Below are positions 1 through 46,646 of a DNA stretch of 46,646 nt, one piece after another. The stretch covers positions 1-46,646 of the forward strand of contig CAJXYJ010000006.1 in assembly GCA_913063255.1 (NCBI GenBank). The letters are read 5' to 3'. The notes beneath the pieces are model-generated. The model was not told where the DNA came from. It saw nothing but the letters and a program-made list of their open reading frames with translations, and searched no databases. The DNA is from an uncultured Flavobacteriales bacterium (GTDB lineage: Bacteria; Bacteroidota; Bacteroidia; Flavobacteriales; Flavobacteriaceae). Position numbers and translations under genes: made by a program. Every line of letters begins with the position of its first letter. The first letter of the stretch is position 1.

Positions 1-58
1 TCGACATATCTTTAAATGCTACTAATCTATAATTTTCAGGGTGAATACCTTTTCTCAT
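1..58 (-). CDS. rpmE2: 50S ribosomal protein L31 type B, N-terminal fragment
   Basis: Read on the minus strand from the ATG at 58, the window edge encodes MRKGIHPENYRLVAFKDMS before running out. This is the highly conserved N-terminus of bacterial L31 (bL31), a small zinc-independent (type B) or zinc-binding (type A) protein at the ribosomal subunit bridge. The KGIHPENYR..VFKDMS pattern without a CxxC motif fits type B, but only 19 codons are visible, so the type call rests on the N-terminus alone. A TAAATTTG promoter box at 114-107 and a short leader hairpin at 96-81 precede it on the same strand. The gene is truncated by the window, not broken. Confidence 0.85.
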   Translation of the reverse strand, partial: MRKGIHPENYRLVAFKDMS

Positions 59-80
59 TTTATTTTCTTTTAAATCGGAT

Positions 81-96
81 TCCTGACCTTTCAGGA
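81..96 (-). promoter_or_regulatory. Leader hairpin upstream of rpmE2
   Basis: A perfect 6-bp inverted repeat, TCCTGA and TCAGGA around a four-base loop, lies 23 bases before the rpmE2 start. The -7 box at 114-107 predicts transcription starting near base 100, so the hairpin would sit at the extreme 5' end of the mRNA. Ribosomal protein genes are often autoregulated through leader structures. That this one acts so is inference from position only. Confidence 0.4.
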
Positions 97-106
97 TTTC
101 AGTTTG

Positions 107-114
107 CAAATTTA
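107..114 (-). promoter_or_regulatory. Bacteroidota -7 promoter box for rpmE2
   Basis: TAAATTTG on the minus strand matches the Bacteroidota sigma-A -7 consensus TAnnTTTG, about 50 bases before the rpmE2 start codon. I did not find a clear -33 TTG. Confidence 0.5.
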
Positions 115-315
115 ATCATTTATAAATAAACTACAATAAAATATTGTTTTTTTTTAAGAATAATCAAACGTAATAATAATTCAATGTTTATAGTGCTTCC
201 AGGCATAATTAAATAAAAAACAAACCAACATAAGAGCATAGAACATATTAAAAGTGCTATTTGTAATTAATAATTGAGTTTATACCATAGCTAGTAAGAA
301 TATGTAACGTTTTGT

Positions 316-323
316 TATCTTTG
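316..323 (+). promoter_or_regulatory. -7 promoter box for the DUF4199 gene
   Basis: TATCTTTG matches TAnnTTTG exactly and lies 55 bases before the chosen ATG at 379. No convincing -33 element is visible at the usual distance. It probably drives the DUF4199-glycosyltransferase pair. Confidence 0.5.
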
Positions 324-378
324 CTTACTAACAAACCGGAACTGCCCGACGTTAATGTTGGGTTTTAAAATCAATCTC

Positions 379-906
379 ATGGAAACACAAGAAGTATCTG
401 TTAAAAAAATTGCATTAAATTACGGCTTAATATTAGCTTTATTGTCTATTGTAGTATCTGTAATAGCATACGTTACAAACAATCATATTGAAAGGCCTTG
501 GTGGGTTTCTGTATTAAGCACTACTGCTATGGTTGGAGTTATAGTATATGGACTTAAAGCATATAAAGATGAGAATAGTGGGTTTCTAACTATTGCAGAA
601 GCTCTTAAAGTAGGTCTTGCAATATCCATTATAGCAGGTATTATTGGGGCATTATACAATTATATTTTTGTAACGGTTATAGAACCAGAATTTGTAACAC
701 AAATGTTAGATATGACTCGTGATCAAATGATTGAACAAAATCCAGACATGGCTCAAGATCAAATGGACATGGCAATGGGAATTACTGAAAAAATGATGCA
801 ACCCACGATTATGTCTGCCATAGGAATAATAATGACTCTATTTTTTGGGTTTATTATTTCATTAATATCAGGTTTAATTATGAAAGTGAATCGTCCTGAA
901 AATTAG
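379..906 (+). CDS. DUF4199 domain membrane protein
   Basis: A 175-residue integral membrane protein of the DUF4199 family, found throughout Flavobacteriia; its function is not known. Four hydrophobic segments lie at about residues 14-33, 43-60, 76-98 and 143-168. The loop between the third and fourth is methionine-rich and acidic (LDMTRDQMIEQNPDM and the DMAMGITEKMM stretch), as is usual in the family. The ATG at 379 (METQEVSVKKI) was chosen over an in-frame ATG at 355 because eight extra residues would put an unusual MLGFKINL in front of the normal start. The next gene, a glycosyltransferase, begins 12 bases downstream, and the two are probably one transcript. This pairing is common in the family and suggests, without proof, a role at the cell envelope. 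Confidence 0.85.
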   Translation: METQEVSVKKIALNYGLILALLSIVVSVIAYVTNNHIERPWWVSVLSTTAMVGVIVYGLKAYKDENSGFLTIAEALKVGLAISIIAGIIGALYNYIFVTVIEPEFVTQMLDMTRDQMIEQNPDMAQDQMDMAMGITEKMMQPTIMSAIGIIMTLFFGFIISLISGLIMKVNRPEN

Positions 907-918
907 AAAATAAAATTA

Positions 919-1863
919 ATGAATCTCTCCATCGTTATCCCTCTTCTTAACGAAGAAGAATCTATTAAAGAATTATACCATTGGATCGTAACAGTTATGC
1001 AATCCAATGGTTTTTTATATGAACTTATATTTATAGACGATGGTAGTACCGATGGTTCTTGGAACCTTATAGAAGAATTAGCTAAGGAGCATACTGAAGT
1101 AAAAGGAATTCGATTTCTAGGGAATTTTGGAAAATCCCAAGCACTTCATGCTGGGTTTTCTCAAGCAAAGGGGGATGTAGTTATTACTATGGATGCCGAT
1201 TTACAAGATGATCCAGAAGAAATCCCTGAGCTATATAGAATGATTACCGAAGACAATTATGATTTGGTTTCGGGATGGAAGAAAGTACGTTACGATTCTA
1301 AAATTGCAAAAAACTTACCTTCAAAACTTTTCAACTTTGCTGCTCGTAAAACTTCTGGGGTACAACTAAATGATTTTAATTGCGGACTTAAAGCCTATAA
1401 AAAGGAAGTTATTAAAAGCATAGAAGTTACTGGTGATATGCATCGTTATATACCCGTACTAGCCAAGAATGCGGGATTTAGCAATATTGGAGAGAAAGTT
1501 GTGAAACATCAAGCTAGAAAATATGGAGTCACTAAATTTGGTATGGAACGATTTTTAAGAGGCTTTTTAGATTTAATTACCATTTCATTTATATCTAGGT
1601 TTGGTAAACGTCCTATGCACTTTTTTGGTGCTTGGGGAGCTATCATGCTTTTTGTTGGACTTTGTTTTGCAATTTATTTAGGTATCGACAAATTATTTAT
1701 AAACCCCACAGGAAGGTTGATTACCGAAAAACCACAATTTTACATATCTCTTACCGCTATGATTTTAGGATCTCAATTTTTTGTAGCAGGATTTTTAGGA
1801 GAAATGATTTTAAGAAGTAAAAAAGATTCAAAAAACTACATTGTAAAAGAAAGAGTAAATTAA
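919..1863 (+). CDS. Family 2 glycosyltransferase, DPM1/ArnC-like, with C-terminal membrane segments
   Basis: 314 residues. The N-terminal two thirds is a GT-A fold: VIPLLNEEESI near the start, the nucleotide-binding IDDGSTDGS around residues 40-48, and the metal-binding MDADLQDDPEEI around 90-101. This arrangement is that of polyprenyl-phosphate mannose or glucose transferases (DPM1, ArnC, GtrB), which move a sugar from a nucleotide donor to a lipid carrier at the cytoplasmic membrane. Two hydrophobic helices near residues 235-257 and 275-300 anchor the C-terminus, as in the GtrB type. It follows the DUF4199 gene by 12 bases. Donor sugar and final product cannot be read from the sequence; envelope glycan or glycolipid synthesis is the likely setting. 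Confidence 0.9.
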   Translation: MNLSIVIPLLNEEESIKELYHWIVTVMQSNGFLYELIFIDDGSTDGSWNLIEELAKEHTEVKGIRFLGNFGKSQALHAGFSQAKGDVVITMDADLQDDPEEIPELYRMITEDNYDLVSGWKKVRYDSKIAKNLPSKLFNFAARKTSGVQLNDFNCGLKAYKKEVIKSIEVTGDMHRYIPVLAKNAGFSNIGEKVVKHQARKYGVTKFGMERFLRGFLDLITISFISRFGKRPMHFFGAWGAIMLFVGLCFAIYLGIDKLFINPTGRLITEKPQFYISLTAMILGSQFFVAGFLGEMILRSKKDSKNYIVKERVN

Positions 1864-1898
1864 ATTCTCTTTTATATCATAATTCATTTTAAAACTAT

Positions 1899-1929
1899 TT
1901 GATATTAAATTATAAACTTATTATTTTTG
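1899..1929 (+). promoter_or_regulatory. Promoter for the lipoprotein-barrel gene pair
   Basis: A TTG at 1899-1901 and TATTTTTG at 1922-1929, separated by 20 bases, match the -33 and -7 elements of Bacteroidota promoters. The predicted start of transcription near 1936 gives a leader of about 27 bases to the ATG at 1963. Confidence 0.55.
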
Positions 1930-1962
1930 CAATACTATTCTTACAAACTAATTAAAAAAAAT

Positions 1963-2430
1963 ATGAGAAAACTGAAATTATTTGCTGGATTATTAATATG
2001 TATATTATTATTAAATGCTTGTTCTAGTGATGATGACAACAATCAACATACCATAGATGAGCTATTAACAGCAAATAGCCCTTGGACCTTTAATTATTAT
2101 GAAATGATTAATATCATTGATGCCGGTAATTCAAGTTTTACTCAAGAAGATATTGAAAATGAAACTAATATATCTAACAGTGATGTAACAGTTACTTTTA
2201 ATGAAGATGGTTCAGGCTCATCATTTACGCCAGGAGAAGGAACTGATTCATGGGATTGGGAAATAATTAATAACAATCAATTAAAAATAATTTTTGACGG
2301 TGGTGAAACTTCCATATTTGAAAATTTTAATGTTACTTCTTCTCAATTAACTATTGAAACTGAAAGTGTTTCTTTTGACCCAGTTGCTATTTTTGAGGTT
2401 TCACATTATGGGAAATTTTATTATGATTAA
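1963..2430 (+). CDS. Small lipocalin-like lipoprotein, unrecognised
   Basis: A 155-residue secreted lipoprotein. The ATG at 1963 gives a textbook signal peptide (MRKLKLFAGLLICILLLNAC) with the lipobox LLNAC and then SSDDDNN, the acidic run typical of flavobacterial surface-exposed lipoproteins. The upstream in-frame ATG at 1927 overlaps the promoter box and was rejected. The mature part has alternating hydrophobic strands with a WTFNYYE start and a late YGKFYYD end, resembling the lipocalin-like proteins common in these genomes, though no diagnostic motif is present. Its last codons overlap the next gene by eight bases, so it is probably translated together with the downstream outer-membrane barrel. 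Confidence 0.75.
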   Translation: MRKLKLFAGLLICILLLNACSSDDDNNQHTIDELLTANSPWTFNYYEMINIIDAGNSSFTQEDIENETNISNSDVTVTFNEDGSGSSFTPGEGTDSWDWEIINNNQLKIIFDGGETSIFENFNVTSSQLTIETESVSFDPVAIFEVSHYGKFYYD

Positions 2431-2992
2431 TTTCTTAAAGAAATCATTACTTCTTCTATTTTTGGTTTTATTACCAATAATTACTAAAGCTCAACATAAA
2501 TTTGGGGTATTAGCTGGCGTTAATTTGTCGGCATTATCAGATGGTATATTAAATTCTACATATTTAGGAAGCAATTCTTTTAGTTTTCATATAGGTGGAG
2601 TTTATGAATTAGAGCTTAAAGAGAAAATTGCTTTTAGACCAAAAATTATTTATTCTCAACAAGGGGATCGAGAAACTTTTGATAGCAATATCAATTATGA
2701 GTTAACTTACTTAAATTTCCCACTTGATTTTAAATTTTTTCAGAAACCATACCTTATAGCTGGCCCACAAATTGGTTTTCTTATTGATACTAAAAAAAAT
2801 AGTGGTGATTTTGGCGACTTACCAATTTTTGATTATGGTGCAAATATTGGGATAGGATTTGACATTAAAGACTTTTTTATTGAATTTAATGCATATCAGG
2901 GATTTAACACATTAATTGAAATTGAATTTGCTTATGAGGATATTGAAGCAACTAACACAGTTTTACAATTAAGTTTTGGATACCATTTTTAA
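2423..2992 (+). CDS. PorT-like outer membrane beta-barrel protein
   Basis: 189 residues beginning with a signal peptide (MINFLKKSLLLLFLVLLPII, cleaved near TKAQ). The mature protein is a run of amphipathic strands that ends in LQLSFGYHF, a terminal aromatic as expected for an outer-membrane barrel. The opening HKFGVLAGVNLSAL is characteristic of the PorT/outer-membrane-beta-barrel family of Bacteroidota. The start at 2423 overlaps the stop of the lipoprotein by eight bases; an alternative ATG at 2408 would add five residues before the signal peptide. The pairing with a small lipoprotein suggests a shared envelope role. The true T9SS PorT is one member of this broad family, and nothing here says this is that one. 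Confidence 0.8.
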   Translation: MINFLKKSLLLLFLVLLPIITKAQHKFGVLAGVNLSALSDGILNSTYLGSNSFSFHIGGVYELELKEKIAFRPKIIYSQQGDRETFDSNINYELTYLNFPLDFKFFQKPYLIAGPQIGFLIDTKKNSGDFGDLPIFDYGANIGIGFDIKDFFIEFNAYQGFNTLIEIEFAYEDIEATNTVLQLSFGYHF

Positions 2993-3085
2993 ATAAAATA
3001 ATATTTAAAAATCAAAATACTTAGGCTCTCGATAGATGTTAGGTTTAAAAACTAATCATTATTTTTACACACTTAATACTAAATA

Positions 3086-4804
3086 ATGATATACGTAGAT
3101 CCAAAAACTTTAGAGCGAGTTAATGTATGGCTCACTCCTTTTTTTGATGAAGAAACCCAACAAACAATTAAAGAACTTATAGCTTTTGAACCAGAAACAT
3201 TAGAAGAAAGTTTCTATAAAAGTTTAGAATTTGGTACCGGTGGAATGCGTGGGATTATGGGTGTTGGTGACAACAGAATTAATAAATACACTCTCGGAAA
3301 AAATACTCAGGGACTTTCCAATTACCTTAAAGAGCAATTTCCAAACCAAGAAATTAAAGTAGCAATTGCTTACGATTGCCGTCATAATAGTAAAGAACTA
3401 GCAAAGTTGGTTGCCGATGTATTTTCTGCAAACGGAATTCAAGTTTTTCTGTTTTCAGATTTACGACCTACACCAGAGCTATCTTTTGCAGTGAAGCATT
3501 TAGATTGCCAATGTGGAATAGTTTTAACCGCTTCCCACAACCCTCCAGAATATAATGGCTATAAAGTATATTGGGAAGATGGTGGACAATTGGTTCCACC
3601 TCAAGATGGGGAGATAATAGCAGAAATAAATAGTTTACAATATACAGACGTTCAATTTGAAGCCAATGAATCTCTTATTTCTTATATAGATACTGAGGTT
3701 GATGAAGCATTTGCTGAAGCTTCCATAAAGAATGGAACTTTTAATACCCAACAAAAAGCAAAAGACAATTTAAAAATTGTTTTTACTTCCTTACACGGAA
3801 CATCAATTACTATGGTTCCCAAAGTTCTAAAGCAGGCGGGTTATAAAAATGTTTCTATTGTAGAAGAGCAAGCAATACCAAATGGGGACTTCCCTACCGT
3901 AGCTTCTCCCAATCCTGAGGAGCCAGAAGCATTACAAATGGCTATTGATTTAGCTTTAAAAGAAAATGCCGACATTGTTATTGGTACCGATCCAGATTGC
4001 GATCGTTTAGGGGTTGCTGTAAGAAATCCTGAAGGTGGTTTTACCATCTTAAATGGAAATCAGGCCATGGTTATCAAAACTCATTTCTTATTAGAACAAT
4101 GGAAAAATCAAGGAAAACTAAACGGAAATCAGTTTGTAGCTTCCACTATCGTTTCTACTCCTTTGATAAGAAAAGTTGCTGCTAATTTTGGAGTAACATA
4201 TAAGGAAGGTCTTACTGGTTTTAAATGGATTGCTAAAATGATCAAGGATTTTCCAGAATTAGAACATATTGGTGGTGGAGAAGAAAGTTTTGGTTATTTA
4301 GTAGGAGATTTTGTTAGAGATAAGGATGCGGTTACCGCTACCCTATTGGTATGTGAAATTGCTGCTCAAAGAAAACAAAATAATTCTAGCTTGTTTGAAT
4401 ATCTTCAAGACATTTATGCTACTTATGGTTTTTATCAAGAGTACCTAATTTCGATTGTTAAGAAAGGCAAAAAAGGAGCAGAAGAGATTTCAGAAATGAT
4501 GAAAAATTTCAGAGAAAATCCTTTTACAGAAATTTCTGGAAGCAAAGTAATTAAAATGGAAGATTATCTTGTAGGTGAAGCTATCAATTTTGAAACAAAC
4601 ACTAAAGATAAGATTGATATTCCAAACTCCAACGTACTTATATATTATACCAAAGACGGATCAAAAATAGCAATGCGCCCAAGTGGAACCGAGCCAAAAA
4701 TAAAGTTTTATATTAGCGTAAATACCGAATCGGAAAATGAAGAAAATGCAAAAGACATACTTCAGGAAAAAATCGATTCGATTATTACATTTTTAAACAA
4801 CTAA
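3086..4804 (+). CDS. Phosphosugar mutase (phosphoglucomutase/phosphomannomutase family)
   Basis: 572 residues, the normal length of the long PgcA-like group. It interconverts hexose-1- and hexose-6-phosphates through a phosphoserine. The active-site serine loop TASHNPPEYNGYK is at about residues 148-160, the metal-binding loop GTDPDCDRLGV at about 299-309, the sugar-binding EESFGYLVGDFVRDKDA near 398-414, and the phosphate-binding RPSGTEPKIKFY near 532-543. All four catalytic elements are intact. The ABC exporter gene begins two bases after the stop, so the two are co-transcribed. The mutase likely supplies activated sugar for glycogen or envelope glycan synthesis; substrate preference cannot be told. 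Confidence 0.93.
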   Translation: MIYVDPKTLERVNVWLTPFFDEETQQTIKELIAFEPETLEESFYKSLEFGTGGMRGIMGVGDNRINKYTLGKNTQGLSNYLKEQFPNQEIKVAIAYDCRHNSKELAKLVADVFSANGIQVFLFSDLRPTPELSFAVKHLDCQCGIVLTASHNPPEYNGYKVYWEDGGQLVPPQDGEIIAEINSLQYTDVQFEANESLISYIDTEVDEAFAEASIKNGTFNTQQKAKDNLKIVFTSLHGTSITMVPKVLKQAGYKNVSIVEEQAIPNGDFPTVASPNPEEPEALQMAIDLALKENADIVIGTDPDCDRLGVAVRNPEGGFTILNGNQAMVIKTHFLLEQWKNQGKLNGNQFVASTIVSTPLIRKVAANFGVTYKEGLTGFKWIAKMIKDFPELEHIGGGEESFGYLVGDFVRDKDAVTATLLVCEIAAQRKQNNSSLFEYLQDIYATYGFYQEYLISIVKKGKKGAEEISEMMKNFRENPFTEISGSKVIKMEDYLVGEAINFETNTKDKIDIPNSNVLIYYTKDGSKIAMRPSGTEPKIKFYISVNTESENEENAKDILQEKIDSIITFLNN

Positions 4805-4806
4805 TA

Positions 4807-6633
4807 ATGGATTACTTTAAAAAAATATTACGTTTTGCTTATCCTTATAAAAGATTTGCTTTTTTAAATATTCTATGTAATATTTTTTATGCCCTCTTTA
4901 GTGCTTTATCCTTTATTGCTTTAATACCCATGCTGGATATTCTTTTTAAGCAGGACAAACTAAAAGTGATTAAGGAACCTGTTTATTCTGGAATTGCAAA
5001 TGCAAAGGATTATTATCAAGAGTTATTGGCATTTAAAGTTCAGGAATTTGCTCAAAGTGATGCTTCGAAAGCATTGTTAGTAGTAATAAGTCTAATTATA
5101 GTATTATTTTTTCTAAAGAATATATTTAGATACTTAGCGATGTATTTTATTACATTTTTAAGAAATGGGGTCCTAAAAGACATTAGGAATGAACTGTATA
5201 AAAAAACAATTCATCTTCCATTATCCTTTTTTTCTGAAAAACGAAAAGGAGATATTTTAGCTAGAACTGGAACTGATGTTTTAGAAATTCAGCATTCTTT
5301 TTTATCGGTATTAGAATTAATATTTAGAGAGCCACTAACTATATTATTTACCATTATAATGATGCTTCTAATAAGTGTTAAGCTTACCTTATTTGTATTT
5401 ATTTTTATTCCTATCTCAGGGTTTATAATTTCTAGAATTGGAAAAAACTTAAAACAAAAATCGGATCAAGTTCAGAAAGAACAAGGTATTTTTCTATCTA
5501 CTTTAGAAGAAACTCTAGGAGGATTAAAAATTATTAAAGGCTTTACAGCTGAGAAAATTTTTGGTAATAAGTTTATGGAATCTACCAATCGATTTTATAA
5601 ATATTCAAATTCCTTATTAAATCGTCAAAATTTGGCTTCGCCTACTAGTGAATTTTTAGGAATTACTGTAATTGCTATATTATTATGGTATGGAGGTAAA
5701 ATGGTATTGATAGATGGAACACTAGATGGCAGTTCATTTATCGCTTATATGGGACTTGCTTATAATATTCTAACTCCAGCAAAAGCGATAAGTAAAGCGA
5801 GTTATTCTGTTAAAAAAGGAAATGCAGCTGCAGAACGAGTTTTAGAAATTCTTGAAACAGAATCTACTATAAAAGATACATCTAATGCTATCATAAAAAA
5901 GGATTTTACAACAAGTGTAGAGATAAATAATATTTCATTTAAATATGAATCCGATTGGGTTTTAGACAATTTCTCTTTAAAAGTTCCCAAAGGGCATACC
6001 GTTGCTTTAGTTGGTCAAAGTGGTAGTGGTAAAAGCACCATTGCAAATTTAATCACTCGTTTTTACGATGTAAATAAAGGGTCTATTAGTATAGATTCTG
6101 AACCAATTAAAAACATTAGCAAAAATTCTCTTAGAAATTTATTAGGATTGGTAACCCAAGATTCTATCCTTTTTAACGATTCCATAAAAGGCAATTTATT
6201 AATAGCTAAAGAAGATGCAAGCGATGCCGAAATTATCGAAGCATTAAAAATTGCAAATGCCTGGGAATTTGTAGAAACATTACCAAAAGGTATTGATACT
6301 AATATTGGAGATAGTGGAAATAAACTAAGTGGCGGACAAAAGCAGCGATTGAGTATTGCTAGAGCTGTTCTAAAAAATCCACCAATAATGATTTTGGATG
6401 AAGCTACTTCGGCATTAGACACTGAAAGTGAGCGCCTAGTGCAAGATGCTTTAGAGAATATGATGAAAAACCGAACTTCAATTGTTATTGCACATCGACT
6501 TTCTACCATCCAAAAAGCAGACAATATTATTGTGTTATCTAAAGGTAAAATAGTAGAACAAGGAAAGCATCAAGAGTTATTAGAAGCGAAAGGAGTGTAT
6601 TATAATTTAGTTAAAATGCAATCTTTAGCATAA
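4807..6633 (+). CDS. ABC exporter, fused permease and ATPase (MsbA-like)
   Basis: 608 residues in the half-transporter layout: six membrane helices in the first 330 residues (ABC exporter type 1 domain) and an ATPase domain after about 370. Walker A is GQSGSGKST (about 402-410), the signature LSGGQKQRLSIARA (about 508-521), Walker B IMILDEATSALD (about 529-540) and the switch AHRLS near 561. All are intact. The family (MsbA, lipid-linked glycan and drug exporters) works as a homodimer in the inner membrane. The long first periplasmic loop (about residues 45-85) is usual for Bacteroidota MsbA-like proteins. It follows the phosphosugar mutase gene by two bases. Lipid A-core flipping is plausible, but substrate is not shown. 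Confidence 0.9.
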   Translation: MDYFKKILRFAYPYKRFAFLNILCNIFYALFSALSFIALIPMLDILFKQDKLKVIKEPVYSGIANAKDYYQELLAFKVQEFAQSDASKALLVVISLIIVLFFLKNIFRYLAMYFITFLRNGVLKDIRNELYKKTIHLPLSFFSEKRKGDILARTGTDVLEIQHSFLSVLELIFREPLTILFTIIMMLLISVKLTLFVFIFIPISGFIISRIGKNLKQKSDQVQKEQGIFLSTLEETLGGLKIIKGFTAEKIFGNKFMESTNRFYKYSNSLLNRQNLASPTSEFLGITVIAILLWYGGKMVLIDGTLDGSSFIAYMGLAYNILTPAKAISKASYSVKKGNAAAERVLEILETESTIKDTSNAIIKKDFTTSVEINNISFKYESDWVLDNFSLKVPKGHTVALVGQSGSGKSTIANLITRFYDVNKGSISIDSEPIKNISKNSLRNLLGLVTQDSILFNDSIKGNLLIAKEDASDAEIIEALKIANAWEFVETLPKGIDTNIGDSGNKLSGGQKQRLSIARAVLKNPPIMILDEATSALDTESERLVQDALENMMKNRTSIVIAHRLSTIQKADNIIVLSKGKIVEQGKHQELLEAKGVYYNLVKMQSLA

Positions 6634-6717
6634 TTAACTTAATCTAGTATTTTTACAGTTAATAAGTGATCCTTTTCTTAGTTGGATTGAATAATGTACC
6701 TATTAAATTTATTCCAT

Positions 6718-6748
6718 AAAAAAAGAGCGCTTGGGGCTGCGCTCTTTT
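6718..6748 (+). terminator. Intrinsic terminator-like hairpin after the ABC exporter gene (unit A)
   Basis: AAAAGAGCGC and GCGCTCTTTT form a perfect 10-bp stem around the loop TTGGGGCT, followed by T-rich sequence. It is 85 bases after the exporter stop codon and symmetrical enough to work in both directions. Confidence 0.7.
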
Positions 6749-6759
6749 CAATTTATACG

Positions 6760-6786
6760 CTCATTATATTTAGGGCTCATAATGAG
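6760..6786 (+). repeat. Second hairpin of unit A
   Basis: CTCATTAT and ATAATGAG form a perfect 8-bp stem around an 11-base loop that contains TTAGGGCT. It lacks a T-tract, so it is not an ordinary terminator. The loop octamer nearly repeats that of the preceding hairpin and of the second hairpin in unit B. Confidence 0.45.
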
Positions 6787-6845
6787 AGTACTGTTTAATT
6801 ATAGTTCAAATATATATCGGATAAATCAATAAAACAAATAAAACA

Positions 6846-6878
6846 TGCTTTTTATCGTATTTAATGTGCTTTTTATCG
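6846..6878 (+). repeat. Pair of TGCTTTTTATCG direct repeats, 21 bp apart
   Basis: The 12-mer TGCTTTTTATCG occurs at 6846-6857 and 6867-6878, a centre-to-centre distance of exactly 21 bp, or two helical turns. Such spacing is usual for sites bound by a dimer on one DNA face. The binding protein is unknown. Confidence 0.5.
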
Positions 6879-6937
6879 ATGTTTTAGTTTTATATTTATT
6901 TTTTTCCTACAAATAAATAGATCGGAAATTATTCCAT

Positions 6938-6972
6938 AAAAAAACGGACCTGCCCCCGCGGCGGTCCGTTTT
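6938..6972 (+). terminator. Terminator-like hairpin (unit B)
   Basis: AAAACGGACC and GGTCCGTTTT form a perfect 10-bp stem, the same AAAA-plus-six-GC-rich layout as unit A but with different stem bases, around the GC-rich loop TGCCCCCGCGGC. No gene lies between it and the unit A terminator, so it would end a short, non-coding transcript or act on read-through. Confidence 0.55.
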
Positions 6973-6981
6973 ATAAGGCAT

Positions 6982-7003
6982 TTATCACAGTTGGGGCTGA
7001 TAA
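6982..7003 (+). repeat. Second hairpin of unit B
   Basis: TTATCA and TGATAA form a 6-bp stem around CAGTTGGGGC. The GGGGC of this loop could pair with GCCCC in the loop of the preceding hairpin, giving a possible kissing interaction. Unit A has no matching complement, which weakens this idea. Confidence 0.4.
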
Positions 7004-7073
7004 TAAAAAACCTATTCGTAACAATATGAAGTAAAAGTAATGGTATTTTTCCTACAAAAAAAATATTTATGTA

Positions 7074-7142
7074 TTTTATCGTAATTATTTTACTTTTTAT
7101 CGGATTTATTAGCGTTTTACGATATTAATCTGTTAAATATCG
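7074..7142 (+). repeat. TTTTATCG repeat array before the ECF sigma gene
   Basis: TTTTATCG occurs at 7074-7081 and 7095-7102 (21 bp apart), followed by the weaker TTTTACG at 7115-7121 and AAATATCG at 7135-7142. The final G positions step by 21, 19 and 21 bp. The array ends 56 bases before the GTG start of the sigma factor, so it is placed as an operator for that gene. Confidence 0.45.
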
Positions 7143-7198
7143 AATCCAATTAAACCTTCAAGGTCAATTAATGTCCTATATTTAAACAAACAAATTGT

Positions 7199-7750
7199 GT
7201 GGTTAAAGAAAAACAATTAATATCAGCATTACAATCAATTGAACAAAAAGAAAGTGCCTTTAGAAAACTGGTATCCTTATATAAAGAAAGGTTGTATTGG
7301 CATATCCGAAAAATTGTTATAGATCACGATGATACAGATGATGTTTTACAAAATACATTTATAAAGGTTTTTAAAAATATTGATCGGTTTAAAGGAGATA
7401 GTAAATTATTCACTTGGATGTATCGCATAGCAACTAATGAAGCTATTACTTTTATTAACAAAAAAGTAAAACAAAATAATATAACTTTTGAGGATGTAAA
7501 AATTCAATTGATTTCTAGATTAGAAAGTGATGTATATTTTGAAGGAGATGAAATACAATTACAATTACAGAAAGCGATCGCTACCCTACCCCAAAAACAA
7601 CAATTAGTATTTAATATGAAATATTTTGAAAATCATACTTATGAGAATCTTTCAGAAATTTTAGATACATCGGTAGGTGGTTTAAAGAGTAATTATCATT
7701 TAGCTGTAAAAAAAATTACAGCTTTTCTTAAAACAAATGAAACCTTTTAA
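7199..7750 (+). CDS. ECF-type RNA polymerase sigma factor
   Basis: 183 residues, the usual ECF length, with a GTG start. Region 2 spans about residues 20-90 (DDTDDVLQNTFIKVFKNIDR for the core-binding part, then FTWMYRIATNEAI), and region 4 about 122-178 (LPQKQQLVFNMKYF, then the helix-turn-helix ENLSEILDTSVGGLKSNYH). Such factors redirect RNA polymerase to a small regulon, normally held by an anti-sigma. Here the next gene, 23 bases downstream of the stop, codes for a one-pass membrane protein suited to that role, and the third gene for a Spy/CpxP-like periplasmic protein. The direct-repeat array upstream may control it. Confidence 0.9.
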   Translation: MVKEKQLISALQSIEQKESAFRKLVSLYKERLYWHIRKIVIDHDDTDDVLQNTFIKVFKNIDRFKGDSKLFTWMYRIATNEAITFINKKVKQNNITFEDVKIQLISRLESDVYFEGDEIQLQLQKAIATLPQKQQLVFNMKYFENHTYENLSEILDTSVGGLKSNYHLAVKKITAFLKTNETF

Positions 7751-7773
7751 AATAATTGTGGTCAAAGAAACAA

Positions 7774-8271
7774 ATGAAAGATAAAAAACAGAACAGCGGA
7801 TTCAATACACCAAAAAACTATTTTGGAGATTTTGAAGATCGATTATTCCATAAGCTTAATGAAGATACAATTCCGAAAGAATCTAGCTTTACTACTCCTA
7901 AAGAATATTTTAATCAATTAGATTCGAGTATTTTGCAAAATAGTGATAGCACTGTTTATCCTACCAAGGTAATTCAACTGTTTTCAAAAAGAACCCTAGC
8001 CTATGCCATAACAATTGCAGCTTGTGCAACACTAATAGTTTCAATTTCAAATAGAAATAAGACACTAAATACCATAGATAATATTGAGATTACTAGTATC
8101 GAAAGTTATATCGAAGAAGGAAATTTAGAAATGGATTCATACGATATAGGTTCTTTACTTAATGACGAAGATTTAACAAATACCATTTCTGAAAAGGAAT
8201 ACATAACTAAAGATGTTATAGAGGATTACTTATTTGATCAAATTGAAGACACATCCATATTAATAGAATAA
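7774..8271 (+). CDS. One-pass membrane protein, probable anti-sigma factor
   Basis: 165 residues with one hydrophobic segment at about 74-92, placing roughly 73 residues in the cytoplasm and 73 acidic residues outside. No family motif such as a zinc-binding HxxxCxxC is present. The cytoplasmic half carries two copies of an F-x-TPKxYF motif (GFNTPKNYF at 9-17, SFTTPKEYF at 38-46), a pattern seen in uncharacterised proteins next to Bacteroidota ECF sigma genes. Position and topology support an anti-sigma role, but this is inference. The ATG at 7774 was preferred to a TTG at 7756. It is followed 11 bases later by the periplasmic protein gene. Confidence 0.7.
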   Translation: MKDKKQNSGFNTPKNYFGDFEDRLFHKLNEDTIPKESSFTTPKEYFNQLDSSILQNSDSTVYPTKVIQLFSKRTLAYAITIAACATLIVSISNRNKTLNTIDNIEITSIESYIEEGNLEMDSYDIGSLLNDEDLTNTISEKEYITKDVIEDYLFDQIEDTSILIE

Positions 8272-8282
8272 AAACAATCAAA

Positions 8283-8738
8283 ATGAAAAAGATAGCGATA
8301 TTAGTTTTACTTATAAGTTCGGGGTTATTTGCACAAAGGCCAAATGGACAAAAACCAAATCACGAAAGGATAAAAGCATTAAAAACAGCTCATATTACAG
8401 AGCATTTAGACTTAACATCCTCTGAAGCAGAGAAATTTTGGCCAGTATATAATGAATTTGATAAAAAACTAATGTCCCTTAAAGAAAAAGATCGAGGTGA
8501 GTTTAAGGGCAAATTAATAAATGACGGCATTGATTCATTAACCGATGAAGAAGCAAATATTTTAATTGATAAAATTCTTGTAATGAAAACTTCTGAATTG
8601 GAATACAGAAAAGAATTAGTTATTAATTTAAAAGAAGTCTTGCCTCCACAAAAAATAATAAAACTATATAAAGCCGAAGAGAGTTTTAAAAGAATGTTGT
8701 TAGATCGTTTAAAAGAGCGAAGAGGCAAAAAAGATTAG
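8283..8738 (+). CDS. Spy/CpxP-like periplasmic protein, third gene of the sigma cluster
   Basis: 151 residues with a signal peptide (MKKIAILVLLISSGLFAQ). The mature part is highly charged and helical, with HLDLTSSEAEKFWPVYNEF near residues 40-58, resembling the LTxxQ helices of Spy/CpxP stress chaperones. Related proteins next to sigma genes in flavobacteria have been annotated as sensors of ECF-type sigma factors. It probably sits in the periplasm and may bind unfolded protein or the outer domain of the preceding membrane protein. The gene lies 11 bases after its neighbour and is followed by a symmetrical terminator, which closes the three-gene unit. Confidence 0.8.
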   Translation: MKKIAILVLLISSGLFAQRPNGQKPNHERIKALKTAHITEHLDLTSSEAEKFWPVYNEFDKKLMSLKEKDRGEFKGKLINDGIDSLTDEEANILIDKILVMKTSELEYRKELVINLKEVLPPQKIIKLYKAEESFKRMLLDRLKERRGKKD

Positions 8739-8758
8739 TTTAGATTAGATTTGTTTTT

Positions 8759-8788
8759 AATAGGAGCTCTTTAATTAGTGCTCCTATT
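8759..8788. terminator. Bidirectional terminator between converging genes
   Basis: AATAGGAGC and GCTCCTATT form a perfect 9-bp stem with T-rich flanks on both sides. It serves the sigma cluster on the plus strand and the BNR lipoprotein, whose stop is at 8790, on the minus strand. Confidence 0.75.
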
Positions 8789-8789
8789 T

Positions 8790-9833
8790 TTATTCTTTAA
8801 AAATCAATCTAGAAATTTTGTTTCTTCCAGACGCAAAAGCTAGGGTATCATTAACAAACTCTAGTGCATAAAAACCTTCATCAGATAATTGCACCCAAGA
8901 ATCTCCAGCATCCTTACTATATGATATTCCAGGTGAACCAACGGCAACAATTCCATTTCCTTCACTCCCAGGCGCAAAACGAACCGAAGATCGATACCCT
9001 GGCTCTTTCCCATTACTTACTAAGTTCCAAGTTTTACCTCCGTCCCTAGTCAATGCCTTATTTCCTTCATTAAATTTTTGATTTTCCCAATCACCACCAA
9101 AAATAACTCCTGTCTTTTCATCTAAAAAATCTACACTATAGATTCCTGTCATTGCTTTGCCTTGAACTATTGGAGTCTCATATACTTCCCAAGATTTTCC
9201 TCTATCTGCAGAATAAAATACTCTCGCTTTCTTACCACCTGTAACAATCCAAACATGATTTTCATACAAAGCAATATTAGAATTACTAGCCGCAAATGCT
9301 GCCTCTCCTTTTTCTATAGCCGGAAGTATATCACAGGAAAGTTTTTCCCAATTATTACCACCATCTCTAGTAATTAATATAGATAGACAATCGTTGGTTG
9401 GGTCTCCCATAGCTATACCTTCATTATCGTCCCAAAAAGATATTGCATCATAAAAGACCTTTTCTCCTTTCTCTACATAAACCTCTTCAATATTGGTAGC
9501 TTCATTTTCATTAAAACCAATTTTATATAATACTCCTGGGTTCCCTATACTCAACACAAATACAGATTCTTTTGTAGTTGCTATCGCTCTAAAATTAAGT
9601 AATGAATCTTCATATTTAATGGAAGCTAATTTGGGTGTCCCATTATCTATTAAACCAACCTTACCATTATTAGCAGCAAACCATACTTTAGATATATCTA
9701 TTGATGCTATTGCTCGAATACTTAAACTATCTGTAAACACCCTTTCAATACTAACCGAACTAAAGTTTTTGGCTGGATTAGTAGTACAAGAAACTATAAT
9801 AATAGAACATAAGAAAATGAGGAGATAACGCAT
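8790..9833 (-). CDS. BNR/Asp-box repeat lipoprotein (beta-propeller)
   Basis: 347 residues. A lipoprotein signal peptide (MRYLLIFLCSIIIVSC) ends at Cys16. The rest holds Asp-box repeats, S/T-x-D-x-G-x-x-W: TRDGGNNWE, SADRGKSWE, TRDGGKTWN and SKDAGDSWV, spaced as in a sialidase or YCF48-like propeller. These repeats mark the fold and do not give a reaction. The catalytic arginines and FRIP motif of true sialidases are not evident. The protein is probably exposed on the periplasmic face of a membrane. The gene converges with the sigma cluster and diverges from the methyltransferase gene. Its function is unknown. Confidence 0.8.
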   Translation of the reverse strand: MRYLLIFLCSIIIVSCTTNPAKNFSSVSIERVFTDSLSIRAIASIDISKVWFAANNGKVGLIDNGTPKLASIKYEDSLLNFRAIATTKESVFVLSIGNPGVLYKIGFNENEATNIEEVYVEKGEKVFYDAISFWDDNEGIAMGDPTNDCLSILITRDGGNNWEKLSCDILPAIEKGEAAFAASNSNIALYENHVWIVTGGKKARVFYSADRGKSWEVYETPIVQGKAMTGIYSVDFLDEKTGVIFGGDWENQKFNEGNKALTRDGGKTWNLVSNGKEPGYRSSVRFAPGSEGNGIVAVGSPGISYSKDAGDSWVQLSDEGFYALEFVNDTLAFASGRNKISRLIFKE

Positions 9834-9881
9834 AGATTATTTTTTTTTCAAAAGTAAACAAATCGATAGACCATATTATAA

Positions 9882-9889
9882 TATCTTTG
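9882..9889 (+). promoter_or_regulatory. -7 promoter box for the RNA methyltransferase gene
   Basis: TATCTTTG matches TAnnTTTG exactly and lies 17 bases before the ATG at 9907, implying a leader of only about ten bases. Confidence 0.5.
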
Positions 9890-9906
9890 CAAACAATTTT
9901 ATAACT

Positions 9907-11118
9907 ATGAAACTTCACAGAAATCTAGTATTTGCAACTATAGATTCTCTTCTACTTATTTTTAACGAACAGAAACAAGCGGATAAAGTATTAAGAAACA
10001 CTCTAAAAAGAGATAAACGCTGGGGAGCTAGAGATCGTGGATTTATAGCTGAAACCACCTATGACATTGTACGTTGGAAGCGTCTTTATTCTAAAATAGC
10101 GGAAGTAAAAGAACCTTTTGACAGAACCAATTTGTTTCGTCTTTTTACAGTTTGGGCAACATTAAAAGGAATTCAAATTCCAGATTGGCCTCAATTTGAA
10201 GATACTCCTACTCGTAAGATAAAAGGACGTTTTGATGAATTATCAAAAATTAGAAAATACAAAGAGTCTATTCCAGATTGGTTGGATGAATTAGGTGTTA
10301 AAGAACTAGGAAAAAATTGGGATAAAGAAATACATTCTTTAAATCAAGTTGCCGATGTGGTTTTAAGAGTAAATACTTTAAAAACTACCAAGGAAAAACT
10401 TCAAAACACATTACAAGATTTAGAAATTGAAACAGAAATCTTAAAAGGATATCCTCAAGCTTTAAAATTAAAAGAACGTAAAAATGTATTTGTAACCGAT
10501 GTTTTTAAAAAGGGTTGGTTTGAAGTTCAAGATGCTTCTTCTCAAAAAGTTGCTAAATTTTTAAACCCTAAACCGGGCTCAAAAGTTGTGGACACTTGTG
10601 CTGGAGCTGGAGGGAAAAGTTTGCATTTGGCTGCATTGATGGAAAATAAAGGTCAGGTTATTGCATTAGACATCTATGATAACAAATTAAAAGAGCTTAA
10701 AAGAAGAGCAAAAAGAAACGGAGCACATAACATAGAAACTCGTGTGATAGATTCTACAAAAGTGATTAAAAAGCTTATAGGAAAAGCGGATAAAATATTA
10801 ATAGATGCACCTTGTTCTGGATTAGGAGTTCTAAGAAGAAATCCGGATGCAAAATGGAAATTACAACCAGATTTTTTAGATAATATAAGAGAAACTCAAA
10901 AAGAAATTATAGATTCCTATTCAAGAATGGTGAAACCTGGTGGTCAAATGGTCTATGCTACTTGTTCTATATTACCTTCAGAAAATGAAAATCAAGTAAA
11001 AGCATTTTTAAAACGGGATGAGGGTAAAGATTTTAAATTTATCAAGGATGAAAAAGTTCTTCCTAGTAAATCCGGTTTTGATGGATTTTATATGGCTTTA
11101 CTACAAAAGAATAGTTAA
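9907..11118 (+). CDS. RsmB/NOP-family RNA (cytosine-5) methyltransferase
   Basis: 403 residues. The C-terminal half is a SAM-dependent methyltransferase: the SAM loop VVDTCAGAGGKSLHLAA at about 229-245, the acidic ALDIYDNKL near 255-263, the motif IV DAPCSGLGVLRRNPDAKW near 301-318 and motif VI YATCSILPSENE near 350-361. The PCSG and TCS cysteines are the release and nucleophile pair of this family, and both are present. The enzyme makes 5-methylcytosine in rRNA or tRNA. The N-terminal part (about 1-130) is helical and replaces the NusB-like domain of E. coli RsmB, so the exact target base is uncertain. Confidence 0.92.
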   Translation: MKLHRNLVFATIDSLLLIFNEQKQADKVLRNTLKRDKRWGARDRGFIAETTYDIVRWKRLYSKIAEVKEPFDRTNLFRLFTVWATLKGIQIPDWPQFEDTPTRKIKGRFDELSKIRKYKESIPDWLDELGVKELGKNWDKEIHSLNQVADVVLRVNTLKTTKEKLQNTLQDLEIETEILKGYPQALKLKERKNVFVTDVFKKGWFEVQDASSQKVAKFLNPKPGSKVVDTCAGAGGKSLHLAALMENKGQVIALDIYDNKLKELKRRAKRNGAHNIETRVIDSTKVIKKLIGKADKILIDAPCSGLGVLRRNPDAKWKLQPDFLDNIRETQKEIIDSYSRMVKPGGQMVYATCSILPSENENQVKAFLKRDEGKDFKFIKDEKVLPSKSGFDGFYMALLQKNS

Positions 11119-11160
11119 ATATTATAATATTTAACAAGCAATAAAAAATCAGTAAATTAA

Positions 11161-11188
11161 AAAAAGCGCCCAATAGGGCGCTTTTTTT
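11161..11188. terminator. Bidirectional terminator
   Basis: AGCGCCC and GGGCGCT form a perfect 7-bp GC-rich stem with an AATA loop, flanked by an A-run and a T-run. It separates the methyltransferase gene from the converging T9SS protein gene. Confidence 0.85.
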
Positions 11189-11208
11189 ATTCGAAGAATA
11201 GCAATTAA

Positions 11209-14133
11209 TTATTTCACTATAACTCTTTCTGTTTTAAAAACAGATGCATCTTTACTTCCAACTTTTACGATATAAACACCACTCTCAGCATTTGATAAAT
11301 TAAGTTCCATTCTGTAAGAATCACCTATTTTATTTATGTTTTTATATCCTAATTGCTGTCCTAATAAATTATATAATGCTACATAAACATTCCCATCATA
11401 ATTAGATTTTAATGAAATAGAAAAGTTTTTGTTATCTGTAGAATAAACAAGCAATTCGGAATTATTGAATTCTAAATCATTAACTCCTAATTCACCCATA
11501 TTTGCAGTATAGTCTTCTGTTTCTCCATATTGAGATTCCTCACAAGCATCGTCTGGTACTGGAGCTTGCCAGTTTGATTTTACACGCATTCTGTGTTGTA
11601 TACCAGTTGTTTCATCTCCAGGAATTGTTAAATCAACCGTTTCTGTAAAAGTCCCACCTGCTTGTCCAGGAGCAATTACAAAATTAGGAACTACAACTTC
11701 ATCACTAGTAAAATTTGAATCATCGTTAAAATCAATCCAAACTTTTACGTTTTGATCTCCGTATCCAGTTGTAACTGTAAAATCATAAGTAGAACCAGGC
11801 ACTAAGGTTGCTTCTTGATCCGTAAAGTCTGCATATCCTTCACAACCTGAATCATTATCTAATTCTGCAACAGTAACGTTTGTAAATCCATCACCAAAAG
11901 AACAATCTGAATTAGGTTGACAAAGTAGATTCTCTATCTCAACAGTTATGGAATCATTAGAAGATTCTTGATCTCCCGCTAATAATGTAGTTACGACTAA
12001 TTCGTAAACTCCTAATTCAGAAAAATCTGCTTGTTGAGAAAAACTAAAAGAAACTTCTTCTTCTGAATCTATAGGACCTGCAAATGTTTCTACTACTGGA
12101 GTACCTCCATCTAAAATATATTGAACGTCGAAATTAGATTGTATAGCTGCACCAAAATTTATTAAGGTAACTGAAATTGTTTCGTTTCCTAATCCATTAC
12201 TACTTTCTGGAGCAGTTACTTCTAATGGACCTACATCGTTAGTTGCCAAATGGGTTACTTCTTTTGTAAATGCATCATTAGCTTCAAATTCGTCACCAGC
12301 TAAATCTGTACTTGCTTCAATAGCATAAGTTTGTCCAGAATTTGATAAATCTACAGTTTGAGTAAAGGTATAAGTGGCAGTATCATTACCAGCAATGCTT
12401 CCTCCAAATACTTCGGTAGCAACTAAATTGCCATCTACTCTTAACTCTACAGGTATATTAGATTGTGTAGCAGATCCAAAATTACGGATGCTAACCTCTA
12501 CTGTTTCAGTAGCAGTTAAAATTCCATTGTTTGGTTCCGTAATATTATTTATTCCTACATCTGCAGTAAACCCTCCACTTAATGAGAAAGAAGCTACTTG
12601 AGTTCTCCATTGGTTATTTGATGAAAAATATTCAGCGGTATGCCAGAAAGTAAAGTTATCTGGGTCCATGGTTAAATGTGAATAATCACCAAATCTATTG
12701 GTTGTAGTTTGTACTCCTACTCCATCAACAATAATTGTTTCCGCAATAGTCATTTCTCCTAAAGCATCTCCTTCAAAACGACCAGTATAGCTTATTCCAA
12801 CAGGCAAGGTAGCACTTGCTATGTTAAAGCCTAATCCAATATTTCCTGCTGCATCCATTGCTGCACTTCCCATAAAACGACTATGTCCATCTGCTGGAGC
12901 ATAGGTCCCTTCTTGGTAAACATCCCAAGGGTTAGCATCATCATTACGCAACTCTATCCATCTAATTCCAGATGTATCATTACCATCAATATCATCATTA
13001 AAAGTAATTACCCATGAGTTATGATCTCCAAAACTTCTGTAGTTAGCAGCGAAAGAAATAACACCACCAATCATATCTATTTTATTCCCAGTGCCTGGTT
13101 GTGCAACATCCCCTGTACCAAAAGGTGCAAAGACTGAGTTAAATGGATCTGTTGGAATTTCTAATGGTGCCGAGATTGTCGAATTTCCAGCATTCACAAA
13201 ATCTACATCAATCTCCCAAACTTTTAAATGATCAAAAGTTACACCACCCCAACCATCATCTTGAAGATATACTATATAACCTGGCACATCTGCAGGAGCA
13301 TCTGTTCCTAATAAATTAGCTGGTTCTGGGCTGTAAACAGTATTATTATTTGGAACAGATCCAGGCAATGGAAACCCAATAATTTGAGGATTTGCCCCTC
13401 CTGCTAAGATTACATCTCTTTCGATTGCATATACTTTATTTGCACCTCCTTTATTAGCAGTTAAATAATAAGCATCTGGCCAAACACTATAATGTGGGTA
13501 ATCTGGAAAGGCATCTAAAGAAAACTGATAAACATTATAAGCTCCTGTAGGATCATTAGTTACTGAAACTCCTAATGCTAATGAATTAGTTCCAAATGGG
13601 TCATCTCCAAATTCACTTACAAAATAACGATCCGCTAGATGATCATACATAATTATGGGATCACCCAAATTACCTGAAATCCCTAAAAAGGAAGCTAATG
13701 TTACTGGACCAGTTACCAAGGTCCCTGTCTTATCAAAAACTTTTATTTGTGAGTTTACAGCATGAACATAATGGTTTGGTCCAACAGCACCTGTAGGATC
13801 TGGTGGCGTAGGGCCTGTATTATCAAATCCAATAAAATTTTGTTCTAAAGCATAAGTATGAATTCCACCTTTTTCTTTTTGTGCATTTACATTAATGTCG
13901 TTTAATGGCAAAGCATTTTCATTTACTTTTGCATTATAACGAGATCTGTTAGGGACAATAGTCATTGTTTTAACTTCATCTGCATCATATGCAACTGTTG
14001 GAAGATCTCTTAATGGAATCGTGGTTCCAACAAAAGTTCCTTGAATTATTTCCACTGGAGGGAATAATTCTTGTGCAAAAATTCCGCAACTAAATAAAAT
14101 TGCGAAAGCGAGTAGTAAATTTTTAATTTTCAT
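11209..14133 (-). CDS. T9SS-exported multidomain protein with CARDB and GEVED domains, paralogue 1
   Basis: 974 residues. Signal peptide 1-20 (MKIKNLLLAFAILFSCGIFA). Residues of about 90-515 form a large N-terminal domain opening with DPTGAVGPNHYVHAVNS, which I recognise only as a recurring exoprotein type. Two CARDB-like adhesion repeats follow (VGINNITEPNNGILTATETV near 530 and VGPLEVTAPESSNGLGNETI near 637), then a GEVED domain (CEGYADFTDQEATLVPGS to GETEDYTANM, about 760-885), and finally a T9SS type A sorting domain ending GVYIVKVGSKDASVFKTERV. It is therefore secreted or anchored on the cell surface. Function is unknown; adhesion or binding of extracellular polymer is the usual guess. 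The tandem neighbour upstream has the same length and domain order. Confidence 0.88.
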   Translation of the reverse strand: MKIKNLLLAFAILFSCGIFAQELFPPVEIIQGTFVGTTIPLRDLPTVAYDADEVKTMTIVPNRSRYNAKVNENALPLNDINVNAQKEKGGIHTYALEQNFIGFDNTGPTPPDPTGAVGPNHYVHAVNSQIKVFDKTGTLVTGPVTLASFLGISGNLGDPIIMYDHLADRYFVSEFGDDPFGTNSLALGVSVTNDPTGAYNVYQFSLDAFPDYPHYSVWPDAYYLTANKGGANKVYAIERDVILAGGANPQIIGFPLPGSVPNNNTVYSPEPANLLGTDAPADVPGYIVYLQDDGWGGVTFDHLKVWEIDVDFVNAGNSTISAPLEIPTDPFNSVFAPFGTGDVAQPGTGNKIDMIGGVISFAANYRSFGDHNSWVITFNDDIDGNDTSGIRWIELRNDDANPWDVYQEGTYAPADGHSRFMGSAAMDAAGNIGLGFNIASATLPVGISYTGRFEGDALGEMTIAETIIVDGVGVQTTTNRFGDYSHLTMDPDNFTFWHTAEYFSSNNQWRTQVASFSLSGGFTADVGINNITEPNNGILTATETVEVSIRNFGSATQSNIPVELRVDGNLVATEVFGGSIAGNDTATYTFTQTVDLSNSGQTYAIEASTDLAGDEFEANDAFTKEVTHLATNDVGPLEVTAPESSNGLGNETISVTLINFGAAIQSNFDVQYILDGGTPVVETFAGPIDSEEEVSFSFSQQADFSELGVYELVVTTLLAGDQESSNDSITVEIENLLCQPNSDCSFGDGFTNVTVAELDNDSGCEGYADFTDQEATLVPGSTYDFTVTTGYGDQNVKVWIDFNDDSNFTSDEVVVPNFVIAPGQAGGTFTETVDLTIPGDETTGIQHRMRVKSNWQAPVPDDACEESQYGETEDYTANMGELGVNDLEFNNSELLVYSTDNKNFSISLKSNYDGNVYVALYNLLGQQLGYKNINKIGDSYRMELNLSNAESGVYIVKVGSKDASVFKTERVIVK

Positions 14134-14220
14134 GATAGTTTTTTTTTAAGATAGCCCGCAAGATAGTATTTTATAATATATCTTATTATAAGTATCTCGA
14201 TTAAAACTCTTTAAAATAAA

Positions 14221-14249
14221 AAAGAGCAGCCTATAACAGACTGCTCTTT
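14221..14249 (-). terminator. Terminator of T9SS paralogue 2
   Basis: AAAGAGCAG and CTGCTCTTT form a perfect 9-bp stem, 22 bases after the stop of the 14271-17195 gene on its strand. Its presence suggests the two paralogues are transcribed separately. Confidence 0.7.
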
Positions 14250-14270
14250 AAAATTTAAAATAAAAAAGTT

Positions 14271-17195
14271 TTATTTTACTATAATTCTAGCTGTTTTATA
14301 TGTTGTAGTTCCATGGCCTCCCATACGAAGAAAATAAACACCACCAGACATACTTGACATATCTATATCTACTTTATACACATTGTCATTTCTAGGAACT
14401 CTTTTATTAAAACCAACTTCTTGTCCTAAAATATTAAACACTCCTAAAAACACACCACCTTCATATTGAGTATTTAATATAACTTCAAATTGATTATTTG
14501 GTAAAGTAGTCACAATTAAATTAGAGTTACTAATCTCATAATCTTCTACACCCAAAGTACCGATATTTGCAGTATAATCTTCTGTTTCTCCAACTTGAGT
14601 GTTTTCACAAGCATCAATAACTGGTGCTTGCCAATTTGTTTTAACACGCATTCTATGCTCCCCAAGAGTAGCATCACTAGGAATTTCTAAATCTGTTGTT
14701 TCTGTATAAGAACCAGCTCCTTCTCCTTCAGCAATTCTAAAATTATTTACAACCACTTCACCAGGAAATTCAAAAATATTATCATCATTAAAATCTATAA
14801 ATACAGTTATCCATTGATCTCCAAAACCTGTAGTTAATGTTAGATCGTTTGTTGAACCTGGTTCTAAATTAGCAATTTGACTTGTAAAATCAGCGTATCC
14901 TTCACATCCAGAAGGGTTATTGATTTCAGCAACACTGAATAATTGAAGTCCATGACCTAAAGAACAATCGGGTGCTGGTTGGCATAGAAGATTTTCAACT
15001 ACTTTAGTAACCTCATCATCCGCATTATTTTGATCGCCTGAAAGCGAAGTGGATACACTAAAATTATAAACTCCCAACTCACTTAAATCAGCAGTTTGTG
15101 CAAAATTAAATACTATTGTTTCTTCAGAAGTAATTGGTCCTGCAAAACTTTCTATTATAGGACTCCCTCCATTAATGCTGTATTGAACATCAAAATTTGA
15201 CTGCGTAGAAGTACCATAGTTTTTAATTTTAACAGAAATTTCTTCATCTGCTGTTAAAGATGATCCTGTTATAGGACTTATTATAGCTATAGCTCCCACA
15301 TTATTGCCTAATAAATGGGTAACTTCTTTAGTATAATCGTCATTTGGAATAAATTCGTCACCTCCTAAATCTGTTGTAACAGCAATTTCATAGGTATCTC
15401 CAGCATTAGATAAATTTACAGTTTGAGAAAAGGTATAGGTTGCAGTTTCATTTGGATTTATAGTACCATTATAAGTCTCTGATGCTACTAAATTCCCATC
15501 TAATCTTAATTCTAAAGGAATATTAGATTGTGGATCAGAACCAAAATTACGGATATTAACCTCTACAGATTCAGCATTAGTTAATACCCCATTGATTGGT
15601 TCTAAAATATTAACAATCCCTACATCATCTGTAAATTCACCATTAATTGAAAAGGAAGCTACACGAGTTCTCCAAAAGTTGTTAGACGAAAAATAATCTG
15701 CTGTATACCAAAAAGTAAAATTATTTGGGTCCATCGTCATATGTGCATAATCTCCATATCTATTCGCATTTGTTCTTACACCAGGGCCATTAATAATTAC
15801 GGTTTCACCAAGTGTCATTTGTCCAAGTGGATCTCCGTCAAAACGCCCAGTATATCTTAATGAAACTGCTAATGAGGTACTCGCTGTAGTATATGCCAAA
15901 GCTATATTACCTGTTGCATCTATTGCAGAACTACTCATTAAACGACTATGACCATCCGCAATAGAATACGTTCCTTCTTGATAAATTTCCCAAGGATTAA
16001 CCTCATCGTTTCTTAATTCAATCCAACGAATTCCTCCGGTTTCATTTTCATCAATAAATGTATTAAATGTTATTAACCATGAATTATGGTTTTCAAAAGA
16101 TCTAAAATTTGCTGCGTATGAAACAATTCCTCCATGTCCAGAAAGTCTTTGACTCGTTCCTGGCTGATGAATAGCGCCATTACCATTACCAAAAATCTCT
16201 CCTGCATCAAATGGTTCTGTTGGAATTTCTAAGGCTTCTGAAACTGTAGAATTATTTACATTTGTCCAATCCATATTGATTTCCCAAACTTTTATATGAT
16301 CAAAATCAACACCACTCCACGCATCATCTTCTAAATAGGTTACGTAACCCGGCATAGATGGATCAATAGTAGTTCCTAAAAGATTTGCTGGTTCTGCGCT
16401 TTTTACTTGACTAGGGTTATATCTAATTCCTGGAAGTGAAAAAATTACCATTTCTGGATTTGCTCCACCCGCTAACATTACATCTCTTTCCATAACAAAG
16501 GTATGGCCACCTGTTCCAATTAAATTTACAGTTCCATAATAGCCATCATGCCACGTTGCATAATGTGGATAATCTGGAAAACCACCAGGATAGGTAAAAT
16601 CCCATACATTATATGAACCTGTTGGGTCATTAGTTTCAGAAACTCCAATAGACAGCGTGTTAGTTCCAGCTCCAAATTCACTTACCACCCATCTGTCTGC
16701 AAGTTGATCGTATAAAACGATTGGATCCCCATTATTAGAACCATTACCTAAAAAAGATGCTAAACTAACTGGTCCCAATAATAATCCTCCAGTTTTATTA
16801 AAAATTTTAATTGCTGAATTTACAGAATGAACATAATGGTTTGGTCCTACTGCACCAGTAGGATCTGGTGGAATATATCCTCCAGATTCATTCGCTGAAA
16901 AACCAACGAAATTTTGTTCCATTGCATATGCAGCAATTTTCCCTGTTTCAGTCTGTAGATTTTGAATTACAGTAGTTGTTGTGTTTTCTTCTGGTGTAAC
17001 ATTCGCCATATTAGGGAACATTATTACTTCCTCAGGATTATAATTGTTGGGATTAATAGTCTGAAAATCTCTTAGAGGAATTGTTAAGCCTTTATAGGTT
17101 CCTGTAATTACATCCATAGGTGGAAATAATTCTTGGGCAAAAATTCCGCAACTAAATAAAATTGCGAAAGCGAGTAGTAAATTTTTAAGTTTCAT
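14271..17195 (-). CDS. T9SS-exported multidomain protein with CARDB and GEVED domains, paralogue 2
   Basis: 974 residues, in tandem with paralogue 1 and sharing its whole domain order: signal peptide (MKLKNLLLAFAILFSCGIFA), a DPTGAVGPNHYVHSVNS N-terminal domain, two CARDB-like repeats, a GEVED domain (CEGYADFTSQIANLEPGS) and a type A sorting domain ending GVYFLRMGGHGTTTYKTARI. The mature proteins differ at many positions, but the signal-peptide DNA is almost identical between the two genes. The insert ENTTTTVIQNL near residue 70 replaces a different linker in paralogue 1. It is surface-exposed or released; its role is unknown. It diverges from purL across a 146-bp gap. A tandem duplication is the simplest origin. 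Confidence 0.88.
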   Translation of the reverse strand: MKLKNLLLAFAILFSCGIFAQELFPPMDVITGTYKGLTIPLRDFQTINPNNYNPEEVIMFPNMANVTPEENTTTTVIQNLQTETGKIAAYAMEQNFVGFSANESGGYIPPDPTGAVGPNHYVHSVNSAIKIFNKTGGLLLGPVSLASFLGNGSNNGDPIVLYDQLADRWVVSEFGAGTNTLSIGVSETNDPTGSYNVWDFTYPGGFPDYPHYATWHDGYYGTVNLIGTGGHTFVMERDVMLAGGANPEMVIFSLPGIRYNPSQVKSAEPANLLGTTIDPSMPGYVTYLEDDAWSGVDFDHIKVWEINMDWTNVNNSTVSEALEIPTEPFDAGEIFGNGNGAIHQPGTSQRLSGHGGIVSYAANFRSFENHNSWLITFNTFIDENETGGIRWIELRNDEVNPWEIYQEGTYSIADGHSRLMSSSAIDATGNIALAYTTASTSLAVSLRYTGRFDGDPLGQMTLGETVIINGPGVRTNANRYGDYAHMTMDPNNFTFWYTADYFSSNNFWRTRVASFSINGEFTDDVGIVNILEPINGVLTNAESVEVNIRNFGSDPQSNIPLELRLDGNLVASETYNGTINPNETATYTFSQTVNLSNAGDTYEIAVTTDLGGDEFIPNDDYTKEVTHLLGNNVGAIAIISPITGSSLTADEEISVKIKNYGTSTQSNFDVQYSINGGSPIIESFAGPITSEETIVFNFAQTADLSELGVYNFSVSTSLSGDQNNADDEVTKVVENLLCQPAPDCSLGHGLQLFSVAEINNPSGCEGYADFTSQIANLEPGSTNDLTLTTGFGDQWITVFIDFNDDNIFEFPGEVVVNNFRIAEGEGAGSYTETTDLEIPSDATLGEHRMRVKTNWQAPVIDACENTQVGETEDYTANIGTLGVEDYEISNSNLIVTTLPNNQFEVILNTQYEGGVFLGVFNILGQEVGFNKRVPRNDNVYKVDIDMSSMSGGVYFLRMGGHGTTTYKTARIIVK

Positions 17196-17302
17196 GATAG
17201 TTTATTATTTATTAGATAACGCGCAAGATAATCAAAATTATAAAATGATAAAGTCTAAATTATTACACCTATTTTTTTAGGATTTTTTACTTAGAAAATA
17301 AG

Positions 17303-17310
17303 TAACTTTG
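17303..17310 (+). promoter_or_regulatory. -7 promoter box for purL
   Basis: TAACTTTG matches TAnnTTTG and lies 31 bases before the purL ATG. Confidence 0.5.
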
Positions 17311-17341
17311 CACTTTGTAAAACCCTTGTAAATTAAATAGG

Positions 17342-20300
17342 ATGATTCACTTTTTTGGAGACCTAAAAAAAACAGTTTTTATAGTTCAAACCAACGCTAC
17401 GCTTTCCAAGCCAGACATTAAAAAGTTACAGTGGTTATTCGCAGACCAAGCCAAAATTGAAGAATCCGTTATCACGGATTTTTTTGTTGGTCCTCGTGCT
17501 GCTATGATTACACCTTGGAGTACCAATGCTGTTGAAATTACCCAAAACATGGGGATTGAAGGGATTATTCGTATTGAAGAATTTAAACATGTTTCTGAAA
17601 CTTTTTCAGATTTTGATCCGATGCTTTCTCAAAAATATTCGAGCTTAGGTCAAAATGTGTTTAATATTGACATTCAACCTGAATCTATTTTAGAAATCGA
17701 TGACATTTCTGCATACAACCAATCTGAAGGTTTAGCTTTAAACCATGAAGAAGTAGCTTATTTAGAGAACCTTTCTAAAAAGTTAAATCGGAAATTAACA
17801 GACAGTGAAGTCTTTGGTTTTAGCCAAGTAAATAGTGAGCATTGTCGTCATAAAATATTCAACGGTACTTTTATTATTGATGGAGAAGAAAAGCCCTCTT
17901 CTCTTTTCAAATTAATTAAAGAAACCTCTAAAGAAAATCCGAATACAATTGTTTCCGCATACAAAGATAATGTAGCCTTTGTGGAGGGACCTAATGTGGT
18001 TCAGTTTGCTCCAAAAAGCCCAGATAAACCAGATTATTACGAAAATAAAGACTTTGATAGTGTAATTTCACTTAAGGCAGAAACCCATAACTTTCCAACA
18101 ACAGTTGAACCATTTAATGGTGCTGCTACAGGAAGTGGTGGAGAAATTAGAGATCGCCTTGCAGGAGGAATGGGGTCTCTCCCTCTAGCAGGTACCGCTG
18201 TTTATATGACTTCTTATTCTAGGGTAGAAGAAAATCGTCCTTGGGAACAAGCAATGAACGAACGAGATTGGTTATACCAAACTCCATTAGATATTTTAAT
18301 AAAAGCCAGTAATGGGGCTTCAGATTTTGGAAACAAATTTGGTCAACCATTAATTTGTGGTTCTGTATTGACTTTCGAACATGAAGATCAAACACGTAAA
18401 TTAGGGTTTGATAAAGTTATCATGCAAGCTGGTGGAATTGGTTATGGGAAGAAAGAACAAGCCATAAAAGATATCCCAAAAAAAGGAGATAAAATTGTAA
18501 TTCTAGGAGGTGAAAATTATAGAATTGGTATGGGTGGTGCTGCAGTTTCCTCTGCAGATACTGGAGCATTTGCTTCAGGTATAGAATTAAATGCGGTACA
18601 ACGTTCCAATCCAGAAATGCAAAAACGTGCAGCTAACGCTGTTCGTGGAATGGTAGAAAGTGAAGAAAATTTTATTGTTTCAATTCACGATCACGGTGCT
18701 GGTGGACATTTAAATTGTTTATCGGAATTGGTGGAAGACACCGGAGGAAAAATTGATTTAGATCAACTTCCTGTTGGTGATCCAACCCTATCTGATAAAG
18801 AAATTATTGGTAACGAATCTCAGGAACGTATGGGATTAGTTATAGCCGAAGAGCACATTGATTATTTACAACGTATTGCAGATCGTGAACGTTCTCCTAT
18901 GTATACAGTTGGTAATGTTACTGGAGATCATAGATTTTCTTTCCAATCCAAAACCAAAGGCAACAAGCCAATGGATCTAGCATTGGAAGATATGTTTGGA
19001 AGTTCTCCAAAAACAATAATGACAGATTCTACTATCAAAAGAACGTTTAAGGAGATTGTTTATGACACTTCAAAATTCAAAGAATATTTAAATCAAGTAC
19101 TACAATTAGAAGCTGTTGCTTGTAAAGATTGGTTAACCAATAAAGTAGATCGTTGTGTTGGTGGAAAAGTAGCCAAACAACAATGTGTTGGTCCTTTACA
19201 AATCCCTCTTAATAATTGTGGAGTAATGGCATTAGATTATAAGGGTAAAGAAGGAGTTGCAACTTCTATTGGTCACTCTCCTATTAGTGGTTTAATCGAC
19301 CCTATTGCTGGAAGTAGAAATAGTATCACCGAAGCTTTAACCAATTTGGTTTGGGCGCCATTAGAGGAAGGTTTAAAAAATGTTTCCTTATCTGCAAATT
19401 GGATGTGGCCTTGTAAAAATGAAGGAGAAGATGCGCGTTTGTATGAAGCAGTTCAAGCGATATCAAAATTTGCAATCGATTTAGGTATCAATGTTCCTAC
19501 TGGAAAAGATTCCTTATCCATGAAGCAAAAATATCCTAATGATGAAGTAATCTCTCCAGGAACAGTAATTATTTCAGCAGTTGGAAATTGTAATGATATT
19601 ACCAAGATTGTTGAACCAGTTTTTCAGAAAAATGGAGGAAGTATTTATTATATCAATATTTCTCAAGACACTTATAAATTAGGTGGAAGTTCATTTGCTC
19701 AAATTCTTACAAGAATAGGAAACGAAGCTCCAAATGTATTAGATGCAAGCTATGTTAAAACTGTTTTTAATACCCTTCAGGAATTAATTAAAGAAAATAG
19801 AATTAGTGCTGGTCACGATGTTGCTTCTGGTGGATTAATTACCACTTTATTAGAGATGTGTTTTGCAGACAATAATCTTGGAGCAGATTTAGATCTTAGC
19901 AGTTTAGAGGAACAAGATTCTATTAAATTATTATTTGCTGAAAATTCAGGTATTGTTATTCAAGCTACAGATGATTCTATAGAAGAAACTTTAACTGAGG
20001 CAAATATTAAATTCCACAAAATTGGAAAAGTTACCGATAATGAAGTATTAAACATCACAAATCAATCGGAAACATTTGCATTATCTGTTACCCAATTAAG
20101 AGATACTTGGTACAATACTTCTTATTTATTAGACCAAAAACAAACTGCAGGTAATTTAGCGGTAGATAGGTTTAATAATTATAAAAATCAACCCTTACAA
20201 TTCACATTCCCTAGTCAATTTACAGGAAAACTACCCGTCTTTGCGAATGAAATGAAGCAATCTCCTGAGATTGCCACGTCGCAAACTCCTCGCAATGACA

Positions 20301-21049
20301 AAAGACCTAAAGCAGCTATCATTCGTGAAAAAGGTTCTAATTCTGAACGTGAAATGGCTAACGCTATGTACTTGGCAGGCTTTGATGTAAAAGATGTACA
20401 TATGACCGATTTAATATCGGGTCGAGAAACTCTTGAAGACATTCAGTTTATAGGAGCCGTTGGTGGTTTTAGTAATTCAGATGTTTTGGGATCTGCAAAA
20501 GGATGGGCTGGTGCTTTTCTCTATAATGAAAAAGCCAATACTGCCTTGAAAAATTTCTTTAAAAGAGAAGATACACTATCAGTTGGAATTTGTAATGGAT
20601 GTCAACTTTGGATGGAATTAGAACTCATCAATCCAGAACATGAAATTCATGGTAAATTAACTTATAACGATTCTGGAAAACACGAAAGCGCATTTACTTC
20701 AGTAAAAATTCAAGAGAATAATTCTGTAATGCTTTCTAGTTTAGCTGGAAATACATTAGGGGTTTGGATATCTCATGGAGAAGGTAAATTTAATTTACCC
20801 TTAACAGAAGATAAATATAATATTGTAGCAAAATATGGATATGACACTTATCCTTCTAATCCGAATGGTTCAGATTTTAACACTGCAATGCTTTGTGATA
20901 AAACGGGACGTCATTTAGTAATGATGCCACATATAGAACGTTCTACTTTTCAATGGAATTGGGCTAATTATCCAGACCATAGAACCGATGAAGTATCTCC
21001 TTGGCTAGAAGCCTTTGTAAATGCTAAAAAGTGGTTAGAGAACAAATAA
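17342..21049 (+). CDS. purL: Phosphoribosylformylglycinamidine synthase (single-chain PurL)
   Basis: 1235 residues, the large single-chain form. It converts FGAR, ATP and glutamine to FGAM in de novo purine synthesis. The synthetase part contains SQVNSEHCRHKIFNG near residue 160 and LKAETHNFPTTVEPFNGAA near 243, the ATP-binding features of the family, repeated at lower similarity in the second half. The C-terminal glutaminase begins at AAIIREKGSNSERE (about 990) with the nucleophile region GICNGCQLW near 1082-1090 and the catalytic MPHIERSTFQWNW near 1197-1209. Residues 966-986 are encoded by a 63-bp palindromic repeat-like insert between the two parts and match nothing conserved in the family. 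The reading frame is intact, so the enzyme is probably active. Confidence 0.95.
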   Translation: MIHFFGDLKKTVFIVQTNATLSKPDIKKLQWLFADQAKIEESVITDFFVGPRAAMITPWSTNAVEITQNMGIEGIIRIEEFKHVSETFSDFDPMLSQKYSSLGQNVFNIDIQPESILEIDDISAYNQSEGLALNHEEVAYLENLSKKLNRKLTDSEVFGFSQVNSEHCRHKIFNGTFIIDGEEKPSSLFKLIKETSKENPNTIVSAYKDNVAFVEGPNVVQFAPKSPDKPDYYENKDFDSVISLKAETHNFPTTVEPFNGAATGSGGEIRDRLAGGMGSLPLAGTAVYMTSYSRVEENRPWEQAMNERDWLYQTPLDILIKASNGASDFGNKFGQPLICGSVLTFEHEDQTRKLGFDKVIMQAGGIGYGKKEQAIKDIPKKGDKIVILGGENYRIGMGGAAVSSADTGAFASGIELNAVQRSNPEMQKRAANAVRGMVESEENFIVSIHDHGAGGHLNCLSELVEDTGGKIDLDQLPVGDPTLSDKEIIGNESQERMGLVIAEEHIDYLQRIADRERSPMYTVGNVTGDHRFSFQSKTKGNKPMDLALEDMFGSSPKTIMTDSTIKRTFKEIVYDTSKFKEYLNQVLQLEAVACKDWLTNKVDRCVGGKVAKQQCVGPLQIPLNNCGVMALDYKGKEGVATSIGHSPISGLIDPIAGSRNSITEALTNLVWAPLEEGLKNVSLSANWMWPCKNEGEDARLYEAVQAISKFAIDLGINVPTGKDSLSMKQKYPNDEVISPGTVIISAVGNCNDITKIVEPVFQKNGGSIYYINISQDTYKLGGSSFAQILTRIGNEAPNVLDASYVKTVFNTLQELIKENRISAGHDVASGGLITTLLEMCFADNNLGADLDLSSLEEQDSIKLLFAENSGIVIQATDDSIEETLTEANIKFHKIGKVTDNEVLNITNQSETFALSVTQLRDTWYNTSYLLDQKQTAGNLAVDRFNNYKNQPLQFTFPSQFTGKLPVFANEMKQSPEIATSQTPRNDKRPKAAIIREKGSNSEREMANAMYLAGFDVKDVHMTDLISGRETLEDIQFIGAVGGFSNSDVLGSAKGWAGAFLYNEKANTALKNFFKREDTLSVGICNGCQLWMELELINPEHEIHGKLTYNDSGKHESAFTSVKIQENNSVMLSSLAGNTLGVWISHGEGKFNLPLTEDKYNIVAKYGYDTYPSNPNGSDFNTAMLCDKTGRHLVMMPHIERSTFQWNWANYPDHRTDEVSPWLEAFVNAKKWLENK
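20237..20299 (+). repeat. Dispersed palindromic repeat inserted in frame in purL
   Basis: The 63-bp segment starts GTCTTTGCGA and ends TCGCAATGAC, inverted copies with one mismatch. Inside, GCAATCTC (20257-20264) and GAGATTGC (20267-20274) form a second perfect inverted repeat. The ends and GAGATTGCCACGTCGC resemble the dispersed intergenic repeats of the GTCATTGCGAGG...GCAATCTC type that I recall from many Bacteroidota genomes. It occupies exactly 21 codons (966-986), starting and ending on codon boundaries, and encodes VFANEMKQSPEIATSQTPRN plus D. The arms between the two stems do not pair (10 against 15 bases). Confidence 0.75.
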
Positions 21050-21104
21050 TATTTTAAAAAGAGAAGATTTATATTTTTTAATGGATTTTAAGAATCCCAA
21101 AAAA

Positions 21105-21132
21105 GGAGCAACTATTCATTGCTCCTTTTTTT
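21105..21132 (+). terminator. Terminator after purL
   Basis: GGAGCAA and TTGCTCC form a 7-bp stem with a CTATTCA loop, preceded by A and followed by seven T, 56 bases after the purL stop. Confidence 0.85.
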
Positions 21133-21157
21133 GTACTTTTAAATAAAAATTTTTACT

Positions 21158-23548
21158 ATGAAAAGAATTGCACTTTTACTATTGCTTTGTACTTATATTG
21201 GGTTCTCTCAAAACGTACAGGAAAAACACCAAAGAGCTAAAATAAATTTAAACAATTCAGAAGATTTATCTAGACTAGATGCATTAGGAATTCCTGTGGA
21301 TCATGGCATTCACGAAAGGGGTCAATATTTAATTTCCGATTTTTCTGTTTCAGAAATAGAAAAGGTTAAAAATGCAGGCTTTATTGTTGAAATATTAATT
21401 GAAGATTCTAAAGAATATTATCTTGAACAAAACAGAAATAGTAGAGCTCCTCAAGAAAATCTATTTTGTAATAATTCTATAGGTTATATAACTCCAGATA
21501 ATTTTGAATTAGGTTCTATGGGTGGCTATTTTACCTATCAAGAAATGTTAGATCAATTGGATTTAATGAAATCACTTTATCCAAACCTGATTACTACAAA
21601 AGAAAATATTAGTACTTTTTTAACCGAAGGAGAACCAGATAATTCTACTACTCCTCCTATAGGTGGTAATGGAATAAAATGGGTAAAGATTAGTGATAAC
21701 CCAGATAATTCTTCTGAAGGAGAAGCGCAAATTTTATATACTGCCATACACCATGCTCGGGAACCCACTTCACTTTCTCAGTTAATATTCTATATGTGGT
21801 ATTTGTTAGAAAATTATGATTCTGATCCAGAAATTAAAAGTATTGTAGATAATACGGAACTTTTTTTCGTTCCTGTGGTAAACCCCGATGGATATTTATA
21901 TAATGAAAAAACGGATCCTAATGGAGGAGGTTTTTGGAGAAAAAATAGAAAAGATGGACATGGAGTAGATAACAACCGTAATTACGATTATTATATAAAT
22001 GGCGATCCCAACAATGGGATTTGGGGTGGTGAAGGAACCTCATCAGATCCAGATAGTAATATTTATCATGGAGAGGCTCCATTTTCAGAAGTTGAAAATC
22101 AAGCGATCAAATGGTTTTGTGAACAACATAATTTCAAAATGGCTTTAAACAATCATTCTTCTGGAAATTTATTGTTATTTCCTTTTGGGTACACTGCAAA
22201 TATGCCTACACCAGATCATGATTTATATTTAGCTATTTCTGAAGAAATGGTATCAAAAAACAATTATGCAAATATCATAGCTTCAGACCTATATCCAGCT
22301 GCTGGAACCAGTGATGATTTTATGTATGGAACTATTGGAACACATGATAAGATAATTGCTTTTATTCCTGAAATCGGTTCCTCCTTTTGGTTACAGTTAC
22401 ATCAAATTATCCCCACTTGTAAAGATATGATGTATCTTAATATTACTGCGGCAAAAATGACCAATCAAAGTGTAAATTTTAATGATTTAAGTCCTGAATT
22501 TGTAGGACAACAATCTGCAATAAATTATGATTTTTCAATCAAGTATTTAGGCTTAACAACAAATGATAATTTCACCATAAGTTTTAACCCTATTTCTTCT
22601 AACATAACATTTTCAGGAGATCCAATACACTTAACTGATTTAGAAACTTTAGAGGAAGTGCAATTGGCTTTTCAATATGTTGCAAATTCTGGAACAGAAC
22701 CTGGGGATGATATTTTATATGAATTGATAATTAACAACGGAACTTTTGAATATGCAATCCCAATTCATAAAAAATTTGGAGCACATCAAACTATTTTTGA
22801 AGACCATGGTAATAGTGTAACGGACAATTTTGAAAATAATGGTTGGGATACCACTACTGCAACTTATGTGTCTCCTTCTAGTTCAATAACCGATTCTCCA
22901 GATAGCAATTATGAAAACAATCAAAATAAATCAATAACACTAACTGAAGAATTAGATCTTAATAATGCTATTCATGCAGATGTTACTTTTTATGCTAGAT
23001 GGTCTATTCATATTAATTGGGATTATACACAATTTTTAGTCTCCATTGATAACGGCACTACTTGGATACCTCAATGCGGTAAATATACCCAACTTGGAAG
23101 TGATTTAGGATTTCAACCAGAAGGAGAACCTCTCTATCATGGCACCAATAACGATTGGGTTCTAGAAGAAATTAATTTAAATGATTATTTGGGAGAAACC
23201 GTTTTAATGCGTTTTCAGTTTGCTTCTAATGATTTTGGAACTCAAGATGGATTTTACTTTGATGATCTTACAGTTACCATAGTTGACGAAGAAATATTAA
23301 ACACTCCTGATGTTGAAGCATCTCAATTTATTGTGTATCCTAATCCTGTAGTTAATTTATTAAATATCACTACAGCGGTTACCAATTATAAAGTGAGTAT
23401 TTATAATATTCAAGGGCAATTAATAAGTGCTCCTTCCATTCATTCAGGTTCACAAACTATAGATTATAGTTCATTTTCTAAAGGGATTTACCTAATTAAT
23501 TTTACTTCAGAAAAGGATACAAAAACCTTTAAAATTGTAAAAGAATAG
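21158..23548 (+). CDS. M14 zinc carboxypeptidase with T9SS sorting domain
   Basis: 796 residues. Signal peptide MKRIALLLLLCTYIGFSQ. The M14 carboxypeptidase domain covers about residues 120-440. Zinc ligands lie in HHAREPTS (HxxE, about 199-202) and in HSSGNLLLFPFG (about 337). The substrate-binding VNPDGY, the RKNR..GVDNNRNYDY loop and the catalytic glutamate in IPEIGSSFW near 408 are all present, so it should be active. A later region (about 555-715) with NGWDTTTATYVS and GTQDGFYFDDLTV resembles the carbohydrate- or protein-binding modules of secreted peptidases. The C-terminal YPNPVVNLLNIT to GIYLINFTSEKDTKTFKIV is a type A sorting domain. The protein likely digests extracellular peptides for the cell. 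Confidence 0.93.
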   Translation: MKRIALLLLLCTYIGFSQNVQEKHQRAKINLNNSEDLSRLDALGIPVDHGIHERGQYLISDFSVSEIEKVKNAGFIVEILIEDSKEYYLEQNRNSRAPQENLFCNNSIGYITPDNFELGSMGGYFTYQEMLDQLDLMKSLYPNLITTKENISTFLTEGEPDNSTTPPIGGNGIKWVKISDNPDNSSEGEAQILYTAIHHAREPTSLSQLIFYMWYLLENYDSDPEIKSIVDNTELFFVPVVNPDGYLYNEKTDPNGGGFWRKNRKDGHGVDNNRNYDYYINGDPNNGIWGGEGTSSDPDSNIYHGEAPFSEVENQAIKWFCEQHNFKMALNNHSSGNLLLFPFGYTANMPTPDHDLYLAISEEMVSKNNYANIIASDLYPAAGTSDDFMYGTIGTHDKIIAFIPEIGSSFWLQLHQIIPTCKDMMYLNITAAKMTNQSVNFNDLSPEFVGQQSAINYDFSIKYLGLTTNDNFTISFNPISSNITFSGDPIHLTDLETLEEVQLAFQYVANSGTEPGDDILYELIINNGTFEYAIPIHKKFGAHQTIFEDHGNSVTDNFENNGWDTTTATYVSPSSSITDSPDSNYENNQNKSITLTEELDLNNAIHADVTFYARWSIHINWDYTQFLVSIDNGTTWIPQCGKYTQLGSDLGFQPEGEPLYHGTNNDWVLEEINLNDYLGETVLMRFQFASNDFGTQDGFYFDDLTVTIVDEEILNTPDVEASQFIVYPNPVVNLLNITTAVTNYKVSIYNIQGQLISAPSIHSGSQTIDYSSFSKGIYLINFTSEKDTKTFKIVKE

Positions 23549-23577
23549 GGTTTTAATTTTTTAATAGAAATAATTTA

Positions 23578-23607
23578 AAGGAGGAACATAATTGTTGCTC
23601 CTTTTTT
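23578..23607 (+). terminator. Terminator after the M14 carboxypeptidase gene
   Basis: AAGGAGGAAC and GTTGCTCCTT pair with one mismatch around a six-base loop and are followed by a T-run, 29 bases after the stop. Confidence 0.75.
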
Positions 23608-23663
23608 ATTTCAGAATACTGAATTATTTTCCTATTTTGCAACATAGACAAAATTGCTTTTAA

Positions 23664-25445
23664 ATGACCGATGTAAAACGCCTTTTCGATTTTCCTTATT
23701 ACCAATTAGAAAAATTCAATCTTCAAAAATCATTAGTATCCAAACGCAATGGGGAATGGATAGCTACGTCAACTCAAGAATATATAGACAAAGCAAATGC
23801 CATAAGTAGAGGATTAATTAGATTAGGTGTGCAACCCAATGATAAAGTTGCCATCATTTCGCTTACCAACCGAACCGAATGGAATATCTGTGATATTGGT
23901 ATTTTACAAACTGGAGCGCAAGATGTTCCTATTTACCCTACTATTTCTGAAGAGGATTATATGTATATCCTAAATCATAGTGAGAGTGTGTATTGTTTTG
24001 TTTCCTGTGAGTTTGTCTTAGAGAAGATCAACAAAATAAAAGATCAAGTACCTACACTAAAAGGTGTATATAGTTTTGACGAAATGGAGGGCAGTGATCA
24101 CTGGTCTGATGTTTTAAAACTAGGAGAAGACGATAGTAATCAAAATGAGGTAGAAAGCAGAAAAGCAAATGTCAAAGAAACCGATTTAGCAACTATCATT
24201 TATACTTCAGGGACTACTGGAAGACCAAAAGGAGTCATGCTTTCGCATAAAAACATTGTGAGTAATGCCATAAGTAGCACCTATCGATTACCTATGGAAT
24301 TGGGGAAATCTAAATCCTTAAGCTTTCTTCCTGTATGTCATATCTACGAAAGAATGCTATTGTATATGTATCAATATTGTGGAGTAAGCATTCATTTTGC
24401 GGAATCTTTGGAAACTATAAGTGATAACTTGAAAGAAGTACACCCTCATGTAATGTCGGCAGTACCAAGATTATTAGAAAAAGTATATGATAAAATTTAT
24501 GCCAAAGGAGCCGATTTAACCGGAATTAAAAAAGGACTATTTTTCTGGGCAGTTGACTTGGGATTAAAATATGAGCCCTATGGACAGAATGGTTGGTGGT
24601 ATGAATTCCAATTAAAAATTGCACGTAAACTTATATTTAGTAAATGGAAAGAAGCCTTGGGTGGAGAACTTAAAGCAATCGCTTCTGGAAGTGCAGCTTT
24701 ACAACCTCGTTTAGCAAGAGTGTTTAATGCTGCTGGCTTACCAGTAATGGAAGGTTATGGTTTAACAGAAACCTCTCCAGTGGTAAGTGTCAACGATATG
24801 CGAAACTTTCATTTTAGAATTGGAACCGTAGGGAAAGCACTAAAAAATACCGAAATAAAAATTGCTGAGGATGGTGAAATATTAATAAAAGGACCTCAGG
24901 TGATGATGGGTTATTTTAAAGAACCAGAACTAACTAACGAAGTACTTAAAGGTGGATATTTTCATACTGGAGATATTGGAGAAGTAGACGATGATGGGTT
25001 CTTAAAAATCACGGATCGAAAAAAGGAAATGTTTAAAACTAGTGGAGGAAAATATGTAGCTCCACAGATTTTAGAAAATGCTATGAAAGAATCCTTTTTT
25101 ATAGAGCAAATCATGGTGGTAGGTGATGGAGAAAAAATGCCAGCTGCATTGGTACAAATCAATATTGATTTTGTAAAAGAATGGGCAAAAAGAAAAGACT
25201 TTCAAATTGGTGAAAAATTAACTGATATCATTAAAAACGAAAGGCTCATCCAAAGAGTTCAGGAAGAAATAGACCTTCAAAATGAGAAATTTGGAAACTG
25301 GGAAAAAATAAAACGTTTTGAGTTAACACCTGACGTTTGGTGTATAGAATCAGGTCACCTCACTCCTACTATGAAACTAAAACGCAAAGTTATTAAGCAA
25401 AAATACATCGCGCTTTACAATAAAATTTACGAGCATAATTTTTAA
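23664..25445 (+). CDS. Long-chain fatty acid-CoA ligase (AMP-forming)
   Basis: 593 residues, typical of the FadD15-like group of Bacteroidota. It activates fatty acids through an acyl-adenylate to acyl-CoA. The P-loop IIYTSGTTGRPKGVMLSHKN is at about 176-195, the adenine-binding GYGLTETSP at about 365-373, the hinge DRKKEMFKTSGGKYVAP near 450-466, and a C-terminal catalytic lysine is expected in LTPTMKLKRKVI. All motifs are intact. No signal peptide or membrane segment is obvious, so it is cytoplasmic or peripheral. It stands alone between the carboxypeptidase gene and the nap operon, and there is no sign it belongs to either. Confidence 0.92.
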   Translation: MTDVKRLFDFPYYQLEKFNLQKSLVSKRNGEWIATSTQEYIDKANAISRGLIRLGVQPNDKVAIISLTNRTEWNICDIGILQTGAQDVPIYPTISEEDYMYILNHSESVYCFVSCEFVLEKINKIKDQVPTLKGVYSFDEMEGSDHWSDVLKLGEDDSNQNEVESRKANVKETDLATIIYTSGTTGRPKGVMLSHKNIVSNAISSTYRLPMELGKSKSLSFLPVCHIYERMLLYMYQYCGVSIHFAESLETISDNLKEVHPHVMSAVPRLLEKVYDKIYAKGADLTGIKKGLFFWAVDLGLKYEPYGQNGWWYEFQLKIARKLIFSKWKEALGGELKAIASGSAALQPRLARVFNAAGLPVMEGYGLTETSPVVSVNDMRNFHFRIGTVGKALKNTEIKIAEDGEILIKGPQVMMGYFKEPELTNEVLKGGYFHTGDIGEVDDDGFLKITDRKKEMFKTSGGKYVAPQILENAMKESFFIEQIMVVGDGEKMPAALVQINIDFVKEWAKRKDFQIGEKLTDIIKNERLIQRVQEEIDLQNEKFGNWEKIKRFELTPDVWCIESGHLTPTMKLKRKVIKQKYIALYNKIYEHNF

Positions 25446-25596
25446 TTAGTTTTTTATTATAACCACAATTCATCTCTAAACTCATAACAGTATCGTTTTC
25501 AATAACATTTCACATCCTTATGTTTTTCTTTAGATTGAGTATGAATTAGTATTTTCTTTAAAAACTAACATTAATCATATTTCTTTTATTACTTTT

Positions 25597-25614
25597 ATGT
25601 AACATTTGTTACAT
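25597..25614. promoter_or_regulatory. CRP/FNR-type palindrome upstream of the nap operon
   Basis: ATGTAACATTTGTTACAT is an inverted repeat with perfect 8-bp arms and two central bases. It has the TGTnAC-style half sites of the CRP/FNR superfamily. It ends 12 bases before the napD ATG and overlaps AACATTTG (25601-25608), one mismatch from the TAnnTTTG -7 box. That position fits a repressor better than an activator, unless the promoter lies elsewhere. The cognate regulator is not in this window. Confidence 0.65.
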
Positions 25615-25626
25615 AATTAGAAAAAA

Positions 25627-25866
25627 ATGCCCATAAAAAGCTATTTAGCTCACCCTGTTGATGGTAAAAAAAATGCACTTATACTCGCATTAAATGCTTT
25701 AGACAATTGTGAGGTAATCCCTTCTGAAAATGAAGAATTACTTATTGTCTTAACCGATACTCTTACCATAGAAGAAGATAAAAGTTTAAAAGAAACAATA
25801 GATGCTTTAGACAGTCTGAAAATGATTTCTTTAGTATCTGGATTTAATACACCAAAAACCAATTAA
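25627..25866 (+). CDS. napD: NapD-like assembly chaperone for nitrate reductase
   Basis: 79 residues, the size of NapD. NapD binds the Tat signal of NapA and holds back export until the molybdenum cofactor is inserted. The pattern of strands and helices (SYLAHPVDGKK, then ALNALDNCEVIPSENEELL and IVLTDTLTIEEDKSLKETID) fits the ferredoxin-like fold of the family, and the IDALDSLKMISLVSGF end resembles the closing strand in which NapD proteins commonly have a V-S-hydrophobic pattern. Similarity is weak by eye, so the identity leans on size and on the napA gene one base downstream. It is the first gene of the six-gene cluster. Confidence 0.75.
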   Translation: MPIKSYLAHPVDGKKNALILALNALDNCEVIPSENEELLIVLTDTLTIEEDKSLKETIDALDSLKMISLVSGFNTPKTN

Positions 25867-25867
25867 T

Positions 25868-28210
25868 ATGCAAAGCACCCTATCCAACAGCGTTCTTTCA
25901 AGTAGACGAAGTTTTATAAAAAAAATGGCTGCCGCTGCTGCAATGACAGCTGCTGCAACTATGTTTCCCGGAATTATATTTGCAAGCGAGCAAGAATCTA
26001 ACATTCCAAACGGAGCTAATTTAGATTGGAAAAAAGGGCCTTGCCGTTTCTGTGGTGTTGGCTGTGGAATATTAGTTGGTGTTGAAGACGGCAAAGCTGT
26101 TGCCGTTAAAGGAGATCCAAATTCTAGTGTAAACAAAGGTCTTCTTTGTGTAAAAGGATACCATCAAATTATGTGTATTGAAGCAAAAGATAGATTAACA
26201 CATGCATTGGTAAAAAAGAATGGTGTATATGTAGAAACTCCTATAAATGAAGCATTGGATTTAGTTGCCAGTAAAATGAAACAAACCATGGAACAACATG
26301 GTAAAGATTCAGTAGCAATGTATACCTCTGGGCAATCTACCATCCCTGAAGGTTATGTAGCTTCAAAACTTATGAAAGGAGCAATAGGTACTAATAATTT
26401 AGATTGTAATGCTCGTTTATGTATGGCAAGTGCTGTAACCGGGTTTTTAACCTCCTTTGGTGCTGACGAACCTATGGGTTGTTATGAAGATATAGATTAC
26501 GCAGATTATTTTATCACATGGGGAAATAATATGGCTGAAATGCATCCTGTTTTATTTTCAAGAATGTTAGAACAAAAAAACAGAAGAGGTGCTAAGATTA
26601 TAGATTTCGCAACCAGAACATCTCGTTCTAGTATGGCATCTAATAAATCTATCTTATTTGAACCACAAACCGATTTAGCAATAGCAAATGCAATTTGTTA
26701 CGAAATCATCAATAATGGTTGGGTAAATAAATCATTTGTAGAAAAACATTGTAATTTCACTAAAGGACTTACCAATATAGGTTATGGTCTAGAAGATAAA
26801 TTTAATTTTAAAGATGAAGCAACGGGCATTTCCTTTGAAGAATACAAAGTCTTTTTAGAAGATTACACTCCAGAAAAAGTTGCCAAATACTCTAAAGTAT
26901 CTGTATTAGATATTAAGTATTTAGCAAATATATATGGCGATCCAAACAAAAAAGTTGTTTCTTATTGGTGTATGGGAATGAACCAACATACCCGAGGAAC
27001 CTGGATGAATAACTTGGTATATAATATTCATTTACTTACTGGAAAAATATCACAACCCGGCAACGGCCCCTTTTCTTTAACGGGACAACCTTCTGCTTGT
27101 GGAACAGCTCGTGAAGTAGGTACCTTTACTCATAAATTACCAAAAGGTGTTGTAATGAATGCCAAGCATAGAGAGTTAGCTGCAAAAATTTGGAAAGTAC
27201 CGGTAGAGAATATTCCATCAAAACCAACGTATCATGCTACCGAAATGTTTAGAGCGGTAGATAGAGGGGATATCAAGTTTATATGGACACAAGTAACTAA
27301 CCCTTTAGTTTCCTTACCCAAAACCAGTAGGTATCGTCCAGCAATGGAAAAAGATTCTTGTTTTGTGGTTGTTTCAGATGTGTTTCCAACTCCTACTTCA
27401 GATGTAGCAGATGTTATATTACCTGCATCTTGGCATATTGAAAAAGGTGGGTTATATGGAAATTCAGAAAGAAGAACTCAATATTGGGAAAAAATGGTGG
27501 AAGGCCCTGGAGAAACAACCGATGATGCCTGGATGACTATTGAAGTCGCAAAACGTATGGGTTATGGGGATTTATTTCCATATTCTAAAGAAGGGCACGT
27601 AGAAGAAATTTATAATGAATACAAACAGTTTCACGAAGGTGCAAAACACGGTATGGCTCCACTTGAAGTTTTAAAAGAAGAATCGGGAGCAATATGGCCT
27701 TATGTAGATGGTAAATCTACCCAATGGCGTTTTAATGCAGAATATGACCCTGCTTGTAGCAATGGTGAAGATTTCCATTTTTATGGAAAACCAGATGGGA
27801 AAGCAGTTATTTGGCAACGTCCTTATGAACCAGCCCCTGAGATTCCAGATTCTGAATATCCATTTTGGTTAAATACAGGGCGTGTAATTGAGCATTGGCA
27901 TACTGGTTCTATGACTCGTAGAATACCTGTGTTGCATAAAGCAATGCCTCACGCTTATGTTGAACTTCATCCAGAAGATGCAAAAAAATATGGGCTAAGT
28001 AATGGAGACCAAGTTAAAGTGACCTCTCGTAGAGGCTCTTGTACTTTACCCGCTTCAATTAACGAAAGAGGATTACCTACTATTGGTCAAGTTTTTGTTC
28101 CGTTTTTTGATGAGAATATGATGATTAACGATGTAACATTAGATGCTTTTTGTCCGATTTCTAAGGAACCAGATTATAAGAAGTGTGCCGTTAACATAGA
28201 AAAGGTATAA
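25868..28210 (+). CDS. napA: Periplasmic nitrate reductase catalytic subunit
   Basis: 780 residues, slightly shorter than the E. coli enzyme. A Tat signal is clear: SRRSFIKK at about 12-19, then an alanine-rich stretch cleaved near IIFAS. The 4Fe-4S cluster is bound by Cys59, Cys62, Cys66 and Cys94, with Lys96 in the electron-transfer position. The molybdenum ligand is Cys185 in CNARLCMASAV. DEPMGCYEDID and the C-terminal NTGRVIEHWHTGSMTRR bind the cofactor. The enzyme reduces nitrate to nitrite in the periplasm. Electrons should come from the NapB-like and tetrahaem cytochromes encoded next. No nitrite reductase gene is in the window. Confidence 0.95.
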   Translation: MQSTLSNSVLSSRRSFIKKMAAAAAMTAAATMFPGIIFASEQESNIPNGANLDWKKGPCRFCGVGCGILVGVEDGKAVAVKGDPNSSVNKGLLCVKGYHQIMCIEAKDRLTHALVKKNGVYVETPINEALDLVASKMKQTMEQHGKDSVAMYTSGQSTIPEGYVASKLMKGAIGTNNLDCNARLCMASAVTGFLTSFGADEPMGCYEDIDYADYFITWGNNMAEMHPVLFSRMLEQKNRRGAKIIDFATRTSRSSMASNKSILFEPQTDLAIANAICYEIINNGWVNKSFVEKHCNFTKGLTNIGYGLEDKFNFKDEATGISFEEYKVFLEDYTPEKVAKYSKVSVLDIKYLANIYGDPNKKVVSYWCMGMNQHTRGTWMNNLVYNIHLLTGKISQPGNGPFSLTGQPSACGTAREVGTFTHKLPKGVVMNAKHRELAAKIWKVPVENIPSKPTYHATEMFRAVDRGDIKFIWTQVTNPLVSLPKTSRYRPAMEKDSCFVVVSDVFPTPTSDVADVILPASWHIEKGGLYGNSERRTQYWEKMVEGPGETTDDAWMTIEVAKRMGYGDLFPYSKEGHVEEIYNEYKQFHEGAKHGMAPLEVLKEESGAIWPYVDGKSTQWRFNAEYDPACSNGEDFHFYGKPDGKAVIWQRPYEPAPEIPDSEYPFWLNTGRVIEHWHTGSMTRRIPVLHKAMPHAYVELHPEDAKKYGLSNGDQVKVTSRRGSCTLPASINERGLPTIGQVFVPFFDENMMINDVTLDAFCPISKEPDYKKCAVNIEKV

Positions 28211-28212
28211 TT

Positions 28213-28893
28213 ATGAAAAGGTTAGGAATCATATCATTATTTGTACTTCTTTTTATTGCATTTATAGCAATTTGGAATTATAGTTATTATCAAGGTTTGG
28301 AAGAAGCATATATCCCAACTACTCATGATACTTCTAATTTAATTATTCCTTCGGAAGAAGGAGTATTTAAAAGATCTAAATTTGCTTTAGATTATGCGAA
28401 AATGCCTATTGATGAAGCACATCAAAGAAGTTTAACCGACTATTATAACAATAGAGCTTTTCCAGGTGCTCCTCCTTCTGTCCCCCACCCTATTGAAAGA
28501 GATGGAGTAATTGGAGAAAACACCTGTTTAAAATGTCATGACAATGGTGGTTTTGTACAAAAGTATGATGCTTATGCACCGGTTACTCCACATCCCGAAA
28601 TGGTAAATTGCAGACAATGTCATGTCGCACAACTAACTCAAGGAAATTTTAAAGAAAATTTCTTTGCTAAAAATACAGCGCCAAAAGTTGGAGATAATAA
28701 TGCTTTATTAGGCAGTCCACCAATGATTCCTCATCAAATTCAGATGCGTGAAAATTGCTTGTCTTGTCATGCTGGATCTAGTGCACCAAAAGAGATACTG
28801 GTATCTCATCCAGAACGTATTAATTGTAGACAATGTCATGTTCCTACAAGTTTAGATGCAAATACTAATGGATTATTTATAAGAGAAAATTAA
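28213..28893 (+). CDS. napB: NapB-like cytochrome c with four haem motifs
   Basis: 226 residues with an N-terminal hydrophobic anchor or signal at about 4-22. Four CxxCH haem sites are present: Cys105-His109, Cys133-His137, Cys182-His186 and Cys205-His209. The segment PPSVPHPIE...CLKCHDNGG...PHPEMVNCRQCHV is repeated as PPMIPHQIQ...CLSCHAGSS...SHPERINCRQCHV, so the protein looks like two NapB-type dihaem units in tandem. Classical NapB has two haems. Tetrahaem NapM of some anaerobes is an alternative assignment. The start is two bases after the napA stop. The likely role is to pass electrons to NapA. Confidence 0.85.
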   Translation: MKRLGIISLFVLLFIAFIAIWNYSYYQGLEEAYIPTTHDTSNLIIPSEEGVFKRSKFALDYAKMPIDEAHQRSLTDYYNNRAFPGAPPSVPHPIERDGVIGENTCLKCHDNGGFVQKYDAYAPVTPHPEMVNCRQCHVAQLTQGNFKENFFAKNTAPKVGDNNALLGSPPMIPHQIQMRENCLSCHAGSSAPKEILVSHPERINCRQCHVPTSLDANTNGLFIREN

Positions 28894-28894
28894 T

Positions 28895-29518
28895 ATGAGA
28901 AATACTATAAAAATAATACTACATACATTTTTCATAGCATTGCTATTGTTTTCTTGTAAGGGCGAAAAGGATGGATATCATAGTGTATTAGAAAGAATTG
29001 AAGTAGAAAGCAAAGATTACCATGGGGATTCAATTTCTTCAGAACCCTATATCAGTGAAATTAAAAGTATTGAGATTACAGAAGGAGAACATACTTTTTT
29101 AATTCCGGAACGGAAAAGTCAAATAAAATCCTATTCCTGCTCAGAATGTCATAGCAAATCTTTAAAAGAATTGGAAGATGGTCGCAGTGGTAAAAAAGCA
29201 CATTGGGATATTAACCTAAATCATGCCAATGAAATTACGATGAATTGTGTCACATGTCATAATGGGGAGGATATGGACAATTTGAAGTCACTAACCGACA
29301 CACCGATAGATTTCAACTACAGTTATAAGGCTTGTAGTCAATGTCACAGCAAGCAATTTAAAGATTGGAAAGGAGGCGCACATGGCAAACGTATAGCTAG
29401 TTGGGCTCCACCAAGATTGTCCAATACTTGTGTAAACTGTCATAATCCTCACGACCCTCATTTTGAGTCGAGGTATCCTGATAGATTTAATACAGAATAT
29501 GAAAACGAAAGAAAATAG
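28895..29518 (+). CDS. Tetrahaem cytochrome c lipoprotein of the nap operon
   Basis: 207 residues. A lipoprotein signal ends at Cys21 (LLLFSCKGEKD), so the protein is membrane-tethered on the periplasmic side. Four haem motifs follow: CSECH (82-86), CVTCH (118-122), CSQCH (147-151) and CVNCH (179-183). The spacing and the CSQCHSKQFKDWKGGAHGK segment resemble the cytochrome c3/NapC-like and NapM-type tetrahaem proteins. It lacks the transmembrane helix of a true NapC quinol dehydrogenase. It starts one base after the previous stop and probably relays electrons from the Fe-S protein to the NapB-like cytochrome or NapA. Confidence 0.85.
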   Translation: MRNTIKIILHTFFIALLLFSCKGEKDGYHSVLERIEVESKDYHGDSISSEPYISEIKSIEITEGEHTFLIPERKSQIKSYSCSECHSKSLKELEDGRSGKKAHWDINLNHANEITMNCVTCHNGEDMDNLKSLTDTPIDFNYSYKACSQCHSKQFKDWKGGAHGKRIASWAPPRLSNTCVNCHNPHDPHFESRYPDRFNTEYENERK

Positions 29519-29551
29519 AACGCCATTTTTGGTAAATAAACCTAAGACGAT

Positions 29552-30679
29552 ATGAGTAATAAAGATAAATGGTTTTCTTTAAATTTAAATTCAAAAACAA
29601 TTCAAACGAAAGGTTCTTGTGGGTGTGGGAAAACTTCAGGGGCATGTGACTCACATACGCCTGATTCTCAAGAAATGACTGATGAAGCCTTTGTTGAAGC
29701 TGCAATAAAAGCATCCATTGGCGAGGAAAGAGTTAAAGATGGATTTGAACAAGTTTTTGATGTAAAAATGGATCGGCGAACGGCATTTAAAAAACTTACT
29801 GCTAGTTTATTAATCGGTGCTGGGGCCGTAAGTACTTCTTGTAGTGTTGTTGCTGGAGACGAATCTAAAGAAAAATCACAGATTGAATGGGAAGAGCAGT
29901 TTAAAGGGAATTACAAACTAATGTCTAATAAGGAGAAATCTGCTACAGTGGATAGGTTAGTTCGTTCTTACCAACTACGAACAGGAAAAAATATTAGTAT
30001 GTCCTCTCAAAATGCTAAAGATGATGTTCTGTTTGGTTATGCTTTTAATATTTCGAAATGTCAAGGATATATGGATTGTGTTTCTGCCTGTGTGGAAGAA
30101 AACAACCAAGATAGAAATTCACAAATGCAATACATCCGTATTCATGAAATGAAAGACGGTGAAGGGCTTAATTTTAATGAAGCAGATGATAATTATTACC
30201 ATGAGGTTCCTGCAGAAGGACACTTCTATATGGGAACCCAATGTTTTCATTGCGATAATCCTCCCTGCGTAGAAGTTTGTCCTGTACAAGCCACTTGGAG
30301 AGAAGATGATGGATTGGTAGTAGTAGATTACGACTGGTGTGTAGGTTGTAGATATTGTATGGCAGCTTGCCCCTACGATGGCAGACGATTTAACTGGAGT
30401 ACTCCTGAAGTTCCTGAAGAAGAAGTAAATAAAGACCAGCACTATTTAGGAAATAGAATGCGTAAAAAAGGGGTAATGGAAAAATGCACTTTTTGTGTGC
30501 AACGCTCTAGAGCTGGTAAGAATCCTGCTTGTGTGGAGGCTTGCCCTACTGGGGCTAGAATTTTCGGAAACCTTTTAGATCCTAAAAGCACCATACGATG
30601 GGTTTTAGAAAATAAAAAAGTATTTAGACTTAAGGAAGACTTAGGGACAGAACCTAAGTTCTGGTATTTTATGGATTAA
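29552..30679 (+). CDS. 4Fe-4S ferredoxin subunit (NapG/DmsB/ActB-like) with extended Tat leader
   Basis: 375 residues. Instead of an N-terminal signal, a 72-residue extension (containing GSCGCGKTSG) comes before the Tat motif MDRRTAFKKL and the following hydrophobic stretch; this matches the extended Tat leader of Bacteroidota MoCo/Fe-S proteins. Cysteines form four groups: Cys170/176/180, Cys231/234/239/243, Cys263/266/269/273 and Cys312/315/327/331. The first group reads CQGYMDCVSAC, with Tyr173 where the family has Cys, so one cluster lacks a ligand. The protein should link the NrfD membrane subunit encoded next to the cytochromes. It begins 33 bases after the tetrahaem gene. Confidence 0.88.
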   Translation: MSNKDKWFSLNLNSKTIQTKGSCGCGKTSGACDSHTPDSQEMTDEAFVEAAIKASIGEERVKDGFEQVFDVKMDRRTAFKKLTASLLIGAGAVSTSCSVVAGDESKEKSQIEWEEQFKGNYKLMSNKEKSATVDRLVRSYQLRTGKNISMSSQNAKDDVLFGYAFNISKCQGYMDCVSACVEENNQDRNSQMQYIRIHEMKDGEGLNFNEADDNYYHEVPAEGHFYMGTQCFHCDNPPCVEVCPVQATWREDDGLVVVDYDWCVGCRYCMAACPYDGRRFNWSTPEVPEEEVNKDQHYLGNRMRKKGVMEKCTFCVQRSRAGKNPACVEACPTGARIFGNLLDPKSTIRWVLENKKVFRLKEDLGTEPKFWYFMD

Positions 30680-30707
30680 CAACAGTAATTAATTTTATTT
30701 AAAAAAA

Positions 30708-31922
30708 ATGATTAAGGTATTTATAAGTTTAGTTAAAGACAGTTTGGACAGAATTACCCACGGTTCCAAAAAATACCATTTATGGATGGCTTTACTCACC
30801 TTTGTGATGTTGTTTGGTATGTATTGTTATTCCATACAGATTCGCGAAGGACTAAGTGTTACTGGAATGACAGATAGAGTGAGTTGGGGTTTGTATATTT
30901 CTAATTTCACATTTTTAGTAGGTATTGCAGCAGCAGCTGTGATGCTAGTTATGCCAACTTATGTATTAAAGGATATCGATTTTAAACAAGCTGTTCTTAT
31001 TGGTGAAGGTATAGCAGTATCTGCTTTATGCATGTGTCTAGCATTTGTTGTAGCAGATATGGGAGGTCCTGCTGTTTTATGGCATATGATTCCTGTAATT
31101 GGCGTCTTTAATTTCCCTAACTCTATGCTTACTTGGGATGTATTAGCATTAAATGGGTATTTATTTATTAATATTTCTATTCCTTTTTATATCCTTTTTA
31201 GACATTATCAAGGAAAAGAGGCTAAAAAGAATGTTTACTTGCCAGGAGCCATCATCTCTGTATTTTGGGCAGTAAGTATACATTTGGTTACGGCATTTTT
31301 ATACCAAGGATTGCAAGCCAAGCCTTTTTGGAATAACGCATTGTTAGGGCCGCGTTTCTTAGCATCAGCATTTGCAGCTGGACCGGCATTAATTATCCTG
31401 GTCTTAGCTTTTATAAGATCTCATACCTTATTTGTTATCCCAGACAAAACAATAAAAAAAATTGCTTTGGTTGTAACAATTGCTGCACAAATTAATTTAA
31501 TTATGCTGGTATCTGAGCTATTTAAAGAATTTTATGCACCTACACATCATAGTGAAAGTGCCTATTATTTATTCTTTGGACTACATGGTAAAAACGCCTT
31601 AATGCCTTGGATATGGACCGCCATCACACTAAATGTAACGGCAACTGTTATTCTTACTTTTCATAAACTTCGTAATAACTTTAAAGTATTATACTTTGCA
31701 TGTTTCATACTATTTATAGCTATTTGGATTGAAAAAGGATTTGGTTTAATCATACCTGGATTTATTCCTGGGCCTTTTGGAAAAATTGCAGAGTACTCCC
31801 CTACTTGGATCGAAATTGGCGTAACACTAGGAATTTGGGCAATGGGTGCTCTAATCTTTACGATGTTGGCAAGAACGGCAATTGGTATAGAATTAGGAAA
31901 AATCCGCTATAAAAAGAAGTAA
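30708..31922 (+). CDS. NrfD/PsrC-family membrane quinol dehydrogenase subunit
   Basis: 404 residues with about nine to ten hydrophobic helices, the NrfD/PsrC layout. These proteins anchor periplasmic Fe-S subunits and exchange electrons with menaquinol. Charged features on the loops, such as REGLSVTGMTDRVSWGLYI near residue 46 and FYAPTHHSESAYYLFF near 273, sit where the quinol pocket lies in relatives. It is the last gene of the cluster, 28 bases after the Fe-S gene. With the Fe-S protein it would take the place of NapC or NapGH as the quinol entry point for nitrate reduction. Whether it also translocates protons cannot be seen. Confidence 0.9.
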   Translation: MIKVFISLVKDSLDRITHGSKKYHLWMALLTFVMLFGMYCYSIQIREGLSVTGMTDRVSWGLYISNFTFLVGIAAAAVMLVMPTYVLKDIDFKQAVLIGEGIAVSALCMCLAFVVADMGGPAVLWHMIPVIGVFNFPNSMLTWDVLALNGYLFINISIPFYILFRHYQGKEAKKNVYLPGAIISVFWAVSIHLVTAFLYQGLQAKPFWNNALLGPRFLASAFAAGPALIILVLAFIRSHTLFVIPDKTIKKIALVVTIAAQINLIMLVSELFKEFYAPTHHSESAYYLFFGLHGKNALMPWIWTAITLNVTATVILTFHKLRNNFKVLYFACFILFIAIWIEKGFGLIIPGFIPGPFGKIAEYSPTWIEIGVTLGIWAMGALIFTMLARTAIGIELGKIRYKKK

Positions 31923-31958
31923 AGTTTGAAACTTATTTTAAGATGTGTCTTAGCAAGC

Positions 31959-33317
31959 TTATTTTTTTATTATTTGGTAAACACTACTATTATTTCCATC
32001 TGTAATTCTAACTAAATAATTCCCCGAACTAAATTCAGAAATATCTATTTGTTCTTTAGTACTATTTGTCTTAACATTTAATAATGTTTGACCTAGAGTA
32101 TTCATTATCGTAATGGATGATATATTGAATTCGCTTACCACAGTAAAAGCATCAGTACTAGGGTTTGGGTAAAGTATAAGATTATTAGTATGGTTTTCTG
32201 AAATAGAAAGAGAACAGTCTTCAATTAATTGCACTCCTGCTGGTATTTCTAAAAAATATTCTTCTGCAAACGGAATGCTATCTACACAGATATACTCTAA
32301 GTTATTTGATTGATAAAGATATACACTACCGGGAATAATATAACCAACGTGTGCTGATTGTACATGGCAAGTATTATCAGGTTGAAAAAATGTATTATTC
32401 CCATTCCTAAGATTAATATATTCCAATGTCTCTGAATTACCTCCATCTACTCTACAAAGGTGATCATTATTTGATAAATCTATTGAAGCTGAAATAGTAC
32501 CTGAAAAATCAATCCATTGTAAATCTTCAAGCATAGAAACATCTAACTCTTGAATAGTTGTATTAGAAAAATCTAAAAATCTAATTTCAGCATTTGAAGA
32601 AATATCTAATGAGGAAACATTAGTGGATCCAATAATTAAAAAAATTAATTGAGAATTATTTTGAATATTTACTTCAGTTAAGTTTGTTGAATAAGCAGAA
32701 AAATATTCTAAAATTATATTGCTTGTTAAATCTACTTCAGTAATATTAGTATAATCAAGTTCGAGTGTTTTAAGTGAAACTAAATTACTTACATCAATCG
32801 TATTTATTTCCGTATTACTAATACGTATTAGCTCTAAATTATTATTGTTCTCTAAATCTAATTCCTGTATTAATGTGTCATCAAAACTGATCCTCAACAG
32901 ATTATGATTATTCGGTATGTTTATTTCGCTAATATCATTATTTCCACAAAAAAAATATTCCAAATTTAGATTCTGGTTAACATCAATATTTTCTAAATTG
33001 TTATTCGAACAAGACAATACTTTTAATAATGGTAGAGAAGAAGGGTCAATAACAGAAATTTCATTGTTTGCACAGATAAGAGTTTCCAAATTATTAAAAG
33101 CCTCTATACCAGTTAAGTCATTTATATTACTCGCAAAAACATTCATGTAAATAGTAGCTTCAGCTTCACTAAATTGTATTTCGCCATCATTGTTAGTATC
33201 TATTGTTGGATCATGATTTAGTAAGGAATCTTTAAAGTTTGAATCAGGAAAATTTACTATTTGAGCATATGTAAAAGAAGTCAAAAGTAATAGAGTAAAA
33301 ACAAGGAGGCATTTCAT
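31959..33317 (-). CDS. Leucine-rich repeat T9SS protein
   Basis: 452 residues from the ATG at 33317 (signal MKCLLVFTLLLLTSFTYAQ); an ATG nine bases upstream would add MEN. After the signal, FPDSNFKDSLLN and an acidic calcium-loop-like DTNNDGEIQFSEAE lead into about ten leucine-rich repeats of the N-L-x-x-I/L-D/E-x-x-x-N type. The C-terminus (LILYPNPSTDAFTVVSE to YLVRITDGNNSSVYQIIKK) is a T9SS type A sorting domain. It is a surface or secreted binding protein of a kind abundant in flavobacteria; its ligand is unknown. It converges with the nap operon at a 36-base gap with no strong terminator. A -7 box TATATTTG lies at 33349-33342. Confidence 0.87.
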   Translation of the reverse strand: MKCLLVFTLLLLTSFTYAQIVNFPDSNFKDSLLNHDPTIDTNNDGEIQFSEAEATIYMNVFASNINDLTGIEAFNNLETLICANNEISVIDPSSLPLLKVLSCSNNNLENIDVNQNLNLEYFFCGNNDISEINIPNNHNLLRISFDDTLIQELDLENNNNLELIRISNTEINTIDVSNLVSLKTLELDYTNITEVDLTSNIILEYFSAYSTNLTEVNIQNNSQLIFLIIGSTNVSSLDISSNAEIRFLDFSNTTIQELDVSMLEDLQWIDFSGTISASIDLSNNDHLCRVDGGNSETLEYINLRNGNNTFFQPDNTCHVQSAHVGYIIPGSVYLYQSNNLEYICVDSIPFAEEYFLEIPAGVQLIEDCSLSISENHTNNLILYPNPSTDAFTVVSEFNISSITIMNTLGQTLLNVKTNSTKEQIDISEFSSGNYLVRITDGNNSSVYQIIKK

Positions 33318-33341
33318 ATTTTCCATTTTTTAGGTATTGTA

Positions 33342-33349
33342 CAAATATA
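33342..33349 (-). promoter_or_regulatory. -7 promoter box for the LRR protein gene
   Basis: TATATTTG on the minus strand matches TAnnTTTG and lies 24 bases before the ATG at 33317. Confidence 0.45.
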
Positions 33350-33443
33350 TTGATATAGCTTTATTTATACGAGTAAAAAACAACATAAAGAATTAGTTTG
33401 TCTCGATTAAAACTGATGATTTTAATATAAATAAAGAGTCGAA

Positions 33444-35180
33444 TTATATCCTACTTTGGTAAGTATATAAATCAAAGTATCTGCCTTTTTTAGCAATAAG
33501 TTCGTCGTGTTTTCCTTGTTCCGCTATTTTTCCTTCTTCAATTACCAAGATCTGGTCTGCTTGCTGAATCGTACTTAACCTATGTGCAATAACCAGCGTG
33601 GTTCGGTCTTTCATTAAGGTATGTAAACTTTTCTGAATAAAGGATTCACTCTCAGTATCCAAATTAGAGGTTGCCTCATCTAAGATGATGATTTTCGGAT
33701 TTGCTAACAAGGCACGAGCGATGGAAATACGTTGCTTTTGCCCACCAGATAATTTTACTCCTCTTTCTCCAATTACGGTATCTAAGCCTTCTTCAAATTT
33801 ATCGGTAAATTCATTTACATAAGCTCCTTTAATTGCGTTTTGTAATTCTTCTTCAGAAGCGTTAGGGCGTGGAAAGAGTACATTTTCACGAATGGTCCCA
33901 GCATATAAAAAATCGTCTTGCAGTACAACTCCTAAATTTAAACGGAAACTACTTAAATTAACTTGCGATAAGTCTTGGCCATCTAATGTTACAGCACCAC
34001 TTGTAGGTTTCAAAAAAGTAGCTGCTAAACTTGCAATGGTAGATTTTCCAGAACCAGAAGAACCTACCAATGCCGTTACACTACCTGAATTTGCTTCAAA
34101 AGAAATATTATGTAAAACTTCTTTGCTTTCTACATAGCTAAAAGAAACATCCTTGAAAACTATATCTCCTTTGATGTCTTTTAAATAGTTCGTTCTTACT
34201 TTGGGATCATCCTCTACAGTCATTTCCATGAGCTCTTGCGTTCTATCTAATCCTGCCATCGCTTCGGTTAGCTGACTCCCAATATTACTCATTTGTACTA
34301 TTGGAGCTATCATAAAACCTAAGAATAAAGTATATGAAATAAATTCTCCAAAGGTCATGGTATTGTCCATCATAAAATAGCCACCAATACCCATGATACC
34401 TGCGGAAGCCAATCCTAATAAAAATGTAGAAGAACTTGTTATTAAAGCAGTAGCGGTTAGACTTTGTTTTACATTGAGGTATAATTTTTCAGCTCCTTCT
34501 TGGAAAGATTTGTTTTCTTGTTCTTCGGCATTAAAGCCTTTTATTACTCTAACACCTCCTAAAGTTTCAGTTAAACGTCCAGTAACTTCTGCATTAATTA
34601 CCCCTCTTTTTTTAAATATTGGGCGTATGTATCCGAATGCTTTCATAGCTATAAATGCAAAAATTCCAACAGGAACCAATACAAAAACAGTCATTAATGC
34701 ATTTATTTTAATTAAGATTACTAAGGAAATAATCGCAGTAATCGTTCCACCGATTAACTGAACCAATCCTGTACCAACCAAATTCCGAACTCCTTCTACA
34801 TCTGTCATTACTCTAGAAACCAAAGCTCCAGTTTTATTATTGTCGAAAAAATTAATAGGAAGTGAAAGCAGTTTGCGTTGTACTTGGGAGCGTAATAAAT
34901 ATATTAAATGTTGCGCCTCTACGCTTAATAAGCGTGTTAGAGAAAATGAGGTTACCGCTTGTACCAATATGGCAGAACAGACAATTAATATCAATACCCA
35001 AAGTGCAGATACATCTTTAGAAGGAACGATATCATCAATCAATGTTTTACTTGCGAAAGGAAGTACCATTCCAGCCAAACTTCTTAAAATAATAAGGAAT
35101 AAGCCTATGGAAACGATTTTTTTACGAGGCCAGATATATTCTTTAAATGCCCATTTATAAGATACTTTTGTTTTACTCAT
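33444..35180 (-). CDS. ABC exporter, fused permease and ATPase
   Basis: 578 residues from the ATG at 35180 (MSKTKVSYKWAFKEYIWPRK); an upstream in-frame ATG at 35225 would add a poorly supported MSYFIFWLNNGYSF. Six membrane helices in about 25-310 form the type 1 exporter domain. The ATPase has Walker A GSSGSGKST, signature LSGGQKQRISIARA, Walker B IIILDEATSNLD and AHRLS, all intact. It has the same half-transporter layout as the exporter at 4807-6633 but only distant sequence similarity. Substrate is unknown; lipid or drug export is typical. Its start lies 57 bases after the stop of the DJ-1 fusion gene on the same strand, so co-transcription is possible. Confidence 0.9.
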   Translation of the reverse strand: MSKTKVSYKWAFKEYIWPRKKIVSIGLFLIILRSLAGMVLPFASKTLIDDIVPSKDVSALWVLILIVCSAILVQAVTSFSLTRLLSVEAQHLIYLLRSQVQRKLLSLPINFFDNNKTGALVSRVMTDVEGVRNLVGTGLVQLIGGTITAIISLVILIKINALMTVFVLVPVGIFAFIAMKAFGYIRPIFKKRGVINAEVTGRLTETLGGVRVIKGFNAEEQENKSFQEGAEKLYLNVKQSLTATALITSSSTFLLGLASAGIMGIGGYFMMDNTMTFGEFISYTLFLGFMIAPIVQMSNIGSQLTEAMAGLDRTQELMEMTVEDDPKVRTNYLKDIKGDIVFKDVSFSYVESKEVLHNISFEANSGSVTALVGSSGSGKSTIASLAATFLKPTSGAVTLDGQDLSQVNLSSFRLNLGVVLQDDFLYAGTIRENVLFPRPNASEEELQNAIKGAYVNEFTDKFEEGLDTVIGERGVKLSGGQKQRISIARALLANPKIIILDEATSNLDTESESFIQKSLHTLMKDRTTLVIAHRLSTIQQADQILVIEEGKIAEQGKHDELIAKKGRYFDLYTYQSRI

Positions 35181-35237
35181 TCTAAAACTATAACCATTAT
35201 TAAGCCAAAAAATAAAATATGACAATAAGACAAGACA

Positions 35238-36347
35238 TTATTTTTCAAGCATCTCAATAATTTTTAAAGCAACAGGTTTAGACGATACATAGTTTTGACC
35301 AGTAACTACATTTCCATCCACTTCTACATGAGCGGTGTTTCTAAGTGAATATTTAAAAACACCCCCTCTGTCTTCTATTGTTTGGGTAATTAAAAAAGGA
35401 AATTGTTTAAAGTGTTCTGCATCTTTTCTTTCATAAGCATCTGGATAACCATTCACTCTTTTCCCTTCCACCAAATACTTCCCATCCTTAGTTTTTAAAT
35501 GTACTATCCCTGCTGTGCCATGACATACCGAGGAGATAATCCCATTTTGATCTTCATAGATTGTCATTACTATATTTTGAATAGCTGTGTTTTCTGGTAC
35601 TCCAAACATTGCACTTCCTCCTCCTATATAATGAACTGCCTTATAATTTTCAGGATTTATATCGGCTGGCTTTTTGGTATTCTTTAAAGAATACATAAAA
35701 TCTGCATTATATAAATAAGCTTTACCTAGTTCATCTGAAGTATTGATATAGGCCAATGGTATACTTCCGCCTTCAGGACTTACAAAATCTACCGTATAAC
35801 CAGCTTTGATAAATGTATCGTAGGCATTTACAATTTCTGAATAACTGTTACCTGTTGCCAAATCTGTATCCCCATAAAAATGAGCATTGGATACAATAAA
35901 TAAAATACGATCCCCTTTTAAATTGCTGGTTTCACTATTAGCCGTTTTACTAATAATCTTCCATTGATCATTAATTTTTTTTAAAATAAATAGATCTACA
36001 TATTTTACATTATTTTTTGGCATCAAAATTTCAGCCTTTGCAGAAGCTACATTACCAAAATAATCCACAGATAAGATATTACCTATTCTTCCATTAAATT
36101 CTCCTTGCTTTCCATTTTTAAACCAACTTATATATTTCGATATGGGCACAACACGCATACCCTGATCTTTGCTATCGAGATACAAATTTGCATCGATATA
36201 AAAAGCCCTTTGAATTTGGTCGGGGTGATTATAAGAAGTCCCTTCTATATAATTCATTAAAGTGTTTTCAATGTGCTTTATCTCGGTTTGAGATAATACT
36301 AATTGATGTAAGCATAATACTACTAGTAGAATAAAATAACGTTTCAT
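35238..36347 (-). CDS. NTF2-like and DJ-1/PfpI fusion protein, exported
   Basis: 369 residues. A signal peptide (MKRYFILLVVLCLHQLVLSQ) predicts export. Residues of about 23-135 form an NTF2/SnoaL-like domain of the lumazine-binding type (ENTLMNYIEGTSYNHPDQIQ), and about 145-366 form a DJ-1/PfpI domain. The nucleophile Cys275 is in ISSVCHGTAG, and the end VTGQNYVSSKPVA is typical of the Hsp31-like branch. The likely partner glutamate is in SYSEIVNAYD (about residue 171). Family members act as glyoxalase III, chaperone or amidase; none can be chosen here. The gene lies between an AraC-type regulator gene and an ABC exporter gene on the same strand. Confidence 0.85.
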   Translation of the reverse strand: MKRYFILLVVLCLHQLVLSQTEIKHIENTLMNYIEGTSYNHPDQIQRAFYIDANLYLDSKDQGMRVVPISKYISWFKNGKQGEFNGRIGNILSVDYFGNVASAKAEILMPKNNVKYVDLFILKKINDQWKIISKTANSETSNLKGDRILFIVSNAHFYGDTDLATGNSYSEIVNAYDTFIKAGYTVDFVSPEGGSIPLAYINTSDELGKAYLYNADFMYSLKNTKKPADINPENYKAVHYIGGGSAMFGVPENTAIQNIVMTIYEDQNGIISSVCHGTAGIVHLKTKDGKYLVEGKRVNGYPDAYERKDAEHFKQFPFLITQTIEDRGGVFKYSLRNTAHVEVDGNVVTGQNYVSSKPVALKIIEMLEK

Positions 36348-36455
36348 AATGTTTGTTCTTTTTGAAATTAATATTCAACAAGAGTACAATCAGAAGCACT
36401 TACTTTTAGTAGGAATGTATAATCTAAAATTCCTAATGTATAAATCCGAAGTTTT

Positions 36456-37502
36456 TTAATTCAATTTACTTTTAGCGTATTTCCCTGGTGTGGTATTCGT
36501 TATGTTTTTAAAAGCCGTGTAAAAGGTACTGGTTGAGTTAAATCCACAGCTTTCAGCAATAACTTCCATTTTAAGGTGCTTATCTGTTATTAGCAGTTTT
36601 TTTGCTGCTTCAATTCTATATTCATTTATAAAATTAGGAAAGTTCTTATGCAAGTTATCATTTAATAATTGGGATACTAAATGAGATCTCACATGTATTT
36701 TTTTAGACAGTTGTGTCAAAGTTAAATTAGGATCTTTGTATAGATGTTCTTCCTTTAAAACAGTTTCAATATTGCTTAATAAGAGTTGTGCTTCTTCTTC
36801 GTTAATCTTATTACTAGCATATTTTTCTTTCTTTTCAGTGATCGTAAAGCTGGTCTTTCGCTTATAAAAGATTAATAATATAGTTAAGTATAAAACAAAT
36901 GAAAAGGACAAAGCGCCGATAATATAGGAAGTATAAGAGGATGTAAAGTAAGCTAGCCAAATTAAAAACACCCCACAAAAAACACTGAATATCCATATCT
37001 CATGGTAATCAAACTGTTGTTTTTTATTCCCTATTTTTTTGAAAAGAGGCGCACATAATAAGCCAGTTAAAATCAAAAATAATAACCATATATAATTAAT
37101 CACTTTATAAAAATACAATCCCCATAAATCTGGATACTTCGTATAGGGATAAAGCAAACCAAAAACAAGGGACAAAACTACAAAGGGTAACAATAAATAT
37201 AAGGCCTGATTTAAAACTCGTTTGGGATCTTGTAATTTTGATTTAACATAGAAGTACAAAAGAGGGCCAATAAATAAGCAAGCGGTTAATCCAATTTGCA
37301 GATATGTTTTAGACAAATCTGGATTAAAATAAAAAAATATAGATTTCCATATTCGAATACTTAAAACCACCAATAGACCACCTAAAAAATAATTGGACAG
37401 CTGTTTGGGCTTCGCAAAAAACAAAAAATAAACACTTAAGATAGTACTGTTAAATGCACCTAAAGCACTAAAGAAAAATATTAATTGAGTTTCTAAATTC
37501 AC
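36456..37502 (-). CDS. Membrane-anchored AraC-family regulator
   Basis: 348 residues. Seven hydrophobic segments occupy about residues 5-225, followed by a cytoplasmic AraC-type DNA-binding domain at about 245-345. Both helix-turn-helices are visible: LTQLSKKIHVRSHLVSQLLN and MEVIAESCGFNSTSTFYTAF, then the closing FKNITNTTPGKYAKSKLN. Such fusions are common in Bacteroidota and regulate nearby genes in response to unknown membrane signals. It follows the DUF6090-like gene by 45 bases on the same strand, and the DJ-1 fusion lies about 110 bases downstream. The most likely targets are these neighbours. Confidence 0.88.
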   Translation of the reverse strand: MNLETQLIFFFSALGAFNSTILSVYFLFFAKPKQLSNYFLGGLLVVLSIRIWKSIFFYFNPDLSKTYLQIGLTACLFIGPLLYFYVKSKLQDPKRVLNQALYLLLPFVVLSLVFGLLYPYTKYPDLWGLYFYKVINYIWLLFLILTGLLCAPLFKKIGNKKQQFDYHEIWIFSVFCGVFLIWLAYFTSSYTSYIIGALSFSFVLYLTILLIFYKRKTSFTITEKKEKYASNKINEEEAQLLLSNIETVLKEEHLYKDPNLTLTQLSKKIHVRSHLVSQLLNDNLHKNFPNFINEYRIEAAKKLLITDKHLKMEVIAESCGFNSTSTFYTAFKNITNTTPGKYAKSKLN

Positions 37503-37547
37503 TTTGTAATTCTGTAAATAACAATTAGTCTTTGTTAAGCAACGAAG

Positions 37548-38222
37548 TTAATGATTATCAAACCTATTCAACTTTTCATTTAAACTATTTTGCATTTTCA
37601 TATTTTCATGATATCCATTATTTAATTGATTTAACAACATCTCATAGCCGAAAACTATATTTTCGAAAGCGGGTTCTTTAACAAAATCTGAGTGAATAGA
37701 GCTAAAATCACTAAACCGTACATTTTCAAAGAAAAAAGGAGTAATGTATTGATTTATATAATCTGATAGTAATTTTTCAAGATTGGCCGTGGTTTCATAA
37801 AAATTATAGGTGTTAATAATACTTTCTCTTAGTTCCATGTCTTTTATTAAATCGAAATCCCCCGATGCTTTAATATTCTCCATAGTGGTTGTCGATGATG
37901 CAAAAGCTGACATTGCCATCATTCGGGAAGTAAGAGCTACGATTCTTTTATCGGGATATCTTTTTGATAGCAAAATGTTTTTTAAAGTATCGATATCCTT
38001 ATGGGTTTCCTCCGAAAAAGCAATTGCCGCACTTAAATTCTCTAGATTGGCTTTGCTTTCTGTGCTAAAGTTTTGAATGTACCCATTAACTTTACTATTT
38101 GTTTCAATAGATAAGTTCCAAGTATTCAGATTAAAAGCAATGGTAATACCTATAACCACAATTAGAAGGTCCAAAAATTTTGACTTCCAATCCACTTTTA
38201 TTTTTTGCCTTTGCTTTTTCAT
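37548..38222 (-). CDS. DUF6090-like membrane protein
   Basis: 224 residues. A basic N-terminus (MKKQRQKIKVDWKSK) leads into one hydrophobic helix at about 17-33 ending LNTWN, the hallmark of DUF6090-type proteins, whose family members have I-x-x-N-x-W-N there. The rest is helical and probably extracytoplasmic. Function is unknown. It lies 45 bases upstream of the AraC-type membrane regulator on the same strand and may be co-transcribed with it. The ATG at 38222 fits directly before the basic segment. Confidence 0.7.
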   Translation of the reverse strand: MKKQRQKIKVDWKSKFLDLLIVVIGITIAFNLNTWNLSIETNSKVNGYIQNFSTESKANLENLSAAIAFSEETHKDIDTLKNILLSKRYPDKRIVALTSRMMAMSAFASSTTTMENIKASGDFDLIKDMELRESIINTYNFYETTANLEKLLSDYINQYITPFFFENVRFSDFSSIHSDFVKEPAFENIVFGYEMLLNQLNNGYHENMKMQNSLNEKLNRFDNH

Positions 38223-38270
38223 TTAAACCTATTATCCAATATAATTCAAAGCAATATATAAAATTTTAAT

Positions 38271-38759
38271 TTATGCCATTAATTGATCCAAACGAAGAAT
38301 TAAATTAGCTTTAAGTGTTTTTAATTCATCCATTAGTTTTCGATGTAATAATATGCAATCCCCCAATTCTTCATTAATCTTAGTTTGCTTTTCTTTTACT
38401 TTATCAACTATAAAACTAACCACAATTTCTTTTTCCAAATCACCCTTTTTATGATCGAGAGCATATATCTGATTTATTAGATCACTTATCTCTTTTTTAA
38501 ATTTAATTATTTCTTGATCATCAGTTTTAAATTCATCAATTAAGTGGATGAAATTACTATTAGAACTAGAATGAGCGCAGCCAAGCCTTTTAGACCGTTC
38601 CGTTATTTCACAAAGGGGCACTCGTTCATAATAGGATTCATTAGAGGAACTCTTTATTATTGGCTGTCCAGTTTTATCTAACTTGACTTTTTCATGGTAC
38701 ATATCGCATTTAACTATATGAAACTGTTCAATTTTATTTTTGATTTGTAGAAATGTCAT
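38271..38759 (-). CDS. Hypothetical coiled-coil protein
   Basis: 162 residues that I do not recognise. No signal peptide or membrane segment is present. Cysteines occur at CDMYHEK, PLCEITE, LGCAHSS and DCILLHRK, not in a clear metal-binding pattern. Residues of about 78-162 are rich in charged and leucine residues in heptad-like spacing (FKKEISDLINQIYALDHKKG), suggesting a coiled coil. Codon use looks like that of the neighbours. It lies 61 bases downstream of the cyclase-TPR gene on the same strand, so it may share its transcript. It could be a partner of that protein, but nothing shows this directly. Confidence 0.6.
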   Translation of the reverse strand: MTFLQIKNKIEQFHIVKCDMYHEKVKLDKTGQPIIKSSSNESYYERVPLCEITERSKRLGCAHSSSNSNFIHLIDEFKTDDQEIIKFKKEISDLINQIYALDHKKGDLEKEIVVSFIVDKVKEKQTKINEELGDCILLHRKLMDELKTLKANLILRLDQLMA

Positions 38760-38819
38760 TTCAATAATTATTTATTTACTTCATTACCATTCTCATTGTA
38801 CATAATTTTCTTTAATCTT

Positions 38820-40637
38820 TTAATCAAGTTTTTTAATCAAATCCTTGAAGCGGGGCTCTTCCCGTATCGAATCATAATCTGGATCCCGTTCAATCCATTC
38901 TTTGTTACCAGATCCTTTTTCGATAGCAAGTTCCATCAAATCAAGTGCTTTAACTTTATTGCCAACTTTTGCGAAAAGACATACTCCATTAAATAAAATT
39001 CCAGAATCTTCAGGGTATAATTCTAGCGCTTTGTTAATCCAAATTAATGCTTCCTCACTTTCTCCGTTTTCAAAAAGCGAACTAGCTCCTAAAGAAAGGG
39101 CTCTTTTATCTGTTGGGTTCAACACTAATTGTTTTCGGGTTCTATGGAGACCTTCTTTTAATATATCATGTTTTCGATCGTCTCCAAGCAAAGCTAATGA
39201 CTGAGCTAGTAGTAGAAGGCTTTGAAAATCTTCTAAACGTACTTCAGATGCTTTGAGAAACATTTCAGCAGATTTTTCAATTTTACCTGTAGCAAAGCAA
39301 AGCCTTCCATATCGATAATATGCATCAAATGATTTAGGGTTTAGTCTTATAGCTTCAATGAATTCTTTTTCAGCTTCATCGTATCTTTTGTGTAGGGAGA
39401 GAACAAAACCAAATGCTGTATGACTATCCGCTATATTTGGAGATAAAGAAAGAGCTTTTGCACTATGAATTTCAGCAGCTAATAAATCAGCATTATCTCT
39501 TCCATGCCATTCATAAATTTGAGAATATACATCTGAAAGGCCAGCATAGGCTGGAGCATAATCGGGATCAATTTCAATCGCTTGCTCAAATTTTAGTTTT
39601 GATGACTCCAACTCTAATTCGTGAAAATCGTGACGCCCTTTAAGAAAAAAGTCATAGGCTTCAATAGCTGTTTCCTGAGGGCGGATCACCTCTTTTTCAT
39701 CGCTTGTTAAAAACCCTTTTAATTCAGTAGCAACATTTGTTGCAATATCTTCCTGGATGGAAAATATATCTTCAAGCTCACGATCATAACGATTCGTCCA
39801 TAAATGAGAACTATCAGAAACTTGCACCAGTTTTGTTGTAATTCGCAATCGGTTGCCCGATTTACGCACACTGCCCTCCAAAAGGGTCGTAACATCTAAA
39901 GCTTTTCCAATATCACGTACATCAATGTTTTTTCCTTTGAATGAAAACGCTGAAGTCCGGGCAATAACTCGTAGATTATTTAGCTGCGCTAGGGTATCAA
40001 TTATCTCCTCAGATATTCCATCACAGAAATAATCTTGGTCAGGGTCGTTGCTCATATTTACAAAAGGAAGAACTGCTATACTTTTTCCTAGTGATTCAGG
40101 AGACGGTTCCTTAATTGATATTTTTGAAGAATCTACTTTTAGCGTAGTAAATACTTCATAAATATGCATCGGCGCTTCCACATTCTTTAAGGTTTCACGC
40201 TTTACAAATCTTGTTTCAATACCAAGTTTGTTAGAAATGTTATTATGAATAGCATCCGAAACATAAATACTTCCCGGACTTGCAGTAGCCTGAATCCTTG
40301 ATGCGATATTTACACCATCTCCAAATACATCATCATTTTCAAATACTACTTCACCCAAATGCAAGCCGATTCTCAATTGAAAACCTTGAGTTTCTTGACT
40401 TCCTTCCAGAATTTTGATTGCAGCATTAACGGCATCTGATACTGTATTAAAACTTGCCAATACGCCATCACCTAATTCCTTTATCCATCGGCCACTAAAC
40501 TGCTTAATAATAGGTTTATGTAAGTCTCTGTTCTTATTAAGTACCTCGAAAGCTTTTTCTTCATCTTTTCCCATTAAAGCAGTATATCCTACAATATCTG
40601 TAAACATTATTGCTGCAAGTTGACGAGATTGTGACAT
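38820..40637 (-). CDS. Class III adenylate cyclase with TolB-like and TPR regions
   Basis: 605 residues. Residues of about 5-170 are a class III nucleotidyl cyclase: FTDIVGYTALMGKDEEKAF (metal aspartate), RWIKELGDGVLASF (adenine-site lysine and second aspartate) and VFGDGVNIASRIQ (aspartate, asparagine and arginine of the active site). The specificity residues favour ATP over GTP. A TolB-like segment, SIAVLPFVNMSNDPDQDYFC near 190, and at least five TPR repeats (about 350-580) follow. This layout is known from many proteobacteria and occurs more sparsely elsewhere. The protein has no membrane segment. All catalytic residues are visible, so it should be active. The partner bound by the TPRs is unknown. 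Confidence 0.9.
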   Translation of the reverse strand: MSQSRQLAAIMFTDIVGYTALMGKDEEKAFEVLNKNRDLHKPIIKQFSGRWIKELGDGVLASFNTVSDAVNAAIKILEGSQETQGFQLRIGLHLGEVVFENDDVFGDGVNIASRIQATASPGSIYVSDAIHNNISNKLGIETRFVKRETLKNVEAPMHIYEVFTTLKVDSSKISIKEPSPESLGKSIAVLPFVNMSNDPDQDYFCDGISEEIIDTLAQLNNLRVIARTSAFSFKGKNIDVRDIGKALDVTTLLEGSVRKSGNRLRITTKLVQVSDSSHLWTNRYDRELEDIFSIQEDIATNVATELKGFLTSDEKEVIRPQETAIEAYDFFLKGRHDFHELELESSKLKFEQAIEIDPDYAPAYAGLSDVYSQIYEWHGRDNADLLAAEIHSAKALSLSPNIADSHTAFGFVLSLHKRYDEAEKEFIEAIRLNPKSFDAYYRYGRLCFATGKIEKSAEMFLKASEVRLEDFQSLLLLAQSLALLGDDRKHDILKEGLHRTRKQLVLNPTDKRALSLGASSLFENGESEEALIWINKALELYPEDSGILFNGVCLFAKVGNKVKALDLMELAIEKGSGNKEWIERDPDYDSIREEPRFKDLIKKLD

Positions 40638-40809
40638 TAGTTTGAGATATACTATTTGTTAAATATAAGTATTAATTGATTAATTATACTTAAAATTGAA
40701 TGCCTTACAACGGTTTTGGTTATTATTACATCGTAGGCAATATTATAAGATTTTTCTGTTAGCCACGAAATTAAATATTGTTGTCTTTAGTAGTCCCTAT
40801 ATAAATTCA

Positions 40810-41337
40810 TTACAAATCCCTTAGTCGTTTACCAAACTCTGTTACTTTGTCCCAATTGGTATATTCAATTTTTGTATTGGAATCAGTTGGTCCCTTTGTC
40901 ATCCACATAATAAATTGAATCATGATTCTATCGAAAAAAGGGTATTTTTTATAGTCTAGTTTTCCTGCAAATACTCCAACAATTGTAGGTGTCCAGTCTA
41001 TGGTTTTAAAAAACTTTAGCACATATGGGTTTGTGTTTGGTGTACTTTTTTCGGGTTTTCTTGCAACTAGATTTACAGAAAAAAAAGCTGTTTTTATGGA
41101 ATCCAATTGTTTTTTATTGGTATTTATAAAGTCAATTATTTCTTTATTATGAACTCCGTACCTAATACTTGAGCCTATAATAAGTCTATCATAATTGGTG
41201 ACATCCCCGTTAAAATCTTTAATAGAGAATAATTCGATATTTTGGTTATTTTGCTGGAATTCGTCTCTAAGTTTATTACAAATTTTTAGAGTTTGTCCAT
41301 CTACAGAAGAATAAATTATTCCGGTTTTAACATTCAT
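40810..41337 (-). CDS. Flavodoxin-domain protein, HemG-like protoporphyrinogen oxidase
   Basis: 175 residues, the size of HemG. The FMN phosphate loop is GIIYSSVDGQTLKICNKL near residues 6-23, matching the T/S-x-x-G-x-T pattern; the later RLIIGSSIRYGVHNKEIIDF near 51-70 and FFSVNLVARKPEKSTPN near 89-105 are also found in menaquinone-dependent protoporphyrinogen IX dehydrogenases. That enzyme makes protoporphyrin IX for haem. The gene stands apart from other haem genes, so it could be another flavodoxin-like oxidoreductase. It is separated by about 170 bases from the cyclase gene downstream. Confidence 0.75.
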   Translation of the reverse strand: MNVKTGIIYSSVDGQTLKICNKLRDEFQQNNQNIELFSIKDFNGDVTNYDRLIIGSSIRYGVHNKEIIDFINTNKKQLDSIKTAFFSVNLVARKPEKSTPNTNPYVLKFFKTIDWTPTIVGVFAGKLDYKKYPFFDRIMIQFIMWMTKGPTDSNTKIEYTNWDKVTEFGKRLRDL

Positions 41338-41505
41338 TTCTTTATCTAATATTATTTAATAAAGTTAAGGATTTTGTTTTATTAAACATAAGAGTTTTAC
41401 CTATAATTTACTTGTGAACAAGCACTTTTCTACCTTCTGGTTGATGACAAGATTACACCATTACCTAAGGAACTTAATCGCTATGAATTTTAGGGCTTGT
41501 AAATA

Positions 41506-41976
41506 TCAGAGTTTTATCCCATCATGGTTGTATAAGTCAATCATACTAAATGCTTCTGGAGTAGATCCATTTTTATTGAGCAAATCTAGTTTTTCCTTAG
41601 CTTGTATCACAGACGGATTTTCTCCAACGGGTATCCACCAAAGTACTACCTGATGTCCATCCATTTTATTAGCCCATTTATTTCTACTCTTCAAGAAATA
41701 ACTGTGTACCGTCTTATAGCTGTATGCTTTTAAGTTTTCAAAGGTTAACCATACGGATAAGTTAACAAATATCAGCTTATCCTTATACGGCGTCTCTATA
41801 TCGGTTGCGCTTGCTCCTTCTTCATCTTTTAATCTCCAAATAAACCCAGGACTTTCTTCAGCTAATTGATTTACAGGAGCTAAAAAATCTTTAAACTCTT
41901 TAACCACAGGTGAATCTAAGTGATCTTTTAGTTTAATGATATTAAATTGGGCAAGGTGATATATAGTATTATTCAT
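41506..41976 (-). CDS. DUF3291 domain protein
   Basis: 156 residues. IYHLAQFNIIKLKDHLDSPV at the start, AEESPGFIWRLKDEEGASAT and WWIPVGENPSVIQAKEKL further on are characteristic of DUF3291, a dimeric ferredoxin-like barrel fold related to antibiotic-biosynthesis monooxygenases. No cofactor or catalytic residue is known for certain. It starts three bases after the stop of the membrane cyclase gene and is almost surely co-transcribed with it. No signal peptide is present. A link with cyclic-nucleotide signalling is suggested only by position. Confidence 0.8.
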   Translation of the reverse strand: MNNTIYHLAQFNIIKLKDHLDSPVVKEFKDFLAPVNQLAEESPGFIWRLKDEEGASATDIETPYKDKLIFVNLSVWLTFENLKAYSYKTVHSYFLKSRNKWANKMDGHQVVLWWIPVGENPSVIQAKEKLDLLNKNGSTPEAFSMIDLYNHDGIKL

Positions 41977-41979
41977 AGT

Positions 41980-43020
41980 TTAATTTTTGGTTTGGTCTAC
42001 TGTATAAATAAGTATTTGGTTTTCTTTTCCTTTGAGCTCTATTTTACCAAGTTCCTTAAAAACAAAATCAGTATCGTTTAAGTCGTTTTTTAAACTTTCA
42101 GAAATCAAAAGTTCTTGCTTTAACTCATTGCATTTACCTTGAATCCTAGCAGCTGTATTGATAGTATCTCCATGGTAAGCAATTTCTTTTTTGTATTTAC
42201 CTACCTCAGCTACCGTGACGATACCTGAATTCATACCTGCTTTAAAATGAGGGATACAATTGTAATTCATTAGGTAATGTTCTTTACGCTTCTCTAATCG
42301 CTGTTTAAAATTGAAATATGCATTAAGGCAGTTTTGATTTTTCAGTCCATCTTTAAGCTTCCATGTTAATATCACTTCATCTCCTACGTATTGGTAAATT
42401 TCTGCTTCGTTTTCGACAACAACACCTAAATCGTTGAAGCAGTCTTGAATCATCTTACTGTATTCAATATGCCCCAAATTTTCGGCATGGGCTGTTGAAG
42501 ACTGCAGATCGAGAAACATAAAAATCCGTTCTTCTTCACGGGGTGTATAAAATCTGCCACGGAAAAGTTTCCAGAAATTATTGCTCCCAAGAAACAAGTT
42601 TACTTGCCTTAGACCGAACATGAAAATATCCACAGATACAATGTATAAATAGATGGCAAAACTACCTGATTCAAAGGCAAAATCGATAAATGTTATATTC
42701 TCTCCATAAAAAACATATGCCAATGAAATAATTGATATTAGGAATACCATGACATATACCACTCTTAAGATTAACAATTTTTGAAAGGAAATTCGATTAT
42801 AACTGTTTTCCTCTGTTAAAATTTGAGCAAAGCCTGAGATACTTCCTAAAATTGGTCCTGTAATAAATGCCGTAAATATAGATTCCCAAACTTCAAATTG
42901 AACAGAACCTAATTCTTTAGTTCCCTCCCCTCGAACAATGCCCAAAAAAATAAATGCCAAGGTCCATCCAATACTATATTGCTGAATGATTTGCCACCTG
43001 CGTTTATTTTTGAAATTCAT
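41980..43020 (-). CDS. Membrane-bound class III adenylate/guanylate cyclase
   Basis: 346 residues. Four hydrophobic helices lie in about 15-150, then a class III cyclase domain at about 165-340: IFMFLDLQSSTAHAENL (metal aspartate), YQYVGDEVILTW (second aspartate) and AYHGDTINTAARIQGKC (transition-state asparagine and arginine). The usual adenine-site lysine before the second aspartate reads as glutamine-tyrosine here, so substrate specificity is open. This type is common in Bacteroidota. The downstream DUF3291 gene begins three bases later. A second, soluble cyclase is encoded 1.3 kb downstream. Confidence 0.88.
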   Translation of the reverse strand: MNFKNKRRWQIIQQYSIGWTLAFIFLGIVRGEGTKELGSVQFEVWESIFTAFITGPILGSISGFAQILTEENSYNRISFQKLLILRVVYVMVFLISIISLAYVFYGENITFIDFAFESGSFAIYLYIVSVDIFMFGLRQVNLFLGSNNFWKLFRGRFYTPREEERIFMFLDLQSSTAHAENLGHIEYSKMIQDCFNDLGVVVENEAEIYQYVGDEVILTWKLKDGLKNQNCLNAYFNFKQRLEKRKEHYLMNYNCIPHFKAGMNSGIVTVAEVGKYKKEIAYHGDTINTAARIQGKCNELKQELLISESLKNDLNDTDFVFKELGKIELKGKENQILIYTVDQTKN

Positions 43021-43127
43021 TAAATGGGATTCTTAATGCAATGTATATCTTATTTATTGAAGAAGGTTTTACATATATAAAAATATCATAATAATTGTAG
43101 ATAAGGATCTTGCATATGATTTCGAGT

Positions 43128-44069
43128 TTATTTAAAAATCACATCCGAACTTACCCAATAAACCTCCCCTTTTGTAACACCAGCCCAGCCCTTTTTTTCA
43201 GTACCATAATATCTTCTTGAAAAGAAAAAATATTTTCCATCCGGTGACATATATGGGCAATAATACACCCAATCCTCTTCGTATGGGAGCTCAATTTTAA
43301 CAGGTGTTTGCCATGTATCCTCTTTTTTGAAAGCAACCTGAAACCCCTTTCCAGTACTCGAAATTAAATAATCTTCGTTGGGGCTAACATAGGTGCTACC
43401 ACCACTTTTAATTGAGTTAAGACCAATGCTTTGTGGTGTGTCAAATTTTCCATCTCCTAAATATGGAGACCTTAGAATATCTTTTCCTCCCGCATCTTTT
43501 GGTCGGATAGACAGAAAAAACAAACTTCCATCTGCAACCACAATAGGATACGATTCTATATGTTCTGTAGAAACTGGGGATTCAACCTTGGAGGCAATTT
43601 GCCATTTTCCTTTTATTTTTTTACTCGCGTAAATATCGGGAGGGATTCTATATAACTCATCCAGACTAACATCATTAGAATAATTTTTAGGATCAACACC
43701 AAGGAAATACATAGTATTGCCATCTTGTGTAATGGTTGGATCGCAAGCCACAGAAATCGAAATATTCTCTGGATACATTTGAATGGGTTGAATTGGTGAC
43801 CAGATTCCATCCATTAATTCTGAATGATGTATGACAAAACTACCGCCTACAATTCTTGAAAAAAACATTTCTGTATAAGATGCATTAAAAACTACATTTA
43901 GCTCTATGTTTTTGGTATTTACCAGTGATATAGCAAATAATTCAGGAGTATTATTGGGAGCTTCTTGATTAAAATAGGAAGTGGTATTGGTTTTATTGGC
44001 TTCCTGTGCATTCGCTATAAAGCACATAAAAAAAATTACAGTCAATGATTTTAAGAATTTCGTATTCAT
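43128..44069 (-). CDS. Exported TolB-like PD40 repeat protein
   Basis: 313 residues with a signal peptide (MNTKFLKSLTVIFFMCFIANAQ). PD40/WD40-like segments with the D-G-K-x-Y/F-F pattern recur: TQDGNTMYFLGVD, VADGSLFFLSIRP, SPNEDYLISSTGKG and SPDGKYFFFSRRY. They predict a beta-propeller in the periplasm, as in the TolB-like proteins of Bacteroidota. The sequence gives no clue to an enzyme. It lies alone between the membrane cyclase gene and a small membrane protein gene on the same strand. Confidence 0.8.
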   Translation of the reverse strand: MNTKFLKSLTVIFFMCFIANAQEANKTNTTSYFNQEAPNNTPELFAISLVNTKNIELNVVFNASYTEMFFSRIVGGSFVIHHSELMDGIWSPIQPIQMYPENISISVACDPTITQDGNTMYFLGVDPKNYSNDVSLDELYRIPPDIYASKKIKGKWQIASKVESPVSTEHIESYPIVVADGSLFFLSIRPKDAGGKDILRSPYLGDGKFDTPQSIGLNSIKSGGSTYVSPNEDYLISSTGKGFQVAFKKEDTWQTPVKIELPYEEDWVYYCPYMSPDGKYFFFSRRYYGTEKKGWAGVTKGEVYWVSSDVIFK

Positions 44070-44145
44070 CGTAATTTAAATTTTATGTAATGTCGTTTCT
44101 GTTTTTTTTGTGACACTAGGGTTTGATTAAGATTAGTTGCAAGGG

Positions 44146-44715
44146 TTAGGCAGCTGCTTTATTTCTTTTTAGGAATTTAATTCCAAGTATTATTAAGATG
44201 ACTATCAAGGCAATAAAAAATATACTTGTTGAAGTACTTTTTAAAACTGAAAAAATACTGGTTGTTTTAACCATAGTCTCTGTTATGTCTGGATAATTAT
44301 TCAGCATTTTTATAATTCCGAAATTTTCTAAATAATCAGCAAGTCCAGCAATTATTGGCAATAAACATAAATAGATAAATGAGCTGTTAAGTTTCCCTAG
44401 TTTTTTCAGGAAATAAGCAAAAATCAAAGAGTAACTCAATCCAAAAAGCAATGGATAAAACATATCCACAGGTATTTGACTTTTTAAATAAATTTCACGT
44501 CCACTTTCTCCAAGAGTATTAAATAATTCGTTTACATAATTCCAATCATAGCCTGTTGGCATCATATCCAACAATTTCATTCCGTTGGAGAACTCCATGG
44601 TTTTCGGTATCGTAACCATTAGCATATAGCTGTAAACGATATTCGTTACTATAAAAAGTCCCAGAATAATCTTTCTAGAATTTTTACTTTCCATAAAATT
44701 GGTCAATCTTTTCAT
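44146..44715 (-). CDS. Hypothetical four-helix membrane protein
   Basis: 189 residues that I do not recognise. Four hydrophobic segments are visible: around 15-36, 84-104 (YPLLFGLSYSLIFAYFL), 112-134 and 157-179. The end LKRNKAAA is basic, so the C-terminus is likely cytoplasmic. An in-frame ATG 21 bases later (MESKNSRKI) is an alternative start. The stop codon lies inside GCCTAAC, as it does in the NTF2-like gene nearby. The gene lies 26 bases downstream of the 74-residue membrane protein gene on the same strand. Confidence 0.65.
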   Translation of the reverse strand: MKRLTNFMESKNSRKIILGLFIVTNIVYSYMLMVTIPKTMEFSNGMKLLDMMPTGYDWNYVNELFNTLGESGREIYLKSQIPVDMFYPLLFGLSYSLIFAYFLKKLGKLNSSFIYLCLLPIIAGLADYLENFGIIKMLNNYPDITETMVKTTSIFSVLKSTSTSIFFIALIVILIILGIKFLKRNKAAA

Positions 44716-44741
44716 TTTTATTATTCAAGCCTATTCAACTT

Positions 44742-44966
44742 CTAGAATGTCAAAACATTTAACCACTTTAAAAGAAACATTATTAAAAAGGTAAATCCGG
44801 CACTATATAATACTAGGCCTTGCCAATAGGATAATCTCGTAGGCCAATGATTCCACTTTTTTGTTCCATATTCTTTTTTGGCATCCACACCAATCAGCTT
44901 CCAAAAAAGAAAAGCAGTTACTAAGAAAATCAAAATTGCTATTAATAATATCCAAATTTTTTCCAT
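44742..44966 (-). CDS. Small two-helix membrane protein
   Basis: 74 residues. Two hydrophobic helices (about 4-25 and 50-70) flank a charged, tryptophan-containing loop, GVDAKKEYGTKKWNHWPTRL. I do not recognise the family. It lies 46 bases downstream of the NTF2-like gene and 26 bases upstream of the four-helix gene on the same strand, so the three may be one transcript. The length and clean helix pattern support a real gene. Confidence 0.6.
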   Translation of the reverse strand: MEKIWILLIAILIFLVTAFLFWKLIGVDAKKEYGTKKWNHWPTRLSYWQGLVLYSAGFTFLIMFLLKWLNVLTF

Positions 44967-45012
44967 ATGCTATATTTTTTATTATGTAAGTCTAAAGAAA
45001 TTATAGGCGGTG

Positions 45013-45528
45013 TTAGGCACTGTTTTCTTTTTCAGGAAACCACATTTTACTCAAATCAACTGAAGGCAAAGCACTTTCATTATCATCGTAAATTGACATT
45101 TCAACTATGTACCAATTTCCGTTATTTTCTATTAGTTCGTAAATGCCAACAGCAGATTCATACATTTCTCCCGAAGTATTAAATCTTAAAAATCTAATAT
45201 GGACTTTAGTTATGCTTTCATTTTCAGTATTTTTTTGAATTCCTAAAAGCTCAATCTCAGAGTGATTATAGTTTTGTTTTGCTAATTTTCGAAAGTAAAT
45301 CGTGGCCATTAATTTTGCTGGAATACGACCATTTAATATGGAATTCAGTAAGTTTCCAGTATAGATTTTTGTGGTTTTTCCTTTTCCATGTTGATATATA
45401 TTGATCTTTTTATTAGGAGCAAAATGATTTAGCCAACCTATTACGTCTTTATTTGAAAAATCATTTTTTAAGTCAACGCAGAATTTGTGTTCTAAAATTC
45501 TCCAAAGTTCAATTCTTGTTGTTTTCAT
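45013..45528 (-). CDS. NTF2/SnoaL-like protein
   Basis: 171 residues from the ATG at 45528 (MKTTRIELWRILEHKFC). An upstream ATG at 45609 would add 27 residues read from the GTTAGGC boundary sequence, which is unlikely to be coding. The cone-shaped NTF2-like fold is suggested by the helix WRILEHKFCVDLKNDFSNKD, the central strands and the closing NNGNWYIVEMSIYDDNES. Proteins of this fold are small enzymes or binding modules; no catalytic residues can be named. The last codons and stop lie in AGTGCCTAACACC. No signal peptide is present. Confidence 0.65.
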   Translation of the reverse strand: MKTTRIELWRILEHKFCVDLKNDFSNKDVIGWLNHFAPNKKINIYQHGKGKTTKIYTGNLLNSILNGRIPAKLMATIYFRKLAKQNYNHSEIELLGIQKNTENESITKVHIRFLRFNTSGEMYESAVGIYELIENNGNWYIVEMSIYDDNESALPSVDLSKMWFPEKENSA

Positions 45529-45540
45529 TTTTCTAATTGT

Positions 45541-45547
45541 GCCTAAC
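45541..45547 (-). repeat. GTTAGGC boundary motif before the NTF2-like gene
   Basis: On the minus strand the sequence CATAGCCGAGACGTTAGGC ends 12 bases before the ATG at 45528. The mirrored GCCTAAC spans the stop codon of the same gene (45018-45012) and of the four-helix gene (44151-44145). The motif fits GTTRRRY, the core of integron attC sites, but no full attC structure was seen. Confidence 0.35.
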
Positions 45548-45609
45548 GTCTCGGCTATGGTTAGTTCGGGAATTAAAAGTAATGAATTTTCGATTAAGCA
45601 CTTAGCCAA

Positions 45610-45745
45610 TACTTTTTATTTTGTTTTATCTTTTTCATTTTAAAGCCAAGTCAAAAGATTTGGCGGAATTTATAAATGCGCTTAAACTTTGGGTTAAGCA
45701 CCAAAACCCGTTTTAACTATAGCTATCCTAAGTTTGATACTGGCT
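45610..45745. other. Gap with inverted repeats between DinB and NTF2-like genes
   Basis: A hairpin of GCCAAGTC (45645-45652) and GATTTGGC (45657-45664), pairing 7 of 8 plus a wobble, sits beside the near-palindrome TAAGCACTTA just outside the gap. No gene is seen. Such low-complexity inverted repeats are usual around accessory genes in this group. Confidence 0.35.
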
Positions 45746-46285
45746 TTATTTTCTCAACTCATTTAAATATAAATTTCCTATTGCCTTAATATGATGTAAA
45801 TCGTGTCCGAGAATATGATATCCCAAAGCTCTTGCACTAGCTTGATTCCCGTTTGCAATTCCTATTCGCTTTAGAGATTTATCAGAAAGTCCATTAAATA
45901 AAGTAATAGTTGACAATCTTAAAGCTTCATATTCTTCCATTATATTCTCAATTGTTCTCTCTGATGTGTCAGAATTAAGGTTATAATCCTCCTGTTCAAA
46001 CCCTGAGAGATTTGTTTTGTCATTTCTAGCAAAAGAAAGAGCTCTATATCCATATATTCTTTCGTCATCAATTATATGGACTAAAACTTCTTTTATCGAC
46101 CATTTATTCTTTTTGTATCTGTAGTCTAATTCTTCATTCGATAAGTTATTAATCAAAGTTTTTGTTTTATCTAAACTCGATTTCAACTGCTCAATAAGGC
46201 TTCCGTCTTTTTTTACTAATTTCATATACATTTCTGCATAAATAGGATATTCATTTTGTGATGGAAATTCAATATGTTTAATCAT
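45746..46285 (-). CDS. DinB-family protein
   Basis: 179 residues from the ATG at 46285 (MIKHIEFPSQNEYPIYAEMY). A longer reading frame from 46330 would add 15 basic residues encoded by what looks like the end of the neighbouring transposase element, so it was rejected. The four-helix DinB fold is supported by KTLINNLSNEELDYRYKKNK, then WSIKEVLVHIIDDERIYGYR and the late GYHILGHDLHHIKAIGNLYL. Histidines in VLVHIIDDE, HILGHDLHH match the metal-binding triad of the family. DinB-like proteins include thiol transferases and damage-induced proteins; no role is set here. Confidence 0.87.
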   Translation of the reverse strand: MIKHIEFPSQNEYPIYAEMYMKLVKKDGSLIEQLKSSLDKTKTLINNLSNEELDYRYKKNKWSIKEVLVHIIDDERIYGYRALSFARNDKTNLSGFEQEDYNLNSDTSERTIENIMEEYEALRLSTITLFNGLSDKSLKRIGIANGNQASARALGYHILGHDLHHIKAIGNLYLNELRK

Positions 46286-46346
46286 TCCTTTTTTTCTTTT
46301 TTTTTGCTGTCTCGTCCTAAAATATGGCAACAGATTAAAATTGATT

Positions 46347-46540
46347 TTACGCTGTTAATTTATATACCATATTAGGTGTTTTAAAGTCTAAAGATAAGTT
46401 TAATCGAACTTCATTGTATAGTTTATGGCAATTTTTGCTGCTCTTTTCGTATGTGCTACATTCATAAAGGTTTGGTCTAGATAAAACTCATCTTTTAAAC
46501 TTCCGTTAACTCTTTCCGCCATTGTATTTTCATAACTATA
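46347..46540 (-). pseudogene. Decayed IS3-family transposase, C-terminal remnant
   Basis: On the minus strand, reading down from 46540 gives YSYENTMAERVNGSLKDEF, then FMNVAHTKRAAKIAI, and then, in another frame, LYNEVRLNLSLDFKTPNMVY and a stop at 46349-46347. These are the closing motifs of IS3/IS150 OrfB transposases. A one-base deletion near 46422 shifts the frame (ATAAACTATAC where AAAC is expected), and a TAG lies just upstream at 46543-46541, so it is inactive. It abuts the DinB gene. Confidence 0.75.
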
Positions 46541-46548
46541 CTAACATA

Positions 46549-46646
46549 TTAATAGGCTTGTTCCAATGATTCTATAATCCGGTTATTTTCTCCTCTAATC
46601 TCCATAGACACCTTTTTATTTGCAAAGTCGAAACCAATCCAACCAA
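46549..46646 (-). CDS. C-terminal fragment of an unrecognised reading frame at the window edge
   Basis: The minus strand from the edge reads GWIGFDFANKKVSMEIRGEN and then NRIIESLEQAY before a TAA at 46551-46549. It is cut by the window. It could be part of the broken transposase or a separate gene; I cannot place it. Confidence 0.3.
   Translation of the reverse strand, partial: GWIGFDFANKKVSMEIRGENNRIIESLEQAY

Follow-up and report, generated by a model that had tools for sequence, protein, structure and literature searches.

Protein-coding palindromes are known chiefly from Rickettsia and from scattered intragenic REPs. The relevant passages of one paper (Di Nocera et al. 2013, PMC3733652) describe many Rickettsia palindromic elements (RPEs) as lying in frame within open reading frames (ORFs) that likely encode functional proteins, and raise the possibility that inserts are neutral where they fall in flexible linkers or loops. 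According to the same passages, CGTC repeats occur in Bacteroidetes, G. forsetii among them, and several species have REPs inside genes. As defined in that text, the CGTC-tagged REP unit has a stem of 8-9 bp, a loop of 4-5 nt and a three-base tail that is mostly CCA, and in these passages no transposase association is reported for CGTC-tagged REPs.

Here, we analyzed a stretch of 46,646 nt (the window) in which a 63-bp palindromic, REP-like element, termed type A, lies in frame inside purL. The original prediction likened the element to RPEs, and this likeness has held, since an in-frame palindrome is found as the same element in unrelated proteins (here PurL, GltX, Mfd and one further protein). 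Like RPEs, type A is a dispersed palindrome with an open frame within the element, and it lies in frame inside protein genes. The likeness is one of arrangement and not of compared sequences, the element here measures 63-75 bp, and the host is not Rickettsia but Flavobacteriaceae, as judged from the closest named PurL relatives (the best 80 of 585). With the CGTC-tagged REPs, type A shares a C (10 copies) or T (2 copies) before GTC in 12 of the 12 coding copies listed, an inverted pair with the tags outside (a head-head dimer) in the copies read here, and intragenic occurrence, which PMC3733652 also describes. However, its unit as read from the sequence has a stem of about 5 bp (about ATTGC/GCAAT) with a long loop, and it ends in CTC, CTG or similar instead of mostly CCA; compared with the class by its text description, the element falls outside strict membership. 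The GTAG REP/RAYT system, as outlined in the same source, also comprises short dispersed palindromes, dimers and some intragenic copies, but the present element ends in GTC/GAC, another tag, and no match to Y1_Tnp (PF01797), the only transposase family sought, was obtained in the source genome, which is 81% complete. By analogy with the systems as outlined there, the element appears to work like RPEs and intragenic REPs. Screened by title and the opening of the abstract, the open-licence literature yielded no account of protein-coding repeats in PurL or in Flavobacteriia, nor of repeat-coded loops in PurL, GltX or Mfd of Flavobacteriaceae, and a word search of that literature for the letters of the repeat returned nothing related by title.

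Results

An in-frame palindrome at the domain boundary of PurL

The purL gene is intact and is the sole match in the source genome (a draft of 236 contigs, 81% complete), and its product scores 1484 bits against the NCBIfam PRK05297 cut-off of 783; the enzyme is accordingly presumed to be functional. The features of the locus are listed in Table 1. The codons occupied by the element contain no stop, and its predicted positions and arms were all recovered. As read from the sequence, 9 of 10 positions pair between the outer ends and 8 of 8 between the inner arms. Folded as RNA, the segment reached -19.9 kcal/mol with a z-score of -4.26, and none of 200 shuffles was equally good; two other purL stretches used as controls gave z-scores of -1.12 and 0.16. 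Rfam gave no match at the gathering threshold in 20000-20600.

Table 1 Features of the purL locus in the window.
Feature	Position	Strand	Basis
purL, FGAM synthase (phosphoribosylformylglycinamidine synthase), 1235 aa, host gene of the repeat	17342-21049	+	ORF, NCBIfam/Pfam
Type-A palindromic REP-like element, 63 bp, codons 966-986, peptide VFANEMKQSPEIATSQTPRND	20237-20299	+	sequence, genome copies, fold
Outer left arm GTCTTTGCGA; with the preceding C included, begins with tag CGTC	20237-20246	+	sequence
Inner left arm GCAATCTC	20257-20264	+	sequence
Centre between inner arms, CT	20265-20266	.	sequence
Inner right arm GAGATTGC	20267-20274	+	sequence
Outer right arm TCGCAATGAC	20290-20299	+	sequence
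Putative recombination tract; G016 (L023) unusually different directly 3' of the element	20300-20359	+	purL alignment
GATase_5 glutaminase domain, residues 988-1232	20303-21037	+	Pfam

The element ends directly before the start of the glutaminase domain, which places it between this domain and the synthetase part, as had been proposed. In an AlphaFold2 model of residues 750-1235 (mean pLDDT 77.2, pTM 0.74), which matches FGAM synthetases (6jt9: Z 30.0, rmsd 9.3, 452 aligned), residues 968-985 have a pLDDT below 50; residues 782-792 and 1043-1049 also fall below this value, so that low confidence is not peculiar to the insert. On this model, a flexible linker is the best description of the insert.

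Dispersed copies in the source genome and the genus

Using the 63-bp segment as query, the best other copy in the source genome was found with an E-value of 6.9e-7. A 64-nt consensus (E<=0.01) gave 21 rows corresponding to 20 distinct places, with a best other E-value of 6e-10; 19 of these places lie outside purL, spread over 8 other contigs, and none of the 19 is inside an ORF of at least 100 aa, although one partly overlaps a 333-aa open frame at its edge. The element had been taken for a dispersed intergenic repeat, and its distribution bears this out. Within the window, no second copy was found with as many as 3 mismatches allowed over 21 bases. Contig C9 of the source genome (G000) carries two dense type-A clusters, at 25704-26557 and 33019-33253, comprising ten places together and lying outside any ORF of at least 100 aa.

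Among the 19 same-genus genomes, the consensus matched eight, the source genome counted. Fifty genus loci were fetched, and four of them lie inside ORFs of at least 100 aa; all four represent two purL copies, that of the source genome (three loci) and that of G013 (one locus). An ORF at L167 was rejected as a gene because it reads as a translated repeat cluster.

The PurL linker in relatives

About ten residues of the form K-K/L-P-x-I-D-x-S-K-P make up the ordinary linker in the named PurL loci (the best 80 of 585). Close relatives had been expected to lack the element, and this is largely the case: the linker is without type A in 15 of 17 same-genus PurL, in 79 of the 80 named PurL and in 45 of the 48 PurL that were readable in a sample of the order. 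Linkers were readable in 17 of the 19 genus genomes, the fragments of G006 and G009 ending short of the linker. The order sample comprised 246 genomes, 108 of them with a match; 61 stretches were fetched and 13 were unreadable by the motif, which leaves 48 including the source genome, and the sample partly repeats named genomes (L192 is L073, and L200 is L083).

The two same-genus carriers are the source genome and G013, whose PurL (78% identical) has VFASETKQSHEITASQTPRND at the same linker place. Algibacter onchidii XY-114 (L044) is the sole carrier among the 80 named PurL, and the linker of L092 may hold a type-A remnant; the linkers of several more named PurL contain DNA resembling other palindromic repeats. 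In the order sample, type A was found in the source genome, G117 and G167, and motifs of another family (B, described below) were found in three genomes, one of which is a named genome again. Together with the five PurL obtained by a peptide search (source genome included), the copies of G013, L044, G117 and G167 bring type A to the PurL of nine species. Type A is therefore not unique to the source PurL; it occurs in the PurL of eight other species and, elsewhere, in GltX and Mfd. When the PurL copies were compared, the element exceeded both flanks in similarity in 11 of 15 pairs (75-90% vs 65-86%), a weaker contrast than that in GltX (below). The G013 copy folds with a z-score of -3.90; the copies of the source genome, G013 and L044 form a single hairpin, and those of G117 and G167 fold otherwise.

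Type A in GltX, Mfd and a further protein

A 22-aa consensus of the type-A peptide, built from coding copies, was searched against 397 family genomes and gave 11 matches in 10 genomes, every one in a stop-free open frame (354-1272 aa). Five are in PurL (source genome included), three in GltX, two in Mfd stretches that are partial and score below the family cut-off, and one in a 483-aa protein. This last protein (G472, L290, 709-2157) carries the element in frame, appears membrane-like by eye and has no Pfam match.

In GltX, the element is 93-96% identical among three genera, with 60-bp flanks at 56-78%. In the sole Mfd pair, the element is 74% identical and the flanks 67 and 80%, so that the element is not more alike there. 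GltX of G304 provides a clean empty site: when 69 nt are removed from the G478 gene (G034 and G478 are the same genome), the two are of equal length and 121 of 147 bases are equal. The empty site reads AAT GAC, which corresponds to the last six bases of the type-A element. Comparison of 15 GltX genes gave three with type A, one with another insert (G320) and 11 with none; AATGAC was present at the site in one of these 11, namely G304, the nearest match to a filled site. The insert in G320 (L292) is a different palindrome, ATTTCTCCCGCTGGTAGAAATGAC, ending in AGAAATGAC, at the place that type A occupies in other genera.

The six coding type-A copies that were found without a frame-specific query are all a multiple of three in length and free of stops, against 3 of 12 copies outside genes. 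All six share one orientation and one frame; this could be explained by survival of the polar frame, or it could mean common descent. In the source copy, the frame used is polar, and the three reverse frames are open and more hydrophobic or cysteine-bearing, as read from the sequence.

Other repeat families in the same loops

At least three further repeat families (B, C and D) occupy the same PurL linker in other species, with copies elsewhere in the same genome. Five genomes with an exact linker insert of family B, TCGAGCGNAGTCGAGA, carry 41, 47, 50, 27 and 7 copies outside purL; a genome with a decayed insert carries 4, the median of 20 others is 3.5, and three of these 20, without a B linker insert, are still B-rich (42, 57 and 59 copies). 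For family C, TTCGACAAGCTCAG, the genomes with a C linker have 18, 36 and 1 further copies against a median of 1 in 24 others; the insert of the first is one base off the motif, and the 1 further copy of the exact motif is in the L114 genome. For family D, TCCGCTCRGYRACC, the corresponding numbers are 7, 8, 0, 2 and 1 against a median of 0 in 25 others, two of which carry 8 and 14 copies; the D inserts of G007 and G035 are without the exact D motif. The D insert of Aequorivita (L102) was rejected as a confirmed case, as it has 0 further exact copies and looks like a local duplication. Reversed motif patterns of the three families gave no match. Family copies were more numerous where the linker holds B, C or D (one-sided Mann-Whitney p 0.029, 0.025 and 0.0037, respectively), with small groups and inserts typed partly by eye or by a short motif. 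The genomes counted were picked for their linkers, together with five ordinary ones (L095, L099, L108, L047 and L100), and the C and D counts also include same-genus genomes. Four further types, E to H, were distinguished by eye, with one or two loci behind each. Some B inserts preserve the ancestral linker length and are replacements, not insertions.

In 92 full PurL genes, five motif sets matched 15 times, in 13 genes, within the linkers (4,755 nt in all) and 11 times within the other 332,919 nt; per base, the density in the linker is about 95-fold that of the remaining purL, a count that is partly circular because the motifs were chosen partly from linkers. Of the 11 non-linker matches, 10 are at residues 19, 295-297 or 349-350, and residues around 295 and 350 are likewise variable loops with repeat-like DNA in several species. 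In a control against 445 kb of flanking DNA, which has little power, 6 of 80 linkers and 25 of 1,600 segments reached at least 32 bits, and 18 of 80 and 307 of 1,600, respectively, reached at least 28 bits.

Individual PurL genes carry further inserts. Near residue 350 of L115, an in-frame insert of 42 residues consists of three near-identical repeat units and another repeat. Near residue 845 of L098, an insert contains a CAGCCCCCGAAGGGGGAG palindrome with the peptide QPPKGEQ, and the linker of L211 holds the similar-looking SFPKGEGR; the two are perhaps another repeat family read as protein.

Family B was also found inside ORFs in 8 of 62 copies, sampled non-randomly from four genomes. These putative insertions are in HemW, Mfd, a ketoacyl synthase, LeuS, a GSCFA protein, an FAD monooxygenase (near the end), MetH and ArgS; Flagellimonas alvinocaridis is a carrier of family B in LeuS and HemW. 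Mfd carries type A in two genomes and family B in a third, apparently in the same region as judged by eye.

Comparison with the nearest relative and the PurL tree

The PurL of G016 is 94% identical to that of the source genome, and its linker lacks the element and reads QIDASRP. The two purL genes are about 0.9 identical throughout, except for 0.62 in alignment block 2970-3060, which takes in the 3' part of the insert together with the bases that follow. Over the 57 bases after the linker, the best other match among 153 rows is 47/57 for G016 and 53/57 for the source genome. The odd tract thus belongs to G016, which may have lost the element by recombination. As an example of clean insertion, the pair was rejected, since it differs over the linker and about 57 bp downstream; judged from the alignment, it appears to reflect allele replacement. 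The proposal that a repeat was inserted into purL is supported by both checks suggested for it, further copies in the genome and absence from most relatives read; the nearest relative without the element gives no clean empty site, and none was seen in PurL.

On a PurL tree of 103 rows built with the linker omitted, 21 labelled tips need 21 changes, compared with a mean of 20.7 and a least value of 18 for shuffled labels. This fits a rapid turnover of linker inserts, with the sampling sparse and the small-type labels tentative; G011 is present twice (L035 and L042) with a misread linker, and the doubtful inserts L026, L097 and L117 were left unlabelled. The PurL of the source genome and G016 (L022/L023) lie outside the clade of most same-genus PurL (L024-L036), and it is possible that their purL was acquired by horizontal transfer.

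Discussion

The explanation that we favor, with a probability of roughly 0.84, is that dispersed REP-like palindromes keep arriving and that copies coding for a polar, stop-free peptide survive in permissive loops. It builds on the sequence of the element, its dispersal, its reading frame, its recurrence in several genes and families, and the one clean empty site in GltX. Repeat copies would arrive genome-wide, type A being one of several such families in Flavobacteriaceae, and a type-A copy would have inserted in frame into the flexible stretch of purL that links the synthetase and glutaminase parts, where it is presumably translated as a polar peptide of 21 residues. Insertion itself would be broad, and purifying selection would retain only in-frame polar copies: to persist in coding DNA, a copy would need a length divisible by three, a stop-free and hydrophilic frame, and a position in a loop that tolerates it. 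The linker of PurL, its loops around residues 295 and 350, and loops in GltX and Mfd have been filled more than once and may be tolerant positions of this kind, the inserts there being probably tolerated rather than beneficial. Recombination may then spread or erase alleles, as the single case of G016 suggests.

Among the alternatives, the one to be taken most seriously, although we still consider it doubtful, is that homologous recombination with a Flavobacteriaceae purL allele already carrying the element brought it into this gene, with no transposition at this locus. A tract boundary at the linker, with about 0.9 identity on both sides of the divergent block, and the position of the source and G016 PurL outside the clade of most same-genus PurL are what this would produce; however, the unusual tract is that of G016, where loss fits equally well, and no donor with the exact flank of the source genome was present among the 153 rows. 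Rather unlikely is a single ancient insertion of type A in PurL that was passed on by vertical descent and has since disappeared from most lineages. The linkers that hold the copies of L044, G117 and G167 are all 96 nt long and resemble one another in sequence, the source genome and G013 share the GTCTTTGCGA and CGCAAACTCC variants, the orientation and frame are common to all type-A PurL copies, and the divergence of element and flanks differs little in some PurL pairs. Nevertheless, unrelated families at the same place require several events in any case, the changes needed on the PurL tree are like those of shuffled labels, and the GltX elements are far more alike than their flanks.

It is improbable that the insert was selected for a function, such as tuning of the enzyme by a lengthened linker or a slowing of translation by an mRNA hairpin at the domain boundary, even though a strong hairpin lies exactly at this boundary and the same loops are occupied again and again, because most relatives that were read do without the insert, the loop sequences are very variable, and inserts are also found in loops inside PurL domains. 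A chance palindrome in an ordinary linker, or an artefact of assembly, might be considered for a fragmented and incomplete draft genome, but it is refuted by other copies with E-values of 7e-7 to 6e-10, by the fold z-score, and by the same element type in the PurL of Algibacter onchidii XY-114, and its probability is negligible.

Beyond frame selection and tolerant loops, a more specific and unlikely extension is that several families enter the same PurL, GltX and Mfd loops by a site-directed process, with a resident GTCATT/AATGAC, the end of the repeat itself, as the target, so that these loops would be true integration hot spots. GltX of G304 is the one case in which insertion may have taken place beside a motif of this kind already present, suggesting a target that contains the tag (C/T)GTC or its complement beforehand; the lack of AATGAC in the other ten uninserted GltX genes makes this reading less likely. 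If the site-directed process operates, new protein loops would continually be supplied by the palindromes of Flavobacteriaceae. Across several genera of this family, the same core-enzyme loops are used by several repeat families and are available as filled, empty and differently filled alleles, with one clean empty/filled pair in GltX. With such alleles, it becomes directly testable how repeat-born protein sequence is inserted, is selected for frame and decays.

Beside purL, the window also carries two adjoining 974-aa proteins on the minus strand (11209-14133 and 14271-17195) with CARDB and GEVED matches. The two are 57% identical and represent a tandem duplication, and a secretion sorting tail was detected in one of them.
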